Made by a program: the position numbers and the translations under genes | The notes under the pieces: model-generated | Told to the model about the DNA's origin: nothing | Database searches by the model: none | The model's input: the letters and a program-made list of their open reading frames with translations, nothing else | Origin: Lentilactobacillus dabitei | GTDB taxonomy: Bacteria; Bacillota; Bacilli; Lactobacillales; Lactobacillaceae | Length of the DNA: 64,000 nt | Direction of reading: 5' to 3' | Assembly: GCF_019061365.1 (NCBI RefSeq) | Contig: NZ_JAHPPD010000002.1 | Coordinates: forward strand, 1-64,000 | In this document: one piece after another, positions 1 through 64,000 of the stretch | Numbering within the stretch: the stretch's first letter is position 1 | Layout of the letters: each line of letters opens with the position of its first letter

Positions 1-18
1 GCTGTATCTAAGCAAATT

Positions 19-87
19 GTGGTCGTGACACCGTGAGGTGTTATTCTCACAAGCTCCTGAATTTATTCAGGAGTGGTTGACCATCAC
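19..87 (+). other. Structured RNA-like segment of unknown class
   Basis: Several nested inverted repeats lie at the window edge: a closing helix GGTC (21-24) with GACC (79-82), a hairpin CACC (29-32)/GGTG (37-40), and a perfect hairpin CTCCTGAA (54-61)/TTCAGGAG (66-73). A terminator hairpin follows at 91-142. The arrangement of a multi-helix junction followed by a terminator resembles a riboswitch or attenuator, but I recognise no class consensus, and the next gene has its own promoter downstream. It may instead be the 3' end of a transcript that starts outside the window. Strand is uncertain. Confidence 0.35.
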
Positions 88-90
88 CTA

Positions 91-142
91 AAACAAGCAG
101 TTTACTGGCCAAAAGTAACGTGGCCATCAAGCTGCTTGTTTT
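91..142 (+). terminator. Intrinsic terminator hairpin
   Basis: AAACAAGCAG (91-100) pairs with CTGCTTGTTT (132-141), with an inner TGGCC/GGCCA stem in between. The T-rich 3' flank makes it a terminator on the plus strand. The stem is symmetric enough to work on both strands. Confidence 0.65.
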
Positions 143-177
143 AGTATGCTCATTTAATTTCAAAGCCAGCCCCCTAA

Positions 178-207
178 TTGGACTCCCTAGTTTAGAACTG
201 TTATAAT
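178..207 (+). promoter_or_regulatory. Promoter of the metal ATPase gene
   Basis: TTGGAC (178-183) and a perfect TATAAT (202-207) are separated by 18 bases, 32 bases upstream of the ATG at 239. The promoter lies after the terminator at 91-142, so the ATPase gene is transcribed independently of whatever lies upstream. Confidence 0.7.
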
Positions 208-238
208 CTAGACAAGAAGAAAAATGGGAGGTTTCACT

Positions 239-2077
239 ATGAGCAAATTAACAAATTATATGCGGCTCACCAGCGTTTTAGTCGTTGGCTTGATTGCACT
301 CATTCTCCAATTTGCCCTGAAGCTGCCGCTTTATTCGCAAATTGTCATTTCAATAATGGGTTCGCTAATCGCAGGCTTAATGTTTATCGACATGGTGAAA
401 ACGATCCGCTCTGGTAAATTCGGTGTTGACCTGCTGGCAATCACCGCCGTCATTGCAACCATTGCCGTTGGCGAGTATTGGGCAGCCTTAATTGTGCTGT
501 TGATGCTGACAGGTGGCGACGCCCTTGAAGATTATGCCGCCAATAAAGCGAACTCCGAATTACAATCATTGCTGGAAAATTCACCGCAATCCGCTCATTT
601 AATGCAGGGTGACAAAATCGTTGATGTTAAGATTGACCAAGTCAAAGTTGGCGATCGCATCGTGGTGAAGCCTGGTGAAGTAATCCCAGTTGATGGGACG
701 ATCACCCAAGGAACTACGACCGTTGACGAAGCTTCTCTAACCGGGGAATCCCGGCCAATTGACAAGGCAGTTGGTGAGACGGTCATGTCCGGTGCCGTCA
801 ACGGCGATCATTCATTTGATCTGATTGCTGATAAGACCGCTGACAAAAGTCAATATCAGAATATTATTCGCCTGGTTAAACAAGCAGAAAGTACACCCGC
901 TCATTTTGTGAGAATGGCTGACCGTTATGCAGTTCCGTTCACGATTCTGGCTTTCCTAATTGCCGGCGTTGCCTGGTACATTTCGAAGGATCCGGTTCGT
1001 TTTGCGGAAGTGCTGGTTGTCGCCTCCCCCTGCCCGCTGATTTTAGCGGCACCAATTGCCTTAGTGTCAGGGATGAGCCGCGCCAGTCGAAATGGCATTA
1101 TCGTTAAAAGTGGGACAATCATCGAAAAACTCGCGAATGCCAGAACCTTTGCGTTCGATAAGACTGGTACCATCACCCAGGGACATTTAACCGTTGATGA
1201 GGTTTTTGCAACAGCTGGTTATACCAAAGATCAGGTACTCTCATTGGCGGCCGGTGCTGAACAGCAATCCAGTCATATTTTGGCAAGATCATTAGTTGCC
1301 GCCACCCCGGATAACATCCCCACCGCAACCAACGTGGAGGAGACCACTGCGGAAGGCGTCCAAGCAACCATTGATGGCAAACTTGTCAGAGCTGGAAAAC
1401 CAGCGTTTGTCTCCAATGAGCCAATTAATGTAATTGACAAAACAACTGTTTACGTATCTGTCGATGGTCACTATGTCGGCTATGTGTCGTTCTCAGATGA
1501 GTTACGTCCTGAAGCCAAAGCTGTGATGGCCGATTTACACGGTCTGGGAGCCAACCAGATCATGATGATTTCTGGAGATCGTCAAGCCATCGCAGAAGAT
1601 ATTGCCAACCGAGTGGGAATCGACAAAGTTTATGCTGATCGGCTTCCTCAAGAAAAAATTGATGTTATTAAAAAAGTTGAGAAGAAGTTACGACCAGTTG
1701 TCATGGTCGGCGACGGCGTTAACGACGCGCCATCCCTCGCATTGGCGGATGTGGGCATTGCCATGGGAGCTCATGGGGCAACCGCAGCAAGTGAATCCGC
1801 CGATGCAGTTGTCCTAAAAGATGATTTAAGTTTAGTTAGTAAGGCCGTTAACATCTCCAAAGGGACCATGACAGTTGCCAAGGAATCCGTATTGATCGGG
1901 ATTGCCATCTGTACAATTCTGATGTTGATTGCCAGTTTTGGGGTGATCCCGGCAATCATCGGGGCTCTGTTCCAGGAAGTCGTTGATACGGTCACAATCC
2001 TTTGGGCATTACGAGCCCGTAGCGACAAACGAACCGTGAAGATGAAGCCAAGTGGGACATTCCAGGCGTTTGGCTAA
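239..2077 (+). CDS. Heavy-metal translocating P1B-type ATPase
   Basis: A membrane ATPase of 612 residues that exports a transition or heavy metal ion. The sequence shows TGES in the actuator domain, the phosphorylation motif DKTGT (Asp about 307) and GDGVNDAP in the P domain. There is no N-terminal metal-binding domain. The ion-binding motif in the sixth membrane helix reads SPC rather than CPC, which in this family marks non-copper pumps (the P1B-4-like group and relatives), and the nucleotide-domain HP dipeptide reads HI (SSHILAR). Start: an in-frame ATG at 224 overlaps the Shine-Dalgarno GGGAGG (226-231), so the ATG at 239 with a 7-base spacer is preferred. The metal cannot be named from sequence. 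No adjacent metalloregulator is visible. Confidence 0.9.
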   Translation: MSKLTNYMRLTSVLVVGLIALILQFALKLPLYSQIVISIMGSLIAGLMFIDMVKTIRSGKFGVDLLAITAVIATIAVGEYWAALIVLLMLTGGDALEDYAANKANSELQSLLENSPQSAHLMQGDKIVDVKIDQVKVGDRIVVKPGEVIPVDGTITQGTTTVDEASLTGESRPIDKAVGETVMSGAVNGDHSFDLIADKTADKSQYQNIIRLVKQAESTPAHFVRMADRYAVPFTILAFLIAGVAWYISKDPVRFAEVLVVASPCPLILAAPIALVSGMSRASRNGIIVKSGTIIEKLANARTFAFDKTGTITQGHLTVDEVFATAGYTKDQVLSLAAGAEQQSSHILARSLVAATPDNIPTATNVEETTAEGVQATIDGKLVRAGKPAFVSNEPINVIDKTTVYVSVDGHYVGYVSFSDELRPEAKAVMADLHGLGANQIMMISGDRQAIAEDIANRVGIDKVYADRLPQEKIDVIKKVEKKLRPVVMVGDGVNDAPSLALADVGIAMGAHGATAASESADAVVLKDDLSLVSKAVNISKGTMTVAKESVLIGIAICTILMLIASFGVIPAIIGALFQEVVDTVTILWALRARSDKRTVKMKPSGTFQAFG

Positions 2078-2090
2078 CCGTAGGAGATTG

Positions 2091-2243
2091 TGACGAAAGG
2101 CGAATTGATCCCAGCATTTAAGTAAAAGAAGTAATACATTCTGGATTTTGGAATGCATTACTTTTTTGGCTTAAATGGCCGGGATCAGCTGTTTGGCGCA
2201 AGTTTTATCAATATAAAAAGTGGAACCCAATTTGCATTTACAC
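2091..2243 (+). repeat. Family B intergenic repeat, copy 1 (3' UTR element)
   Basis: A copy of an approximately 152-bp repeat also found at 48817-48968 (minus), 58765-58920 (minus) and 62313-62464 (plus). It contains the hairpin GTAATACAT...ATGCATTAC followed by T6, then a conserved tail including GCTTAAATGGC and TTGCATTTA. It begins 13 bases after the ATPase stop codon, in the same orientation as that gene, so it probably supplies its terminator and 3' UTR. Confidence 0.8.
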
Positions 2244-2259
2244 TTTGCCGACTAATGGC

Positions 2260-3354
2260 TCAACGCTCTGGTAGCTGCTGGGTGATGCAGCGGATGTTGC
2301 CACCGCCAAGAATAATTTCCCTGGCTGCCACCCCAACCACTTCTCGATCAGGATACAAACGCTGCAGGGTCTCCTTGGCTCGCTGATCGTTTGGGTCATC
2401 AAACATCGGGAAGACAATCCCACCATTAGCCGTATAGTAATTCACATAACTGGCAGCTAAGCGATCGCCGGCCTTTCTCGGGAGGGTTCCGGCCACTGCA
2501 TCAACGCCTTCGCTTTCGACTTCAGTAATCGTCACTGGGGTGGGTAAATAAAGCTTCTCAACTTGAATTCGCCGACCTTGAGCATCCGTTGAATGAGCTA
2601 AAATATCAGCGTTTTCCTTGGAAATTTCATATTGGGGATCAGTGGGATCATCCGTCCACGCCAACGCCACGACACCAGGCTTCACAAAGTTGGCAATGTT
2701 ATCAACGTGGCAATTGGTTTCGTCGTGATAAATACCGCGCTTTAACCAAATCACCTTGGTCACCCCTAGGGATTGCTTCAAAATCGTTTCAATCTGCCCT
2801 TTAGACAATTCCGGATTACGCCCCTTTGAAAGCAGACACTCCTCGGTCGTGATTAAGGTGCCTTGGCCATCAACGTGAATTGACCCACCTTCCAAAACAA
2901 AGTCAGCCAATCGATACCGGTCGACCTGCGTCAATTCGGTGATCTTCTGGGCAACGCGATCGTCCTTGTCCCAAGGGAAATACAGGCCATCGATAAGGCC
3001 GCCCCAAGCATTGAACTGCCAGTCAATACCTCTTAGCTCACCTTCATCGTTCTTCACAAATGTCGGGCCGCAATCTCGTACCCAAGCATCATTGGCAGAA
3101 AGTTCCACCACTTCAACCTCTGATGATAATAAATGGCGGGCATTTAGGTACTGATCATCAGAAACCCCCATTGTCACATGCTCAAATTTGGCAATTGCCT
3201 TGGCGACATTGGCAAAGGTTCGTTGCGCCGGTTTGGCACCGTTTCGCCAATTATCCGGGCGCTGTGGCCAGAGCATATAAACCCCTTGGTGTGCTTCAAA
3301 TTCGCCTGGCATCCTAAAGCCGTCTGCAGTTGGCATTGTTTGTAAAGTTCGCAA
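2260..3354 (-). CDS. aguA: Agmatine deiminase
   Basis: Converts agmatine to N-carbamoylputrescine plus ammonia in the cytoplasm. The 364-residue length is typical. It shows [12 protein letters not shown] near the N-terminus, [14 protein letters not shown], and the C-terminal [10 protein letters not shown] with the nucleophilic Cys at about 356. Family members usually read GGNIHCITQQ and (D/N)GHVDN; here His is Arg next to the Cys, and the Gly before HVDN is Cys. The usual partners for agmatine catabolism (putrescine carbamoyltransferase, carbamate kinase, antiporter) are absent nearby, so it stands alone. Start is TTG at 3354, with ATG 3336 as an alternative. A GGAAGGGA-like ribosome site lies upstream. 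Confidence 0.9.
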
Positions 3355-3452
3355 TAGTTGTCATCCCTTCCGGCTTGTCAGCAATTTCTTAGTTGGCAAA
3401 ATTATACCAAATTCCCCACAGCTAACAAAGAAATCCGTTCTTCCAATAACGC

Positions 3453-4145
3453 TTATTCAGCCGGTTGCTTATTAGTGGCTTGGGTCATTTTACCATCCAT
3501 AATTTGATAAGTTTTATCGGCAAATTCCATCAATCGGACATCATGAGTGACAACGACCACTGCTTTATCACGGGTTTCAGCCAACTCTTTGAATAATTTA
3601 CCAACTTCAGCCACCCTGGCACTGTCCAAAGCAGCCGTCGGTTCGTCCGCTAAAACAATATCCGGGTTAGCAAACAACGCCCGGGCAATGGCGACTCGTT
3701 GGGTTTGCCCACCTGACAACTCGCCAGGAAATTTGTTAGTTAGGTTCTCGATGCCCAGTTGCGCTAACAATTCTTTTAATTCAGCCTGATTAAGATTTCC
3801 TTGCCGCTTGACCTTGTTCACGAAGTCAAACTGCTCCTTGACTTTCAGGTAGGGCACTAAGCTATATGATTGCAACACGAAGCCAATTTGGTTTAACCGC
3901 AACTTATCTCGCTGAGCAGTAGACAGCTTGGCCATCGATTTTCCTTCGACTGAAACTTCGCCTGAGGTCGGCGTCTGCAGACCACCGGCAATCGTCAAGA
4001 ACGTGCTTTTCCCTGATCCAGATGGGCCCACCACCAAAATTAACTCACCGCGATCGGCGGAAAAATTGATATCGTGGAGCACGTGAACCTTACTGACGCC
4101 TGATCCAAAGCATTTGTTAATATTGTTAAGTTCAATTACTGACAT
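3453..4145 (-). CDS. ABC transporter ATP-binding protein (MacB/LolD type)
   Basis: A 230-residue ATPase of the antimicrobial-peptide/lipoprotein export ABC class. It has Walker A (GPSGSGKST), the signature LSGGQTQR and Walker B (IVLADEPTAALDS). The start is ATG 4145 with GGAGG ATAAC spacing; the longer TTG frame overlaps that ribosome site. It follows the permease gene with a one-base gap and is last in a TetR-permease-ATPase operon, so it powers the adjacent permease. Substrate unknown. Confidence 0.93.
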   Translation of the reverse strand: MSVIELNNINKCFGSGVSKVHVLHDINFSADRGELILVVGPSGSGKSTFLTIAGGLQTPTSGEVSVEGKSMAKLSTAQRDKLRLNQIGFVLQSYSLVPYLKVKEQFDFVNKVKRQGNLNQAELKELLAQLGIENLTNKFPGELSGGQTQRVAIARALFANPDIVLADEPTAALDSARVAEVGKLFKELAETRDKAVVVVTHDVRLMEFADKTYQIMDGKMTQATNKQPAE

Positions 4146-4146
4146 G

Positions 4147-5211
4147 TTATCCTCCAATCACTTTAACGGGATCCACGGTGGCAATCTTCTGGGCAGGGAT
4201 TGCCGATCCAATGAAGCCCATAATCAGCAGGCCAATCGAGATCCAAGTTAAGACGGGTAAATTAAACGCCATTGGCACCCCAATTGGAATCACACTATCG
4301 GTTGCAGCGGTTAGAGCCGCTCCAATCACTAACCCGGTAACCATAAGAATCAGCGACTGACTGGTAATGGTCGACACAAGCGTCCTTGCAGGAATCCCCT
4401 GCGCCCGCAAAACAGCATAAATCGGCAAAGCCTGCATCGTTAGAATGTACAGGAACACCGCGATGATGATCAGTGAAATGATCATTAAGAAACCGATCAT
4501 GAATCCAAAGGTCGTGTTTTCAGCGGAATAGCCCGGCAGCTTCGAAATAAAGTACGAAATTGAGTAAGTCTTCAAATGATCATCTTTGGCGTTATACTTG
4601 GCATTTTTAGACACAATTGCGCTCCCAACAACTGGCACGCCTTCCATGGCACGTAAATGTTTCCAGCTCGGAATCGTTCCATAAATGACTGGGGCAACAT
4701 TTAACTTAGCATTCTTTGTGAAGCCAACAATCTGATATTGATCATTAAATGAGTTCAGCGTGACCTTATCACCTAATTTGTAGCCATCATCCTTGAATTT
4801 CTGATCGACGACAACCTCATGATTACCACGAGCTTTGCGGCCAGATGAAATTTTTAAATCATTAATGATAAATTGGCTTTTTTTAGCACCAATGAATGAT
4901 GCAGAAATTTTTTCCTTGCCTTTGTGTTTGGCAACCACCGGCGTCGAGCCAATCACCGCTTCTTGGGCCGATAGTTTCGCGTCTTTTGCCTGGTCAGTGG
5001 TGATAACTGATTGGGTGAGGCTCACATTCGAATCTTTGTTGAGCACAATGCTTTTAGCATCCCAGGAATCAATTGCTTGGGTGTTCTCACCCGCAAGGCC
5101 AAACGCCAATCCCGTTAAAATGAAGATCAAGTAGGCAATTAAGACGATCATTGACACGATTAACCCATACCTAAGCTTTTCGTGTCGAATTTCTTTAAGT
5201 GCAAGATACAT
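4147..5211 (-). CDS. ABC transporter permease, FtsX/MacB type
   Basis: A 354-residue membrane protein with one N-terminal membrane helix (about 15-40), an extracytoplasmic domain of roughly 200 residues, and three C-terminal helices, the layout of a MacB-like half permease. The start ATG overlaps the TetR stop codon (TAATG), so translation is probably coupled. Together with the following ATPase it forms an exporter or sensor-type ABC complex, probably for a toxic compound or peptide given the TetR control. The N-terminal segment MYLALKEIRHEKLRYGL is typical of this family. Confidence 0.9.
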   Translation of the reverse strand: MYLALKEIRHEKLRYGLIVSMIVLIAYLIFILTGLAFGLAGENTQAIDSWDAKSIVLNKDSNVSLTQSVITTDQAKDAKLSAQEAVIGSTPVVAKHKGKEKISASFIGAKKSQFIINDLKISSGRKARGNHEVVVDQKFKDDGYKLGDKVTLNSFNDQYQIVGFTKNAKLNVAPVIYGTIPSWKHLRAMEGVPVVGSAIVSKNAKYNAKDDHLKTYSISYFISKLPGYSAENTTFGFMIGFLMIISLIIIAVFLYILTMQALPIYAVLRAQGIPARTLVSTITSQSLILMVTGLVIGAALTAATDSVIPIGVPMAFNLPVLTWISIGLLIMGFIGSAIPAQKIATVDPVKVIGG

Positions 5212-5741
5212 TAGATGTTCCCCTTTCCTGCTAATAAGTTTAGTGCGTCTCTAAATCGGTTGAGAACCATTTCTCTACGATCCGGTTTGATCAAAATTTG
5301 CTTAATGGTTTCGTGGCTTAAAATCATGGCAGCCCATTCTCGACTGCTGAGTCGATCTGCTTGCGATTCATCATTGTTGCCAACCAGTGACTCATTTCGG
5401 GTGAGGTGCATTTCGATCAACTGTCGGTAATGACTGCTCATGACACCATCCACAAATGAGCTGACCTGTTGCATATAAACCGCCGGATTAAATGTTTGGG
5501 TGGCGACTTCTTGATCGATCCTAGTATGAATGTCCTTCATTGCCACACCGTAGATATAACGATAAGCATCGGTGAGATCGTCAAAGTACTTATAAAACGC
5601 TCCCCGGGCAATGCCAGCTTTCTTCACGATGGGGGCAACTTGGGCTTCGGCCAGCGGGTGGGTACTAAATTCTGTCAGCAACGCTTCTTGAATTTTGGCC
5701 CGTTTTTCAGGGTTGAGATTTAAAAATGTTGATGTTACCAT
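5211..5741 (-). CDS. TetR/AcrR-family repressor
   Basis: A 176-residue regulator with an N-terminal HTH (about residues 15-60, including VKKAGIARGAFYKYF, a classic TetR recognition helix) and a variable ligand domain. It is the first gene of the exporter operon and is preceded by GGAG. Two 13-bp palindromes of the same pattern, TGACAyCrTGTCA, flank its promoter elements (see 5758-5809), which strongly suggests autorepression with release by an exported compound. The ligand is unknown. Confidence 0.93.
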   Translation of the reverse strand: MVTSTFLNLNPEKRAKIQEALLTEFSTHPLAEAQVAPIVKKAGIARGAFYKYFDDLTDAYRYIYGVAMKDIHTRIDQEVATQTFNPAVYMQQVSSFVDGVMSSHYRQLIEMHLTRNESLVGNNDESQADRLSSREWAAMILSHETIKQILIKPDRREMVLNRFRDALNLLAGKGNI

Positions 5742-5757
5742 GAACTGCTCCTTTCAA

Positions 5758-5809
5758 TGACATCATGTCACTTTTTCTAAAGTATACACGGCAGATGACA
5801 CCGTGTCAA
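5758..5809 (-). promoter_or_regulatory. TetR promoter with two operator palindromes
   Basis: On the minus strand TTGACA (5804-5809) and TATACT (5781-5786) are separated by exactly 17 bases. Operator 1, TGACACCGTGTCA (5796-5808), overlaps the -35. Operator 2, TGACATCATGTCA (5758-5770), lies just downstream of the -10, about where transcription starts. The two share the pattern TGACAyCrTGTCA, so one dimeric TetR could block both polymerase binding and start. Confidence 0.8.
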
Positions 5810-5816
5810 CTTTTTT

Positions 5817-5864
5817 AAATAAAAAGAGGCTGAAACCCCAAACGATCAGTTTAGATCAACCTCT
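5817..5864 (-). terminator. Intrinsic terminator after the secreted-protein gene
   Basis: Minus-strand hairpin with AGAGGTTGATC and CAGCCTCT arms (5825-5864), followed by a T-rich run. It ends transcription of the gene whose stop codon is at 5962. Confidence 0.6.
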
Positions 5865-5961
5865 GATTAGCTTATTTAATTATCCGATGATTGGTTGTTC
5901 AGCATAACTAGCCCTGATTTGCAGCAGTTTCTCCAAGGAACAAACCGCTTAACGGTTCATA

Positions 5962-7017
5962 TTAATACGCCGTTGTCGAACGCAGTAATTCAGGATTGCG
6001 GTTACTCAACAAGAATGCGTGCCCGCCATCGAAAATCATACTTTCAAATTCTCGGTGAGACCGGAATTTCGTATATTTGATGTCACTTGGTCGTAAACTG
6101 CCGCGGCCATTTAATTTCCTGGCCGGCAAGGTTTGGATTGAATCATCGGACACCAAGTACAGCCGACCGTTGTGGGGATTGTACCCCATTGATTGTTCAT
6201 GAGTCCCAGTCCGGTGTCTCAACATTTGCTTAGCCAAGGTAACGTGGATCGACTTAGCACCTAGTCGAGCTTTATAAAGCTTAACCATGCCGCCTGAAAT
6301 GCCCCACCAATATGCATGACCTGAGTTATCAAATGTCAAATCATGCCCGGCAGGAACTTTGGCGCCACCATTACTCATGTGGAACTTGATTGCCCGATTA
6401 GGCTTCAATGATGACATGCTGATCCGCTGAATCGTTGACCAAGTCGTTGGCTTCATATCAGCCCGATCACGCCACATCCAAATTGCGTGCTGCTTCTTGT
6501 TGTATGCTAGCGATTGACCATGACCGACATTGAACATTGGGCCAACTTTCATTCCCGGCGTGCTCTTGATGAGCGATCCTTGAACTTTTGAAAGGCTCCA
6601 ATTGTTCAGGTTACTCTTGTTATATCGGACAACGAATCCTTTACCATGAAATTGGTGTGGTGCATACAGCACGAATAAATACTTACCTGCAAATGCTGCC
6701 GCCTGTGGGTTGGTCAAATCACTACTCGACTTTCCCAACGCCATGTGCGTGTTTGGCAACAAATACTTGGTCTTCAAAGCCCATTTAGTCCCGCTGACGC
6801 TTTTGATTGTATCGACGCCGCTTGGATTTTTGGACCAGCCGTAGTTTGGATTGGCTTTGACAAACTTAACCTTGCTGTTATTCACAACCCGCAAACCAGA
6901 ATAACGACTGATGGCATTACTGCGCTGGACATACGTAGCCGCATTAGCCGTGGTACCAGCAACTGCAGCCAAAGATAGGCCGGCAGCTACCCCCAATAAT
7001 AGATTTCTAAATTTCAT
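5962..7017 (-). CDS. Secreted protein of unknown function, paralogue of the next gene
   Basis: 351 residues with a clear signal peptide (MKFRNLLLGVAAGLSLAAVAGTTANAA). I do not recognise a named domain. The mature part is basic and carries motifs shared with the neighbouring gene: GHGQSLAYN, a GHDLTFD[NR]SG block, an SMGYNP block with LSD/VSD and a final N-x-x-PE-(V/L)L. Recurrent short strand-like units around W, Y and G suggest a beta-propeller or beta-sandwich, but that is inference. Start ATG 7017 follows GGAGGGG; the frame extends 46 codons further upstream, but those do not look like a leader. Probably cell-wall or extracellular. Confidence 0.75.
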   Translation of the reverse strand: MKFRNLLLGVAAGLSLAAVAGTTANAATYVQRSNAISRYSGLRVVNNSKVKFVKANPNYGWSKNPSGVDTIKSVSGTKWALKTKYLLPNTHMALGKSSSDLTNPQAAAFAGKYLFVLYAPHQFHGKGFVVRYNKSNLNNWSLSKVQGSLIKSTPGMKVGPMFNVGHGQSLAYNKKQHAIWMWRDRADMKPTTWSTIQRISMSSLKPNRAIKFHMSNGGAKVPAGHDLTFDNSGHAYWWGISGGMVKLYKARLGAKSIHVTLAKQMLRHRTGTHEQSMGYNPHNGRLYLVSDDSIQTLPARKLNGRGSLRPSDIKYTKFRSHREFESMIFDGGHAFLLSNRNPELLRSTTAY

Positions 7018-7158
7018 AATACCCCTCCAGATATATTTTTTAGAATAACTAAATTGTACTATTATTATCAGAAAATACGATAGCTTGCTGCTAATTTTTT
7101 TAAAGTCATTTTTGGCCATCAGGATAACATGGATGCCCTTATAGCAACCGTTCACGAC

Positions 7159-8259
7159 CTAATACGACCGATCCGCCTGCAATACTTCTGGGCAATGGTT
7201 AACCAGCAAATTTCCACGTGAACTGCCATCATAGGCGATTCCTTCAAATTCCCGTTTCGGGCCGAATTGGGTCCACTCAAAACTGTGGTTGGTCAAATGC
7301 CCATGACCTCGTAATCCCTTGGCTGGGAAGCTGGCAATTGAAGCATCTGACAGCATTAGCAGTCGCTTGCGAACCGGGTTATAACCCATACTTTGGATTC
7401 GAGTTCCAGGCAGGTGTTTCAGCACTTGGTGAGTCAATCGGAACTTAACCGAGCGTTTGTGAATCTTACCCTTAAAAACGTATGCGCCCCAACCTGGAAA
7501 TGACCAAAAATAGCCATTTCCAGAACGATCAAAGGTTAGATCATGGCCGCCAGGAACATGGGTCCCGTGACTGTGTAGCGAAAACCGAATTGAGTGATCT
7601 GGCCGTAATGTTTTCGTCTTAATGTGCTGGATATAACCCCAATTGCTAACAGGCACTCTTGGTGCTTTTTCCTTATCACGCCACATATAAAGGCCTTTGT
7701 TCTTCCAATTATATGCTAACGATTGACCGTGACCAGTTGTGAAAATCGGCCCCACTTTAATGGCTTTTTGAACCCGTTTTTGAGTTGTTGAATACTTCTT
7801 GTGATGCTTCACATAGGCATCCCGCAACTCCTTTGGATGTAATCGAACGCCTATTTCGTCCAACATTTGCGTATTAAATCGAACAATCCGGCCCTTGTTG
7901 CGCAAATGAGTTGGGCAATAAACGATATACATATACTTTTTCCCGGTCATGGCAATAGACTGAGGGTTACCCCAGTGCTGGCCGTTTTTTCCAGGTGACG
8001 GCAAAATATATCGAGTGATAAACGTCACTTTTTTGCCTCGCTCCGACTTGATTTTATGCGCTTTGGAAGTGTGGGCAACGTGGTAATACTTATGGGGAAC
8101 TTTAACGTAATGAACTTTTTTATTGTTCAATGTGCGTAAACGACCTCGATACAGCCCTGATGACCGCTGATAATAAACCTTGTATTTGGCGTGAGCAACA
8201 ATCGGCGCCCCCAGCGCCATCGCCAATACAAAGCAAAGAAATGTTTTAAGGAACTTCAC
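7159..8259 (-). CDS. Secreted protein of unknown function, paralogue of the previous gene
   Basis: 366 residues, GTG start after GAGGGGGT, with a signal peptide MKFLKTFLCFVLAMALGAP cleaved near AHA. Very rich in Lys, His and Arg. It matches the downstream gene along most of its length: QRSSGLYRGRLRTLNNKKV versus QRSNAISRYSGLRVVNN near the N-terminus, then GHGQSLAYN, GGHDLTFD, QSMGYNP, REFE and NxxPEVL at the C-terminus. An insertion of roughly 25 residues (around DEIGVRLHPKELRDAYVKHH) distinguishes it. A tandem duplication is likely. No enzymatic motif was recognised. Confidence 0.75.
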   Translation of the reverse strand: MKFLKTFLCFVLAMALGAPIVAHAKYKVYYQRSSGLYRGRLRTLNNKKVHYVKVPHKYYHVAHTSKAHKIKSERGKKVTFITRYILPSPGKNGQHWGNPQSIAMTGKKYMYIVYCPTHLRNKGRIVRFNTQMLDEIGVRLHPKELRDAYVKHHKKYSTTQKRVQKAIKVGPIFTTGHGQSLAYNWKNKGLYMWRDKEKAPRVPVSNWGYIQHIKTKTLRPDHSIRFSLHSHGTHVPGGHDLTFDRSGNGYFWSFPGWGAYVFKGKIHKRSVKFRLTHQVLKHLPGTRIQSMGYNPVRKRLLMLSDASIASFPAKGLRGHGHLTNHSFEWTQFGPKREFEGIAYDGSSRGNLLVNHCPEVLQADRSY

Positions 8260-8352
8260 AGAACAATACCCCCTCAGGTATAAAAATATTAAGATTTTAT
8301 AAAATAAGTTAATAGTTATATGTTATGACAATACTAAACCGTTGTAAACAGC

Positions 8353-8394
8353 AAAATAACGCCAACTCTCAAGGATGAGTCAGCGTCAAGTTTT
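8353..8394 (-). terminator. Probable terminator downstream of the large permease gene
   Basis: Minus-strand hairpin pairing GACGCTGACTC with GAGAGTTGGCGTT, followed by ATTTT. It lies about 85 bases after the stop codon at 8478. The T-run is short, hence moderate confidence. Confidence 0.45.
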
Positions 8395-8477
8395 AATGCT
8401 TATTAGATTATGAAACAGAAGGGGTATCTTGAAACGTGGTTTGTCGTGCCAACATGAGTTAGACCACTCCGCTCACG

Positions 8478-11045
8478 CTATTCCTGTGCAGCCAGCGAAT
8501 CCATCATATCGATGTTTTTCAACTTGTAATGCGTCATGACCCCCACGATCAAGCTGAACACGATCGTCAAGATGGCCGACCAAATATAGCCTGGATAATG
8601 AATGGTCAAGGGAAACAAGATTGCCCCGGTTTGTGCCTTAATCATAATGAAATGATGCAGCACAATTCCAATGAACCAGCCAAAAATAATGCCTAAGATT
8701 GTCAAAATAACATTTTCTCTCGCAACGTAGGCCGTGACTTCGTTGTCATAGAATCCCAGTACTTTAACCGTCGACAGTTCCCGCATTCGCTCGGAAATAT
8801 TAACGTTGGTCAAATTATACAGAACCACTAATCCTAAGGCACCCGATAATGCGATAAAGATCAAGACAACTGAACTCAGCCCACCAGTCGTCAGCGAACC
8901 GCCAGCATACCTCGGATAACTAACATTTAACACGCCAGCTTGTTTGAACAAACGTTGATTCGTATCATGGCGGGCAGTTGCATTGCCATCTTTAATTTTA
9001 ATCAGTCGTGAAGTTGGCTGGTAGTTGGTTTTAACTGCCTGTTCATAATACTTTGGCGTCAGATAAAGGTAATGACCGGCGTAGTTTTTAGTTATCCCAC
9101 TCACTTTAACTTTCACCAATTTATTACCAACCTTGACTGACAAGCGACTACCCTTTTTGGCCTTCATATCAGTTGCCAATTTTTCGGTAATGATCACGCC
9201 ATCACTTGTGAGGTGCTCTTTACGATTTGTATGGGGGTTCGTCAATGTCACGTACTTGTCAAAATTGGTGTTGAACTTCGGCGAAATCATCGTCACCGTC
9301 GCATTACGCTTGGTTCCTTTGGTTGGCGAGACCGTCACAGATTTAACGAGGGCTTGCTTTTGGGCACTGATATTTTTGTCGTGGATCTGTTTATTGGCAG
9401 CCGACAAGGTCACAATCCCTTGATAATGCTGAACTTGGCTAAATTGATCCGGCAGTAAATCGTTCACTGAATTACGAATGCCAAATCCCGCCAGCATTAA
9501 CCCAGTACAACCCGCAATTCCAACGATCGTCATGATCATGCGGCCCTTGTACCTGAACAAGTTTCGGTAGCTGACTTTCTGATTAAAGCTCAAACGTCGC
9601 CAAAGCGGCTTAATCCGCTCCAGCAAAATGCGCTTTCCAGCCTTGGGGGCCCGTTCGCGCATCAGATCCGTTGGCTTTTCTCGCAGGTTGACAATGAGCA
9701 CAACGGCCGCGCTGCCAAGTGTGGCAGTCAATCCGGCAACTAGGACTTCGATTAAATAGCCCCAGGGAATAACGCCGACATAGTGGGTTAAATTGTTATT
9801 ACTCAACATGTTGAAGATGAATTTCGGTAACGTCAGCATTCCCGCCACGCCGCCAATTAACGAACCTAACATGCCTGCGAGAAGTGAATAGATCACATAC
9901 TTCATCGAAATGACACCCTTTGTATAGCCAAGGGCGCGCATCAACCCAATCTCCCGCCGATTTTTCTCGATCATTCTAGAAATTGTTGTAAAGGTAATTA
10001 ACACTGCAATGAACAGGAAGAAGCCTGGGAAAATAACCGCGATTGCCGCGATACTCTTCGATTCGTCAAAGTAATCCTGATAACCAACGTTGGTCATCCG
10101 ATCACCATACATATAGACTGCAGTGGGGGGTTTAAGCAGCTTTGTCTTGGCAGAAACGAGCTGTTGCCGACCTACTTTCAGCTTGTTAGCAGCAGTCTTC
10201 ATTTGAGTTGTTTGATAAGCTGCCTGTACGCGTGATAACTGACGAGTCTGCTGGTCAAGTTGTTTAAGCTTTAAATTGATCGTTGTCAGTCGAGAGCCAA
10301 CGATCTCTCTTCGATGTTGTTCAGGACGCTGGTTGAGTTGCTTTTCCAATTTAGCTTGATCGCTTTGTACCCGCTCATTATACTTATCGGTTCCTGCAGC
10401 TAAGCCGGCGGTATTGTTAAATTTGACCGCAATTGAGCCATAAGTACTTTGATTAAATGCCTGCTTCGGTAAGTAAGCAAAATAGTCAATTTCCCCACTA
10501 CCTAGATTGGTCGTTCCCCGATCGGTCGAACTCACAAATAATGGCGAATTAACGAAGCCGACAATTTTGTAGGTTTGCTGGCGAAGTCCTGCTGTTTTTG
10601 GGACGCGATAGGCTTGTCCAAGCTTGTAACCGCGCTGCTTGGCCTTTGAATCCAATACAATTTGGTCACGGGATCGTGGCAAATGGCCCACCACCAGCTT
10701 TAGTCGGTTCAGCTTGGCCAATTTGGAAAATGACGCCACTGAAACGACCTCATCTTGAGATTTCTTGGTCACAACCATGTGATTGGCCTCCGCCGTTTTA
10801 ACATGGGGCGCATCTTTGATGAGTTGTAAGTCTTGCCCAGTGAGGCCAAGGGTTGAGGTGACAGTTAAATCTCCCAGGTGATACTGATTAAAATACCGAG
10901 CAGCTGAATTGTCCAAATCAGGGCCAGTTGCCCGGATACCGACATATAGCAAAGACCCCAGCAAAATAATCAGGACAATCGGAATAAACTTGCCCCAAGA
11001 ATAGGTAATCTCTCGCAAAGTCGCTTTAAAATAGGTCGTATTCAT
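8478..11045 (-). CDS. Large FtsX-type ABC permease (two-repeat)
   Basis: 855 residues. An N-terminal helix (about 18-38), a large extracellular region with a short coiled-coil-like segment (about 235-300, rich in Q, L, K), three helices (about 335-460), then a second half with a helix at about 505-525, a second extracellular domain and three C-terminal helices. This is the layout of two-repeat FtsX/MacB permeases. No ATP-binding gene adjoins it: the upstream gene is glutathione peroxidase and the downstream gene a secreted protein. It would have to use an ATPase encoded elsewhere. Function in peptide export or envelope stress is inference only. Confidence 0.85.
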   Translation of the reverse strand: MNTTYFKATLREITYSWGKFIPIVLIILLGSLLYVGIRATGPDLDNSAARYFNQYHLGDLTVTSTLGLTGQDLQLIKDAPHVKTAEANHMVVTKKSQDEVVSVASFSKLAKLNRLKLVVGHLPRSRDQIVLDSKAKQRGYKLGQAYRVPKTAGLRQQTYKIVGFVNSPLFVSSTDRGTTNLGSGEIDYFAYLPKQAFNQSTYGSIAVKFNNTAGLAAGTDKYNERVQSDQAKLEKQLNQRPEQHRREIVGSRLTTINLKLKQLDQQTRQLSRVQAAYQTTQMKTAANKLKVGRQQLVSAKTKLLKPPTAVYMYGDRMTNVGYQDYFDESKSIAAIAVIFPGFFLFIAVLITFTTISRMIEKNRREIGLMRALGYTKGVISMKYVIYSLLAGMLGSLIGGVAGMLTLPKFIFNMLSNNNLTHYVGVIPWGYLIEVLVAGLTATLGSAAVVLIVNLREKPTDLMRERAPKAGKRILLERIKPLWRRLSFNQKVSYRNLFRYKGRMIMTIVGIAGCTGLMLAGFGIRNSVNDLLPDQFSQVQHYQGIVTLSAANKQIHDKNISAQKQALVKSVTVSPTKGTKRNATVTMISPKFNTNFDKYVTLTNPHTNRKEHLTSDGVIITEKLATDMKAKKGSRLSVKVGNKLVKVKVSGITKNYAGHYLYLTPKYYEQAVKTNYQPTSRLIKIKDGNATARHDTNQRLFKQAGVLNVSYPRYAGGSLTTGGLSSVVLIFIALSGALGLVVLYNLTNVNISERMRELSTVKVLGFYDNEVTAYVARENVILTILGIIFGWFIGIVLHHFIMIKAQTGAILFPLTIHYPGYIWSAILTIVFSLIVGVMTHYKLKNIDMMDSLAAQE

Positions 11046-11060
11046 TTAATCCATCACCTG

Positions 11061-11546
11061 CTATTTCAAGATTTCTTTTTTGTTCAAGGCAGAATAGATT
11101 TCTTCCTCCATTGCATCAGGCTTGGTAATCGGCGCAAATCGGTGAATCAACTGGCCATCTTTACCAATCAGAAATTTGGTGTAGTTCCACTTGATGCGGC
11201 CATGACCAGACTGTTGTTTCAGGTAAGCAAACAACGGATCTTCGCCTTCACCATTGACAACCACGCGTTTGGTCATTGGGAAAGTCACGCCGTAATGGAG
11301 CCGACAGTAATCGTCAGCTTCCTCGTCGGTCGCCAATTCTTGATGAAATTGATTTGACGGCAGGCCAAGAACGACGAAGCCTTGATCCTTATATTTCTTG
11401 TATAGCGATTCCAATCCTTCAAGTTGTGGTGCCAAGCCACATTTACTTGCCGTATTGACGATCAGCACGACTTTATCTTTGAACTGCTTGAGGTCAATCG
11501 GCGTACCGTTCATTTCTTGTTCGGAAAAATCATAAATTGAAGTCAC
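11061..11546 (-). CDS. Glutathione peroxidase-family thiol peroxidase
   Basis: 161 residues from a GTG start at 11546, preceded by AGGTGA. The frame is open 40 codons further upstream, but that part has no family resemblance. It shows the peroxidatic Cys motif NTASKCGL, the catalytic Gln in LPSNQF (the Cys often found here is Ser), FPMTKRV and the Trp in WNYTKFLI. It reduces hydrogen peroxide or organic peroxides, in bacteria most often with thioredoxin-like donors. The stop codon is 15 bases from the start of the permease gene downstream, so they may be cotranscribed. Confidence 0.88.
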   Translation of the reverse strand: MTSIYDFSEQEMNGTPIDLKQFKDKVVLIVNTASKCGLAPQLEGLESLYKKYKDQGFVVLGLPSNQFHQELATDEEADDYCRLHYGVTFPMTKRVVVNGEGEDPLFAYLKQQSGHGRIKWNYTKFLIGKDGQLIHRFAPITKPDAMEEEIYSALNKKEILK

Positions 11547-11623
11547 TGGGGTCACCTGTCTTATTTTTAGTTTATATATTGAGTGTAGCCTATGTGAAGG
11601 GAAAACGGAACCGGGGTATGTGG

Positions 11624-11675
11624 AAAAAAAGAAGCCATCTTGAATTGAGCTTGGTGCTAAATTCAAGGTAGCCTC
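11624..11675 (-). terminator. Terminator after ptsI
   Basis: Minus-strand hairpin GAGGCTACCTTGAATT / AATTCAAGATGGCTTC followed by seven Ts, 15-66 bases after the ptsI stop codon. It closes the galactitol-type PTS operon. Confidence 0.8.
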
Positions 11676-11689
11676 AATAATTATTTGTA

Positions 11690-13417
11690 TTACTCGTTGC
11701 CGAGTCGTTCATTAACTAATTTTTCGACTTCGTCCGCTGTTTGGCACTTAGCGAGGACTTCATCAACAATTGCGGCGCATTCGCCGGTCGTCAGGTCTCT
11801 CATCTGGCTTCGAGATCTCAAAATGGAACTGGCACTCATTGAGTATTCATCAAGCCCCATGCCCAGCAAGAGTGGCAATGCCCGTTGGTCGCCGGCCATT
11901 TCGCCACACATTGCAGCAATTTTACCTTCTGCATGAGCTGAATCAATGACGTGCTTGATTAATCTCAATAATGCTGGATTCAGTGGTTGATACAGATATG
12001 ACACTGCATCATTACCACGGTCGGCAGCAAATGAATACTGGATCAAGTCGTTGGTTCCAATACTGAAGAAATCAACTTCCTTGGCAAATTGATCGGCAAA
12101 GATCGCTGCCGCAGGAATTTCAATCATGATACCAAGCTTGATATTGTCACCAATTTTAGGATCATCTTTTTGAAGGTTTTGTTTCTCTTCCATAAAGACT
12201 TTCTTGGCTTTTCGGAATTCGTCAAGTGTTGCAATCATTGGGAACATAATTCGGATTTGGCCATACTTGGATGCCCGAATTAAAGCACGCAACTGAGTTC
12301 GGAAGATATTCTGCCGATCCAAGGAAATCCGAATGGCCCGGTAGCCCAAGAATGGGTTCATTTCTTCTGGTAATGGCAGGTATGGCAATGGTTTGTCACC
12401 ACCAATATCCATCGTTCGAATAACAACTGGCTTGCCATTCATGGATTCAGCAACTGTCTTATAGGCATTAAATTGCTGATCTTCGGTTGGTAACGCATCG
12501 CTATCCATATAGAGGAACTCGGTTCGGAACAACCCAACTGCATCAGCACCAGCTTTGTGGACATCATCCATATCTGCTGGGGTCCCAATATTAGCAGCAA
12601 TTTCAAATTCCTTACCATCTTTGGAAACCGATGGTGCATCAACTAGCTTAGCCCATTCCACCCGTTGAGCAGCGAAGTGTTTGGCCTTTTGCTCATAATC
12701 ATTTACTTCTTCTTGAGAAGGAGCAACAATTGCAACCCCGTTCAGACCATCAAGAATAAGTTGATCACCATTGGAAATTTCTGAAGTTGCGGTTTCAGAA
12801 CCAACAACAGCTGGAATCTCCAAGGTTCGTGACATGATTGCCGAATGACTCGTTCGACCACCCATATCAGTGATCATTCCTTTGATATACTTCTTGTTCA
12901 TCTGTGACGTGTCCGAAGGCGTAATTTCATGGGCAACGATGATCACAGGGCTGTTAATCGAGGCCAAGTTGGGTAATTCCTTACCCAGCAAGTGGCTCAA
13001 AGCTCGTTTGGCAACGTCTTTGACGTCAGCCGCCCGTTCCTGCATATACTTGTTATCCTTCATGGCTGCTAAAGTTTCAGCAAAATTAGTTGTGACATCA
13101 GTCAACGCCTGTTCTGCATTCACCTTATCATTTTTGATCTCATCTTCAATTTGTTTGATCATGTCTGGGTCGGATAACATGGCGATGTGGGCGTCGAATA
13201 CGGCGACTTCTTCATCGCCAAGACTTGACTTAGCCCTTGCTTGGATTTGTTTCAGTTCTGCGATGGATGCATCAAATGATCCATGAATTCGTTGAACTTC
13301 CGCATTAACATCTGAAACGGAGTGTTTTTCGAAGCTTAAATCAGGATCTACTAGAAGGTAGGCCTTAGCTATACCAATACCGTCACTAGCAGCGATCCCC
13401 TCAATTTTCTTCGACAA
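11690..13417 (-). CDS. ptsI: Phosphoenolpyruvate-protein phosphotransferase (enzyme I)
   Basis: Transfers phosphate from PEP to HPr at the start of the PTS. About 575 residues, full length. The phosphorylated His lies in GGRTSHSAIMSR; PEP-binding landmarks include DGIGLFRTEFLY-like VGLFRTEFLYM, GYRAIRISL and EIPAAAIFADQF. Start: the ATG at 13423 sits directly against AGGAGGG, so TTG 13417 (MSKKIEGIAASDG) with a 7-base spacer is preferred. ptsH is not adjacent; this copy is the last gene of a galactitol-type PTS operon, which is unusual and may make it a second enzyme I or a relocated only copy. Confidence 0.93.
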   Translation of the reverse strand: MSKKIEGIAASDGIGIAKAYLLVDPDLSFEKHSVSDVNAEVQRIHGSFDASIAELKQIQARAKSSLGDEEVAVFDAHIAMLSDPDMIKQIEDEIKNDKVNAEQALTDVTTNFAETLAAMKDNKYMQERAADVKDVAKRALSHLLGKELPNLASINSPVIIVAHEITPSDTSQMNKKYIKGMITDMGGRTSHSAIMSRTLEIPAVVGSETATSEISNGDQLILDGLNGVAIVAPSQEEVNDYEQKAKHFAAQRVEWAKLVDAPSVSKDGKEFEIAANIGTPADMDDVHKAGADAVGLFRTEFLYMDSDALPTEDQQFNAYKTVAESMNGKPVVIRTMDIGGDKPLPYLPLPEEMNPFLGYRAIRISLDRQNIFRTQLRALIRASKYGQIRIMFPMIATLDEFRKAKKVFMEEKQNLQKDDPKIGDNIKLGIMIEIPAAAIFADQFAKEVDFFSIGTNDLIQYSFAADRGNDAVSYLYQPLNPALLRLIKHVIDSAHAEGKIAAMCGEMAGDQRALPLLLGMGLDEYSMSASSILRSRSQMRDLTTGECAAIVDEVLAKCQTADEVEKLVNERLGNE

Positions 13418-13472
13418 AATCATCCCTCCTTACTTATTCAAATTATAATCATCAAAAATAAATAATTATACA

Positions 13473-13763
13473 TTACTTTTCAAAGCCCAATTTATCCATA
13501 ATTTGATCATAAACCTTATCAGTTCCAATTCCGGTCAGCAATGGAACGGCGTTAATAACCTTATCTTTAATGTTATCAGGCACAACAACTGTGCTTACGA
13601 AAACATCGTAATCATCAACATTGTTCACATACTGAGCAATATTACCTTTGTAAGTCTTGACCTTATCCAAGTCACCTTTTGATTGAAGATAGTCTCTAAT
13701 CTTTCCTTCAGCGACAGTAGATGTTGCAATTCCGCTACCACAAACAACCATAATAGTTTTCAT
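13473..13763 (-). CDS. gatB: PTS galactitol-type EIIB
   Basis: 96 residues. Phosphocarrier with the catalytic Cys in VVCGSGIATS (Cys 8), typical of the galactitol/lactose-fold IIB proteins. It accepts phosphate from the IIA encoded two genes upstream and passes it to the sugar bound by IIC. Good AGGTG ribosome site. It sits between IIC and ptsI in the same operon. The exact polyol or sugar cannot be stated. Confidence 0.9.
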   Translation of the reverse strand: MKTIMVVCGSGIATSTVAEGKIRDYLQSKGDLDKVKTYKGNIAQYVNNVDDYDVFVSTVVVPDNIKDKVINAVPLLTGIGTDKVYDQIMDKLGFEK

Positions 13764-13793
13764 ATTTTTTCACCTCTGCGTATATAAACGCAA

Positions 13794-15167
13794 TTAATTA
13801 TCAGCTTCTACAGCGTCATTTCCATGATTTTTATCTTTTTTACCACGGAATTTATTATACCATACCATCAAAGCCAAGGTTACCAATCCGATTAGACCAA
13901 TTCCGCCCCAAGTCATCACTTTACCGAGACCAACAATCAACCAAGTTGTCCATACACCACCATCACTCAACACTGAAATTGATGAATTCCCTTGAAGATT
14001 GAATTTGGCACCCTGAGCAGCGGCAGTTACAAGTGGTGCTACCCAAGAAGCGATATAAAGACTGATGATAACATCAACAACCCCACCGACGATTGTCCGG
14101 AAAATATCACCACGGAAAACAGCAGCCATGACGGCAATCATATAGGGTAATGTAGCCAGATCACCAAATGGCAAAACATGGTTTCCAGGCACGATAACGG
14201 CAATAAATAAAGTTAATGGTACAAGAATTAACGCGGATGAAAGAACGGTTGAATTACCAGCTGCTAAGGCACTATCCATACCGATATATAAATCTCGACC
14301 AGGGAAACGTGACTTAACAAAATTATTGGCGCCTTCAGAAATTGGTGCTAATCCTTCCATTAAAAGGGAAACCATCCGAGGCATTAGGACTAAGACGGCA
14401 GCAGTGCTGACACCCAGTTGTAATGTCTTGGTTACCGAATAGCGAGCAAGGATTCCGATGACGATACCAATGAATAGACCCATTACTGAAGAATCACCGA
14501 AAATTCCCATTCGTTTCTGGATTGTATCTGGTGTCATTTTAATCTTATTGATTCCAGGGATTCGATCCATAATCCAGTTCAGTGGTAAGGCAAGAATATA
14601 TCCTGGTGCTGAAGCGCCTTGAGGGAACGAAATTCCTTCCAAACCATACTGCTTCTGAATATGGGGTGCTGCCATGTCAGCCAAAAGATAAATGATCATG
14701 ACATGAACAACCATTGTGAACAATCCTAAAGCAAAACTATGAGAAACAACGTAAACTAACGACCCAGTAAACGCAATATGCCAATAGTTCCAAACATCGA
14801 CATCAAGCGTTTTGGTTAGTCCTAATAATAGCAAAATAACATTTGAAATAACGCCAACAGGGATTGCCAGACTGCCAAGAACAGTTCCATAAGCAATCGC
14901 TGAAGCTGCTGGCCAACCAATATCAATGGTGCCTAAATGAAGACCAAAGTTTTTAACCATCGATTGAGCAGCAGGGCCAAGATTCTTGGTTAACACTCCA
15001 ATTACAAGATTCAATCCAATAAAACCAATTCCAATGGTTAAACCGGCTTTGAATGCTTTACTTGGCTTAATTCTCAAAATTAAAGCGAAGAAAAACAGTA
15101 GTATTGGAAGCATAACGCTGGCTCCCAGGTTAACAAACCACTGTAATCCACTAGAAATTGCATCCAT
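13794..15167 (-). CDS. gatC: PTS galactitol-type EIIC permease
   Basis: 457 residues with about ten or more hydrophobic segments, starting MDAISSGLQWFVNLGASVMLP, characteristic of GatC permeases. Contains WNYWHIAF and GMDSALAAGNST blocks conserved in the family. It transports and phosphorylates a polyol or sugar with its IIA and IIB partners. The C-terminus is a hydrophilic Lys/Asp/Asn tail. Start ATG is preceded by GGAGG. No polyol dehydrogenase, kinase or aldolase gene is in the operon, so the substrate is open. Confidence 0.92.
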   Translation of the reverse strand: MDAISSGLQWFVNLGASVMLPILLFFFALILRIKPSKAFKAGLTIGIGFIGLNLVIGVLTKNLGPAAQSMVKNFGLHLGTIDIGWPAASAIAYGTVLGSLAIPVGVISNVILLLLGLTKTLDVDVWNYWHIAFTGSLVYVVSHSFALGLFTMVVHVMIIYLLADMAAPHIQKQYGLEGISFPQGASAPGYILALPLNWIMDRIPGINKIKMTPDTIQKRMGIFGDSSVMGLFIGIVIGILARYSVTKTLQLGVSTAAVLVLMPRMVSLLMEGLAPISEGANNFVKSRFPGRDLYIGMDSALAAGNSTVLSSALILVPLTLFIAVIVPGNHVLPFGDLATLPYMIAVMAAVFRGDIFRTIVGGVVDVIISLYIASWVAPLVTAAAQGAKFNLQGNSSISVLSDGGVWTTWLIVGLGKVMTWGGIGLIGLVTLALMVWYNKFRGKKDKNHGNDAVEADN

Positions 15168-15178
15168 GTGTGAGCCTC

Positions 15179-15634
15179 CTATTTGATAATTCCAACATTT
15201 TTCATAATCTTCAAAAATTCATTCTTATCATTAATAGTTTCTAATTGTGTCAATGTTTCCTTGTTTTGGAATAATCCCATTAACGTTTGCAACATCTTTA
15301 ATTGATCATCTGATTTTTTTAACGCCAACATAAAAATCAGTTTTACTTGAACATCAGAGTTGTCACCCATCTGTAGAAAATGAACTGGATTTTTCAACCT
15401 CATGAACCCAATTTGGGGCTCAATAACCTTATCAGCATCTGTATGAGGAATGGCTACCCCAATTGTTTCAGTATTTAAAGCGGTTGGAAAATTTGACTCA
15501 CGTTCTAGAATTGCCGGTTTAAATTCCTTATTCACACACCCCACTTTGTAAAGGCTATCAGCAAGAATCCCAAGAGCATCCTTATTGTCTGTCGCTTCTT
15601 TATCAAATAAAATAACGTCTTTATCAAATAACAT
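15179..15634 (-). CDS. gatA: PTS galactitol-type EIIA
   Basis: 151 residues, fructose/mannitol-type IIA fold. The phosphorylated His is in GVAIPHTD (His 64). The ATG overlaps the stop codon of the regulator gene upstream (TAATG) and is preceded by GGAGGTG within the regulator's last codons, indicating coupled translation. Works with gatB and gatC. Confidence 0.9.
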   Translation of the reverse strand: MLFDKDVILFDKEATDNKDALGILADSLYKVGCVNKEFKPAILERESNFPTALNTETIGVAIPHTDADKVIEPQIGFMRLKNPVHFLQMGDNSDVQVKLIFMLALKKSDDQLKMLQTLMGLFQNKETLTQLETINDKNEFLKIMKNVGIIK

Positions 15635-16098
15635 TAATTTTCACCTCCTTTAATGAAATAATCCTTAACATCATCATTTGAATGGCTTAAATCCAAAATA
15701 TATTCAAAAACTTGTGGATCAGCCAGTGCATGCATGAATTCCGCAAGGGCATCATTAGCACCGTTTGTTAGCACCAAAACAGCTGCACGAATGGTTGAAT
15801 AGCCTAAAAAGCCCATATCTTTCCCAAATCTCATAATAATGATAGTGGTTTGATTAACGTATGCCTCATTAATATGAGGCATAATTACTTTAGGATATAT
15901 TTCGGTACTACCTAACTTCTCACGCTTTTTAACATCTTCAAGCAAGCGATTGATGTGCTCATCAATAACGTGATATTGCCGGACTAACTCGGTCAACTTG
16001 CCCAAGGCCTCACTCTGGTTACAATCAAATACAATATAATTAAGTCCCGTATAATGCACTTTCAACACTCTTTCTATCTGCCTGGGTAAACATCGCAC
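15634..16098 (-). CDS. EIIA-like C-terminal part of the split PTS regulator
   Basis: An open frame of 154 codons overlapping the end of the regulator gene in a +1 frame. From about codon 17 it reads as the EIIA-like domain that normally ends regulators of this type: YIVFDCNQSEAL, REKLGSTEI and a His in IMPHINEAY. The first codons carry no convincing ribosome site, so independent initiation is doubtful. The upstream frame ends ...SALYG-T-stop and this frame continues at the same bases with GLNYIVFD, so a single extra base around the GGGA at 16046-16049 explains the split. Either a real mutation, a programmed +1 shift or a sequence error. Confidence 0.6.
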   Translation of the reverse strand: MRCLPRQIERVLKVHYTGLNYIVFDCNQSEALGKLTELVRQYHVIDEHINRLLEDVKKREKLGSTEIYPKVIMPHINEAYVNQTTIIIMRFGKDMGFLGYSTIRAAVLVLTNGANDALAEFMHALADPQVFEYILDLSHSNDDVKDYFIKGGEN

Positions 16099-17515
16099 TC
16101 GATAAAACTACTCGAGTTTGATTGACTGGATGGATACTAACTGTGGTAATGATTAAATCAACATCTTGGTAATTTTCTTCATTATTTTGATATTCACCAG
16201 TTGAGAGAGTTCCAACAATCTTTAAGTTTGGAAATGCCTGATGGACCTTAGCGTATAACAATTTAGAAGTTCCAACCCCACTGGCACACATTATCAAAGC
16301 TGTCTTTGCTGGTCGATTTTCTTCAAAATATTTGGCAAAATACAATGTAATAAATCCAGACTCATCATCAGATATCGGCGCTTTATTAATCATTATCTGG
16401 CTCGCCTGTTTGGAGATTGATTTAACTTTTTCAAACAATGCACCATATTCCAATTTAATATCATTAAGCAACCGATTGGCAACAATGATATGATTCTCTA
16501 ACCTATTCAACATTGGCTTTAAATGACCAATAAGATCTTGCTTTAAGGACTGAATTCTTGGGCTTGAATCCGTAAGATTAAATCCTTGAGTATATAAATT
16601 TACGAGTTCAAGGACTTCATCAGAAACCATGCCATTAAAAGTAACATCATGATCATATCTCATTGAAATCAAATATTGCAGTAAATAATACTTCTCAACG
16701 TCCGGTAACTTAGTGTGCAGATAATCAGAGGTGTTTTTGATAACATCCGAAGCAACAGAGAAAAACTCACTGTTATCCCTAATGATTTCTTCTTCATCCG
16801 TGAACACTTTTTTCGCTTTATTATCCTCGACTACTTTGCCAGTTCTAAATCTCTTAATAAGAATGTACAAGTGAGAGAAAATGTTAACGTTATAGGGATA
16901 TGGAATAGTTAAACTAAGTGATCGTTGAATCCATTCAATTTGAGCCGTCAAAAATTGATTATCGTAAATGTTAATATCGGCAACTTCACTCGCAAACCCT
17001 TGTAAACTGTCAACACTCATCAAGTTACTTTGAACGAGGGTCATATTAATGGATCGACGAATAGCTTCTTCGTCACCATTTACAGATACTTTATTTCCCC
17101 GTTTCGCTAGCTGGACATTGAAATCTTTTAAAATCTTAGCCAGGGTTGATAGGTCTTGTTGAATTAAGTCATTGCTCACATAATAATGATCATACAATTC
17201 ATCTACCGAAATAGAAAAAGGTGCATTAAATAAAATGTTCAACAGTACCTTGTTACGACGCTCCACTGGCGAATAATCAACAATATCATTATGAGTATTC
17301 CTATTGGTGGCAACTAGATATTGGTCGTAATTAATTCGATACCCTCGACCCCGTTCAGAATGAATAACATCGATACCAAGCGAATCGTTAATTTGGCGAA
17401 CTTTTCGATAAATCGTTTTCTCTGAAACGCCAAGCTTAGTTGCAATATCGACAGCTGTAACAAAGCCATCCGTTTTTAAAAGGGTCATAATCATTTTTTC
17501 GCTTGTGCTATCCAT
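16040..17515 (-). CDS. PRD-containing transcriptional regulator (BglG/MtlR type), 5' part
   Basis: 491 residues. N-terminal winged helix (MIMTLLKTDGFVTAVDIATKLGVSEKTIYRKVRQI, about residues 8-45), a central region with the two PTS regulation domains, and a C-terminal EIIB-like domain with Cys in IMCASGVGTSKL. The EIIA-like domain expected at the end is in a different frame (see 15634-16098). It should activate the PTS operon that it heads, its activity set by phosphorylation from HPr and the EIIB. Start ATG follows GGGGGAGG. Confidence 0.85.
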   Translation of the reverse strand: MDSTSEKMIMTLLKTDGFVTAVDIATKLGVSEKTIYRKVRQINDSLGIDVIHSERGRGYRINYDQYLVATNRNTHNDIVDYSPVERRNKVLLNILFNAPFSISVDELYDHYYVSNDLIQQDLSTLAKILKDFNVQLAKRGNKVSVNGDEEAIRRSINMTLVQSNLMSVDSLQGFASEVADINIYDNQFLTAQIEWIQRSLSLTIPYPYNVNIFSHLYILIKRFRTGKVVEDNKAKKVFTDEEEIIRDNSEFFSVASDVIKNTSDYLHTKLPDVEKYYLLQYLISMRYDHDVTFNGMVSDEVLELVNLYTQGFNLTDSSPRIQSLKQDLIGHLKPMLNRLENHIIVANRLLNDIKLEYGALFEKVKSISKQASQIMINKAPISDDESGFITLYFAKYFEENRPAKTALIMCASGVGTSKLLYAKVHQAFPNLKIVGTLSTGEYQNNEENYQDVDLIITTVSIHPVNQTRVVLSSAMFTQADRKSVESALYGT

Positions 17516-17538
17516 AGCTCCTCCCCCTTGTATAAAGA

Positions 17539-17554
17539 ATAAAGCGTTTTCTTA
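17539..17554. promoter_or_regulatory. Possible degenerate cre site upstream of the regulator-PTS operon
   Basis: The minus-strand sequence TAAGAAAACGCTTTAT holds the central AAAACGCTTT of a catabolite responsive element but misses the outer TG and CA bases. It is located 24-39 bases before the regulator start, near a TTTATA -10-like element. Weak support. Confidence 0.3.
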
Positions 17555-17705
17555 AAATTGAGCATAAATATTTGTCCGTTGCAATGGACAATGCTCACTG
17601 GTCATTGAATTCATCCCAAATTGTTAACTTTAATCTTACTTTCAAAAACCTTTGTTTATTATGTCATCATTTTCTTGTTATTCAACAAATTACACTTGGC
17701 GCCAA

Positions 17706-17741
17706 ACAAAATAGGCTACGAGCAATATTTGTTCGTAACCT
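17706..17741 (-). terminator. Terminator after the mannose-family PTS operon
   Basis: Minus-strand hairpin AGGTTACGA / TCGTAGCCT followed by ATTTTGTTT. It lies about 40 bases after the stop codon of the last gene (17781). The rest of 17516-17780 holds only the promoter area of the divergent-upstream regulator operon. Confidence 0.6.
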
Positions 17742-17780
17742 GTTTCGATTCACAACATATAATTAACAAACCAAAGAAAC

Positions 17781-18434
17781 CTACTGCCATAATTTGCTAT
17801 TTATTTTACTTTGACGCGTTAGCTCTTTGTTCTGTCTTCTAAACATGTCTTTTTGAGCCTCTCGCTGATCTGAAAGTTTTCTCTTGGTTTCTGGATCAAT
17901 GTATTCAGACACTAAAATTTGTGGATTATACTTAACACCTTGGCGCTCAATTTCTTTAAAAATAGCAAGAAATTGTTTTTGGCGAAACTTAAACCCATCA
18001 ATCATAACAGAATAAAATGCCAGATTACCATTGTTAGCTAAATTATCTTGTAAGGCAATAGTTTTACTTTGCTCATCTTGTAATGTACTTTTACACAAGA
18101 TACAAATTTGCATTACGGCATTATTAGGAACCATTTCAATCTTTAAGATATCTGACCAAGGAACTTGGAGAGGCGTCTCACGAGTGTTATCACGAACCCC
18201 CAAATGGCTAATAACAAAGTCAGGAGTTTTCAAGTGCCCATTTCGAAATGTTCTAATGCTGCTATACAGGAACAATAAGGCGAAGAAGATCGCAAAAGCC
18301 TTGGCTATCAACCAAGTATCTTGAAATACAACACTAAAAAACATTAACGAAAAAGCCAAAAAGATTGAACTCGTCGTATATGTTCTTATTTTATCTGGAT
18401 AAACTTTATATTCCTTTTCCAAGATTGTGACCAC
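17781..18434 (-). CDS. Membrane protein of unknown function in the PTS operon
   Basis: 217 residues. Two adjacent membrane helices (about 22-60), then a soluble part with strand-like stretches (VPWSDILKIEMV) reminiscent of bacterial PH-like domains, and a charged C-terminal tail. I do not recognise a named family. It is the last gene of the mannose-family PTS operon. The GTG at 18434 overlaps the AGGG ribosome site, so TTG 18422 may be the true start. Confidence 0.7.
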   Translation of the reverse strand: MVTILEKEYKVYPDKIRTYTTSSIFLAFSLMFFSVVFQDTWLIAKAFAIFFALLFLYSSIRTFRNGHLKTPDFVISHLGVRDNTRETPLQVPWSDILKIEMVPNNAVMQICILCKSTLQDEQSKTIALQDNLANNGNLAFYSVMIDGFKFRQKQFLAIFKEIERQGVKYNPQILVSEYIDPETKRKLSDQREAQKDMFRRQNKELTRQSKINSKLWQ

Positions 18435-18481
18435 CCTAATATCATTCTACCTAGCTAGCATCTATGAATAACATTTACAAA

Positions 18482-18964
18482 TTACTTGATAGCATCTTCG
18501 AAACTAACACGCTTTGAATCAGGAACCGTCTGGAAGTATACTTCAATACCGCTATCATGAATCTCTGTCAGCAACTTTTTATCATCTTCATTTAGTGCCA
18601 CAGTGGGAATAACAAATTTGGCATCAGGCTTCTTTGAAACACCGCCAACGTTTAGGGCCTCAATCTCTAATCCTGCATCCAATGCCTCTTTAACTTCCTT
18701 GACATACTTAAATACCATGACAACCTTCTCACTACCAAACTGATCTTTTTTCCATTGCTCAGCAACTTCTTTAGCACTAAAAACTTTGATATCAAGTCCG
18801 CCAGTTGAATTTGTACTTATATAGATATCCTTCATAAAGTCATCCGCTGCAGTAGCATTATCAACAACATAGACTGCATTTGTACCAAAACCCTTTGTCC
18901 ACTTAGTCATAACTTGACCGTGAATTAATCGATCATCCACACGAGCTAAATTAATTTTTCCCAT
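18482..18964 (-). CDS. PTS mannose/fructose/sorbose-family EIIB
   Basis: 160 residues from ATG 18964, which follows GGAGGTG. The phosphorylated His is in DDRLIHGQV (His 15). It also shows NVGGVSKKPDAK and a C-terminal segment typical of the family. Together with separate IIA, IIC and IID proteins it forms a mannose-class permease. The longer frame adds ten codons that overlap the ribosome site. Confidence 0.93.
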   Translation of the reverse strand: MGKINLARVDDRLIHGQVMTKWTKGFGTNAVYVVDNATAADDFMKDIYISTNSTGGLDIKVFSAKEVAEQWKKDQFGSEKVVMVFKYVKEVKEALDAGLEIEALNVGGVSKKPDAKFVIPTVALNEDDKKLLTEIHDSGIEVYFQTVPDSKRVSFEDAIK

Positions 18965-19033
18965 TACGAACACCTCCGAATTTTGTAATTCCATAAAACA
19001 ATTAGTCTAAATACATTATATACTGACTTTTAG

Positions 19034-19450
19034 TTATTTATGCTTCAGAAAATTTTTATCAATCAACTTGATACCATCTTTGGCAACGTCAATTGAATCA
19101 TTAATCAACTGTTCTGTATCATCAACACTATCGGTAAAGTTTAGTAAATTGACCAATAAAGGTAAATTCAAGCCTGTAATGATCTTTATTTCATGATACT
19201 TAGCCAACGTGGATAATGAAACATTTGAGGGACTCCCACCCAGCAGATCAACAATTATGACCGTTTCATCATATGTTTTTTGATTTTCTTCCAGAACGGC
19301 ATATACCTTATCCCGTAATTCATCCACAGATTCACCAGGTACAAGTCCAAGCCCGGTGACGTTTTTTTGTGGGCCCATCAATAGTTCAAGACTTTTAACT
19401 GCTTCAACTCCCATACTTCCATGGGTAATTACTAAAAATGCCCGTTTCAT
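19034..19450 (-). CDS. PTS mannose-family EIIA
   Basis: 138 residues. The phosphorylated His is His 10 in MKRAFLVITHG, and DLLGGSPSN is the conserved second loop. A stand-alone IIA, not fused to IIB. ATG 19450 is chosen; a TTG two codons earlier is better spaced from AAGGG and is a real alternative. Confidence 0.92.
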   Translation of the reverse strand: MKRAFLVITHGSMGVEAVKSLELLMGPQKNVTGLGLVPGESVDELRDKVYAVLEENQKTYDETVIIVDLLGGSPSNVSLSTLAKYHEIKIITGLNLPLLVNLLNFTDSVDDTEQLINDSIDVAKDGIKLIDKNFLKHK

Positions 19451-19474
19451 ATTCAACACAATCCCTTCAGTTTA

Positions 19475-20371
19475 TTAAATAATGTAGAAAATACTAAGCA
19501 AGATTAATGCACCAGTAAGATATAAAAGTCCCCGAGTAATTTTTAGCCCTTGCTTTTGGAAATACAAGTAGAGCAACAAAACTGCAGTTAACGGTAAAAT
19601 CCCCGGCAAAATTGTATTAAGGATTTGCTGGATATCAAAAGTTTTATCATTAATGGTAAATTTAAAATAGCTCTTGATATTAATGTACTGACCTGCAAGA
19701 ATTCCCATCATATAAAGGCCCAACACACCTAGTCCATCGATAATTCCAGCCATTCTACCACCAGTCATAATTTCCTTAGCAGCGGCACGACCTAAAGAGT
19801 AGCCCAACTTTGTAAAGTAATAACCATAAGTAAAAGTAGCAATTGCGAAACAAAGGAATGGCAATAATGCACCCAAAAAGTTTCCCTTTTGCGCAAACGG
19901 AAGAAAGATTGCAATGAAGATATATTGAACAGTTCCAGAGTCGATTGAATCACCAATTCCGGCAAGAGGTCCCATCAAACCAACTTTCGTATTATTAATC
20001 ATATCTTCAGAAATTGGCTGTTCACCGTTTGCCATCGCTTTAGCGCGGGCTTCTTCAAGTGAAATCGTAACTCCGGTAAGTGTTCCACCACCCCAAGTTG
20101 CTTGGGTGTTAAAGAAGAGGAGATGTCGTTGAAAGGCCTTCGCTAATTCATCATGGTCTTTATATAACTTTTTTAAGGCAGGAATCAGTCCAAAGCAGAA
20201 GGCCGGAGCTAGCATTCGGTCGAACGTATGATTAACTTCATTGGCCCACCACCAGCCAAACCACGATTTCATCAAATCTTTATTCGTTATTTTATCGGGT
20301 TGCGGAATTCGTTTCGGCTCATCAGTTTGTGATTCTACATCACTCTGAGCTGCTTGATTAATTTCACTCAT
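19475..20371 (-). CDS. PTS mannose-family EIID
   Basis: 298 residues. The Trp-rich amphipathic region DLMKSWFGWWWANEVNHTF, followed by NTQATWGGGTLTGVTISLEEARA and GPLAGIGDSIDSG, is diagnostic for the IID subunit. C-terminal membrane helices follow. It pairs with the IIC encoded immediately upstream. Good GGGAGG ribosome site. Confidence 0.95.
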   Translation of the reverse strand: MSEINQAAQSDVESQTDEPKRIPQPDKITNKDLMKSWFGWWWANEVNHTFDRMLAPAFCFGLIPALKKLYKDHDELAKAFQRHLLFFNTQATWGGGTLTGVTISLEEARAKAMANGEQPISEDMINNTKVGLMGPLAGIGDSIDSGTVQYIFIAIFLPFAQKGNFLGALLPFLCFAIATFTYGYYFTKLGYSLGRAAAKEIMTGGRMAGIIDGLGVLGLYMMGILAGQYINIKSYFKFTINDKTFDIQQILNTILPGILPLTAVLLLYLYFQKQGLKITRGLLYLTGALILLSIFYII

Positions 20372-20384
20372 ATTATAACCTCCC

Positions 20385-21161
20385 TCAAGCTTTGTCGGAT
20401 GCTCTGTTCGAAGTGAACATCACGTACAAAATTGCAAAGATTGTCCCAAAGATGGCATAAATCGTCATATTGATTTGGAGCTTGGCAAAAGCCACACTCA
20501 TGAAATAAGCCAGGAAGAAGAACGGTAGCAGTTTCTGTTTTCCGATAACCTGCATGATAACCGCGATTCCTAATGCGGCTAAACCACCCCCAACACTATT
20601 TAGAACATGAATAACAGTACCGTGAGTAATGTTACTTACCACGCCAGAAATAACCGGAGCGCCAAAGTAGAGTGCAATAAAAATTAATGGAATAAAGAGC
20701 AAAAACGAAATTATTGTGGGGATCCCCATGATTGACAACCGTAGCCCTCGCGCATTGCCCTCTGCAGCAAACTTATCCATTGGTTTAAGTGCAAAAGTGT
20801 TAAGGAAAAATCTAAATTGATATAGATAACTTCCGAGCAATCCCACGGGAACCGCGATGGCAATAGCTCCTTGAGGACTCATATGACCTAATAGTGCAAC
20901 CGGAACGGCAATGGCTGTTGCAATAGCTGGTTCAGCGGGTAATGCCCCTCCTGGAGCAACGAATCCCATATACACCAATTGGATTGCAGCAGTAACAATC
21001 ATTGCAGATTTCAAGTCCCCCATGATGATTCCAACCATCATCCCTGTCATCAGGGGGCTAAAGCGCATTGTTAAAGTTGCAAAACCCAAAATTCGAGATT
21101 CAACCAATGCAACCCAAATCGCAATTAGTAAGGCTTGCCAAACAGACAATGTAACGTGCAT
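20385..21161 (-). CDS. PTS mannose-family EIIC
   Basis: 258 residues with six to eight membrane helices. MTGMMVGIIMGDLKSAMIVTAAIQLVYMGF and PGGALPAEPAIATAIAVPVAL are hallmark IIC segments. First gene of a five-gene operon in the order IIC-IID-IIA-IIB-unknown, which differs from the common IIA-IIB-IIC-IID order. Preceded by GGGGAGG. Its promoter contains a cre site. The transported sugar is unknown; no metabolic enzyme is in the operon. Confidence 0.94.
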   Translation of the reverse strand: MHVTLSVWQALLIAIWVALVESRILGFATLTMRFSPLMTGMMVGIIMGDLKSAMIVTAAIQLVYMGFVAPGGALPAEPAIATAIAVPVALLGHMSPQGAIAIAVPVGLLGSYLYQFRFFLNTFALKPMDKFAAEGNARGLRLSIMGIPTIISFLLFIPLIFIALYFGAPVISGVVSNITHGTVIHVLNSVGGGLAALGIAVIMQVIGKQKLLPFFFLAYFMSVAFAKLQINMTIYAIFGTIFAILYVMFTSNRASDKA

Positions 21162-21229
21162 AATAAAACCTCCCCAAAAAATAAATTCAATTTATAATTG
21201 TCTCGAGATTATTCAAATCCCTAATTAAC

Positions 21230-21257
21230 ATTATAAATGAAATCGCTTGCATTACAA
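21230..21257 (-). promoter_or_regulatory. PTS operon promoter with internal cre site
   Basis: On the minus strand TTGTAA (21252-21257) and TATAAT (21230-21235) are 16 bases apart. The cre consensus TGNAANCGNWNNCA is matched at every fixed position by TGAAATCGCTTGCA (21238-21251), which fills the spacer. CcpA bound there would block polymerase, so the operon should be repressed in preferred sugars. The site also lies upstream of the divergent phosphatase gene. Confidence 0.78.
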
Positions 21258-21322
21258 TACTGAATATCTTACTCTTTATATATAATGAATCGTTATATAT
21301 GAAATATTTGGGGGTAATTCAT

Positions 21323-21982
21323 ATGGCATCTCTAATGGTATACATCGTTCGTCACGGAGAAACCCTCCTGAACAGTTTCGATCGAATGCAAGGATGGTGT
21401 GATTCTGAGCTAACTGAAAAGGGAAAACAACAAGCAATTCAAGCAGGCAAAATTTTAAAATCACTCGATTTTGATACTGTTGTTTCATCTGATTTAGGCA
21501 GAGCGAAACAAACAAGAGACCTCATTCTCAACCAACTTAATCATCAACCAGCTCATACACTTGAAAGCAAAGATTTTCGAGAGGTTCTTTTTGGCTTCTT
21601 TGAAGGCTTGGATTCGGACGAAACTTGGTTTAAAGTCGGGGAACCGTTTGGCTATCATACCCAAAGTGATATTATCCGAGCCAAAGGTTTACCCGAAGCA
21701 CGCAGACTAATGCATCTCCAAGATACTAGTCATCTTGCTGAAACATCCGAACAGGTGCTCAACAGGTGGCATGATGGGATTCAATCTATTCGTGACAACT
21801 GCGTTGCTCCTGCAAATATTTTACTGGTCACTCATGGAACATTTATCCGTTCTTTGGCAGAAGACAACGGAATTAAAACATTGAATGACTATCCAAAGAA
21901 TGGCGCTGTTTCAGTGCTACAAATAGAATTAACCGCTGCTAATCTTGTTTCATATAATAAAATGAGTCTAGATAAATCATAA
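21323..21982 (+). CDS. Histidine phosphatase family protein
   Basis: 219 residues. The catalytic motif RHGETL is at residues 10-15, and a second conserved His lies in LLVTHGTFI. Related to phosphoglycerate mutase-like phosphatases, but the substrate is not predictable. ATG 21323 follows GGGGGT; the frame opens at 21299. A TATAAT (21281-21286) provides a -10. Divergent from the mannose-family PTS operon and followed by a LysR gene, which suggests that the two plus-strand genes are functionally tied to sugar uptake. Confidence 0.85.
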   Translation: MASLMVYIVRHGETLLNSFDRMQGWCDSELTEKGKQQAIQAGKILKSLDFDTVVSSDLGRAKQTRDLILNQLNHQPAHTLESKDFREVLFGFFEGLDSDETWFKVGEPFGYHTQSDIIRAKGLPEARRLMHLQDTSHLAETSEQVLNRWHDGIQSIRDNCVAPANILLVTHGTFIRSLAEDNGIKTLNDYPKNGAVSVLQIELTAANLVSYNKMSLDKS

Positions 21983-22016
21983 ATGCAAACTATGTAAAGT
22001 AACGTGGTGAAGACAA

Positions 22017-22886
22017 ATGAACTTGGAACTTTTAGAAACGTTTGTCCAAATAGTTAAATATAAGCAAATTTCTAGGGCTGCAGAATCTCTTTTTATAACA
22101 CAAGCTGCAGCAGGCAATCGATTACGAAAACTAGAAAGCCAACTAGGTGTTAAGCTGATCAACCGAATTAAAGGGCAATCAACGATTTCAACAACACCAT
22201 ACGGGGATCGCCTTCTAGTTATTGCCAAACAACTCATTTCCTTATCTCACGATGTCCAAACACTGAAAGAAAACGCAGAGTATTCAAAAATTAAAATCGC
22301 TAGTACCACGAATGTTATTGAAGCGGCTCTTTCCTTTATTATCCCTCAGGTAATGAAAGATGATCCATTGCTGAGGTTCACCATTAAAGGGTCATCAACT
22401 TTTGGAGTTTATGAATCGATTACTAATAATAGTGCTGATATCGGATTTAGTTTTACAAACGCACCTCGATACGGGTTAAGCACTCGCCAGATTGGAAATC
22501 AATCACTTACATTAATTACTTCTCAGCAAAATGAGATTCCAGACCAAATCGACATTGACAGCTTATCGCCATCAAATGAAGTCTATATTCCATATAACGA
22601 ACAATACGACCAATGGCACATGATTTGCTGGGGAAATCAAATTGATCCATATATAAGATTAGATTCTTGTAGTTCATTTTCTCATTATCTCAATCATGGG
22701 AAAGCTTGGGCAATTATTCCAAAATCTCTGGCTCAGCAGTACATTAATCATAAATTTCCAATTAAAGAAGTCCGTCTAATAGAACCAATTCCAAAGCTAC
22801 CAATCATCGCAATTGATAATTTAGCCAATCCATATAAGAAAAAGCTTGATGATATCATTTTAAGATTCAGATCGTTCTTAGTTTAA
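22017..22886 (+). CDS. LysR-family transcriptional regulator
   Basis: 289 residues. N-terminal winged HTH (residues about 1-60, with ISRAAESLFITQAAAGNRLRKLE) followed by the effector-binding fold (about 88-289). Located 35 bases after the phosphatase gene, so probably cotranscribed. It may regulate the neighbouring PTS operon, but no target site could be verified. Confidence 0.9.
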   Translation: MNLELLETFVQIVKYKQISRAAESLFITQAAAGNRLRKLESQLGVKLINRIKGQSTISTTPYGDRLLVIAKQLISLSHDVQTLKENAEYSKIKIASTTNVIEAALSFIIPQVMKDDPLLRFTIKGSSTFGVYESITNNSADIGFSFTNAPRYGLSTRQIGNQSLTLITSQQNEIPDQIDIDSLSPSNEVYIPYNEQYDQWHMICWGNQIDPYIRLDSCSSFSHYLNHGKAWAIIPKSLAQQYINHKFPIKEVRLIEPIPKLPIIAIDNLANPYKKKLDDIILRFRSFLV

Positions 22887-22913
22887 CGGTCCTTCTTCAT
22901 AAATATCCACGAT

Positions 22914-22977
22914 AAAAAATGATCTGCATTCAAAATTTCTAGCTCCAAAGCCCGAAATTTTATGACAGATCATTTTT
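22914..22977. terminator. Bidirectional terminator between convergent genes
   Basis: AAAAAATGATCTG (22914-22926) is complementary to CAGATCATTTTT (22966-22977). A-runs on one side and T-runs on the other suit termination from both the LysR gene (plus) and the ABC exporter gene (minus). Confidence 0.75.
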
Positions 22978-22989
22978 AGTGATATTTTC

Positions 22990-24780
22990 CTACTCAAACT
23001 GCGCCTCATACAACTGCTTATAGTACCCATTCACCTGCATCAGTTCATTGTGCGTTCCCCGTTCGACAATTTTGCCATTATCGACGACGAGGATCTGGTC
23101 GGCATTATGAATCGTGGACAACCGGTGGGCAATGACGAGTGACGTTCGTTGTTCCATCAGATTTTCCAATGCGTGCTGGATGGTCTTTTCGGATTCATTG
23201 TCCAGTGAGGCAGTGGCTTCATCCAAAACGACAATCTGGGCATCTTTTAGTAGTGCCCGGGCAATTGCGATTCGCTGTTTTTGGCCGCCGGATAATTTGA
23301 TTCCCCGTTCACCCACTTGGGTCTGTAACTGTTCTGGTAAGCCATGGATAAAGTCATCAATATCGGCCAATTTGGCAACTTCCCATATTTTTTCATCGGT
23401 CGCTCCGGGCGTCCCATAACGAATGTTATCCGCAATCGTCCTATCGATAATGAAAATGTCCTGAGATACGATGGCAATATTTTGCCGCAACGACTTTAAT
23501 TTAATGTGATTAATCGGTATGCCATCGAAGTAGATTTGGCCGCTATTCACGTCATACAAGCGATCAAGCAGATCAGTGATCGTCGACTTGCCAGCTCCTG
23601 AATGGCCAACCAAAGCAGTCTGTTTGCCAAAGGGAATATCAAACGTCACATTCTGGATCGCTGCCTTATGTGGATCTTCCGCATCCTCCGAAGCATACGC
23701 GAAGGTCACGTGATCAAATTTCACGCCAGCCTTAATCGTTGGAAAATTAACTGCATCTGGCGCGTCAACAATCTCCGGCTTCAGCCCAATAATATGGACA
23801 ATTCGCCCATATGACACAAGTGATTGCTGGAATTGATTCAGCAATCTGGAGAAGGCACTGATTGGGCTTTGCAGAATACTCACATAGCTCAGGTAAGCCA
23901 CCAGCTGACCAATTGTCAACTGACTTTTGAAAACAAACAGTGTTCCCAGCAGCAAGACAATCGCCGTTCCCAAATACTGAATAAAAGTAATCAGTGGTGA
24001 GAAAATCGCCTGATTGCGGGTTGCTTCAATGATGTTGTCTTTATTCTGATTAGCCAATTTACTAAAACGGCTGGACTCCAAGTCTTCAGTTGTGTAACTC
24101 TTAATCAATTGAATTTGGGTCAAGGTGTTTTGCAGCTGATTGGTCATCAATGCTTGGGATTGCCGAGCTTTTTGGTAAGAATTTCGAATTCTGGTCCGAA
24201 AAATCCGCACCACTAGAAAAATCAGCGGGAAGGTTAAGCTAACCGCCAGTGCCATAATCCAATTGACGTAGAAAATGAAGATCAGCACGCCGATAAAGGT
24301 AAATAAGCTGCCAATCAGTGACAGCATATTGGGTGAAATCAAGTTTTGCAGGTTATTGACATCAGAAGTGAGTCGCACCATGAGATCACCGGTCTTGCTG
24401 GATTCAAAGAAGTGCGTATCCAACCGAATCAGGTACTGATACAACTGATTTCTTAAATTAGTAATGGCTCCCTGACTCATCACGCCCATAAAATACGTTG
24501 AAAGGTACGTGAAAATTCCTGAGATCGTCACGGTTAATAGTAATAACGCAACGACAATAACCAGCCGCCCCGTATCCTTATTCGGGATAACATGATCAAT
24601 AATGTACTGGTTAAATTGCGGCAACAAGAAGTCCATAAACGATAACACGGTTAGGACAACAACGTTAAGTGCCAAGATCCACGGCCGTTTGAGAACGGTC
24701 CCGAAGACAAATTTGAACATCGCTGTCATCGTGATGGCATTATCATCATTGGTTGTTGCGGTTTTTGATTTAGTTTGCAC
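22990..24780 (-). CDS. ABC exporter, fused permease and ATPase (MsbA/LmrA type)
   Basis: 596 residues: a six-helix membrane domain (about 30-330), then an ATPase with Walker A (GHSGAGKST), signature LSGGQ and Walker B (IVVLDEATASLD). A half-transporter that would work as a homodimer or with another half, exporting lipids or drugs. GTG start following AAGGGGGCGGGGG. Single gene with its own terminator. Substrate unknown. Confidence 0.93.
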   Translation of the reverse strand: MQTKSKTATTNDDNAITMTAMFKFVFGTVLKRPWILALNVVVLTVLSFMDFLLPQFNQYIIDHVIPNKDTGRLVIVVALLLLTVTISGIFTYLSTYFMGVMSQGAITNLRNQLYQYLIRLDTHFFESSKTGDLMVRLTSDVNNLQNLISPNMLSLIGSLFTFIGVLIFIFYVNWIMALAVSLTFPLIFLVVRIFRTRIRNSYQKARQSQALMTNQLQNTLTQIQLIKSYTTEDLESSRFSKLANQNKDNIIEATRNQAIFSPLITFIQYLGTAIVLLLGTLFVFKSQLTIGQLVAYLSYVSILQSPISAFSRLLNQFQQSLVSYGRIVHIIGLKPEIVDAPDAVNFPTIKAGVKFDHVTFAYASEDAEDPHKAAIQNVTFDIPFGKQTALVGHSGAGKSTITDLLDRLYDVNSGQIYFDGIPINHIKLKSLRQNIAIVSQDIFIIDRTIADNIRYGTPGATDEKIWEVAKLADIDDFIHGLPEQLQTQVGERGIKLSGGQKQRIAIARALLKDAQIVVLDEATASLDNESEKTIQHALENLMEQRTSLVIAHRLSTIHNADQILVVDNGKIVERGTHNELMQVNGYYKQLYEAQFE

Positions 24781-24870
24781 GCCCCCGCCCCCTTAATGAA
24801 CAATTCGCTAAACTTTAAGACAATCAATTACATCACGGTTATAGGCACTCTGTCAAAGGAATTGCTCACA

Positions 24871-24991
24871 TTAGGACAGCTGCGTAAAGCAGAAACTTAC
24901 ACCTAAGCACCTTCTCCAAAAATCCCAAGATCGGGGATTTCTGGAGAAGGGGACCTAGGCTCCAGTTTCTAAACGCTTTACTCCACTCACT
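24871..24991 (+). repeat. Family A palindromic repeat, copy 1
   Basis: About 120 bp starting TTAGGACAGC and ending in ACTCCACTCAC. The outer arms are imperfect inverted repeats (CAAAGC/GCTTTG-like). The inner stem CTTCTCC...GGAGAAG is specific to this copy yet fully paired. First of three tandem copies in an otherwise empty 24781-25332 region. Confidence 0.85.
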
Positions 24992-24995
24992 GTTC

Positions 24996-25115
24996 TTAGG
25001 ACAGCTCCTCAAAGCAGAGATCTACACGTAAGCACCCCAGCGAAAAATTCCAGAACCGGGAATTCTCCACTGGGGAGACTTACGCTTCGACTTCTAAACG
25101 CTTTACTCCGCTCAC
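24996..25115 (+). repeat. Family A palindromic repeat, copy 2
   Basis: Second tandem copy, begins TTAGGACAGCTCCTCAAAGC and ends CTTTACTCCGCTCACT. The inner stem here is CCCCAG / CTGGGG around AAATTCCAGAACCGGGAATT, again paired but different in sequence from copy 1. Confidence 0.85.
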
Positions 25116-25119
25116 TATT

Positions 25120-25240
25120 TTAGGACAGCTGCGTAAAGCAACAATCTGCATGTAAGCACCAGCGAGAAAAATTCCAGAACCGGGAATTTCCCTCACTGGA
25201 GACTTACACTCCGATTGTTAACCGCTTTACTCCGCTCACT
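25120..25240 (+). repeat. Family A palindromic repeat, copy 3
   Basis: Third tandem copy. Begins TTAGGACAGCTGCGTAAAGC, with a weaker inner stem, and ends CCGCTCACT at 25240, 93 bases before the MFS start. A TAATAT-like -10 lies between copy 3 and that gene (about 25275), so the tandem array is probably outside the mature transcript. Confidence 0.85.
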
Positions 25241-25332
25241 CTCTTTGCTCTTCCCTGTCCTCATCTTCTATGCTAATATTTAATACAGTGTGCAATTCGT
25301 TTTATAGCTGACATAAGGAGAGAAATTTACAT

Positions 25333-26541
25333 ATGAATCGTTTCAAATTACAATCAATTATTTTCGTCCTCGTTGCTTTTATGCTGGGCTGCAACGAGTT
25401 TATTGTCGTCGGGGTGTTATCCGATCTCTCCCGCACCTTTGACGTCAAGTTGTCAACCATCGGTTACCTGGTCACCATCTTCGCCACCGTTTATGCAATC
25501 AGCACCCCCTTCGTAACCGTTTTGACCAGCCGCTACAGTCGCTACAAGACCTTGTTATCGTTGATCGTCGTCTTCTTTATTGGTAATACGCTGAGTGGAT
25601 TGGCTCCAAATTATCTATTTATGGTCATTTCGCGGATGATCACCGCAACGACAGCTGGTTCAATCATTTCTCTGGTCATGACCTTTGCCAGCACGATTGC
25701 TCCGCGTGATAAACGAGCTGGCTTAGTCTCCTGGATTTTCGCCGGCTTCAGCATCGCTTCGGTCTTTGGCGTCCCAATTGGGGTAACTGTCAGTACCAGT
25801 CTCGGTTGGCGCTATGCCTTCTATGGTATCTCCGGGTTGACCATCGTTACCTTTACCCTGTTAGTCTTCATCTTGCCCCGCAACCTCAAACAAACCCAAG
25901 GGTCAATTAAAAATCAGCTCACCTTGCTACTGGATCCCCGCATTTATTTTGCCATCTTCTCTACGCTGTTCATGGCCGCAACGATGTACGCTTATTATAC
26001 TTACGTCCGACCACTGTTAACCACCTTGCTTGGCTTTAGTACCACCAGCTTAAATTGGTTGCTGTTCGTCCTTGGAATTGTCAGCATCTTTGGCAACCGC
26101 CTCTCAAGAGCAGTTGCCGCTCGACCAAACGGCTTGCGACTCATGCCTAGATTTTACACAGCCGATATCATTTTGCTATTGCTGATGCCGTTTGCCTTAC
26201 TTAACAAGGTTTCCGGTTTTGGTATCCTGCTCGTCTTAACCTTAATTGTGACGATTATGAACTCCCCAATCCAGATTCATTTTCTAAATACGGCAGAATC
26301 GGATTACCCGCAATCACTGGTATTGGCGTCATCCCTCAGTTCCATCTTCTTCAACTTCGGCATTTCTCTTGGATCGGCTACCGCATCAAGCATGACCGGC
26401 CTAGTTGGTCTGAATAAAATCAGTTTAGGCGGTGCCGTTTACGCAGCCTTGGCAATGATGTTTGTGATGCTAACCAATCGCGCAATCAAACGACATCAGG
26501 CAGCCAAATCTGCCGCTGCTAATCCCGTAACCAATAAATAA
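25333..26541 (+). CDS. Major facilitator superfamily exporter (12-helix, DHA1-like)
   Basis: 402 residues with about twelve hydrophobic helices. The first helix carries CNEFIVVGVLSDLSRTF, followed by the loop-2/3 region SRYSRYKTLL; the family's motif C region is GVPIGVTVSTSLGWRYAF. Resembles arabinose-efflux-like drug transporters. RBS AAGGAGAG. Substrate unknown. Preceded by three family A repeats. Confidence 0.9.
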   Translation: MNRFKLQSIIFVLVAFMLGCNEFIVVGVLSDLSRTFDVKLSTIGYLVTIFATVYAISTPFVTVLTSRYSRYKTLLSLIVVFFIGNTLSGLAPNYLFMVISRMITATTAGSIISLVMTFASTIAPRDKRAGLVSWIFAGFSIASVFGVPIGVTVSTSLGWRYAFYGISGLTIVTFTLLVFILPRNLKQTQGSIKNQLTLLLDPRIYFAIFSTLFMAATMYAYYTYVRPLLTTLLGFSTTSLNWLLFVLGIVSIFGNRLSRAVAARPNGLRLMPRFYTADIILLLLMPFALLNKVSGFGILLVLTLIVTIMNSPIQIHFLNTAESDYPQSLVLASSLSSIFFNFGISLGSATASSMTGLVGLNKISLGGAVYAALAMMFVMLTNRAIKRHQAAKSAAANPVTNK

Positions 26542-26666
26542 GTGATTAAATTTCAATAACAAGTCGAAGAGTCTCATAATAAGAAATCTCTCAAAAAAAG
26601 CATGATATCCTTGATTTATCAGCGATTATCGTACTTCGTAATCTAATAATCCCTTGTACATCAAAG

Positions 26667-26714
26667 AATGCTCGCCAGTCATGAAGTTATTATCTGTCAT
26701 GACTGGCGAGCATT
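26667..26714. repeat. Perfect 18-bp inverted repeat between convergent genes
   Basis: AATGCTCGCCAGTCATGA (26667-26684) is the exact reverse complement of 26697-26714, with a 12-base loop. It probably serves as a two-way terminator for the MFS exporter gene and the surface protein gene, though T-runs are poor on both sides. Confidence 0.6.
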
Positions 26715-26785
26715 TCAAACTATGTCACACAATTTGCTGCTTTATTTATAATTCGAACACTTACTCATTCTTGAACTCGGTCATT

Positions 26786-29700
26786 TTAGTCACAACTTTT
26801 TCGTCGTAACACCAGCCAACCTGAGATCACAATGAGCAGGCTAATTCCCAAGATAACGGCAAGTATCGAAGTTTGATCACCAGTTTGAGGTAATTCAGCG
26901 GCTTGCTCGTTTGGTAAATCAGAAGCAGCCGGTTTCGACATTGCTGCCTGAACTGGTTTTTCAACCAAGTTAGCTACTTGACGAGCAGCTGGTTGACTGG
27001 TTGGCTGGTCGAGTTTTGTCAGTGATGGAGCGGTTGGCGTTCCTTTAGCTGATTGAGTGGTCTTCACTTTATCAACTGGAATCTCTGGATGGGCCTTTTG
27101 CTCCCCTGAAGTTGGTGCCTTCGGCCGTTCAGTGACTTTCTTAGGAGTGGTGACTGGCGTTTCTGGTTCACTTGTCGTCGGCGTTGTTGGAACCTCTGGC
27201 GTAGTTGGTGTTCCAGGGATAACCGCCGGATTGCCTGGGACAATCTCACCAGTTGGTGTCGTTGGCTCAGTTGGTATTTTAGGCTGATCAACCGGAGTGG
27301 TTGGCTGGTCTGGCGTTGTTTCTTTACCAATTGATTTGTTCGTTACGGTCATTTCAAACACGCCGTTTCCTAAGTCTTTGAGTTCGCCAAACGCAGGGGT
27401 GAAGCCAGCAACCGCCCCTTCAGTTAATTGATACTTCAGGTTGGTTGGCAGGCCGGCAAAATCAGTTTGCCAGTTATTTTCAGCACTTAGTTCAATCGTA
27501 TCAATTACGCCACCATTGAGTGGACTGGTTGGATCATCTAAGACAAGGTTAATGGCAACTTTATCAGGTTGGGCAACTTTGCCGTCATTTTCCCATACCT
27601 TGGCAACCTTAATCGTTTTGGTGCCGACAAGGTGATTGCCAAAGATAACTGAACCGTTGGAGCCAATGCCGCCGCCCCGAGGTGCTTTGTTGCCTTTGAT
27701 CAGAACGGTTGCCAGGCCAGCGGCGATTGCTTTGGCTGCATCAGTTGATTGATTTTTTAAGCCGACAAAGCCACTGTCGTGATCAATCGTCACTGCATCG
27801 GTTTCTTGTTGGCCATCGCGATCATGATACCAATCAACGCCACCGCCACCAGGCATTCTGTTAGCCAAGGTGGTTACTTCACCACCAGTTTTAGCTTCAC
27901 TCAATACTTCATCACCTTGAGTGAGAGCTTTGTTACCAAAGATGGCCGTCCCATCAGTGACATAAATTTCGGCGTTACCCGTCGGACAGAACCAGATACC
28001 GCCGCCAGATCCGGCTAGCATTTGAGTCTCGCCTGAAGTAATTGGCTCCCCGGCGATAGCTTCGTTGCCAGTAATCAAACTATTCCCCAAATGGAGGTTA
28101 TATTCGGCGATACTAACGTAAATGCCGCCACCATGCTTGTCAGCAACGTTATTGGTGATGGTCGCCTTATTGATCGTGACATTATTAGAATTAACGTAGA
28201 GACCACCGCCGGCTGCGGAAGCGTGGTTGCCATCGATAATGGCATCATTGATGGTTAAGCGCCCGATATTGTTAAGATTGTAGGATTCAGCGGTACCCGA
28301 TTGTTGCGTATATCCTTGGTGGACAACGAACGCACCACCACTTGCGACTGGGTTTGGCTGGCGGCCAACCAAGCCAGTTTGATTTCGGCTAATGGAGCCG
28401 CTATTAATCGTTACATCAGCCGAACCATTAACGAAAATACCACCTGAGTGATGCCAGGAAATGTTACCATCTACGGTTCCTGAATTCATGACCATCGTTG
28501 AAATTGGGTATGTCTTGTCCTTTCTGCTAACGTCGCCTACCACAACACCACCGGCATCGGGACCGGAGTTGCCGTCAATATGACCACCGTTCATGATGAG
28601 ATGAGATCCTTTGTGCAGTGAAATGCCACCAGCAGTTTCTTGAATACCCCACTCAGTCGAGTTGTTGGTAACGTAACTATCTTCATTCATGATAACCGTG
28701 CCACCATTATTAACCGAGATACCACCAGCACCCATTGTCCCTGAGTTAGGATCAACGAATAAATGATTATGGGTAATATAGGCATTTTGGCCCATTGTTA
28801 ACGTCCCGCCACTAACTGTCACCGGACCATCGTTGTAGGAAGGCGGATATGGCTTAATGTTAAAATCTTTAATCGTTGTGTTGATCAAATCGGCAGTGCC
28901 ATCAATATGGAGAGCCGAATAGGTGGCGGTCGTTTTAAAATTCCGAGGAACTGCAAAATCTTTTATCGGGACAATTGAGATCCCATCTTTTTGGTTCCCT
29001 TTAAAAGTGACCATAGCGCCCGTTTCCACTTTGATTTGTGAACCAATACTTAGTTCCACCGGGGCGCCTTCATTGATAAAGGTTATGTTTTGGCCTTGTT
29101 TAATAAAGAATCCATGAACCGTTGAAAATGAATTCCCAAGCGTAATGGTCTGGCCTGAGCCATCGCTAGGCGCCGCGTTCAAGGCATCATTTAATTGTTG
29201 CTCGTTGGTAACGACGAGTTGATCCATGACCGTTGTCGCTTTCATTTTAGCTGGTGCCGCTTGAATCTTTGGTTGAGCTGCCTTCTCAGTTTCGTTAGCT
29301 AGATTATTTTCTTGCCAGTTTTGCTGGCTATTAGCAGCAGTTTGATTTGTTTGTTTCGTTGTGGCTGACTGATTACTCGATTGGCCGGCTTCTTTTGATT
29401 GCTTGCTCGAATCCGTTGTCTCCGCAGTTTTTGAACTGTTGGTGGACACAGCTGACGCTTCGAAAGTTGCTGGCGCCGGTGAATTAGAAACTGGTGCAGT
29501 TGCTGGCTGGGTAGATCCTGTTTGAGCTGGCTGATTAGTTGCCGTTGGGTCTACTGCCTTCGTTTGAGTTGCTGGTTGTGTCGCATGAGACTCAGGTGCC
29601 TGGTTGGCTTCAGTAACTGCTGGCGTTGAAGGTACCTGAGCTGGCTGAGTTGCTTCTGCCGGTTGCGCAGTCGCAGTTGAAGTTTGGGATTCGGTAGCTT

Positions 29701-29944
29701 GGGCTTCCACAGTCTGGGACTCTGCAGGTACAGACTGCGACTCAGCCGGTGCAGACTGATGATTTGCCGAACTATCAGTCGGATTCTCAGTCGCGATTTG
29801 AACTGATTGGTTATTGTCGGCTACCACGCTGGCGTATACCAGTTCCCCCATTCCATTCGTAAATAGTAAAAGCGCTAAGATGGTCACCCCAAAGGACGCG
29901 AGCCAATGCCGGATCCGTTGGGTAGGTTGACAACAAGTTTTCAT
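26786..29944 (-). CDS. LPQTG-anchored surface protein with beta-helix and CnaB-like domains
   Basis: 1052 residues. Signal peptide (about 1-39, ending VYAS). A Ser/Thr/Ala/Gln/Pro-rich low-complexity stalk (about 45-235). A right-handed parallel beta-helix-like domain of repeating G-G-I/T-N-N units (about 240-760, with GGGIYVS and AGGISVNNG-type turns). A CnaB-like domain (TIKVAKVWENDGK..., about 770-870). A Pro/Thr-rich spacer (about 875-1010). Sortase signal LPQTG at about 1018, a membrane helix and the tail RRKSCD. Covalently wall-attached, probably an adhesin or polysaccharide-binding protein. Start ATG follows AGGGGGA. Confidence 0.9.
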   Translation of the reverse strand: MKTCCQPTQRIRHWLASFGVTILALLLFTNGMGELVYASVVADNNQSVQIATENPTDSSANHQSAPAESQSVPAESQTVEAQATESQTSTATAQPAEATQPAQVPSTPAVTEANQAPESHATQPATQTKAVDPTATNQPAQTGSTQPATAPVSNSPAPATFEASAVSTNSSKTAETTDSSKQSKEAGQSSNQSATTKQTNQTAANSQQNWQENNLANETEKAAQPKIQAAPAKMKATTVMDQLVVTNEQQLNDALNAAPSDGSGQTITLGNSFSTVHGFFIKQGQNITFINEGAPVELSIGSQIKVETGAMVTFKGNQKDGISIVPIKDFAVPRNFKTTATYSALHIDGTADLINTTIKDFNIKPYPPSYNDGPVTVSGGTLTMGQNAYITHNHLFVDPNSGTMGAGGISVNNGGTVIMNEDSYVTNNSTEWGIQETAGGISLHKGSHLIMNGGHIDGNSGPDAGGVVVGDVSRKDKTYPISTMVMNSGTVDGNISWHHSGGIFVNGSADVTINSGSISRNQTGLVGRQPNPVASGGAFVVHQGYTQQSGTAESYNLNNIGRLTINDAIIDGNHASAAGGGLYVNSNNVTINKATITNNVADKHGGGIYVSIAEYNLHLGNSLITGNEAIAGEPITSGETQMLAGSGGGIWFCPTGNAEIYVTDGTAIFGNKALTQGDEVLSEAKTGGEVTTLANRMPGGGGVDWYHDRDGQQETDAVTIDHDSGFVGLKNQSTDAAKAIAAGLATVLIKGNKAPRGGGIGSNGSVIFGNHLVGTKTIKVAKVWENDGKVAQPDKVAINLVLDDPTSPLNGGVIDTIELSAENNWQTDFAGLPTNLKYQLTEGAVAGFTPAFGELKDLGNGVFEMTVTNKSIGKETTPDQPTTPVDQPKIPTEPTTPTGEIVPGNPAVIPGTPTTPEVPTTPTTSEPETPVTTPKKVTERPKAPTSGEQKAHPEIPVDKVKTTQSAKGTPTAPSLTKLDQPTSQPAARQVANLVEKPVQAAMSKPAASDLPNEQAAELPQTGDQTSILAVILGISLLIVISGWLVLRRKSCD

Positions 29945-29952
29945 TTAATTTC

Positions 29953-29980
29953 CCCCTAAAAAGTGAGTGGAGCAGTCCTC
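29953..29980 (-). repeat. Core-deleted derivative of the family A repeat
   Basis: On the minus strand AGGACTGCTCC is joined directly to ACTCACTTTTTAGGGGG, i.e. the left end and right end of family A without the hairpin core. It lies right before the ribosome site of the surface protein gene, the same position as intact copies elsewhere. The remaining 29981-30185 shows nothing further. Confidence 0.4.
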
Positions 29981-30185
29981 ACATGACACCCCTAATTCCT
30001 TATTTCCATCATCAATATATCAACCCACTCAATTTGTTGCAACATTAACGCATCACTTTTATAACTTTTTGGTGATTAATGTGTAAACTACTAATTTATA
30101 ATTGTTGAGTTAAATATCTATCTGATTTTATTGCCTAATTGCCATGAACAATCGAAGCCCTGTACCAAATATGGAACTTGAATAC

Positions 30186-30228
30186 AAAAAAATCGCCACC
30201 CATAACTAAGATTCAGTTATCGGCAGCG
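30186..30228 (-). terminator. Terminator after the small HTH gene
   Basis: Minus-strand hairpin GCTGCCGATAACT / AGTTATGGGTGGC with a T7 run, 44-86 bases after the stop codon at 30272. Confidence 0.75.
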
Positions 30229-30271
30229 ATCGCGGATTTTCATTAAATTCAAATTGATAAATCAACCTGTA

Positions 30272-30466
30272 CTAAGTTAAAGAGATATCTAGTTTCTTGC
30301 CTAAAGCGGTAGCTAACTCTCTTTGAGTTAAGCCGGCGTCCTCACGAGCCTTCATGAACTTGTAAGCTGCCATAAGTCTGGCTTTCCCTTGCTCATACTC
30401 GGCTTTATCTTCAGGGGTAGCAGTATATTCCTTGATCGGCTTATCAATTTTTACTGTTTTTGGCAT
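30272..30466 (-). CDS. Internally deleted XRE/HigA-type antitoxin-like protein
   Basis: 64 residues from ATG 30466 (or 67 from 30475, where the ribosome site is too close). The N-terminal half looks like the leader of HigA-type antitoxins (TPEDKAEYEQGKARLMAAYKFMKAREDAG), then LTQRELA, the first HTH helices. It jumps straight to TALGKKLDISLT, the motif that normally ends these proteins. The recognition helix and the following segment (about 25-30 residues) appear to be missing in frame. No toxin gene is next to it. Probably a non-DNA-binding remnant. Confidence 0.6.
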   Translation of the reverse strand: MPKTVKIDKPIKEYTATPEDKAEYEQGKARLMAAYKFMKAREDAGLTQRELATALGKKLDISLT

Positions 30467-30498
30467 ACAAGTCATTTCTCCCCTAAACCTTTCCTGAC

Positions 30499-30530
30499 AA
30501 AAACCGACTAGGCAATTTGCCCGTCGGTTT
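30499..30530 (-). terminator. Terminator after the MucBP surface protein gene
   Basis: Minus-strand stem AAACCGAC / GTCGGTTTTTG around a GGGCAAATTGCC inner palindrome, 17 bases after the stop at 30547. Confidence 0.8.
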
Positions 30531-30546
30531 AAGGCTGTTGATTCTA

Positions 30547-33038
30547 TTAAATTACCTTCACGTAATGACTATTAACAGTTACATAACCGCCAGCAACCGC
30601 ATAACGTTTAGCACCAAAGGTCGTAGTTGAGTATGGATGTGAGTACTCCCACTTCTTAACTTTCAACACGGTACCCTCCTTGATGTGCTTCGTACGTTTA
30701 CTGAAGTTAGCATTGTTGTAAAGGTAAATGGCTTTCTTAACTTTGATTTGTTTAGGCTGCTTCTGGTTACCAGCAATCACAAGTTTGCGGTTTCCGGTAA
30801 TGTAGTGACCATTACTCAAGAGGTAACGAGTCGTTAAGTTATGCTTAACAAAGCCCTTCACCTTGAGCTGAGTGCCTTGTTTGAAGTTCTTAACCCTACC
30901 AGTCAAGTTCTTGTTCGTATATTCATTGACACCACGGGGATTGATGACCATCAGCGTCTTATGAGAACTGTGATAATAAACTGGCCGAACAAAGGCGTAG
31001 TCGGCAGTAATATAACCCTTCTTGCCGGCAGTTTTGCTGTGATGGTTCACATCACGAACAACATACCGCAAGTTACCAGCTTTGGAGGTCGCATAATCCG
31101 TTACCACAAACATCGGTCGGTTAATCCGCGGCTTCTTGGAATAGCTGGCAACTCGTGCACTCTTTTTGAAGTCTTTGTTACTATACATATAGATCTTCTT
31201 CAAGGCATAAACGGCTTCACCTTTCTTGGCAATGCCTGGAGTTGCTGGCTGCGTGGTTACTGTTGGGGTTGATGGCGTTGGAGCTGGATTTGGTGTTGGG
31301 TTAACTGGTGTTGGATTAGGCTCTGGTGGGGTTGGTGGCGTTGGGGTATTCTTTTTATAAACTAAAGTAATATCCTTACTATTTGGGCCATACGTACCAG
31401 ATAATTTACCTGTTGTGAAAGTTGGAGCAGTCCCACTCGTAGCAAAGTGGTCAAACGTGTATCCACTAACAGTTGGAATCGTATAATTCCAATCTGCCCC
31501 AGATTTATCATTGAACGTTTCTTGCGTCTTACCGTTGATGGTAAGTGGCTTGTTGTCACTATCAACATATTTGACGTTAAAGGAAATATTTTGAACTGGG
31601 ATTGTCTTACTAAACGTATACGTAACCGTTGGTAACCCAGCCGTAGTATCAGCAACAGAATATTTGGCATTTTGCTGCCCGTTGGAATCCTTAGGACCAT
31701 CAGCTGTAACACTCTTATATCCGTTGGTTGCCTCCAACTGTTGAAGCGTATCATTAACATCCTTGCTATTGTCACTTGTATCGGGATCAGCTAATGTTAA
31801 GCCATCGCTACCAATGGCATAGTTCCACAAGTCATTTTCAGTTCCCGAAATGGTTGATGATCCAAGAACAGTGCCACCTTCATCTTTATAAATAACGTTA
31901 ATATTTCCAACGGTATCATCCAATGTGTACGGTTGGACAATGACCCCATCGTATGGTGTGTTTCCGAGTAACGTGTCGTTGTAATAAGCCGTCAGGGTCC
32001 CCTTCCCATCACCATCTTTATTCAAATTAGTCCACGTAATCGTTTTAGCACTAGTATCTGCTGTTCCATCGGCGGTGCTACTATAACCACTTGCAAAATT
32101 AGTTTGTGGTATTTTCCCAACGTAGTATGGAACAATTGGAATGTTTTCACCAACAATGTTTTTTACCTCACTGTTAATTGCAAAAGAGGTCATTGTGTAA
32201 CTTGTCATTTTGGGATTCAATTTTATGTTTGGTAAAACATAAATCTGACTATTCAAGTTATCTCCTGAGGAGTCAACAAAATTAGATCGTCCCCACGGAG
32301 AAGCATCAGTAACTCTATTCCCATATAAGCCAGTAAATGAAGTATCAAGAGTATTAAACGTTTTATTGGCAAGTGCACTAATATCATGTATTTGATTTCT
32401 CTGAAAGTCTACTCCCGAGAGATTCTTCAAATCTTTAAGTGCATCAATATCGCTAAGTTCCCCACGTCTTACTGGAACATTGTATTTTGTAAACGCTGAA
32501 TAACTAGCATTCAAAGAAATGTAGGATGAATTCTTCGCATACTCTAATCCCGTTAAAGATTTAACACTCAAGATCGCATTAAATATGTCTTCATTATCCG
32601 TCTGATTATCATCTGTAGTTGCATAATTAATACCTGTTAAATTATCTTCAAGTAGTTTCTTACTGATTTGATCAGGCGATGTCACATTTTCCCCATCAAC
32701 CTGAACACCATCTAAGGATAATTCATTGACAACAATTGCCTGTAAGCTCTTGTCCGGCATCCAATCATCAAGTTTGCCCGTTACATCGGGGCCAATTGCA
32801 TCTGCAGCAGCTTGACCCTTCCAATTTGGGTCAACGTTGGCCTTTATCCAAGCATCATGTTGAGCCGTACTTCCACCATTCCACGGAACATAGGTTGCGT
32901 CAGAGTCAGCGGTTAGAGCTGATTGCTGCCCCCCATCAAATTAAACGATAAGGAGAACAGAACTGTCGCGATGACTGCTATAACGATCTTAATAGTCCCC
33001 CGTAGTTTTGTCCTTTGATGATAATTAATATTATCCAT
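30547..33038 (-). pseudogene. MucBP surface protein gene, frame broken at a G6 tract
   Basis: ATG 33038 (after GGGGGAG) opens a signal peptide (MDNINYHQRTKLRG, then a hydrophobic stretch to FSLSFNLMGG) that stops 8 codons past the tract. The mature part lies in another frame from the six Gs at 32929-32934 (minus strand). One extra G would join them as ...NLMGGQQSALTADSDATYVPW.... The mature part, about 780 residues, has a leucine-rich-repeat-like region, two MucBP-like domains (IYKDEGGTVLG and VKYVDSDNKPLT), a Pro-rich linker and C-terminal repeats like those of S-layer-type wall-binding domains (IYLYNNANFSKRTKH). No LPxTG motif. Either phase-variable, mutated or a base-calling error. Confidence 0.75.
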
Positions 33039-33177
33039 AACATAACTCCCCCTCAAATTTGATAAACCACAGCCCTTATAAGAACTATGGCAACTACCCT
33101 TAAACAATTTTATTTTAACATAAGTAACCAGTCAACGTATCAATTTACGTAATCGGTTTCATACATTCTATGACAAC

Positions 33178-33223
33178 AAAAAAGCACGACCTGCCAGTTC
33201 CATTCTCACCAGATCATGCCGCT
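33178..33223 (-). terminator. Terminator after the NimA-like gene
   Basis: Minus-strand stem GCGGCATGATC / GGTCGTGC followed by T6, about 25 bases after the stop codon at 33249. Confidence 0.7.
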
Positions 33224-33248
33224 TTAAATTAATATTTAAATGGTTATT

Positions 33249-33755
33249 TTATTTAAATCCCGGTTCACCAGCTACATGTTCCTTAGCTGTGTAGTTCTTT
33301 ACAGTAACCTTGATCACCCCAACGTAATCAATGGTCTTTTCTGAAATATCAAACAGATCAATCGATTGCCCGGTCTCATGTGACAAGAGCAGTTGCAAAG
33401 CATGACGCTTAATCTCAGGATCGTCAACCAATTCTGCATCCCCATACCCCATCACGCTTCGATAAGCAAAGCTCGGGGTGTTTTCCTTGGGATCTTCTGG
33501 CGTCATTAATTGACCGCCATCGTCGATTTCAAAGCCCATCCGGCCATCCTGTTTGATCAAATCCCGTTTGTGGCCGACTGGTGCGCCATGCATGTACAGG
33601 GTGAGGTGATTGGCATCGTCAAATTCATAACCAAAGTTGGTTGGCACCACATACGGGTAATCTTCAGTCCGAAAGCCACTGTGAATGACGTGGGAGTCAT
33701 GCAAGATGGCTTTGATTTCATTAATATCAGTAACTTCTCGATCTTTTCTACGCAT
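33249..33755 (-). CDS. Pyridoxamine-phosphate-oxidase-like flavin protein (NimA-like)
   Basis: 168 residues with the NimA/FMN-binding split-barrel pattern: MRRKDREVTD at the start, HVIHSGFRTEDYPYVVPTNFGYE, and SVMGYGDAELV. Homologues bind FMN or heme and some reduce nitroimidazoles; the actual substrate is unknown. Third gene after the aminotransferase and hydroxyacid dehydrogenase on the minus strand, 11 bases downstream of the latter's stop, so part of that operon. Confidence 0.85.
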   Translation of the reverse strand: MRRKDREVTDINEIKAILHDSHVIHSGFRTEDYPYVVPTNFGYEFDDANHLTLYMHGAPVGHKRDLIKQDGRMGFEIDDGGQLMTPEDPKENTPSFAYRSVMGYGDAELVDDPEIKRHALQLLLSHETGQSIDLFDISEKTIDYVGVIKVTVKNYTAKEHVAGEPGFK

Positions 33756-33766
33756 TTGTCTAGCCT

Positions 33767-34756
33767 CTAATTAACTTGATGAGGGCTCTGTTGACCATTA
33801 AGAACGGCTAATACATCATCTAAGGCAAACTGAACCATGTTTTGAACAGCCACTTCTGTGTAAAATCCAATGTGAGGGCTAACGTTGACATTTGGCATGG
33901 CCAGCAATTTCTTTAGATTCTCATTGTTAATTGGCTGGCCGGATAAGTCTTGGCCCACAATGCCATTTTCTCCTTCAATCGTATCAATAGCAGCCGCAGC
34001 AATTTCATGATTCTCTAAAGCGGCAACTAACGCCGGCGTATCAACAACCGGTCCTCTTGACGCATTAATAAAAATCGCGGTTGGCTTCATTTTCTTGAAG
34101 ACTTGGGCGTTGATGATGTGGTGGGTTTCAGTCGTCAATGGCGTGTGCATTGTAATGATATCCGCTGTCTTGTAGACAGTCTCGTGGTCAACATAAGTGA
34201 GGGTATCATTTAATTCTGGGCGGTGAATGGGATCAGCCGCAATTACTGTGGCCCCTAAGGCGTTAAAGATTCGGGCAACCGCACTCCCAATTTTGCCGGC
34301 ACCGATAATCCCCACAGTCAATGTATGAATTTCCTTGGCTTCGATGCCCTTCCAACTGAAATCGCCCCGATCTTCCCGTTCCTTAACTTCACCCAGATGG
34401 CGCAATAACCACATAACGTGGGCTAAGACTAACTCACTCACTGAACGAGGTGAGTAGGCAGGCACATTGGTGACAACTAAATCATTCTTGGCCGCTTCCT
34501 TGAGGTCAACGATTTCATAGCCGGTACTTCGCAAGGCCATCTGCTTGATGCCAAATTTGTGGAGCTGCCGATAAACTTCTGGGCCGCCAACTGAGCCATG
34601 TTGTAAAACCGAAATACCATCATAACCTTTAGCCAGATCAACCGTTTCTTCACTTAATGGCACGGTATTGGTATCAACTTGGACGCCATTTTGCTTGGCC
34701 CACTCATCAATTGGGGCCTTTTCATCGGGGCGTGAGGTATACATCAAAATTTTCAT
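33767..34756 (-). CDS. D-2-hydroxyacid dehydrogenase (D-LDH type)
   Basis: 329 residues. NAD-binding GIIGAGKIG (Rossmann loop), catalytic Arg in NASRGPVVDT, Glu in TIEGEN and His in SPHIGFYTE. The start MKILMYTSR and length match fermentative D-lactate and D-hydroxyisocaproate dehydrogenases. With the aminotransferase encoded just upstream it could reduce aromatic 2-oxoacids (phenylpyruvate and relatives) to aryl-lactates, which lactobacilli are known to make. D-lactate formation is the alternative. Confidence 0.9.
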   Translation of the reverse strand: MKILMYTSRPDEKAPIDEWAKQNGVQVDTNTVPLSEETVDLAKGYDGISVLQHGSVGGPEVYRQLHKFGIKQMALRSTGYEIVDLKEAAKNDLVVTNVPAYSPRSVSELVLAHVMWLLRHLGEVKEREDRGDFSWKGIEAKEIHTLTVGIIGAGKIGSAVARIFNALGATVIAADPIHRPELNDTLTYVDHETVYKTADIITMHTPLTTETHHIINAQVFKKMKPTAIFINASRGPVVDTPALVAALENHEIAAAAIDTIEGENGIVGQDLSGQPINNENLKKLLAMPNVNVSPHIGFYTEVAVQNMVQFALDDVLAVLNGQQSPHQVN

Positions 34757-34782
34757 TATGTTATTTCAAACTCCTTTAGTAG

Positions 34783-35967
34783 TTATTTTTCAGAAATCGA
34801 CTTGCTAGCAACATATTTTTGAATCCGCTCAACTGCCTTCTTGAGATTCTCTTCGCTGGCCGCGTAACTGATTCGAACATACCCTTCACCGCCTGGCAAG
34901 AAGTATGAACCTGGGATCAATGCTACTTTAGCTTCCTTGGCAAGTTCGTAACAGAAGGCTTCACTATTCTGATTCAAACCTTCAGGAATCTTGGCAAAGA
35001 CGTAGAAGGCCCCATTTGGATTCGGGCAAGTAAAGCCGGCTTTAGCGAGTCCGGCAACCAACAACTCTCGACGAGCCAGGTACTCTTTCTTCATTGGCAA
35101 CGCATCGTCCATACCATTCTTGAAGGCCTCCTCGGCAGCCGCCTGCGTATTGGTGGCCAACGAGGTGATCGTAAATTCACTGACTTTCGCCACTTCGCTA
35201 ATGATATCTTCCGGACCACAAATCATCCCAATTCTCCAACCAGTCATGGCGTGGGACTTGGAAACCCCGTTCATCACTAACGTTTGTTCTGGTAAAATGG
35301 TCCCCATCGAAACATGAGTGCCATCGTAAGTCAATTCACTATAGATTTCATCGCTCAAGCAAATCATATCGTACTTGGAAATCACATCCGCAAGTTTTTG
35401 CAAATCATCTTGATGATATGTAACCCCAGTTGGATTGTTGGGGAAGTTCAAAATAACTGCTTTGACAGTACCTTTATTGGCATCAATGGCAGCCTGCAAC
35501 TTTTCTGGTGACAACACAAACCCATTATCCGAAGTGTCCACAAAGACTGGTTTAGCACCAGCCAACAGCACGATCGGAACGTAAAGTGGGAAAATTGGTG
35601 TTGGAATAATAACCGTATCGCCAGGATTAAGCATTGCAGTTAATGAGGAATAAATGGCACCAGTGGCCCCAGCAGTCATTAAGACTTGCGTTGCCGGATC
35701 GTAATTCAAACCATACTTTTTGTGCAAAAAGCCCGCTGCTGCTTGCCGCAAGCCATCGGTTCCCCTTGAATTGGTGTAGTGGCTTTCATTGTCATCAATT
35801 GCCTTAACAGCAGCTTGCTTCACGTGCTCCGGGGTATTGAAGTCAGGTTCACCCAAAGTTAATTTCACAATATCTGGAATTGTTGAAATCTTCTGGTTGA
35901 AGGTTAAAATTGTGGCGGGTGTTAACGCAGCCACCCGTTTGTTCATCTTGTCTGATAATTTACTCAT
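34783..35967 (-). CDS. Aromatic-type class I aminotransferase
   Basis: 394 residues, PLP-dependent. KLTLGEPDFNTPEHVKQAA and SHYTNSRG near the N-terminus, NFPNNPTGVTY, SDEIYSELTY and the PLP Lys in NGVSKSHAMTGWRIG. Closest by eye to the lactococcal/lactobacillar AraT and PatA group. ATG 35967 follows AGGAGAACATATT. The leader peptide upstream with YYFWFF supports an aromatic amino acid substrate (see 36235-36303). A family A repeat lies between the attenuator and the ribosome site. Confidence 0.9.
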   Translation of the reverse strand: MSKLSDKMNKRVAALTPATILTFNQKISTIPDIVKLTLGEPDFNTPEHVKQAAVKAIDDNESHYTNSRGTDGLRQAAAGFLHKKYGLNYDPATQVLMTAGATGAIYSSLTAMLNPGDTVIIPTPIFPLYVPIVLLAGAKPVFVDTSDNGFVLSPEKLQAAIDANKGTVKAVILNFPNNPTGVTYHQDDLQKLADVISKYDMICLSDEIYSELTYDGTHVSMGTILPEQTLVMNGVSKSHAMTGWRIGMICGPEDIISEVAKVSEFTITSLATNTQAAAEEAFKNGMDDALPMKKEYLARRELLVAGLAKAGFTCPNPNGAFYVFAKIPEGLNQNSEAFCYELAKEAKVALIPGSYFLPGGEGYVRISYAASEENLKKAVERIQKYVASKSISEK

Positions 35968-35989
35968 AATATGTTCTCCTCTCAAAAAA

Positions 35990-36108
35990 GTGCGCGGAGC
36001 AAAGCGGTTAGAGACCGGAGTCTAAGATTCTTTCGCCTCAAGCCCCGGGTCTGGGTTTGAGGCGGAAGGATCTTAGATGCAGGCCTCTGCTTTGCGTAGC
36101 GGTCCTAA
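35990..36108 (-). repeat. Family A palindromic repeat, copy 4
   Basis: On the minus strand it begins TTAGGACCGC right at the T-run of the attenuator terminator (36107-36112) and ends CTTTGCTCCGCGCAC, just before the ribosome site of the aminotransferase gene. The inner stem GCCTCAA / TTGAGGC with GGGTCTGG-like core differs from other copies yet pairs. Confidence 0.85.
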
Positions 36109-36193
36109 AAAAGGGTCCTTCGCAGTCAGTTAATTGACTGAAAAGGACCCACCATTGGTTTAATCCCGCACAGTCAATTGCTGATCTGCGCGG
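36107..36193 (-). promoter_or_regulatory. Aromatic attenuator: switching helices and terminator
   Basis: On the minus strand: segment 1 (36181-36190, CGCAGATCAG) can pair with segment 0 at the end of the leader peptide (36229-36238). Alternatively a hairpin CCGCGCA (36187-36193)/TGTGCGG (36166-36172) forms. Segment 2 AATTGACTG (36171-36179) can pair with segment 3 CAGTCAATT (36132-36140). Segment 3 otherwise belongs to the terminator GGGTCCTT (36143-36150)/AAGGACCC (36113-36120) plus an inner CAGTCA/TGACTG stem, followed by T6. There is no T-box AGGGTGG-ACCGCG consensus. Confidence 0.8.
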
Positions 36194-36234
36194 CCTTTAA
36201 TTTCCATCATGAAAATCTCTTGGCTTATCACAGA

Positions 36235-36303
36235 TCAGATCTGGAAAAACCAAAAGTAATATCGGCAACTATTCAATTGAGTTTCTTGATCGTTTATCAT
36301 CAT
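36235..36303 (-). CDS. Aromatic leader peptide (YYFWFF), attenuator control ORF
   Basis: A 22-residue ORF, ATG 36303 to TGA 36235. AAGGAG (36310-36315) lies 6 bases upstream. Residues 15-20 read Tyr-Tyr-Phe-Trp-Phe-Phe, using codons TAT TAC TTT TGG TTT TTC; the peptide ends Gln-Ile. Its stop codon lies inside RNA segment 0. A ribosome slowed at the aromatic codons would leave segment 0 free to pair with segment 1, letting 2:3 form and preventing termination. Too short for most gene finders. Confidence 0.85.
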   Translation of the reverse strand: MMINDQETQLNSCRYYFWFFQI

Positions 36304-36331
36304 TAAAAACTCCTTAGAATAAGTTAATTAC

Positions 36332-36360
36332 ATGATAGCCGTTTTAATCAGGGTTGGCAA
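36332..36360 (-). promoter_or_regulatory. Promoter of the aromatic leader
   Basis: On the minus strand TTGCCA (36355-36360) and TATCAT (36332-36337) with a 17-base spacer, placing the start about 15 bases before the leader-peptide ribosome site. The promoter starts right after the menG stop codon at 36364. Confidence 0.7.
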
Positions 36361-36363
36361 GGA

Positions 36364-37086
36364 CTATTTTGACTTTTTCACCCAGCCAAGGTGAAATGCC
36401 GCCGCGCCAAAGGTCAACATTTGGTAGGAAACCTTGGTCATCCCGGCTTGGCGAAACATCTGGGCTAATTGTTTGGCGGACACAAATTCTTTGGTTGTTC
36501 GTTGAAGATAGGCATATTCCTGATATTTATTAACCGCAAATTTTGCCATAATTGGCACTAATTTAAAATAGATCTGCCAGCCAAATTTAATAACCGGCAA
36601 TGTCGGCTGAGAGGTTTCAAGCGACGCAACCTGACCGTTTGGATGAACAACTCGGGCCATTTCGGTCAGTACTTGATTGGCATCGGGAACGTTTCGTAAG
36701 CCGAAACCAACTGTGGCAATATCAAAAGCGTTAGCTTCATACGGCAAGTGCATGGCATCCCCGCGAACCAAGGTCACCCGGTCGGCAACTTTTGCAGCCT
36801 TGAGTTTCTTTGCAGCGATTTTGAGCATCTCATCACTGAAATCTAAGCCGACAACCCGACCAGCTGGCCCCACCGCTTTGGCCAAAGCCACCGTCCAATC
36901 CCCGGTCCCACAACAGACGTCAATTACAAAAGCGCCGGGCCGGATATTCAGGCGTTTCATGGCAAACCGGCGCCAATTGCGGTGTAATCCGAGACTAATT
37001 AATGAGTTCATCGAATCATAGTTGGGGGCCAATTCATTAAATAACGATTCAACTTTAGGTTCTGGGGTGCGATTTGTTAGCGTCAT
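36364..37086 (-). CDS. menG: Demethylmenaquinone methyltransferase (UbiE/MenG)
   Basis: 240 residues. SAM-binding motif VIDVCCGTGDWT, GLDFSDEML, then GFGLRNVPD and YAYLQRTTKEF, the UbiE signatures. Methylates demethylmenaquinone in the last step of menaquinone synthesis. Divergent from a MenA-type prenyltransferase 67 bases away, so the two share a regulatory region and a pathway. Other men genes are not in the window. Confidence 0.92.
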   Translation of the reverse strand: MTLTNRTPEPKVESLFNELAPNYDSMNSLISLGLHRNWRRFAMKRLNIRPGAFVIDVCCGTGDWTVALAKAVGPAGRVVGLDFSDEMLKIAAKKLKAAKVADRVTLVRGDAMHLPYEANAFDIATVGFGLRNVPDANQVLTEMARVVHPNGQVASLETSQPTLPVIKFGWQIYFKLVPIMAKFAVNKYQEYAYLQRTTKEFVSAKQLAQMFRQAGMTKVSYQMLTFGAAAFHLGWVKKSK

Positions 37087-37153
37087 GGTGGAGCTCCTTT
37101 GGTATAATCTAATATAGATTCTGAAATTATTTTAGCAGATTGTGGGGATTTTA

Positions 37154-38065
37154 ATGAATTTAGCGACGTTTACCGAATTAATTGAATTTAAAATTTTGAG
37201 TGCCAGTGTCTTCCCGTTTATCACCGGCCTCTTTTTCAGCTGGTATTTTCTGGGTTCCGTCAATGGCCTGTATGCCACCCTTTTCTTTATTGCAATGATT
37301 CTATTTGATGCGACCGTGAACGTGCTGGACAACTTTAACGACTACTACCACTCGGACAAAGACGAGTACAAATCAAAAACAAACATCATTGGCCGCGAAC
37401 ACATCTCCCCCGCTTTGGTGGTCTTTATCCTCGCTGCCTTCATCATTCCGTCAGCTGGGATTGGCCTGTATCTCACGTATAAGGTTGGCCTGCCATTGCT
37501 GTGGATGGGAGTCTTCTGCTTTGCGATCGGAATCCTGTACTCATCGGGGCCACGACCAATTTCCAGCACACCATTTGGGGAAATTGCCTCTGGGTTTACG
37601 ATGGGGGTCATGATTGTTCTTATTTCAGTTTACATTAATTCCTACCAACTTTTCACTTGGAATGCTGAATTGTTATGGGAAATTTTGCTGGCCGCGGCAC
37701 CATTATTTATTTGGATCGCCAATATCATGCTGGCTAATAATATTTGTGATGACGAAGAGGATCGGTTGAATAATCGCAAAACAATTGTTCACTACATCGG
37801 CGTCCCTCGTGCCGTTTTTATGTTCAACGCCACAAACGTTTTGGCAATCCTATTGATCTTCTTGGCAATCTTTTTAGGGGTCTATCCGGTTGCCATGATT
37901 TCAATCTTGCTGACTGTACCTTTTATCTTTAAGCAAATGCGACTGTTTACGGCAGAACAGGTAAAGACCAAGACGTTTGTTTGCTCGGTGAGAATTTTAG
38001 GATTGGGGTCCATTGGCTTGTGTATTGGTTTTGCGGCTTACTGGCTATATGTACTTGTTCGTTAA
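37154..38065 (+). CDS. menA: UbiA-family prenyltransferase (MenA-like)
   Basis: 303 residues, about eight or nine membrane helices. The Asp-rich Mg/prenyl-diphosphate site NVLDNFNDYYHSDKDE and the second site ANNICDDEEDR are present. Attaches an isoprenoid chain to dihydroxynaphthoate. ATG 37154 is chosen because GGGGA lies just before it; the GTG at 37142 overlaps that region. Paired with divergent menG. Confidence 0.87.
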   Translation: MNLATFTELIEFKILSASVFPFITGLFFSWYFLGSVNGLYATLFFIAMILFDATVNVLDNFNDYYHSDKDEYKSKTNIIGREHISPALVVFILAAFIIPSAGIGLYLTYKVGLPLLWMGVFCFAIGILYSSGPRPISSTPFGEIASGFTMGVMIVLISVYINSYQLFTWNAELLWEILLAAAPLFIWIANIMLANNICDDEEDRLNNRKTIVHYIGVPRAVFMFNATNVLAILLIFLAIFLGVYPVAMISILLTVPFIFKQMRLFTAEQVKTKTFVCSVRILGLGSIGLCIGFAAYWLYVLVR

Positions 38066-38164
38066 GGCTGTTTTACGGGATCATCACTTCCTTATCGGCA
38101 TCAATTGTGCTTAAATGATACCAATAACAGCAATAATCATTATTTTGGCAAGGGGGAATTGAGA

Positions 38165-38704
38165 TTGTGCAAACGATCTGGGCTCATCATTAGCATATTC
38201 CTCCTTGGACTTGGATTGATTGGTTTCATGCTCATTACCCAAGGACAAGTTGATAAGCCCGCCGGCCAAATTGACCAGCCCCGCCAGACTAAAGCCACCA
38301 AATATCAACCGTTATCGACAGCTAGTCTTAAAACTAACCGTAAACTTCAATATGCTAGCATTATCTATTATGCGATCAACCACGTGCATATCCAGCGGTG
38401 GCAGGAAGTTTCCGACTTGAGATCAGGCTGGCAAGTTGAACTTTCACGGACAAACGACGCCACCCGTTATTTAGTATGGCCGGACAAGAACATTACGATC
38501 AAGGAAAAACAGTTGACACCTAATTGGTTTGAAATTAGTGGTCGCACCGTTATTTACCATAGTTTTGAGGTACACACCGCTGAAGAAGACGAGGATCAGT
38601 ACGATGCGACAACTCAGGATCACATTGTTAAACAAATTAACCTGGATCGTGCTGCCCGAAAATTTTGGCGAATGAGTGGGAATTTGGTGGTTCAAAATCG
38701 TTGA
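38165..38704 (+). CDS. Small membrane-anchored protein of unknown function
   Basis: 179 residues from TTG 38165, which follows GGGGG by 8 bases; the frame is open from 38105. A single N-terminal helix (LIISIFLLGLGLIGFMLI) with the remainder outside: a TASLKTNRKLQYASIIYYAINHVHIQRWQEV block, then a beta-rich segment and an acidic EEDEDQYD patch. I do not recognise a family. Similar small anchored proteins in lactobacilli are uncharacterised. Confidence 0.65.
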   Translation: MCKRSGLIISIFLLGLGLIGFMLITQGQVDKPAGQIDQPRQTKATKYQPLSTASLKTNRKLQYASIIYYAINHVHIQRWQEVSDLRSGWQVELSRTNDATRYLVWPDKNITIKEKQLTPNWFEISGRTVIYHSFEVHTAEEDEDQYDATTQDHIVKQINLDRAARKFWRMSGNLVVQNR

Positions 38705-38738
38705 AGTTGGGATTTGGAATTGTTAAATTGATTAATGG

Positions 38739-38853
38739 TGCTCCGTGAAGCAGGTGCTAGATATATAAAGGGTCGATCATGAAAATCCAAAATCAGGATT
38801 TTCATGATCGACCCTTTATATAACCGCACCTAAGCGCTTCACTGCGCACACTA
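38739..38853. repeat. Long palindrome between convergent genes
   Basis: A perfect 27-base inverted repeat (38762-38788 with 38796-38822, loop AAAATCA) flanked by weaker complementary arms GTGCTCCGTGAAGC / GCTTCACTGCGCAC. The layout is that of family A but the arm sequences differ, so it may be a divergent relative. Likely a two-way terminator between 38704 and 38851. Confidence 0.65.
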
Positions 38854-39777
38854 ACTATTCATCGACTCCTTAAACTTCGTCTTAATAAAGTTAGCAGAAG
38901 TCTGTAATTTTTCTTTTTCTTCATCTGTTAAGTCCAGTTGCACTTTTTCCAGAATGCCATCTCGGCCGACAATTGCTGGGTATGATAAGTAAGTGTCCAA
39001 CTCTTCCCGATAATTTGATACGGCTAATTGCGTTCTTGAATCACTAATAACCGTATTGGCCAAACGAACTGCAGCGGTTGCTACGCCATAATTGGTGTAC
39101 TTTTTGCCATGGAACACATTGAAACCGCCTTCACGGGCGGCCTTATCCAACTTGTTTAAATCCAAGCCTCGTTGTTTGGCAATTTCCGTGATTGGATGAC
39201 CCAAAACGCGAACCGTTGACCAAGCAGTAAATTGTGAGTTCCCGTGTTCACCTAAGTTATAGCCTGAAACCGAACGTGGATCGATGTTTAATTCTTTAGC
39301 CACTGCCCGCTTCATTCTGGATGAGTCAAGTAACGTGCCAGTCCCAATAACGTGTTTCTTTGGTAGGCCGGTAATTTGCTGATACATGGATGTAATCACA
39401 TCCACGGGGTTGGAGATATCAACAATAATCCCGTTAAAGCCTGAATCCTTAATCTTTTGCGCAACTGATTTCACTGCCTTACTGGTAAATGGTAACTCAG
39501 CAAAGCGGTCATCATTCTTATTATCTTGCAATTTAATGTTTCCTAATGCCGAAATGATCACATCAGCGTCCTTCAACGCCGAATAATCATTAACCGTAAT
39601 ATTTGTATGGAAAGGCAAATTTGACATCGCGTCTTCAAAATCCGTCGCGTCTGCTTCAACCTTTTTCTCCCGGGTATCGATCAACACTAAATCATCCGCA
39701 AATCCACAAGCAACTATGTAATGTGCGGCCGTTGAGCCAACATTTCCCATTCCAATAACAGCAATTTTTCTTGTCAT
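38851..39777 (-). CDS. L-2-hydroxyisocaproate dehydrogenase / L-LDH family
   Basis: 308 residues. NAD loop GMGNVGS, catalytic region NLGEHGNSQ (His), DISNPVDVITS. The GYNLGEHGNSQFTAWST segment and the RMKRAVAKELNI region resemble L-HicDH of lactobacilli more than classic L-LDH. It reduces branched or aromatic 2-oxoacids with NADH. Single gene, minus strand. Confidence 0.88.
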   Translation of the reverse strand: MTRKIAVIGMGNVGSTAAHYIVACGFADDLVLIDTREKKVEADATDFEDAMSNLPFHTNITVNDYSALKDADVIISALGNIKLQDNKNDDRFAELPFTSKAVKSVAQKIKDSGFNGIIVDISNPVDVITSMYQQITGLPKKHVIGTGTLLDSSRMKRAVAKELNIDPRSVSGYNLGEHGNSQFTAWSTVRVLGHPITEIAKQRGLDLNKLDKAAREGGFNVFHGKKYTNYGVATAAVRLANTVISDSRTQLAVSNYREELDTYLSYPAIVGRDGILEKVQLDLTDEEKEKLQTSANFIKTKFKESMNS

Positions 39778-39874
39778 TTAATCACCTCATATGATGTTTA
39801 ATTCCCTTTAGTTTAGCACGGAAACAACAAAAATGGCAGAAAAATTAGAAAATTAAAATTGTCTTCAATTACAA

Positions 39875-39915
39875 TAAAGAAGCTTTTAACTATTTTGAAA
39901 CAGTTAAAAGCTTCT
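39875..39915 (-). terminator. Terminator after oppA
   Basis: Minus-strand stem GAAGCTTTTAACTG / AGTTAAAAGCTTC with TTTATTG, just after the stop at 39926. Nearly perfect. Confidence 0.85.
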
Positions 39916-39925
39916 AACATGCTAT

Positions 39926-41572
39926 TTATTTCATATAAGCATACTTATAGCTCCACTGAGTACCGGCAGTATTATGAATCACACCTTTCAGTGAAGGCTT
40001 CTGTAAGTAGGAAGTGACTTGTTGATAGAGTGGCGTCATTCCTTGATCCTTGTTAAATACTTTGGCAGCCTGAACCAAATCATCCCAACGTTGACCTGCA
40101 TTATTAGCATCGCGGTTCTGAGCTCGATTAATCAGCTTATCATAAGTTTCATTACGATATTTACCATAATTATAAGCTGTCCCGGACTCAGGAATTTGTA
40201 AGAATGAAATTGGATCATTGAAGTCGGCACCCCAACCAGAAAGATAAATGTCGAACTCACCCTTCAAGGCATCTTGGGTTGCGACTTGGCCAGGCACGTT
40301 GCGAATGTTTAACGTCATCCCTGGCAGAACTTTCTCAAACTGGGCCTTCAAATACTGGGTCACTGGACTACTGGTTTGATCATCGCTTGAGGCCAAAATC
40401 GACAAGTTGACTTTTTTGACTCCGACTTGTTTCAGCCCCTTCTCCCAATACTGCTTAGCCAGCTTTTCATTATGATCAACTGTATTAGCAACCGCCTGCT
40501 GCTTGGCAAAATCCGTCCCCGTCCTTGGATCGTGGGCGAGCTGAGAGGCGACAAAGCCGGTTGGAGTTGCTGATCCATCCCCTAAAACTTTCTTGGTCAA
40601 CTGTTTGCGATTAATGGAAAGTGAAATAGCTGTCCGAATGTTTCGATTGCTCATCACTTTACGTTTCGTGCTATTGGCATCTTTAAAGTTATATTCCAAG
40701 AAGCTCACCAGTGAGTAAGGGTACTGCTTGAACTCTGAGTTGTTCTTGTAATTCTTGATTTGCTGATTAGACAGCGGCGTCAAGTCAAGCTTGCCCTGTT
40801 GGTAAAGCTCCAAACCAGTTGTTGGGCTGGCAACCACCGTATAGTTAATCTTCTTGAGCTTAACGACGCTCTTATCCCAATATTGATTGTTTTTCACAAA
40901 TTGCCACTTGTTGCCAGTTCCGTTCCAATTCTTAATTGTAAATGGTCCTGAATAAACCATATATTGTGAACGAGTGCCATACTTCTTTCCATATTTATCA
41001 ACAATTTTTTGGTTCTGAGGACCAAAGAGTGGGTAGGACATAAGAACCTTGAAGTAGGCAATTGGTTTTTCGAGTTGAACAACAACGGTCTTGCTATTAG
41101 TCGCCTTAATCCCAACGGCATTTGGTGAAAGCTTGCCAGCGTTTACCTTGTCAGCATTCTTAATCCCACTAAACAGATAAGCATAAGTTGATTTAGTCTT
41201 GGGGTTCAAAGTTCGCCGCCATGAATAAACGAAATCTTGTGCAGTGATTTGATCGCCATTACTCCATTTGGCATTGCGTAATTTAAATGTCCACGTTTTA
41301 CCATCTTTAGACTTCTTGGCGCTTTGGGCAAGGCCGGCGGTTGGCTTCCCATTCTTGCCAAGGCGATAAAAACTTTCAAACGCATTCCCTGTCTGACCAT
41401 AACCAGTTGATTTAGAAATATCAATTGTGTCCAGTGGTGCGGTCGTACTGAGATTCAAGGTTTGGCTCTTGCTGGAATTTGTTTTTTGATTGCTGGACTG
41501 CCCACAAGCCGCTAACCCAACTGTGATTATTCCAATGACTGCGACCAGCAATAACATTCTTAACTTTCTCAT
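39926..41572 (-). CDS. oppA: Oligopeptide ABC transporter substrate-binding lipoprotein
   Basis: 548 residues. Lipoprotein signal with lipobox LAAC at residues 20-23 (GLAACGQSS), then the SBP family 5 fold: RNAKWSNGDQITAQDFVYSW and YNYGKYRNETYDKLINRA-like ends. Binds peptides at the membrane for an Opp permease encoded elsewhere; no permease or ATPase gene is adjacent. ATG 41572 follows GGAGGAG. The leader upstream contains a Cys-rich ORF and a terminator, so expression may respond to amino acid supply. Confidence 0.92.
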   Translation of the reverse strand: MRKLRMLLLVAVIGIITVGLAACGQSSNQKTNSSKSQTLNLSTTAPLDTIDISKSTGYGQTGNAFESFYRLGKNGKPTAGLAQSAKKSKDGKTWTFKLRNAKWSNGDQITAQDFVYSWRRTLNPKTKSTYAYLFSGIKNADKVNAGKLSPNAVGIKATNSKTVVVQLEKPIAYFKVLMSYPLFGPQNQKIVDKYGKKYGTRSQYMVYSGPFTIKNWNGTGNKWQFVKNNQYWDKSVVKLKKINYTVVASPTTGLELYQQGKLDLTPLSNQQIKNYKNNSEFKQYPYSLVSFLEYNFKDANSTKRKVMSNRNIRTAISLSINRKQLTKKVLGDGSATPTGFVASQLAHDPRTGTDFAKQQAVANTVDHNEKLAKQYWEKGLKQVGVKKVNLSILASSDDQTSSPVTQYLKAQFEKVLPGMTLNIRNVPGQVATQDALKGEFDIYLSGWGADFNDPISFLQIPESGTAYNYGKYRNETYDKLINRAQNRDANNAGQRWDDLVQAAKVFNKDQGMTPLYQQVTSYLQKPSLKGVIHNTAGTQWSYKYAYMK

Positions 41573-41666
41573 GTTTTCTCCTCCAAAATGATGATGGATC
41601 TCCTTAATTTGATGCATCTATAGATTAAATACGTCAAAACTGAACGAATTTTCTTATTCCAAACAA

Positions 41667-41720
41667 AAAAGTGCCACAGCTTCAGTTAACGCCAAAAGCT
41701 GTGACACTCCAGAATCCATT
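41667..41720 (-). promoter_or_regulatory. Leader terminator and alternative pairs upstream of oppA
   Basis: Terminator GUGUCACAGCUU (41696-41707)/AAGCUGUGGCAC (41671-41682) followed by T6, lying between the Cys-rich ORF and oppA. Its loop contains GCGTTAACT (41684-41692), exactly complementary to AGTTAACGC inside the small ORF (41781-41789). A second pair joins AATCCATT at the end of the ORF (41753-41760) with AATGGATT (41713-41720). Mutually exclusive folding is likely. Confidence 0.7.
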
Positions 41721-41746
41721 GATAAGCAACTTAAATCACACTTACT

Positions 41747-41839
41747 CTAACAAATGGATTGTTTAAAGAGACCACCCTCAGCGTTAACTTGAGCTGGACA
41801 CATCTGACAACAAGTTGATTGTACGGCTACAAATTGCAT
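41747..41839 (-). CDS. Cys-rich 30-residue leader peptide or small protein
   Basis: ATG 41839, 8 bases after a perfect AGGAGG (41848-41853), to TAG 41747. Residues 8-16 read STCCQMCPA and the last residue is Cys, so 4 of 30 residues are Cys. Promoter, ribosome site and a downstream terminator before oppA make it look like an attenuator control ORF sensing Cys-tRNA. A real small metal-binding protein (CC-x2-C) is the alternative. Confidence 0.7.
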   Translation of the reverse strand: MQFVAVQSTCCQMCPAQVNAEGGLFKQSIC

Positions 41840-41871
41840 GGGTGATTCCTCCTCGTTTGATATCTGCACCA

Positions 41872-41900
41872 AATATAACGGAATCACCACATTTTGTCAA
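41872..41900 (-). promoter_or_regulatory. Promoter of the Cys leader-oppA transcript
   Basis: On the minus strand TTGACA (41895-41900) and TATATT (41872-41877) with a 17-base spacer. A near-consensus promoter, just downstream of the phosphatase stop codon. Confidence 0.8.
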
Positions 41901-41908
41901 CCAAAAGC

Positions 41909-42544
41909 CTAAAAGCCTGAATGAACAACTCGGTTATAGTAGCGCAGATAATATGAGTGATTTTCAGGGGCATACGTAATCTTGGTCACACTTGTATTAT
42001 CGGGTTCTTCAATGACCATCATTTCTTTAGGGGAGCCCATCGCAGCCAGCACCGCAGCCTTGATTGTGAAGCCATGGGTGACAACAATAATCTGATCATC
42101 AGGGAATTTCTGACTAACGCTGCCCATAAAGTCCTGTGCTCTGGCGATAACGTCTTCAAATGATTCGGTATTGCCACCCGCCACCGTGACATAAATTGGC
42201 AGCACATCGTTTAAAACGTGGTCAAATACTTCTGGATACTTCTCTTCCAACTCAGCGTTCTTCTGGCCATCCCAATCGCCATAGGAAATTTCCAGCAACC
42301 GTTTGTCATAGGTTATCGGTAAGTTCGCACTCTGATTTAAAATGTTTGCGGTATCTTTAGTCCGTTGTAATGGGCTTGCGATGATTTGATCCGCAAACGA
42401 GATATCGAAACCCTGATGTAAACTTTCCGCTTGTTTCTTTCCAGTTTCCGAAAGGTATGTCACTTCCGTATTAATGATTCCCTGCTTTAGGCCAATGGCA
42501 TTTGCCGCAGTCTGGCCGTGGCGAATGAAGTAAAAGTCAGTCAT
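41909..42544 (-). CDS. Histidine phosphatase family protein
   Basis: 211 residues. RHGQTAAN at residues 7-14 and a second His in VVTHGFT, the phosphoglycerate-mutase-like fold. ATG 42544 follows GGAGG; nine further in-frame codons upstream overlap that site. Function unknown beyond phosphatase or mutase chemistry. Only distantly similar to the one at 21323. Confidence 0.85.
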   Translation of the reverse strand: MTDFYFIRHGQTAANAIGLKQGIINTEVTYLSETGKKQAESLHQGFDISFADQIIASPLQRTKDTANILNQSANLPITYDKRLLEISYGDWDGQKNAELEEKYPEVFDHVLNDVLPIYVTVAGGNTESFEDVIARAQDFMGSVSQKFPDDQIIVVTHGFTIKAAVLAAMGSPKEMMVIEEPDNTSVTKITYAPENHSYYLRYYNRVVHSGF

Positions 42545-42671
42545 GTTGGTTTCCTCCAAAATGTTTCTCAAATATGTTTAGGTAGATCTCATCATTCAAT
42601 TGGCTGCTTAAAACTTACCATGATGGTTATACTCAAGTAAACCCCGCCATGCAAAATTATTCAAAATACTG

Positions 42672-42700
42672 TTGCATTTGTCTGTGGGTTCTGTTAGATT
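42672..42700 (+). promoter_or_regulatory. Promoter of the serine leader
   Basis: TTGCAT (42672-42677) and TAGATT (42695-42700) with 17 bases between, about 16 bases before the leader-peptide ribosome site. Moderate match to consensus. Confidence 0.55.
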
Positions 42701-42727
42701 TTAATTATAAGAAATGGAGGTATTCAC

Positions 42728-42793
42728 ATGAACGTGAATTTAATGACTTTTACAATTAAATCATCCTCCTGGTCTACGGTGTCATGCGGGTAG
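42728..42793 (+). CDS. Serine-rich leader peptide (SSSWS), attenuator control ORF
   Basis: A 21-residue ORF, ATG 42728 to TAG 42791-42793. GGAGG (42716-42720) lies 7 bases upstream. Residues 12-16 are Ser-Ser-Ser-Trp-Ser and residue 19 is Ser, five Ser in eight codons (TCA TCC TCC TGG TCT ACG GTG TCA). It precedes serC-serA, the serine biosynthesis genes, and is followed by four complementary RNA segments. This is the classic layout of a translated attenuator that reads charged tRNA-Ser. Confidence 0.85.
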   Translation: MNVNLMTFTIKSSSWSTVSCG

Positions 42794-42915
42794 GCCATCT
42801 TTTAGTGCGATATTTTCGACAAAAGGCCTTACACGGATGATGTTACATCACACTGTGAGGCCGTTAAAACTGCTATGCTAACGAGCTCTCACAGTGTCAA
42901 TCTGTGGGAGCTTTT
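42790..42915 (+). promoter_or_regulatory. Serine attenuator: switching helices and terminator
   Basis: Segment 0 (42790-42796, GTAGGCC at the leader stop codon) can pair with segment 1 (42825-42833, GGCCTTACA). Segment 1 can instead pair over 9 bp with segment 2 (42854-42862, TGTGAGGCC). Segment 2 (42851-42859, CACTGTGAG) is perfectly complementary to segment 3 (42888-42896, CTCACAGTG). Segment 3 forms the terminator with segment 4: AGCTCTCACAG (42884-42894) and CTGTGGGAGCT (42902-42912), then TTTT. All pairs are exact or G-U. Confidence 0.85.
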
Positions 42916-42942
42916 AATTTATGATAAAGGGAGTTTTGAGCT

Positions 42943-44019
42943 ATGACGGTTTATAATTTCGCGGCGGGACCAGCAACGCTACCAGATCCGGTGATTAAGC
43001 AAATTCAAGCAGAGTTACCATCACTTCAGGGAACCGGTATGAGCATTTTGGAAATTTCTCATCGTTCTGCCATGTTTGACGGCATCATCAATACGGCTAA
43101 ACAAGATATTCGTGATTTAATGCATGTCCCCGACAACTATCATGTATTATTTTTCCAAGGTGGCGGCACCGGCCAATTTGCGGCAGTTCCACTTAATCTC
43201 GCCACCGATCACAAACGAATTGCCTTGCTAGACAGTGGTCACTGGGCAACTCGGGCAGGTGACGAAGCAGCTAATTTGGGTGTGGCTGTCGACGTCTTGG
43301 CCACAACCAAAGCCGATCATTACCGACAACTCCCTCACTCAAATAAACCACTTTCCGCAGCTGAGTATGACTATCTTCACGTCACGACTAACAACACGAT
43401 TGAAGGAACTGCTTACCATACTTTGCCTGAACATGGCGATGTCACTTTGGTTGGTGACTTGTCGTCCAATTTCATGGCGGAAGAATACAACGTGAATGAC
43501 TTTGGCTTAATCTTTGGCGGAGTCCAAAAGAACCTCGGCCCTGCCGGCGTGACCATCGTCATTGTTCGAGACGATCTGGTTAAACCAGTTGAACACATCC
43601 CCAGTATCCTCAACTATTCGTTATTTGTTAAGAAAAATTCGATGTTTAATACGCCACCGGTTTTTGCAATTTATGCGACTGGACTCGTTCTTAAATGGCT
43701 CAAGCAACAAGGCGGCCTTGCCGAAATTGAAAAGATCAACCGCAAGAAATCGAGCTTGCTTTATGATTTCTTGGATGAATCCAAACTATTCACCAACTAT
43801 ATCAAGCAATCTGATCGTTCATTAACAAACGTGCCATTTACAACTGATGACGCAGATCTTGATAAGCAAGTCATCCAAGCCGCATCGGATGCCGGCTTAA
43901 TGAATTTAAAAGGCCATCGGAGTGTCGGTGGCTTGCGGGCCAGTCTATACAACGCAATGCCAACTGAAGGCGTTCAAGCACTCGTTGATTTCTTACACAA
44001 CTTTGAAAAGAATCATTAG
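42943..44019 (+). CDS. serC: Phosphoserine aminotransferase
   Basis: 358 residues, usual length. FAAGPATLPDPV start, FFQGGGTGQFAAVPLNL, and the PLP Lys in GGVQKNLGPAG. Converts 3-phosphohydroxypyruvate plus glutamate to phosphoserine. First gene after the serine attenuator; serA follows after 11 bases, so they form one operon. Confidence 0.95.
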   Translation: MTVYNFAAGPATLPDPVIKQIQAELPSLQGTGMSILEISHRSAMFDGIINTAKQDIRDLMHVPDNYHVLFFQGGGTGQFAAVPLNLATDHKRIALLDSGHWATRAGDEAANLGVAVDVLATTKADHYRQLPHSNKPLSAAEYDYLHVTTNNTIEGTAYHTLPEHGDVTLVGDLSSNFMAEEYNVNDFGLIFGGVQKNLGPAGVTIVIVRDDLVKPVEHIPSILNYSLFVKKNSMFNTPPVFAIYATGLVLKWLKQQGGLAEIEKINRKKSSLLYDFLDESKLFTNYIKQSDRSLTNVPFTTDDADLDKQVIQAASDAGLMNLKGHRSVGGLRASLYNAMPTEGVQALVDFLHNFEKNH

Positions 44020-44030
44020 GAGGAACAGAC

Positions 44031-45197
44031 ATGTATCAAGTAAAAACTTATAACGCAATTGCTCAAGCAGGTTTGGATCAATTTACCGACGACTACCAAA
44101 TTAATAAAACAGATGACGCGGATGCCTATTTAATCCGTTCCGTGAATTTGCATGATCAAGAATTTCCAAAGAGCCTTAAGGTGATTGCCCGGGCGGGGGC
44201 TGGCTATAATAACATTCCCTTGGACAAAGCCACTAAGAATGGAACCGCCGTTTTTAATACTCCTGGGAGTAATGCCAATGCCGTTAAGGAGCTGATTATC
44301 GCCCTGCTGGTTGCCTCGTCACGAAACTTATTTGCTGCAGCAGATTATGCTGCTCATAACAGTGGCGCCGATATTTCATTAAGAACTGAGAAAGACAAAA
44401 CTAAATTTAAGGGGACTGAGCTAACCGGTCGAACCCTTGCTGTCATTGGTGTCGGCCACGTTGGCTCATTGGTTGCGAATGCCGCCAGTGCCCTTGGGAT
44501 GAAAGTCATTGGCTATGACCCTTACTTATCGGCTGATGCGGCATGGCACATTTCAACCAACATCACCCGGGCGAGAACGCTGGGTGAAGCGTTGGCCCAC
44601 GCTGATTACGTCACCGTTCACGTTCCAAAGAATGAAGAAACAACCGGCTTAATTGGCAGCGAGCAAATGGAAATCATGAAAGACGGCGTTAAACTTTTCA
44701 ATTATTCCAGAGGTGGTATCGTTGATAATACCGCTGCGGTAGATGCATTGGACGCCCGCAAAATCAGAACTTATTACACTGATTTTGGCGAAAACATCCT
44801 GCTTAATCGTGACGATGTTGTGGTAACGCCACATATTGGCGGTTCAACGATTGAAGCCGAGGCTAATGGGGCAACTCAAGGAGCCAATACGATCATGACC
44901 TATCTGGAAACAGGTAATATTATGAATTCGGTTAATTTGCCTAACCTCCAAGTGCCATTTAACGCCCCTTATCGGGTGACGATTATTCATAAAAACATTC
45001 CGAACATGGTTGGTCAAATTGCAACCGCCTTGGCCGATGCCGGCATTAATATTGAAAGCATGAGTAATGCCGCTAAAGATGGCGTGGCATACACCATCAT
45101 TGATCTGGATAATCTAAAGAACGAAGCGGACAACAAATTAATTCAACGTTTGAGCAAAATTGACGCGGTCTACCGGGTCCGGGTATTGAAGAAGTAA
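44031..45197 (+). CDS. serA: Phosphoglycerate dehydrogenase with ACT domain
   Basis: 388 residues. NAD loop GVGHVGSLVANAASALGMKVIGYDPY-type Rossmann motif, substrate site NTPGSNANAVKELI, His in TPHIGGSTIEA, and a C-terminal ACT domain (about 318-388) for serine feedback. Oxidises 3-phosphoglycerate in the first step of serine synthesis. TAGGAGG ribosome site. serB is not nearby. Confidence 0.95.
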   Translation: MYQVKTYNAIAQAGLDQFTDDYQINKTDDADAYLIRSVNLHDQEFPKSLKVIARAGAGYNNIPLDKATKNGTAVFNTPGSNANAVKELIIALLVASSRNLFAAADYAAHNSGADISLRTEKDKTKFKGTELTGRTLAVIGVGHVGSLVANAASALGMKVIGYDPYLSADAAWHISTNITRARTLGEALAHADYVTVHVPKNEETTGLIGSEQMEIMKDGVKLFNYSRGGIVDNTAAVDALDARKIRTYYTDFGENILLNRDDVVVTPHIGGSTIEAEANGATQGANTIMTYLETGNIMNSVNLPNLQVPFNAPYRVTIIHKNIPNMVGQIATALADAGINIESMSNAAKDGVAYTIIDLDNLKNEADNKLIQRLSKIDAVYRVRVLKK

Positions 45198-45367
45198 GTA
45201 AACTTCTTAAACGCTGTCTATGCTCGCAGTGAATCAATCTTTTTTACACGGTTCACGTTATTTTTGATACCATCGCATCTTTAGTTGCAATGGCACCGCG
45301 ATCCTAATCACAGTGAGCAACATTAACTATAACTAAGGGTCCTCTTAACGAAAGGAAGTTGAAAGCA

Positions 45368-46126
45368 ATGGAACACTTTTGGTTTGAACGCAAAACTGAC
45401 CAACAAGAATTCCCAATACTTGATACCAAGCTTGATCAGTGGCGACTCTGGGCGTTACTCCTGTTTGTTTCAATTGGCACGGTCATCTGGGTGGCTTTTG
45501 CTGCGGCTGTAAATTTCAAAAGTTACTGGACGATAACCGTTTGTGACGATATAATTCCAGCCATTATTATGATTGGCGGGGTCTTGTACCTTAGCCAAGG
45601 TCGCCTGCTTCGCTTATTTGGCAAGCCACGTTGGTCCGACTTTGGCTTTGGCGCCATGATGTTCATTCTCCAATTAATTTACGCATACGTGGCAGCAACC
45701 GTCATCCCGAAACTAGGGGGAACCTTAGGCGAAAATGGGGCGGCTACCCAAATCGGGAAATCAAGCAATCAATTAATGGCATACTTCCAGAGTATCTTCT
45801 CAGATCTCTTTGATCTAATGAATGAAGAACTCCTTAGTATTGTCATCTTCTTAACGATTGCTGCGCTCTTGATTGAGTATTACCATTTCAGTCGCCGGGC
45901 TGGTCTCGGGATCGCGATGCTGGCATCAATGTTTATCTTTGGCATGCTTCATTTTCAAACCTATAACTGGAATTTGATTCAAATGCTGGTCATCATTGCA
46001 GTTGAGCGTTTATTCCTCAATGCAACCTTCATCCACAGCAAGACCATCTGGCCATCTTACTTAGCTCACATGGTCTTCGATGGATTGGCATTTTTGGCGG
46101 CAATGTACTATTTGCCGGTTCATTAA
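45368..46126 (+). CDS. CPBP-family intramembrane protease-like protein
   Basis: 252 residues, six or more membrane helices. The ABI/CPBP motifs are present in modified form: NEELLS (the Glu pair, Arg missing), FGMLHFQTYNW and a final HMVFDG. In this family such proteins act as CAAX-type proteases or in bacteriocin self-immunity. ATG 45368 is preferred to the TTG at 45359, which touches AAAGGAAG. The 45198-45367 gap holds only a weak resemblance to a repeat A right arm. Confidence 0.8.
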   Translation: MEHFWFERKTDQQEFPILDTKLDQWRLWALLLFVSIGTVIWVAFAAAVNFKSYWTITVCDDIIPAIIMIGGVLYLSQGRLLRLFGKPRWSDFGFGAMMFILQLIYAYVAATVIPKLGGTLGENGAATQIGKSSNQLMAYFQSIFSDLFDLMNEELLSIVIFLTIAALLIEYYHFSRRAGLGIAMLASMFIFGMLHFQTYNWNLIQMLVIIAVERLFLNATFIHSKTIWPSYLAHMVFDGLAFLAAMYYLPVH

Positions 46127-46289
46127 ATGCGTAGCCTAAATCACCTCAATGAAAGAACATTCACACAAATATTAATTTTTCTCAATTATTAACCTACGCG
46201 TTGAAGAAAAAACTGAACGTCAAATAAATAACCTGTCAGCTTTTCTTTTGACCACAAAATGTGCTATGATATTTTTAACTAAATAACGA

Positions 46290-46371
46290 CTGCCACCGGG
46301 CAGCAATTGTTGGTACTTTTGACAATTCCATTAGGTCTTTGAAGGAATTGTGAGGGGTACCATTTTCTTTT
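46290..46371 (+). promoter_or_regulatory. Structured leader upstream of gdx, candidate riboswitch
   Basis: Hairpin CTGCC-ACCG-GGCAG (46290-46303) followed by AATTGT (46305-46310). Then a terminator-like hairpin GGTAC (46312-46316), ACAATTCC (46322-46329)/GGAATTGT (46344-46351), GGTACC (46356-46361) and a T-rich tail. AATTGT could pair with ACAATT (46322-46327) instead, opening the terminator. Such leaders upstream of Gdx genes are often guanidine riboswitches; I cannot match a known class consensus by eye. An extended -10 (TGCTATGAT, 46261-46270) lies upstream. Confidence 0.6.
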
Positions 46372-46490
46372 AGCCAGCAACGCCAAGCAGAAAGCTACTT
46401 GTAAGGACCTCTGAGAAAAATTCCAAACCCAGGAATTTCTCTCAGAGGACACTTACACTCCGCTTTCTAACCGCTTTGCTACGCTCACTT
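46370..46490 (+). repeat. Family A palindromic repeat, copy 5
   Basis: Starts TTAGCCAGC at the T-run of the leader terminator and ends CCGCTTTGCTACGCTCACTT, three bases before the GGAGGA ribosome site of gdx. The inner stem is CCTCTGAG / CTCAGAGG, paired and different from other copies. Confidence 0.85.
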
Positions 46491-46506
46491 ATTTGGAGGA
46501 TTTCTT

Positions 46507-46821
46507 ATGAATTGGATTACATTAATTATCGCAGGCCTTTTTGAGGTCGTTTGGGCAATCGCTATGAAATTTAGTCACGGATTCACTAACCTCACGCCAA
46601 CCATTGTCACCTTTGTCGGCATGCTAATTAGCTTCTTTTTACTCGCCCACGCCACTAAAACATTACCTTTAGCCATCGCCTATCCCGTTTGGACTGGCAT
46701 CGGCGCAGTTGGAACCGTGATCGCCGGAATTGTCTTATTTGGTGACAAAATTTCGGCCATCACTTGGGCGTTTGTCGTGATGTTACTTATTAGTATTGTT
46801 GGAATTAAGATGACCAGCTAG
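46507..46821 (+). CDS. gdx: Small multidrug resistance protein, guanidinium exporter type
   Basis: 104 residues, four helices. The essential Glu and following signature read FEVVWAIAMKFSHGFT, the pattern that separates Gdx (SugE) proteins from EmrE drug exporters; PVWTGIGAVGTVIAGI matches too. Likely an antiporter that exports guanidinium. The structured leader with a terminator upstream fits guanidine control. ATG follows GGAGGATTTCTT. Confidence 0.88.
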   Translation: MNWITLIIAGLFEVVWAIAMKFSHGFTNLTPTIVTFVGMLISFFLLAHATKTLPLAIAYPVWTGIGAVGTVIAGIVLFGDKISAITWAFVVMLLISIVGIKMTS

Positions 46822-46988
46822 CTCCTTTTTGGTGGTCAAATTTCAATCGACCTTTTTCTAGGGAATCCGTCAAAATTCCTATATAATCTTACTTTGTAGA
46901 GAAGTTAAGGCGGTGGCTATTTCCAATTGGAGGTGGTGCTTATGGTGTTACAACGATAAGCTCAGATCCTATGAAAGGAGTAGCATGA

Positions 46989-47093
46989 GTGTCCGTTTCG
47001 GATGCCCTACAATTAATGTTGGCTTTCGGTACTTTTATCGTAGCCTTATTGGCATCAGTTGTTGAGTTGACTAAAAATCAGCGAAAAAAATAA
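46989..47093 (+). CDS. Type I toxin, holin-like membrane peptide
   Basis: 34 residues from GTG 46989 (AAAGGAG, 8-base spacer): a short Ser-Asp start, LQLMLAFGTFIVALLASVV membrane helix, and a Lys/Arg-rich end. This is the pattern of the Hol_Tox/TxpA-type toxins of Gram-positive type I systems. A five-codon ORF (46942-46959) with its own GGAGG precedes it, and a TATAAT lies at 46882-46887. An overlapping antisense RNA is predicted (47084-47197). Too short for standard gene calls. Confidence 0.8.
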   Translation: MSVSDALQLMLAFGTFIVALLASVVELTKNQRKK

Positions 47094-47197
47094 CCGCCTT
47101 AGCTTGGCAGAGCTAGCGGTTATTTAACCCTAAAATGCCACCGTCTTAAACGGCTCTATAAGGGAAATCCTTGTCTGATAGGGTCTCCGTTTTTCTA
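47084..47197 (-). ncRNA. Predicted antisense RNA (antitoxin) to the type I toxin
   Basis: An extended -10 promoter TGATATAAT on the minus strand (47204-47212) would start RNA near 47197. A strong terminator hairpin AATAACCGC / GCGGTTATT followed by T7 (47084-47125) ends it, giving about 110 bases. It overlaps the end of the toxin gene and its 3' UTR. Convergent transcripts sharing their 3' region are the norm for Fst/TxpA-type systems. Confidence 0.65.
47148..47194 (+). terminator. Terminator of the toxin mRNA
   Basis: AAACGG (47148-47153) pairs with CCGTTTTT (47187-47194), with additional inner pairing. It lies about 55-100 bases after the toxin stop codon. Confidence 0.6.
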
Positions 47198-47344
47198 TTC
47201 GTTATTATATCACAACTAAATCTTTTATTGGTAATCCGACCTTTCTAAAACGTAGAGACGGTGTTTCACAATGTGCTAAACTAGAAGTATTGAATTCTGT
47301 TCCTTAATAACACAAGCAAAATTGCCATTACTTTCAGCATATTT

Positions 47345-47465
47345 TTAGGACAGCTACTCAAAGCAGAAACTTCCACCTAAGCACCTGCTACAAAAATCCC
47401 CAAACCCGGGATTTCTGTAGCAGAAGACTTAGGATCCAGTTTCTAACCGCTTTGATCCGCTCACT
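47345..47465 (+). repeat. Family A palindromic repeat, copy 6
   Basis: Starts TTAGGACAGCTACTCAAAGC and ends CTTTGATCCGCTCAC directly before TTTTTCATAGGAGG, the ribosome site of the NUDIX gene. Inner stem CTGCTAC / GTAGCAG. Region 47218-47344 upstream shows no other feature. Confidence 0.88.
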
Positions 47466-47485
47466 TTTTCATAGGAGGTTCATCC

Positions 47486-48037
47486 ATGTTTAAAACTTGG
47501 CATCAGCCCGGAAAAATTCTGGACCGCAAGAATGTCTATTCTGGTCGTGTTTTTGCCGTTGATCAACTCCATATTCAAACCCCAGACGGCTTGAAGGTGG
47601 AACGAGATCTCATTAAAACATCCCCGACAATTACAATTTTAGCAATGACCGCCAATCAAGAAGTTGTCATGACCAGCGAATACCGGGCTGGCGTCAATAG
47701 TGATTCCGTTTCCTTACCGGCTGGGATCGTCAATCCTGGTGAAACCGCTGAGCAGGCTGCCAAGCGGGAATTGCGTGAGGAGACTGGGTACGTAGCTCAA
47801 TCCGTTACAAAGATGACCCGGATCACCTCATCAGAAGGCTTCATGGATCAATTCGCCGACCTCATGCTCATTGGTTTTGATCCGGCTGATCAGGTTCAAA
47901 AGCATTTCGACAAAGACGAATTTGTTAATAGCGAACTAGTCCCTTTAACTCAAGTCGTGGAGTGGATCAAGAATGGTAAAGTGAATACGGCCCAGGCGGT
48001 ATCGGCGGTTGGGTACTATACAATGTTTCTTAACTAA
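47486..48037 (+). CDS. NUDIX hydrolase, ADP-ribose pyrophosphatase type
   Basis: 183 residues. Complete Nudix box: GIVNPGETAEQAAKRELREE, then TGY. The N-terminal FKTWHQPGKILDRKNVYSGRVF and the TSSEGFMDQ loop resemble ADP-ribose pyrophosphatases, which hydrolyse ADP-ribose to AMP and ribose 5-phosphate. AGGAGG ribosome site. Single gene; family A copy 6 forms its 5' UTR. Confidence 0.9.
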   Translation: MFKTWHQPGKILDRKNVYSGRVFAVDQLHIQTPDGLKVERDLIKTSPTITILAMTANQEVVMTSEYRAGVNSDSVSLPAGIVNPGETAEQAAKRELREETGYVAQSVTKMTRITSSEGFMDQFADLMLIGFDPADQVQKHFDKDEFVNSELVPLTQVVEWIKNGKVNTAQAVSAVGYYTMFLN

Positions 48038-48085
48038 ATCCTTGTTTTGAATACTTCTCAAGCAATCAATTTTTATTGTTTAGAA

Positions 48086-48138
48086 ACGAAAACAGCGTCT
48101 TTAGCCCTTTCAACTTTGGCTAATGGCGCTGTTTTCGT
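48086..48138. terminator. Bidirectional terminator between NUDIX and tag genes
   Basis: ACGAAAACAGCG (48086-48097) pairs exactly with CGCTGTTTTCGT (48127-48138), between convergent genes. Confidence 0.8.
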
Positions 48139-48142
48139 CTGA

Positions 48143-48721
48143 TTAATCTCCAGCAATTTCTCTGTAGACAAAACAGTCAACTTCATGATCATTGACCATC
48201 CCAACTGCTTGCATAAATGAATAGATAATGACCGGACCAGTAAACGAAAAGCCGGCTTTCTTCATTTGCTTACTGATTTGCTTGGCTAAATCAGTCGTTG
48301 CCGGAACTTGTTCATGCGATCGATAATGATGCTGAATTGGCTTACCAGTAACAAACTGCCACATGTAGCGATCAAAGGTGGTACCTGAACCAGCTAGCTT
48401 ATTAATGACTTTGGCATTATTAATAATTGCGATCAATTTGCGCTGGTTGCGAATGATATCGGCATTTTTCATTAAGCTTGGCAGGTCATTTTCCATCCCT
48501 TGAACCTGACGATAGTCAAAGTCATGGAAGGCTTGCTTAAACGCCGACCGCTTTTTTAAAACCGTCTGCCAGCTTAGTCCAGCCTGCATGATCTCCAAGG
48601 ATAATAATTCAAATAAATGCCGGCTATAGTGGCTAGGCCGGCCCCACTCTTGGTCGTGATATTGCTGCATTAACTGGTTGTCAGTATTAGCCCATGAACA
48701 ACGAATAAGATTAGTTGCCAT
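48143..48721 (-). CDS. tag: DNA-3-methyladenine glycosylase I
   Basis: 192 residues. Zn ligands RCSW (Cys) and YHDQEWG (His) near the N-terminus and NDHEVDCFVY (His, Cys) near the C-terminus. Central ELLSLEIMQAGLSWQTVLKKR is diagnostic. Excises 3-methyladenine from DNA. Single gene downstream of pyrC, separated from it by a family B repeat. Confidence 0.94.
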   Translation of the reverse strand: MATNLIRCSWANTDNQLMQQYHDQEWGRPSHYSRHLFELLSLEIMQAGLSWQTVLKKRSAFKQAFHDFDYRQVQGMENDLPSLMKNADIIRNQRKLIAIINNAKVINKLAGSGTTFDRYMWQFVTGKPIQHHYRSHEQVPATTDLAKQISKQMKKAGFSFTGPVIIYSFMQAVGMVNDHEVDCFVYREIAGD

Positions 48722-48816
48722 TAGTTACCTCCATAGTTAGCATTATAATTCAGCAACAGCTCAATAGCTAGGTGGTCACCGTTAACTACAAACCATCTAG
48801 GATTAGTCGGTAAATT

Positions 48817-48968
48817 GTTTATAAATGTAACTGGCTTTCCCTTCATACATTGATAAAACCTACAGCAAGCGGCAGATTCCCGCCACATAAAAAAGGCAAT
48901 GCATTTCAAGATTCAAAATGCACTGCCGTTTTCACTTAAATTCTGAGATCAAATTACCCTTCATCCTA
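48817..48968 (-). repeat. Family B intergenic repeat, copy 2 (3' UTR element)
   Basis: Full-length copy in minus orientation, beginning about 18 bases after the pyrC stop codon. Hairpin GGCAGTGCAT...ATGCATTGCC then T6; the stem differs from the other copies at paired positions. The tail reads GTTACATTTATAAA. A 62-codon ORF here is only a by-product of the repeat. Confidence 0.8.
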
Positions 48969-48985
48969 ATCGCTTAGGATTAATC

Positions 48986-50257
48986 TTACTTCTTATAAAC
49001 AACCTTGCCATCAACCAAGGTCATCACTGTCTGGCCATAAACGGTTTCGCCAGTAAATGGGGTATTCGTTCCCTTTGAAAGATAGTCGCTTTCTTCAAGC
49101 TTGTGAGGATCATCCAAGTCAAAGATTGCAATATCAGCTGGTTGACCGACTTCCAGCCTCCCGGCATCAGCCATCTTAAAGACTGAGGCAGGCTTTTCTG
49201 CCATCCAATTAATGAGTTGAGCCAGGGTAAAGATCCCCGTCTTAACAAATTTCGTATACAACATGTTAAAGGCAGTTTCACTACCAGTAATCCCGAAGGA
49301 AGCAGTGGCAATTGAGCCAGCTTTATCTTCCTTTGTGTGAGGCGCATGATCGGTGGCAATCATATCAATGGTGCCATCTAGCAAGCCTTGAATCAAAGCC
49401 TGCCGATCACCTTCACCACGCAATGGCGGATTCATTTTGTAATAAGGATCATCCGTCTTAATATCTTCATCAGATAACAATAAATGATGCGGCGTTACCT
49501 CAGTCGTTACATGAATACCAGCTTTCTTGGCAGCCCGAATGATATTAACCGTGTGCTTTGAAGAAGCGTGGCAGATGTGGTAATGAACGCCAGTTGCTTC
49601 GGCTAAAATAATATCTCGCGCTGCTTGAGCCGTTTCACTCACCCAGGGCATTTCCTTTAAGCCAAGCCGTTTGGCAGCCCCACCGTTTAAGACACCGCCA
49701 TATGTAAGGGCATCATCTTGAACATGTTCAACAATCGCCATGTCCAATTTAGCTGCCTGTTGCATAGCCTCGTACATCGTACTGCTTTTTTGAATGCCGT
49801 TGCCATCGTTACTAAAGGCAAAGGCACCGGTTTTTTTCAAAGCAGGAAAATCAACTAATTCATCACCGCCCCGATTGGTAGTAATCGTTGCATATTGTTT
49901 GATGTGAACCACGCCGTCTTTTTGATTCAATTTGATCACATTGTTGAGATTCTCAGGACTGTCAGGGGCTGGGGTTAAGTTTGGCATTGCGCCAACAGTT
50001 GTAAAGCCACCATGAGCAGCGGCCATGCTACCGGTTTTAATCGTTTCTTTTTGTTCCTGGCCCGGCTGACGATAATGGACATGAACATCGACTAAGCCTG
50101 GACTAACAAAGTTATTCTGGGCATCAATAACATCATCGATACCATCGCTTCCTATTGTAGGGGCGATTTTTTTAACAACTCCATCCTCAATCAAAAGATC
50201 TCGACTAATCAGTTGACCATTTTCTAAAATCCGACCATTGGCAATCACACGTTTCAT
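48986..50257 (-). CDS. pyrC: Dihydroorotase
   Basis: 423 residues, PyrC type I. Zn ligands in DVHVHYRQPG (His 59, His 61) and the conserved ATDHAPH. Makes dihydroorotate from carbamoyl aspartate. The gene follows pyrB by 24 bases in the same operon, under the PyrR-type attenuator upstream of pyrB. Confidence 0.95.
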   Translation of the reverse strand: MKRVIANGRILENGQLISRDLLIEDGVVKKIAPTIGSDGIDDVIDAQNNFVSPGLVDVHVHYRQPGQEQKETIKTGSMAAAHGGFTTVGAMPNLTPAPDSPENLNNVIKLNQKDGVVHIKQYATITTNRGGDELVDFPALKKTGAFAFSNDGNGIQKSSTMYEAMQQAAKLDMAIVEHVQDDALTYGGVLNGGAAKRLGLKEMPWVSETAQAARDIILAEATGVHYHICHASSKHTVNIIRAAKKAGIHVTTEVTPHHLLLSDEDIKTDDPYYKMNPPLRGEGDRQALIQGLLDGTIDMIATDHAPHTKEDKAGSIATASFGITGSETAFNMLYTKFVKTGIFTLAQLINWMAEKPASVFKMADAGRLEVGQPADIAIFDLDDPHKLEESDYLSKGTNTPFTGETVYGQTVMTLVDGKVVYKK

Positions 50258-50281
50258 CAGTTTGAATTCTCCTCGCTGAAA

Positions 50282-51232
50282 TTAATATTCTTCTTTTACA
50301 AGTCCTCGGTAACGAAGCATACTGGTCATGATCGCCATCCGGACAAAAACACCGTTAGCCATTTGAGGGAAGATTCGGGATTTGTCACATTCAACCAATG
50401 AATCGGCAATTTCTACGCCGCGGTTAACTGGAGCTGGGTGCATGATAATTGAATGTTCTGGCATCATCTGTTCACGTTCTTCCGTCAAACCATACATTGC
50501 GTGATACTTTTCTGCAGAGAAGGTGCCATTTTCATCGTCAGTGATCCGCTCGTGTTGAACCCGTAGAAACATCATAACGTCCATCTGAGAAACCAGGTCA
50601 TCGATTGGCATCCAGTCACCATATTTAGCAAATTCTTCGGTGTACCATTTCTTTGGTCCGCCAAAGTAGACGTGAGCACCCAGCATTGTCAAAACTTCCA
50701 TGTTGGAACGGGCAACTCGTGAGTGGATCAAATCACCAACGATGGCAACTTTTAAGCCTTCAAAGTGACCAAACTCTTCATAAATGGTCATCATATCAAG
50801 TAAGGATTGTGAAGGATGTTGACCAGAACCGTCACCGCCATTGGCAATTCCAACGTGGATATTAGGATCTGCAATCAAATCCTTGTAGTATTCGTTCTTA
50901 CGATCCCGAATGGCCATCACGTCAACGCCAATTGCTTGGAATGTCTTGATCGTATCACCCATTGATTCACCTTTGTTAAGTGAACTGTTTGAGGGGTCGA
51001 AGTTAACCACTTGCAATCCTAATTTGCGTTCAGCCATTTCAAAGCTGGTATGAGTTCTGGTGCTGCTTTCAAAAAACAGGTTTGCGGCATAGGTTGGTCG
51101 CTTTAATTCAATTTGCTTACCTGCCTTAAAATCTGAGGCTTCGTGGATAAATGATAAAACATCTTGGGTTGAAAGATCTTCCATACTTACAACGTTCTCA
51201 AAACTAACTGGCTTCGTAATTTGCATCATCAT
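50282..51232 (-). CDS. pyrB: Aspartate carbamoyltransferase catalytic chain
   Basis: 316 residues from ATG 51232, 6 bases after AGGAGG (51239-51244); ATG 51229 is equally possible. Carbamoyl-phosphate motif ESSTRTHTSFE, HPSQSLLDMMTI and HPAPVNRG are present. First committed step of pyrimidine synthesis. The open frame extends 57 codons upstream through a family A repeat, which should not be counted as protein. Confidence 0.95.
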   Translation of the reverse strand: MMMQITKPVSFENVVSMEDLSTQDVLSFIHEASDFKAGKQIELKRPTYAANLFFESSTRTHTSFEMAERKLGLQVVNFDPSNSSLNKGESMGDTIKTFQAIGVDVMAIRDRKNEYYKDLIADPNIHVGIANGGDGSGQHPSQSLLDMMTIYEEFGHFEGLKVAIVGDLIHSRVARSNMEVLTMLGAHVYFGGPKKWYTEEFAKYGDWMPIDDLVSQMDVMMFLRVQHERITDDENGTFSAEKYHAMYGLTEEREQMMPEHSIIMHPAPVNRGVEIADSLVECDKSRIFPQMANGVFVRMAIMTSMLRYRGLVKEEY

Positions 51233-51251
51233 TGGTTTCCTCCTAAAAATA

Positions 51252-51372
51252 AGTGAGCGGATCCAAGCGGTTAGGGATCGGAGTGTAAGTCTCCTTGAAG
51301 GAAAATTCCTGATTTTGGAATTTTTCTTCAAGGTGCTTATATGCAGGTCACTGCTTGGAGGAGCTGTCCTAA
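51252..51372 (-). repeat. Family A palindromic repeat, copy 7
   Basis: Minus orientation, begins TTAGGACAGCTCC right after the second leader terminator and ends CTTGGATCCGCTCACTTATTTTTAGGAGG, merging into the pyrB ribosome site. Inner stem CCTTGAAG / CTTCAAGG. It therefore forms the last part of the pyrB leader. Confidence 0.88.
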
Positions 51373-51376
51373 AACA

Positions 51377-51415
51377 AATAAAAGCGCCTTGCCATGTTCG
51401 CAAAGCGCTCCTTTT
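51377..51415 (-). terminator. Second terminator in the pyrB leader
   Basis: Minus-strand stem GGAGCGC / GCGCTTTTATTT between the PyrR attenuator and family A copy 7. It may add to pyr control or be left from an older arrangement. Confidence 0.55.
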
Positions 51416-51489
51416 TGTGTAGTGGAATCACATTTTTAGGACGTTTTGCTCTCACGGGAACAATTAAATCGTCATCATATTATCTGCAT

Positions 51490-51584
51490 AAAAAAATCCC
51501 CTCTACCACCGCAGGGTAAAGAGGTTGAGCAAGTCCCAAGATAGTCTCAGGTTCACCGATTCCTTATTAACCTCACGGGGTTAA
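51490..51584 (-). promoter_or_regulatory. PyrR-type attenuator of pyrB-pyrC
   Basis: The minus strand holds TAACCCCGTGAGGTTAATAA then GG (51550-51584), a good match to the PyrR binding loop (consensus around CC-GUGAGG-U--AAGG). It is followed by a terminator stem CCTCT...AGAGGGG with T7 (51490-51525). UMP-bound PyrR would stabilise the anti-antiterminator and stop transcription. Confidence 0.8.
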
Positions 51585-51826
51585 AATTAAAGGTTCTTTT
51601 TTTGTTATCTGAATCATATGCTATTTTCAGAAAAAAAACAAGGCATTTTGAAAAAATATTTTTGAAAATGATTATTTATCCAAAATGAAACAAGATTCAA
51701 ATAATGACGTTCATCTTATCTATACTGGCTTCGTTTGAGGGAATTTTTCAATTAGTAATAAATATACATATCGTTTTTAAAATGTACATAAAAATCCAAA
51801 TATCGGCAAATAATGCATAAACGGAC

Positions 51827-51855
51827 TTGACATTTACTCAAAAAGCTCCTATCTT
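51827..51855 (+). promoter_or_regulatory. carA promoter
   Basis: TTGACA (51827-51832) and TATCTT (51850-51855), 17-base spacer, 65 bases before carA. Upstream AT-rich TGCATAA- and TACAT-like half sites (about 51780-51822) could be ArgR boxes but are degenerate. No PyrR motif lies on this side. Confidence 0.6.
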
Positions 51856-51919
51856 TATACATCAAAAGCGTTAGCCGCTTGTATCACATAGATGTTAGCA
51901 GAATTGAGGAGGTTCGGAC

Positions 51920-52981
51920 ATGAAAAAATATTTAACACTTGAAAATGGGGATGTCTTTGTCGGAACGGCCTGTGGCGATTTAGCAGGTGAGATTGACGGC
52001 GAACTGGTCTTTACCACCAGCATGACCGGCTATCAAGAAACATTAACCGACCCATCGTACAAAAATCAAATTATCACGTTCACTTACCCGTTGATCGGTA
52101 ATTATGGTATTTCACTGGGAACCAATCAATCGGACAAAGTTGAGGCCGCAGCGGTTGTCATGAAAGAGATGACCGACCAGGTATTCCACTACCAAAGCGT
52201 CATTTCACTGGACGCCTACTTGAAACAATCAAAGATCCCCGCAATCAGCGGTATTGATACACGGCAGCTAACAAAAATCATTCGCCAATATGGAACAATG
52301 AAAGCCAGCTTAACGAATTTCCCAATTGACACTCAAAAGACCGCAAATGATCATCAGGCATCAATCATCAAAATGGCTTCCTTATCCGCTTCAGGCGACA
52401 AAGAAAACGATCACGTTGTCGTTGTTGACTTCGGTGTTAAAGATAACATCGTCAGGTCAATGCAACGTCCAGGAATTGATGTGACAGTTGTGACACCAGA
52501 CTCCACCTATGAGGATATTTCAGAACTTCACCCAACTGGCATCCTCTTATCAAATGGTCCTGGCGATCCACAAGATTATTCGAACTTTCTGCCAGTAATT
52601 GAAAAACTCCAAGCTAATTTCCCAATCTTCGGCATTTGTCTGGGTCATCAACTCTTAGCCTTAGCTAACGGCGCCAAAACTTACAAAATGACGTTTGGCC
52701 ATCGCGGCATTAATCATCCAGTCAAAAATCTGGAAACCGGCGACATCTTCATTACCTCCCAAAATCATGGTTATGCAGTTGATGCTGACTCAGTCAAATC
52801 AACACCGCTTAAAGTGACTGCCTTGGAAGTTAACGATAAAACAGTTGAAGGCTTGCGTTATCCCGGCCGACCAATCTTCTCAGTTCAGTACCATCCAGAA
52901 GCAGCTCCTGGACCACACGATGCCACTAAGCTTTTCGATCACTTTATTGAATTAATGCATGCTCACGAGGAGGTTCACTAA
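51920..52981 (+). CDS. carA: Carbamoyl-phosphate synthase small chain (arginine type)
   Basis: 353 residues. Glutaminase domain with GICLGHQ (Cys nucleophile) and YHPEA (His, Glu). Its length fits arginine-specific CarA of Gram-positives better than pyrimidine-type PyrAA. The stop codon overlaps the carB ATG. GAGGAGG ribosome site. Confidence 0.94.
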
Positions 52982-55900
52982 TGCCAAAACGAACAGATAT
53001 CAACAAAATTGTCATCATCGGCTCGGGTCCAATTGTAATTGGACAAGCCGCAGAATTCGACTATGCCGGCAGTCAAGCTTGCTTAAGCTTACGTGAAGAA
53101 GGCTACGAAGTCATTTTAGTGAACTCCAACCCCGCCACAATCATGACCGATGATGAAATTGCCGACAAAGTATACTTGGAACCGCTGACCGTTCCAAGCT
53201 TAAAGAAAATTCTCAACAAAGAGCATCCCGATGCCATCCTCCCAACCCTAGGTGGTCAAACCGGATTAAATTTAGCCGTTGAATTGAGCAAAGACGGTAT
53301 CTTGGATAAGCTCAACATTGAATTGTTGGGAACAAGCTTGAAGACCATTAACCAAGCTGAGGATCGAGAACAATTCAAAGATCTTATGGAAGAACTTCAC
53401 CAACCAATTCCCGCATCAAAAACAGTTTACGATTTGGAAACCGGAATCAAGTTCGCACACCAAATCGAATACCCGGTTATCATTCGACCTGCGTATACTT
53501 TGGGCGGAACTGGTGGCGGAATTGCGCATAATGACGATGAAATGACCACTATTTTAAATCGTGGTTTGACCATGTCACCATCGACAGAGTGCCTGGTAGA
53601 AAAGAGTATTGCCGGTTATAAAGAAATTGAATTCGAAGTCATGCGCGATCATCATGGCAGCTCAATTATTGTCACTGGAATGGAAAACTTCGATCCAGTT
53701 GGTGTGCACACCGGCGATTCAATTGTGTTTGCCCCAACGCAAACTTTATCCGATAAAGAATATCAACGATTACGGGATGCTTCCCTGACAATTGTTAACG
53801 CCTTAAAGATTGAAGGGGGCTGTAACGTTCAGCTTGCCCAAGATCCTTACAGTGAGAATTACGACGTCATTGAAGTTAACCCTCGAGTAAGTCGTTCATC
53901 AGCTTTGGCCTCCAAGGCAACCGGTTACCCAATCGCCAAGATTGCAGCTAAGATTGCGGTTGGCCTCAATTTGGATGAAATCGTGAACCCAATAACGCAA
54001 ACCACATTTGCAATGTTTGAACCTGCTTTAGACTATGTGGTTGCTAAGATCCCCCGCTTTGCCTTTGATAAATTTACAAACGCAGATCGCAAACTAAGGA
54101 CCCAAATGAAAGCAACCGGTGAGGTCATGGCAATCGGTAGCAACATTGAAGAGTCACTCCTTAAAGCTGTCCAATCCCTTGAATTAGATAAACAGGCTCA
54201 GGTTGATTTGATTCCTGATTACACCAAAAAATTATCAATGGGTGACTTGCTTGAAAAGATTAAGACACCCACTGATTACCGATTGTTTGAACTATTTGCA
54301 GCAATTGGTAAGGGTGCGACGATCCAGCAAATCAACCGTTCAACTCAGATCGATATGTACTTCCTATCCAAACTAGAAAACATCATCAAAATGCAACAAA
54401 AGCTATCTGACGGCCTGCTCAGTGCCGACTTAGTTCTTGATGCTCGCAAGCTTGGTTTCAATAACACCATGATCAACGCGGTTCGGCCAGTGACGGATCA
54501 AGAATTAACGAAGCTTGATAAAATGGAAGATCAACACTTGGTTTACAAAATGGTTGATACTTGTGCCGCCGAGTTCGAGAGTACAACTCCTTACTACTAC
54601 AGTACAGTTGGTAACGAGAATGAAAGCAAAGCTCTCGGCAACAGCATCGTTGTGATCGGTGCCGGCCCCATCCGAATTGGTCAAGGCGTTGAGTTCGATT
54701 ATGCAACTGTTCACTGTGTGAAGGCAATTCAAGCAGCTGGCTACAATGCGATTATTATCAATAACAATCCAGAAACTGTTTCAACTGATTTCTCCATTTC
54801 CGACAAACTCTACTTTGAACCATTGGATATCGACAGTGTCATGAACGTGATCAACTTGGAGAATCCAATCGGCGTCATCGTTGAATTTGGTGGTCAAACT
54901 GCCATTAACTTGACTGAAGCCCTCACTCAGCACGGCGTTTCAATCTTAGGAACCTCACTTCATGGTATCGAACAGACTGAAGACCGTCATGAATTTGAAG
55001 ATCTTCTGATCAACCAAAACATTGAACATCCCAAGGGTAATACAGCCACCACTGCTCCAGAGGCGCAAGAGATTGCCAATAACCTCGGTTTCCCAGTACT
55101 TGTCCGTCCAAGTTTCGTTTTGGGTGGTAAAGGCATGGCAGTCGTTCATGATGAAGATGAGCTAAACGAATATCTCACTCCTGCCTTAAAGGCCAGCCAT
55201 GGTGAACCACTTCTAATTGATCAATACATTCACGGAACTGAATGTGAAGTTGATATTTTGAGTGATGGTCAGGATGTCTTTGTCCCTGGAATCATGGAAC
55301 ACTTGGAAGGTTCCGGCATTCACTCAGGGGATTCAATTGCCATGTACCCACCGCAGCATTTATCTGACGAAACCAAAGATAAAATTGTCTCAATTGCCAC
55401 TAAGATTGGTAAGCAGGTTCACGCAGTCGGCATGATGAACATTCAATTTATCGCTGCCAATGACACAGTTTATGTCATCGAAGTAAACCCACGGGCATCT
55501 CGAACTGTTCCATTCATGAGCAAGATCACCAAGATGCACTTGGCTCAATTAGCAACCCAATTGATTCTTGGCAAGTCGCTCACTGACCTTGGCTTAACCC
55601 CAGGCCTTTACCCAGAACCAACGAAAGTCTACGTTAAAGCGCCAGTGTTCTCATTTGCTAAATTACCTGGTGCGCCAACCGCATTGAGTCCAGAAATGAA
55701 ATCAACCGGTGAAGATATCGGCAGTGGCGACACGCTTCAAGCTGCCATGCACAATGCCTTATTTGATAGCTATCACATTAATACCAATGACCTTCACGGA
55801 ATTGTCTTAATTTCCGAATTTGATGCTAACGACGACCATGTCGCCAGCAAGTTAAAGAGTGCCGGTTTTGAAGTTCAAGCTTACAAGCAACACATGAATT

Positions 55901-56049
55901 GGCCGGAAGATATTGCTTTTGTCCTATCATCAGAGGATGAAACGGCCAATGAAAAACAGTTGGTTGCAAAAGCACTGAGTCATCAAGTACCTGTCTTTAC
56001 AGCTCAGGATACGGTTTTAGGAATCTTTCAGCCACAACTCATAAAGTAA
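52981..56049 (+). CDS. carB: Carbamoyl-phosphate synthase large chain (arginine type)
   Basis: 1022 residues: two ATP-grasp halves, each starting with an I-GSGPI-IGQ-like loop ([22 protein letters not shown] and [19 protein letters not shown]) and a short C-terminal regulatory domain. About 40-50 residues shorter than typical PyrAB, matching the arginine-specific form. Makes carbamoyl phosphate for arginine and, in this position, possibly also for pyrB. Confidence 0.95.
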
Positions 56050-56086
56050 TCAACACAATTCAAAACAGGCTTTAGCCTAGAGCCAC

Positions 56087-56133
56087 AAAAAGCTTCCCAA
56101 CCAGACATTTCGTCTGTGTTTGGAAAGCTTTTT
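56087..56133 (+). terminator. Terminator after carB
   Basis: AAAAAGCTTCC-AACCAGAC pairs with GTCTG-GTTTGGAAAGCTTTTT, 38-84 bases after the stop codon. Strong stem and T5. Confidence 0.85.
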
Positions 56134-56184
56134 GGCTTTGATTTAAACAATTTGAATGAGCTGACATTTTCGTTAATATTGCGC

Positions 56185-56304
56185 AGGACAGCTCCTCAAA
56201 GCAGAGATCTACATGTAAGCACCTTTGGCAAAAATCCCAGAACCAGGGATTTCTGCCAAAGGAGACTTACGCTCCGGTTGCTAACCGCCTGGATCCGCTC
56301 ACTT
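56185..56304 (+). repeat. Family A palindromic repeat, copy 8
   Basis: AGGACAGCTCCTCAAAGC to CCTGGATCCGCTCACTTC, between carB (plus) and the convergent reductase gene. Inner stem CCTTTGGC / GCCAAAGG. The only intact copy in a convergent region, without a gene start nearby. Confidence 0.85.
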
Positions 56305-56306
56305 CT

Positions 56307-57080
56307 TTATACGTACTTAATTCCGCCATCAACCATGATAGCTTGACCCGTAATATAATTGGCCTTTTCGCTTGCCAAGAATGATACTAAGTTGGCCACA
56401 TCTTGTGGTTCCTCACCACGGCCTAATGCGATTCCCTTAAGATATTCCTTGAGTGATTCGCCCTTGGCAACGTGGTTTACTTGACCCATTTCTTCGTCGA
56501 TTTGATCCCACATTGGTGTCAAAACAATTCCTGGGCAGTAAGCGTTAACTGTGATTTGGTCGCGGGCCAACTCCTTAGCTGCGGCTTGGGTTAAACCACG
56601 GATGGCAAACTTGGTTGCTGAGTAGCCACCAAGTAATTCGAAGCCTTCATGACCAGCGATTGATGAAGCATTGATAATCTTACCTGGAGTGCCTTGCTTC
56701 TTGAATTGAGCTGCGGCAGCTTGGATTCCGAAGAAAGTTCCCTTAACATTGATATCAAGCAATTTGTCTAAATCTTCTTCAGTGGTATTGCAGATTTGAG
56801 CAACGTGGGCAATTCCAGCATTGTTCACGAATACATCCATTTGGCCAAACTTGGCAACCGTTTGCTTTACTGAGTCAAAAACTTGATCCTTATATTGAAC
56901 ATCTGATTGAATCGCGATGGCATTGCCACCATCTTGATTGATGTCGTCTGCTACACGTTGAACCTTATCCAAATGACGGCCGGATAAAGCAACATCAAAG
57001 CCATCTTTGGCTAGCTGACGCGCAATTCCTTCACCGATTCCTTGACCGGCACCTGTAATTAAAGCAACTTTGTTAGTCAT
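56307..57080 (-). CDS. butA: Diacetyl/acetoin reductase, SDR family
   Basis: 257 residues. NAD(P) loop [16 protein letters not shown], catalytic Ser in ASSIAGH and YSATK (Tyr, Lys). The [18 protein letters not shown] pattern is that of meso-2,3-butanediol dehydrogenases. Reduces diacetyl and acetoin. ATG 57080 follows GGAGGATACACAC; the upstream ATG overlaps it. A close paralogue lies 138 bases upstream. Confidence 0.88.
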   Translation of the reverse strand: MTNKVALITGAGQGIGEGIARQLAKDGFDVALSGRHLDKVQRVADDINQDGGNAIAIQSDVQYKDQVFDSVKQTVAKFGQMDVFVNNAGIAHVAQICNTTEEDLDKLLDINVKGTFFGIQAAAAQFKKQGTPGKIINASSIAGHEGFELLGGYSATKFAIRGLTQAAAKELARDQITVNAYCPGIVLTPMWDQIDEEMGQVNHVAKGESLKEYLKGIALGRGEEPQDVANLVSFLASEKANYITGQAIMVDGGIKYV

Positions 57081-57217
57081 GTGTGTATCCTCCATTTTTG
57101 GTTGTTGTTAGTTGAATCGATTTATTCTGAGATGGTGTCATTGGAAATTTAGAAATTTTTTCTGTTATATTGCCGAAATGTGCTCCGATTACTATTCGCT
57201 TGGTTTCGCACTCTTTT

Positions 57218-58051
<834 letters not shown>

Positions 58052-58229
58052 TCATTGTTTGTGAAACGCAATACAATGATTTTTGGCAATAATTTTCATT
58101 TTCCTGCTCTAATATACTAGTTGATTTGGCTACAAATGCAGTCACTATAATAAATATGAGTCATTAACCAGGAAAATCATGACTTTATACTTATTCCGAA
58201 TGAAAATAAAGTCGTTTTATTTGCGCTTT

Positions 58230-58268
58230 ATTCTCAAAAGCTGTTGAATATAAATGAGTTTTGAGAAT
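58230..58268 (+). terminator. Inverted repeat, possible terminator
   Basis: ATTCTCAAAA (58230-58239) and TTTTGAGAAT (58259-58268) followed by TATTT. The gap 57992-58351 otherwise shows only AT-rich promoter-like sequence. Confidence 0.4.
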
Positions 58269-58351
58269 TATTTATTTTGTTTTGATTGATGTCTTAAGCA
58301 ACTCATCTGAATAATAATCAAATGAGTGCATTGTTAAGGGGAGGAATTTAC

Positions 58352-58704
58352 ATGTTAGATGTTAAGAAATCATTGGATCGGCTTACTTGGAATACGCAGC
58401 ACCACTTTGCCCACATTGAGGCCCAACACGATTTTATGCGGGCTTGGGCAATTCAATTTGAGTTGGCATACACCGATTTTCGGGTGGTTGAGATGGCACT
58501 CCAATTGGATGGCAACCATCACGACTTGTTGGCTGCATTCGCAGCAGCCTATGAAAAAGTTTACGATTACGAATATGCCTTCGTAGCTGGGGGCTTGAAG
58601 GCTTTAATGAGAAATACGGCGATAAGATCGAAGATTATCGGGCAGCAGCCAATGATTTCCTCAAATTAATTGACCAAGTCAGAGAGCTCAACGGCAAAGA
58701 TTAA
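58352..58704 (+). CDS. Small protein of unknown function, frameshifted at G5
   Basis: ATG 58352 follows GGGGAGG. The frame as given stops at 58669 (105 residues), but from the five Gs at 58589-58593 the +1 frame continues with a protein-like end (EGFNEKYGDKIEDYRAAAND, LIDQVRELNGKD) to a stop at 58704. One more G would give a continuous protein of about 117 residues. Helical, charged, without a recognised domain. Mutation or sequence error cannot be told apart. Confidence 0.6.
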
Positions 58705-58764
58705 TTCTCCATTATTGAAGATCAACATAATGACAAAAAGCCGGGACATTAGTCGGCAAAGTGT

Positions 58765-58920
58765 TTATAAATGCAACTTTGCTTTCCCAATCTTATAATG
58801 ATAAAATTTGTGACAAACGGCTGATCTCTGCCATTTAAGCCAAAAAAGGAATGCATTCCAAAATTCAGAATGCATTCCTTTTTTCACTTAAATTCTGCGA
58901 TCAAATCGCCTTTGATCCCA
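58765..58920 (-). repeat. Family B intergenic repeat, copy 3 (3' UTR element)
   Basis: Minus-oriented copy starting 27 bases after the stop of the EIIC-like gene. Hairpin GGAATGCAT...ATGCATTCC then T6, tail to TTGCATTTATAAA. Confidence 0.8.
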
Positions 58921-58946
58921 CTCTTTCAAATAGATTCAATCAGTCA

Positions 58947-60035
58947 TTAAACAATTTCAAGATGAAGTTGTTGGTCCTTGACCCAGTGAAGGCCGAGCAG
59001 CAAGCGATATGAAACAACTGAGATAGCTGCTGGAACAACAATTCCCATAATCAGGTAAGCAACAAACATGTTCATGCTGGTTGATGCCAAATTAAGTGGT
59101 GCAATGAATGAATTAAGGCCTAAGCCACCCAATGTGTATGGTACTTTAAAGCCAAAAAATAATGTGGCAATTGGAGCGGCAACGATGGCTGATAGCATAG
59201 ATGGAATTGCCAACCGCGGATTTGCCAACAGATTAGGGAACTGAACCTTGGGAGTGATAACCCCTTGAGCAATGTTAGCTCCCAAGTTGTTTTGGCGCCA
59301 TGAAATGATGGTAAAGCCAACGAACTGAGCAGTCGTCCCGATTAAGGCAGCCCCAGATGATAATGGATCAAGCATAACTGCGACGGCCAAGGCTGCCGAA
59401 GATGCTGGTGTCATCAAGAAGATTGACCATGCCAAGGCAACACACATCGAACCAACCAATGGATTGATTTCCATTGACTGGGCAATGAAGGCACTTAACC
59501 AGTTGAGTGCAGGGGTCGTCACACTTGCCAAACCAAGGCCGGCGATTGAACCAACCAGCGTAGCGCTTAGTGGAACAAGCATCATATCAAGTGGCGTTTT
59601 TCCGCTTAAATATTTGCCAACTAAGGCAGCGATTAATCCGGCTGCCACAGCACTAATTGGCTGACCAGTTGTAAATACCCCGGCGCCTGCAACTTGCGCC
59701 ATCTGATTACCAGTAGCCGTAGCGGCGTGAACGCCCGAAGAAATGAAGTAAACAGCGTTAGCACCCACAGTTGCGGAAATCATTGAACTAAATAATACCA
59801 AAGTATTTGTCTTTAACTGTGAGGCGACCGCTGCACCAAATGCCGGAGCCAGCAACCACTGTGCGATTGCACCAACTTGATGTAATTGTGGCCAATTAAC
59901 AAAGTTGGCAATGGTTTGGGTTAACAATCCAATCCCTAACATAACCAAAACGGCGTTTGAAACGCCCGCTGAAACCAAATAAACATAATCTTTAACGGTC
60001 AACTTTTCGGCTGGCTTCTCTGCTGATGCTTCCAT
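58947..60035 (-). CDS. EIIC-like membrane protein (PTS_EIIC_2 type)
   Basis: 362 residues, about ten helices. KDYVYLVSAGVSNAVLVMLGIGLL, TGQPISAVAAGLIAALVGKYLSGKTPLDMMLVP and MEINPLVGSMC match the stand-alone EIIC family PF13303-like proteins, which lack known IIA/IIB partners. Transport role and substrate unknown. ATG 60035 follows GAGG; 32 further codons upstream are not supported by a ribosome site. Confidence 0.82.
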   Translation of the reverse strand: MEASAEKPAEKLTVKDYVYLVSAGVSNAVLVMLGIGLLTQTIANFVNWPQLHQVGAIAQWLLAPAFGAAVASQLKTNTLVLFSSMISATVGANAVYFISSGVHAATATGNQMAQVAGAGVFTTGQPISAVAAGLIAALVGKYLSGKTPLDMMLVPLSATLVGSIAGLGLASVTTPALNWLSAFIAQSMEINPLVGSMCVALAWSIFLMTPASSAALAVAVMLDPLSSGAALIGTTAQFVGFTIISWRQNNLGANIAQGVITPKVQFPNLLANPRLAIPSMLSAIVAAPIATLFFGFKVPYTLGGLGLNSFIAPLNLASTSMNMFVAYLIMGIVVPAAISVVSYRLLLGLHWVKDQQLHLEIV

Positions 60036-60240
60036 ACGCAAAACCTCGATTTCTAATATGATAAAATAATGATAAGATAATGATAAAAATGAAATTGTTT
60101 TAATTAAAGCATCATAACAGTGCCATGTCAACAGCTATTATGAATAATTTTCTAATATAATAAGCAATTTTAACACAATCGCAATTTTTATCCGTTTAGT
60201 TGGTTAGAGAATAGCATCAATGCCCTGCTGCAATATATGT

Positions 60241-60368
60241 TATAATTCATCTGTTATTTATAGTTGAAATCGGAGGTTGAACTGAAAGCAACTTTATGAG
60301 CAAACACGGCCCGGTTGTCGGTACCCGTCTCGGGTCAAATGCATTCGTCATATAATCAATACCGACAA
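60241..60368 (+). other. Transcribed structured leader of unknown class
   Basis: An extended -10 (TGTTATAAT, 60239-60246) followed by a GGAGG without a matching ORF. Then the inverted pair TTGTCGGTA (60315-60323)/TACCGACAA (60360-60368) encloses a perfect ACCCG/CGGGT hairpin (60323-60335). A second TATAAT lies at about 60415, nearer the next gene. It could be a small RNA or regulatory leader. The rest of 60036-60463 shows nothing else. Confidence 0.35.
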
Positions 60369-60463
60369 ATTGATGCCATTTTGTAATAGTTTAGGTATTG
60401 GAGTTAGACTCATGTATAATAGGCTTAACATATTAAGTCAAATGTTGAGAGGAGAAAGATTGA

Positions 60464-62308
60464 ATGCTTAGTTATTTTGCGTTGATCACTTTAGTCAAGC
60501 TATCAGGTTTATTATTGCCATTTATCTGGTTCTTGGTTATTGCGAATCGCCGGGGCCGACTTTACGGGATTTTAGTCGTGATTGTCCTGTTTATCGTTAG
60601 TTATATTAACACCTACTTCAGCTTACCGGATCTCGCTTATCCAGCAATGATCGATAATTGGTTGATGTGGCTCATTGGCGGCTTCATTGTTGTCGCTGTC
60701 CTCAAACGATTTGTTTATTCACCAGATGCAGTTGCTAGACGAAGCGAGGCAGCTGGCAATGGTTTTATCGGTCAACTAATCCAGCGTTTCACCGGCGCTT
60801 TTGGTTGGGTTGGTAAAGCCGCTCTGGCCGTTATTTTGGCTGTAATTGTCTTCATCATTTTAGGCAGTGTTTCTTCATTAATAACCACAATGAATCCACA
60901 GCCAGCTGTTAACTCCATCAAAGTCGATATGAATGATGACACGAAGAGCGCTCCTATGCCGGTGATTAAAAATAGCAGCGAAACTCCGGTCGTGAATGCA
61001 CCCCAGACCGTTTCGACTGATATGAACAACTCATTGAATAGTTTCAAGAATTCTAACGTGTATGACCTGAACCACATGCGGGTTCAAATGTACCGTGGCA
61101 AAATGGTTTATGTTGCTCCAGTTGAATTTTCAGGTGGCTTCTGGCGTTATATCCACTATTTAAAAGTTCCCGGTTACTTTAGAACCGACGCCACAGATAA
61201 GAACGCCGATCCGAAATTTGTCGCCAAGCCAATGCGATACACCCCAAGTGCCTACTTTAACCGAGATGCCGATCGGCGGATCAACGCCCACAGTTTAGGT
61301 TACTCAATGGTTGGATCAACGTCGCAGTTGGAGATTGATAACCATGGAACGCCATATTACGTCCGAACATTGGCCAAGCCACTTTCCTACCTTAACCGAA
61401 ACTACGACTATAAACACTACAAGGTGGCGGTTTTGAACACCATTACCGGTAAGGTGAACGTTTACTCGCCAAATAAAGTGCCGAAGTTTATTGATATCGC
61501 TGTTGCTCCAGAATTTGTGACTCACGAAGTTTCAATATTTGGTAAGTACCGTCACGGTTTCTGGAACGCAACGAGTTTTGGTGGTCATAGTGGCGTTATG
61601 AAGCCAACTCAAGCTGGGACTGAAGGCGGCGACAAGTTGACACCTTATGCCTATAAGGGCCGAGTTTATTACTTCACTGGGATGACCAGTGTCAATGAAC
61701 ACCAGAGTTCAATTCTGGGTTATACTTTCGTTGATGCGCGTACCAACACCCTTCACTATTATCGAGAACATGGAAACGTCATGACGCCTGAGCGAGCCAT
61801 TTCCTATGCGCAACAAGATATTAATCCTCAGAACTATCGTGGGACTTTGCCATTGCTTTATCGGATCAATGGCAAGCCTACGTGGGTCGTATCCATGTTG
61901 GACCGAGATAATAACTCATTCATGAAATTTGTTTATCTGCTCGCAGACGGTAATAACCAGAGCGGCACCTATGCAATTGGTGATGATGCTCAAAGTACGC
62001 TGGCGTTGTTCAATCAGCGACTTGAAGCTAAAACAGGTGTGGCTGTCAGTGCACCAACTGGCAAGACGATCAGTGGAACGATTAATCGAATCGTCCATAC
62101 TGACGACAGTTTGCTGTTTATCATGAAGAACAGCAACCAAGTTTACAAGTTGGACACCTCCGCTAAGAACTTCAAGCCAATCTACCAATTCATTTCTGAA
62201 GGCGATAAGGTCAGTTTCAAAGCCGAATCAACCAACAGTAAGAACGAGTTGGCAACGGCTAATGTTTCACTGGATACTTTTAAGGATCAATCATTAACTC
62301 AAAAATAG
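60464..62308 (+). CDS. Large membrane protein of unknown function
   Basis: 614 residues. Four helices in the first 145 residues, then a long extracytoplasmic part (about 150-614) with repeated beta-type segments (RVQMYRGKMVYVAPVEFSGGFW, TPYAYKGRVYYFTGMTSVN). I recognise no catalytic motif. Similar lactobacillar proteins are uncharacterised. AGAGGAG ribosome site. Monocistronic, followed by a family B repeat. Confidence 0.8.
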   Translation: MLSYFALITLVKLSGLLLPFIWFLVIANRRGRLYGILVVIVLFIVSYINTYFSLPDLAYPAMIDNWLMWLIGGFIVVAVLKRFVYSPDAVARRSEAAGNGFIGQLIQRFTGAFGWVGKAALAVILAVIVFIILGSVSSLITTMNPQPAVNSIKVDMNDDTKSAPMPVIKNSSETPVVNAPQTVSTDMNNSLNSFKNSNVYDLNHMRVQMYRGKMVYVAPVEFSGGFWRYIHYLKVPGYFRTDATDKNADPKFVAKPMRYTPSAYFNRDADRRINAHSLGYSMVGSTSQLEIDNHGTPYYVRTLAKPLSYLNRNYDYKHYKVAVLNTITGKVNVYSPNKVPKFIDIAVAPEFVTHEVSIFGKYRHGFWNATSFGGHSGVMKPTQAGTEGGDKLTPYAYKGRVYYFTGMTSVNEHQSSILGYTFVDARTNTLHYYREHGNVMTPERAISYAQQDINPQNYRGTLPLLYRINGKPTWVVSMLDRDNNSFMKFVYLLADGNNQSGTYAIGDDAQSTLALFNQRLEAKTGVAVSAPTGKTISGTINRIVHTDDSLLFIMKNSNQVYKLDTSAKNFKPIYQFISEGDKVSFKAESTNSKNELATANVSLDTFKDQSLTQK

Positions 62309-62312
62309 ATTG

Positions 62313-62464
62313 GGACGAAAGGCAATTTGATCCCAAAATTTAAGTCAAAAAAGTAATGCATCCAAATTTGGAATGCATTACTTTTTTTGCTTAAATGGCG
62401 GAAATCAGCCGTTTATCTCAAGTTTCGTCAATATAAGAATGGAGAGCCAAGTTGCATTTATAAA
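62313..62464 (+). repeat. Family B intergenic repeat, copy 4 (3' UTR element)
   Basis: Starts 5 bases after the stop codon at 62308, same orientation as that gene. Hairpin AAGTAATGCAT...ATGCATTACTT then T7. Ends TTGCATTTATAAA. Confidence 0.8.
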
Positions 62465-62546
62465 TTCCTGGCTCTCAGCCTCCCTTTGAGGACTCTGAAT
62501 ATCGAGCTGATAATCAGCTGAGTAACTCAAACTTGTTTGGTGTCAT

Positions 62547-64000
62547 CTAATGACTCATTCCCGTTCTGAGCATTCGCTGCTTTTCCAATCGCTGGGCCCA
62601 AATGCTAATCCCCCATGAAATCAGCATCAGAATTAATGACAGGATCATGATGTTATGTAATCCATTGTATAGGATTATCCGCATCTTGGGAATTAAATGG
62701 TGAGGCAATGAGCCAACACTTGATGCATCGCTTAACTCGTTGAGCATTTTCATTGTAACTGTGCCACCAGAGTGCAAAACACCGGCTCGCAGGGCATTAT
62801 TAAGAACCAGGCCAAAAATTGAAGCCATGAAAGCCTGCGCCAACATCCGAATCAAGAAACTAAACGAAGTCGCAATCGGCACGTCGACCATATCAGCATC
62901 TTGCTGAACTTTGATCTGCAATTCATTGAAGCAGGCACCGTTACCAAATCCTTCGAAGGTCCCCGCAACTAATAAGACCCAGTATGGCGCCTTAACCCCC
63001 GCAAAGACCATCATTGCAAATGTGATCACCAACATAATAATCCCAACCGCGATCACTTTTTGAGGAGACAAATATCTTCTCATTGGGGCCACGGAACCAG
63101 AACCCAGAAAATCCGTTACAGATCCTGGAATCTGGGTAGCCCCACCAATTAAGGCGGAAGTTCCCAGCAATCCCTGGGCCCACATTGGACTATATATCAA
63201 GAATCCAATAAAGGCACCCCAAATCAACGTAAAGAGAACAAAATCAATCATCAATGGTAAATTTTTGAACAATCGACTCGGAATAATTGGATCTTCTACT
63301 CGCAATTCAACTCGGAACATGGCTCCAAGAATTACAAATGACACCAAGATAATCGCTGACACAATCATCCCATCAGCCGCGCCAATCATTTCAATCCCGG
63401 CCAGTAAACCGACCAAGCCGATGGTCATGAGGGTTGCCCCAACATAGTCCACCCGGCCGTTTGGTTTGGGTAATTTGCTCAAACGATAATAAACTTGAAC
63501 CAGCACAATTGAAATGAGCCCAATTGGGACGTTTAAATAAAAGACCCAATGCCAACTAAAGGTATCAACAATGTAACCACCGACTAGTGGGCCAATAATG
63601 GTCGCCATGCTGTAGCTGGCAGAAACGAATCCCAGTACCTGCATCCGTTTCCGAGGATTCTGATACATCCGGGCATAAATAATATATGGCAGAGAAATCA
63701 TCCCACCGTTTCCGATTCCCATAATGGTCCGGGCAACAATGAGGAAAATAATATTGGGCGACATTCCCTGTAAGAAGGACCCCAAAACAAAAAGTGAAGC
63801 AGCTAATTGATAACTCCGCTTGTTACCAACGTGCTCACCTAACTTACTCCAAAGTGGCGTGCTTACTGCTGTTCCAAGCAGAAAAACAGCCACAATCCAA
63901 CCAATTAATTCAATTCCATGAAGGTCGGAAATAATTGCTGGTAATGCGGTATTAATGATCGTGTTATCCAATCCACCCATTGCGTTTGACAGCAATAATG
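62547..64000 (-). CDS. MFS drug exporter, 14-helix DHA2 type (partial)
   Basis: At least 482 residues. The motif LDNTIINTALPAI is in helix 1, GWIVAVFLLGTAVSTPLWSKLGE follows, and GPLVGGYIVDTFSWHWVFYLNVPIG is the motif C region of EmrB/QacA transporters. The start at 63995 is already inside helix 1, so about 10-20 N-terminal residues lie beyond the window. Proton-driven export of drugs or toxic compounds; substrate unknown. Confidence 0.88.
   Translation of the reverse strand, partial: LLLSNAMGGLDNTIINTALPAIISDLHGIELIGWIVAVFLLGTAVSTPLWSKLGEHVGNKRSYQLAASLFVLGSFLQGMSPNIIFLIVARTIMGIGNGGMISLPYIIYARMYQNPRKRMQVLGFVSASYSMATIIGPLVGGYIVDTFSWHWVFYLNVPIGLISIVLVQVYYRLSKLPKPNGRVDYVGATLMTIGLVGLLAGIEMIGAADGMIVSAIILVSFVILGAMFRVELRVEDPIIPSRLFKNLPLMIDFVLFTLIWGAFIGFLIYSPMWAQGLLGTSALIGGATQIPGSVTDFLGSGSVAPMRRYLSPQKVIAVGIIMLVITFAMMVFAGVKAPYWVLLVAGTFEGFGNGACFNELQIKVQQDADMVDVPIATSFSFLIRMLAQAFMASIFGLVLNNALRAGVLHSGGTVTMKMLNELSDASSVGSLPHHLIPKMRIILYNGLHNIMILSLILMLISWGISIWAQRLEKQRMLRTGMSH

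Follow-up and report, generated by a model that had tools for sequence, protein, structure and literature searches.

The window, by which we mean the whole stretch of Lentilactobacillus dabitei DNA that was analysed (64,000 nucleotides), contains serC, which encodes phosphoserine transaminase and is present as one copy in its own genome, followed after 11 bases by a serA-like gene (Table 1). The window SerC shares 99% identity with its Lentilactobacillus rapi counterpart and 83-91% with those of nine other named Lentilactobacillus species. Upstream of serC lie a probable promoter, a short ORF with its Shine-Dalgarno sequence, and six RNA segments capable of alternative pairing. The promoter score in the window (7.5 in a consensus scan) is under the shuffled mean of 7.9 and is weak, while the score at the same place in relatives averages 9.6 over 96 leaders and is at least 9 in 76 of them.

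Several further features surround this region. A histidine-phosphatase-family gene (41909-42544, minus strand) lies divergent to serCA, and a relative of it was found at the same place in 20 of the 21 loci searched (L001-L021; absent in L021). At locus L183, the end of a similar phosphatase gene runs straight into serC on the same strand. The protein encoded in the window matches PspA below cut-off. No SerB above the curated cut-off was found in the window's own genome, a cut-off passed by only 7 of 14 control genomes, and the divergent gene may represent the missing phosphoserine phosphatase. On the other side of serCA, Rfam matches to rli28 (46872-47058, plus strand) and to the nearby RatA antitoxin RNA (47121-47204, minus strand) were obtained, a pair that possibly forms a type I toxin-antitoxin locus.

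Table 1. Coordinates of the serCA leader and the genes downstream of it in the window
Feature	Positions	Strand	Sequence or partner	Basis
Probable promoter	42672..42700	+	-35 TTGCAT, 17 nt, -10 TAGATT, TG before -10	sequence; predicted
Shine-Dalgarno of leader ORF	42716..42720	+	GGAGG	sequence
Leader peptide ORF, 21 codons	42728..42793	+	MNVNLMTFTIKSSSWSTVSCG	translation; equivalent ORFs in 96 aligned leaders
Putative regulatory codons (Ser-Ser-Ser-Trp-Ser)	42761..42775	+	TCA TCC TCC TGG TCT	Ser conservation
Segment A, in Trp-Ser-Thr codons	42770..42777	+	TGGTCTAC; partner 0	covarying helix; window fold
Segment 0, at stop codon	42790..42797	+	GTAGGCCA; partner A or 1	covariation
Segment 1	42825..42833	+	GGCCTTACA; partner 0 or 2	covariation
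Segment 2	42851..42862	+	CACTGTGAGGCC; partner 1 or 3	covariation
Segment 3	42884..42896	+	42888-42896 = CTCACAGTG; partner 2 (antiterminator) or 4 (terminator)	covariation
Segment 4 and interrupted U-tract; with 3, intrinsic terminator	42902..42920	+	42902-42912 = CTGTGGGAGCT; partner 3	terminator scan
serC, phosphoserine transaminase, putative controlled gene	42943..44019	+		ORF; TIGR01364 above cut-off
serA-like, D-3-phosphoglycerate dehydrogenase	44031..45197	+		ORF; best NCBIfam match TIGR01327 (PGDH), below cut-off

Leader reading frame and helices in the window

An earlier sequence-only reading had described a GGAGG in front of a 21-codon ORF with five Ser in eight codons, and this was confirmed by reading of the sequence. 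The five Ser fall within codons 12-19. At the Ser frequency of the window's genes, 21 random codons would hold such a cluster of five Ser in eight with probability 4.5e-4. The ORF ends with TAG (42791-42793), and a Cys is located near the C-terminal end of the encoded peptide. The leader possesses a short ORF with a ribosome-binding site, in which tandem codons specify serine, which the operon makes, and an intrinsic terminator with an interrupted U-tract (TTTTAATTT, 42912-42920) is positioned between this ORF and the first gene.

Segments 0 (42790-42796, GTAGGCC) to 4 were found where the same reading had placed them. Its description of the helices as exactly complementary holds for 2:3 (9 bp) only, because helix 1:2 has 9 bp with one G-U, helix 3:4 has 11 bp with one U-G (42884-42894 with 42902-42912) and helix 0:1 has 7 bp with a one-base bulge. 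In addition, a further helix, A:0, had been overlooked, in which 42770-42777 pairs with 42790-42797, the latter containing the stop codon. Together they give an architecture of the his type with six segments, in which three successive hairpins (A:0, 1:2 and 3:4) would represent the off state and two alternative helices (0:1 and 2:3) the on state. The window leader RNA has a folding energy of -64.7 kcal/mol versus -47.9 +/- 4.45 for 200 dinucleotide shuffles (z -3.78), with 1 of 200 being as good, and the minimum-energy structure of the full-length leader, obtained without a ribosome and without comparative input, consists of A:0, 1:2 and 3:4. Conservation is nevertheless stronger evidence for the element than either the folding energy or the Ser chance figure.

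Distribution and covariation among Lactobacillaceae

In Lentilactobacillus, Companilactobacillus, Apilactobacillus and Lactiplantibacillus (Lactiplantibacillus plantarum among them, locus L014), serC is preceded by the same arrangement. A covariance model (R1) was built from 22 leaders in an alignment made without structure (A1), and searching 397 Lactobacillaceae genomes with it at E<=1.1e-5 returned 96 matches in 96 genomes. Among them, 94 are upstream of serC on the same strand at a median distance of 33 nt (range 21-577), and a 95th (G220) is also just upstream of serC, as the serC start follows in its own sequence. These 95 serC-linked matches span 11 genera, and two further leaders in fetched loci (G365 of genus g6 and G377 of genus g37) add two extra genera. 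The resulting covariance-model alignment (A2) holds 96 leaders from 13 genera, 52 of these leaders coming from 10 genera that had no part in building the model; the near-identical L. rapi loci L082/L001 were omitted from it. An antisense row (L163, + strand) was excluded from the codon, folding and promoter counts and included in the 97-row covariation counts. Within the family, R1 matches weaker than about 35 bits are for the most part chance or antisense; away from serC there is one stronger match (G099, 35.1 bits), whose neighbours are crcB-like genes and a fluoride riboswitch.

serC itself was detected in 174 of the 397 genomes, three of these detections being no better than E about 3e-4. 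Not every serC in the family has the leader: among 99 serC loci retrieved from Lactobacillaceae outside Lentilactobacillus, 22 have no aligned leader. The 100 family loci were the highest entries of the serC list with some lower ones picked in addition, and are no random sample. By eye, four of the 22 (L191, L194, L199 and L181) appear to carry a Ser-run ORF and an A:0-like hairpin of different sequence. Two other loci (L192 and L196, genera g2 and g39) show hairpins and T runs before serC, with no Ser-rich ORF visible. Among 395 genomes of the order, 13 R1 matches at E<=0.001 were found outside the family (best 7e-5), none of them near serC in the 8 of 13 genomes with a listed serC place. Likewise, 40 chosen serC upstream regions (500 nt) from six other families (f2, f3, f4, f5, f8 and f9) gave no R1 match at E<=0.1, and five of these regions (L211, L221, L230, L232 and L237) contain an ORF in which three or four of eight codons are Ser, none resembling this leader.

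Some loci depart from the usual layout. The distance from leader to serC is 577 nt in G167 (L121/L013, a Lactiplantibacillus daoliensis contig) and 364 nt in G385 (L118), versus about 33 usually, and in L013 the DNA nearest serC contains GC-rich inverted repeats, as if by insertion. In another genome (G009, L100/L101), the serC match is split over two pieces that overlap (residues 1-196 and 189-358), suggestive of a frame shift, with the leader intact.

Covariation was analysed on both alignments, with shuffles that leave the relatedness of the sequences in place. In A1 (22 sequences), A:0, 1:2 and 3:4 are paired in 95.3% of cells, compared with at most 50.4% when slid, and their covariation is 0.315 versus 0.212 +/- 0.011 shuffled and at most 0.149 slid. 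Helices 0:1 and 2:3 are paired in 97.4% of cells (at most 51.2% slid), with weak covariation for this antiterminator (0.230 versus 0.205 +/- 0.009 shuffled, 5 of 500 shuffles being as high). The way in which A2 (97 rows, one antisense) was made favours A:0, 1:2 and 3:4, which is not so for A1, and the value for these helices on it (0.402 versus 0.196 shuffled) is to be read with that bias. By contrast, 0:1 and 2:3 are absent from the model, and in A2 they are paired in 90.3% of cells (at most 47.1% slid), with 75 double changes versus 23.5 +/- 3.9 shuffled and a covariation of 0.259 (0.178 +/- 0.006 when shuffled, 0.071 at most when slid); double changes affect 9 pairs versus 6.8 in shuffles, a number that 25 of 500 shuffles reach. 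The leader thus has a conserved antiterminator that is mutually exclusive with the terminator, a result that is weak on 22 sequences and clear on 97 rows. Furthermore, the best 8 nt after the terminator stem hold 6-8 T in 96 of 96 leaders. Taken together, the ORF, the segments, their conservation and covariation, and their position relative to serC make the element real.

Serine codons and ribosome position

Ser occupies all three core sites (equivalents of 42764, 42767 and 42773) in 93 of 96 aligned leaders, the exceptions (L086, L106 and L169) having one Phe each at a core Ser site. Leaders in which the Ser codons are lost while the helices persist, named in the sequence-only reading as the case that would speak against it, were looked for and not found. 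The stop codon starts between -8 and +14 nt from the start of segment 0 in 96 of 96, and reading frame, start, Shine-Dalgarno sequence, Ser codons and stop position are conserved jointly. In three Lentilactobacillus loci (L087, L088 and L089), TAG in segment 0 is changed to TGG and the ORF extends four codons to the next stop; in L088 and L089 this change is accompanied by TCT to TCC in A.

In 68 of 96 leaders a Trp interrupts the Ser codons, and a Cys lies close to the end of the window peptide, which raises the possibility that the leader senses tryptophan or cysteine, both of which are made from serine, rather than serine itself. The site inside the Ser core is, however, occupied by Leu (11), Lys (8), Arg (6), Gln (2) or Gly (1) in the remaining 28 leaders, and in many cases the codon and its facing bases change in step (TGG/CCA 23, TGG/CCT 30, AAG/CTT 8 and CAG/CTG 2), the outermost pair being unpaired in 50 of 97 rows. 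Hence it is the helix that is kept at this site, while the amino acid is free. Tryptophan sensing was rejected on these replacements, and with the Ser core intact in 93 of 96 leaders we regard sensing of either amino acid as highly improbable.

Arrest peptides that act via attenuators are known, and the well-kept SSxST core would favour a model in which the peptide itself, with or without a small ligand, arrests the ribosome instead of a scarcity of charged tRNA-Ser. Against this model, the N-terminal part is highly divergent between genera and the residue in the middle of the core varies freely. Moreover, the peptide alone leaves the codon choice unexplained, since 419 of 459 Ser codons in the leaders are TCN, versus 721 of 1135 in the window's genes (Fisher p 1e-32, kinship ignored). 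We therefore give peptide arrest very little credence.

We conclude from comparison of sequences that serCA is very probably controlled by a serine-specific, ribosome-mediated transcription attenuator, with charged tRNA-Ser as the signal that is sensed. We infer that the leader is transcribed and translated, and that stalling within it responds to serine. With ample serine, the ribosome would reach the stop codon and cover segment 0, so that 1:2 and then the terminator 3:4 form. With scarce serine, it would stall at the Ser codons that lie in tandem within A or immediately before it, thereby covering A and leaving 0 free to pair with 1; segment 2 would then pair with 3 and RNA polymerase would continue into serCA. 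Since the Ser-Trp-Ser-Thr codons are themselves the strand that competes for 0, the stalled ribosome would act by covering A. In a leader that carries no ribosome, A:0 would hold segment 0, and an untranslated leader should terminate and stay off. The stalling mechanism put forward in the sequence-only reading, in which stalling frees 0, 0:1 forms and 2:3 antiterminates while completed translation covers 0, fits the comparative evidence, with helix A:0 missing from that proposal.

Ribosome positions were modelled by assuming that the ribosome covers RNA to 12 nt past the first A-site codon base and by folding the remainder to segment 4. Mean sequestration of segment 3 is highest (0.79-0.82) when the A-site is placed in the region of the Ser codons, at -9 to +3 of A, compared with 0.68-0.69 further upstream of A and a lowest value of 0.56-0.58 at +12 to +24, the usual place of the stop codon; beyond +24 it climbs again, to 0.78 at +45. 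Sequestration is higher with a Ser stall than at the stop in 93 of 96 leaders, and higher than without a ribosome in 92 of 96. The size of the effect is modest, with a Ser-minus-stop difference above 0.05 in 57 of 96 leaders, a Ser stall above 0.5 and stop below 0.5 in only 43 of 96, and a Ser stall above 0.5 and no ribosome below 0.5 in only 21 of 96. The window gives 0.82 (Ser), 0.79 (stop) and 0.82 (no ribosome); genus g23 shows no contrast, with 0.95 throughout. For RNA that stops short of segment 3, the median degree to which upstream bases hold segment 2 is 0.59 (Ser), 0.89 (stop) and 0.89 (no ribosome) in 85 leaders, the model leaving the segment unplaced in the 11 of 96 rows omitted; the stop value exceeds the Ser value in 77 of 85, and the window values are 0.96, 0.996 and 0.98, respectively.

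In minimum-energy folds of the window, a Ser stall before segment 4 gives 0:1 and 2:3, and a ribosome at the stop gives 1:2. Contrary to the model, the antiterminator forms without a ribosome before segment 4 is made, and the terminator forms in the full-length Ser stall. Because the equilibrium folds of the window only partly match the proposed states, the switch would have to be kinetic, with timing deciding the outcome. Timing is decisive in other attenuators as well.

A further role of the Ser codons was considered. In the no-ribosome fold, the leader GGAGG can alternatively pair with CCTCC inside the Ser codons, and at least three Shine-Dalgarno bases are expected to be paired with the Ser-codon stretch in 92 of 96 leaders (mean 6.6, versus 3.7 after synonymous Ser recoding). 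In addition, TCC accounts for 165 of 190 Ser codons at sites -6 and -3, while it makes up 12% of Ser codons in the window's genes. The TCC TCC run could then be an anti-Shine-Dalgarno sequence that masks the leader's ribosome site when this is left uncovered by a ribosome, such that about one co-transcriptionally loaded ribosome senses each transcript, combined with UCN selectivity for a subset of tRNA-Ser isoacceptors and not for serine itself. However, TCCTCC is found in only 73 of 96 leaders and is missing from all leaders of five genera, and we consider this extension rather unlikely.

Finally, T-boxes are common in lactobacilli (PMC3766115) and a Ser T-box controls serA of Paenibacillus polymyxa (PMC8002221), but control of serCA by a T-box or metabolite riboswitch with an incidental small ORF has hardly any probability here, given that Rfam has no match in the window leader at gathering thresholds (three matches at E<=10, all far below gathering scores and none relevant), that neither a T-box nor another relevant match was found by Rfam in 60 scanned loci, and that frame, start, Shine-Dalgarno sequence, Ser codons and stop position are kept together.

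Comparison with known leaders

The his leader of enterobacteria is described by a scheme of segments A-F. The serCA leader resembles that attenuator in having a leader peptide with tandem codons of the operon's amino acid, and in its alternating helices, among them an additional hairpin that precedes the terminator. It differs in that the amino acid is serine and not histidine, in belonging to another phylum, in having no sequence match to Rfam leader families, and in that the first helix includes the regulatory codons themselves. The extra hairpin in the his leader has been modelled as lowering basal read-through (PMC1183508), and by analogy helix 1:2 or A:0 may have the same effect here. The serC motif RF00517, listed as an RNA of unknown effector (PMC3766115), likewise gave no match in the window leader.

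Within Bacillota, ribosome-mediated attenuation before amino acid genes is shared with the His leader peptides of the B. cereus group, Eubacteriales and Erysipelotrichales (PMC9413887), the hisS/hisZ leaders of bacilli (PMC2965389) and the Leu-rich leader of ilv-leu in Staphylococcus aureus (PMC5794164). These leaders differ in amino acid and in genes, and the available text of the three papers has no serine leader among them. A serine-specific leader-peptide attenuator was not found in the literature searched, which covered few subscription papers and to which Lopatovskaya, Seliverstov and Lyubetsky (2010) is a possible prior contribution. If the proposed mechanism is true, serine would be added to the amino acids sensed by leader peptides, and a his-like six-segment design would exist in Lactobacillaceae, where T-boxes are common. 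The serine supply of many food lactobacilli would then be set by a translation-coupled switch that is absent from Rfam, and the leader would lend itself as a small natural reporter of serine starvation and of the difference in sensitivity between UCN and AGY codons.

In serine-starved Bacillus subtilis, UCN codons have been reported to slow ribosomes more than AGC/AGU in sinR (PMC3862929), and the preference for TCN among the leader Ser codons fits such UCN-specific slowing, although in the available text of that paper sinR has no attenuator or structured leader. The serA T-box of P. polymyxa, as far as the available text describes it (PMC8002221), likewise responds to the charging of tRNA-Ser and acts by antitermination on a gene of serine biosynthesis. 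By contrast with the reading proposed for serCA, it does so by direct binding of uncharged tRNA to the RNA, with no translation involved, and its specifier is AGC, whereas the codons of the serCA leader are mostly TCN.
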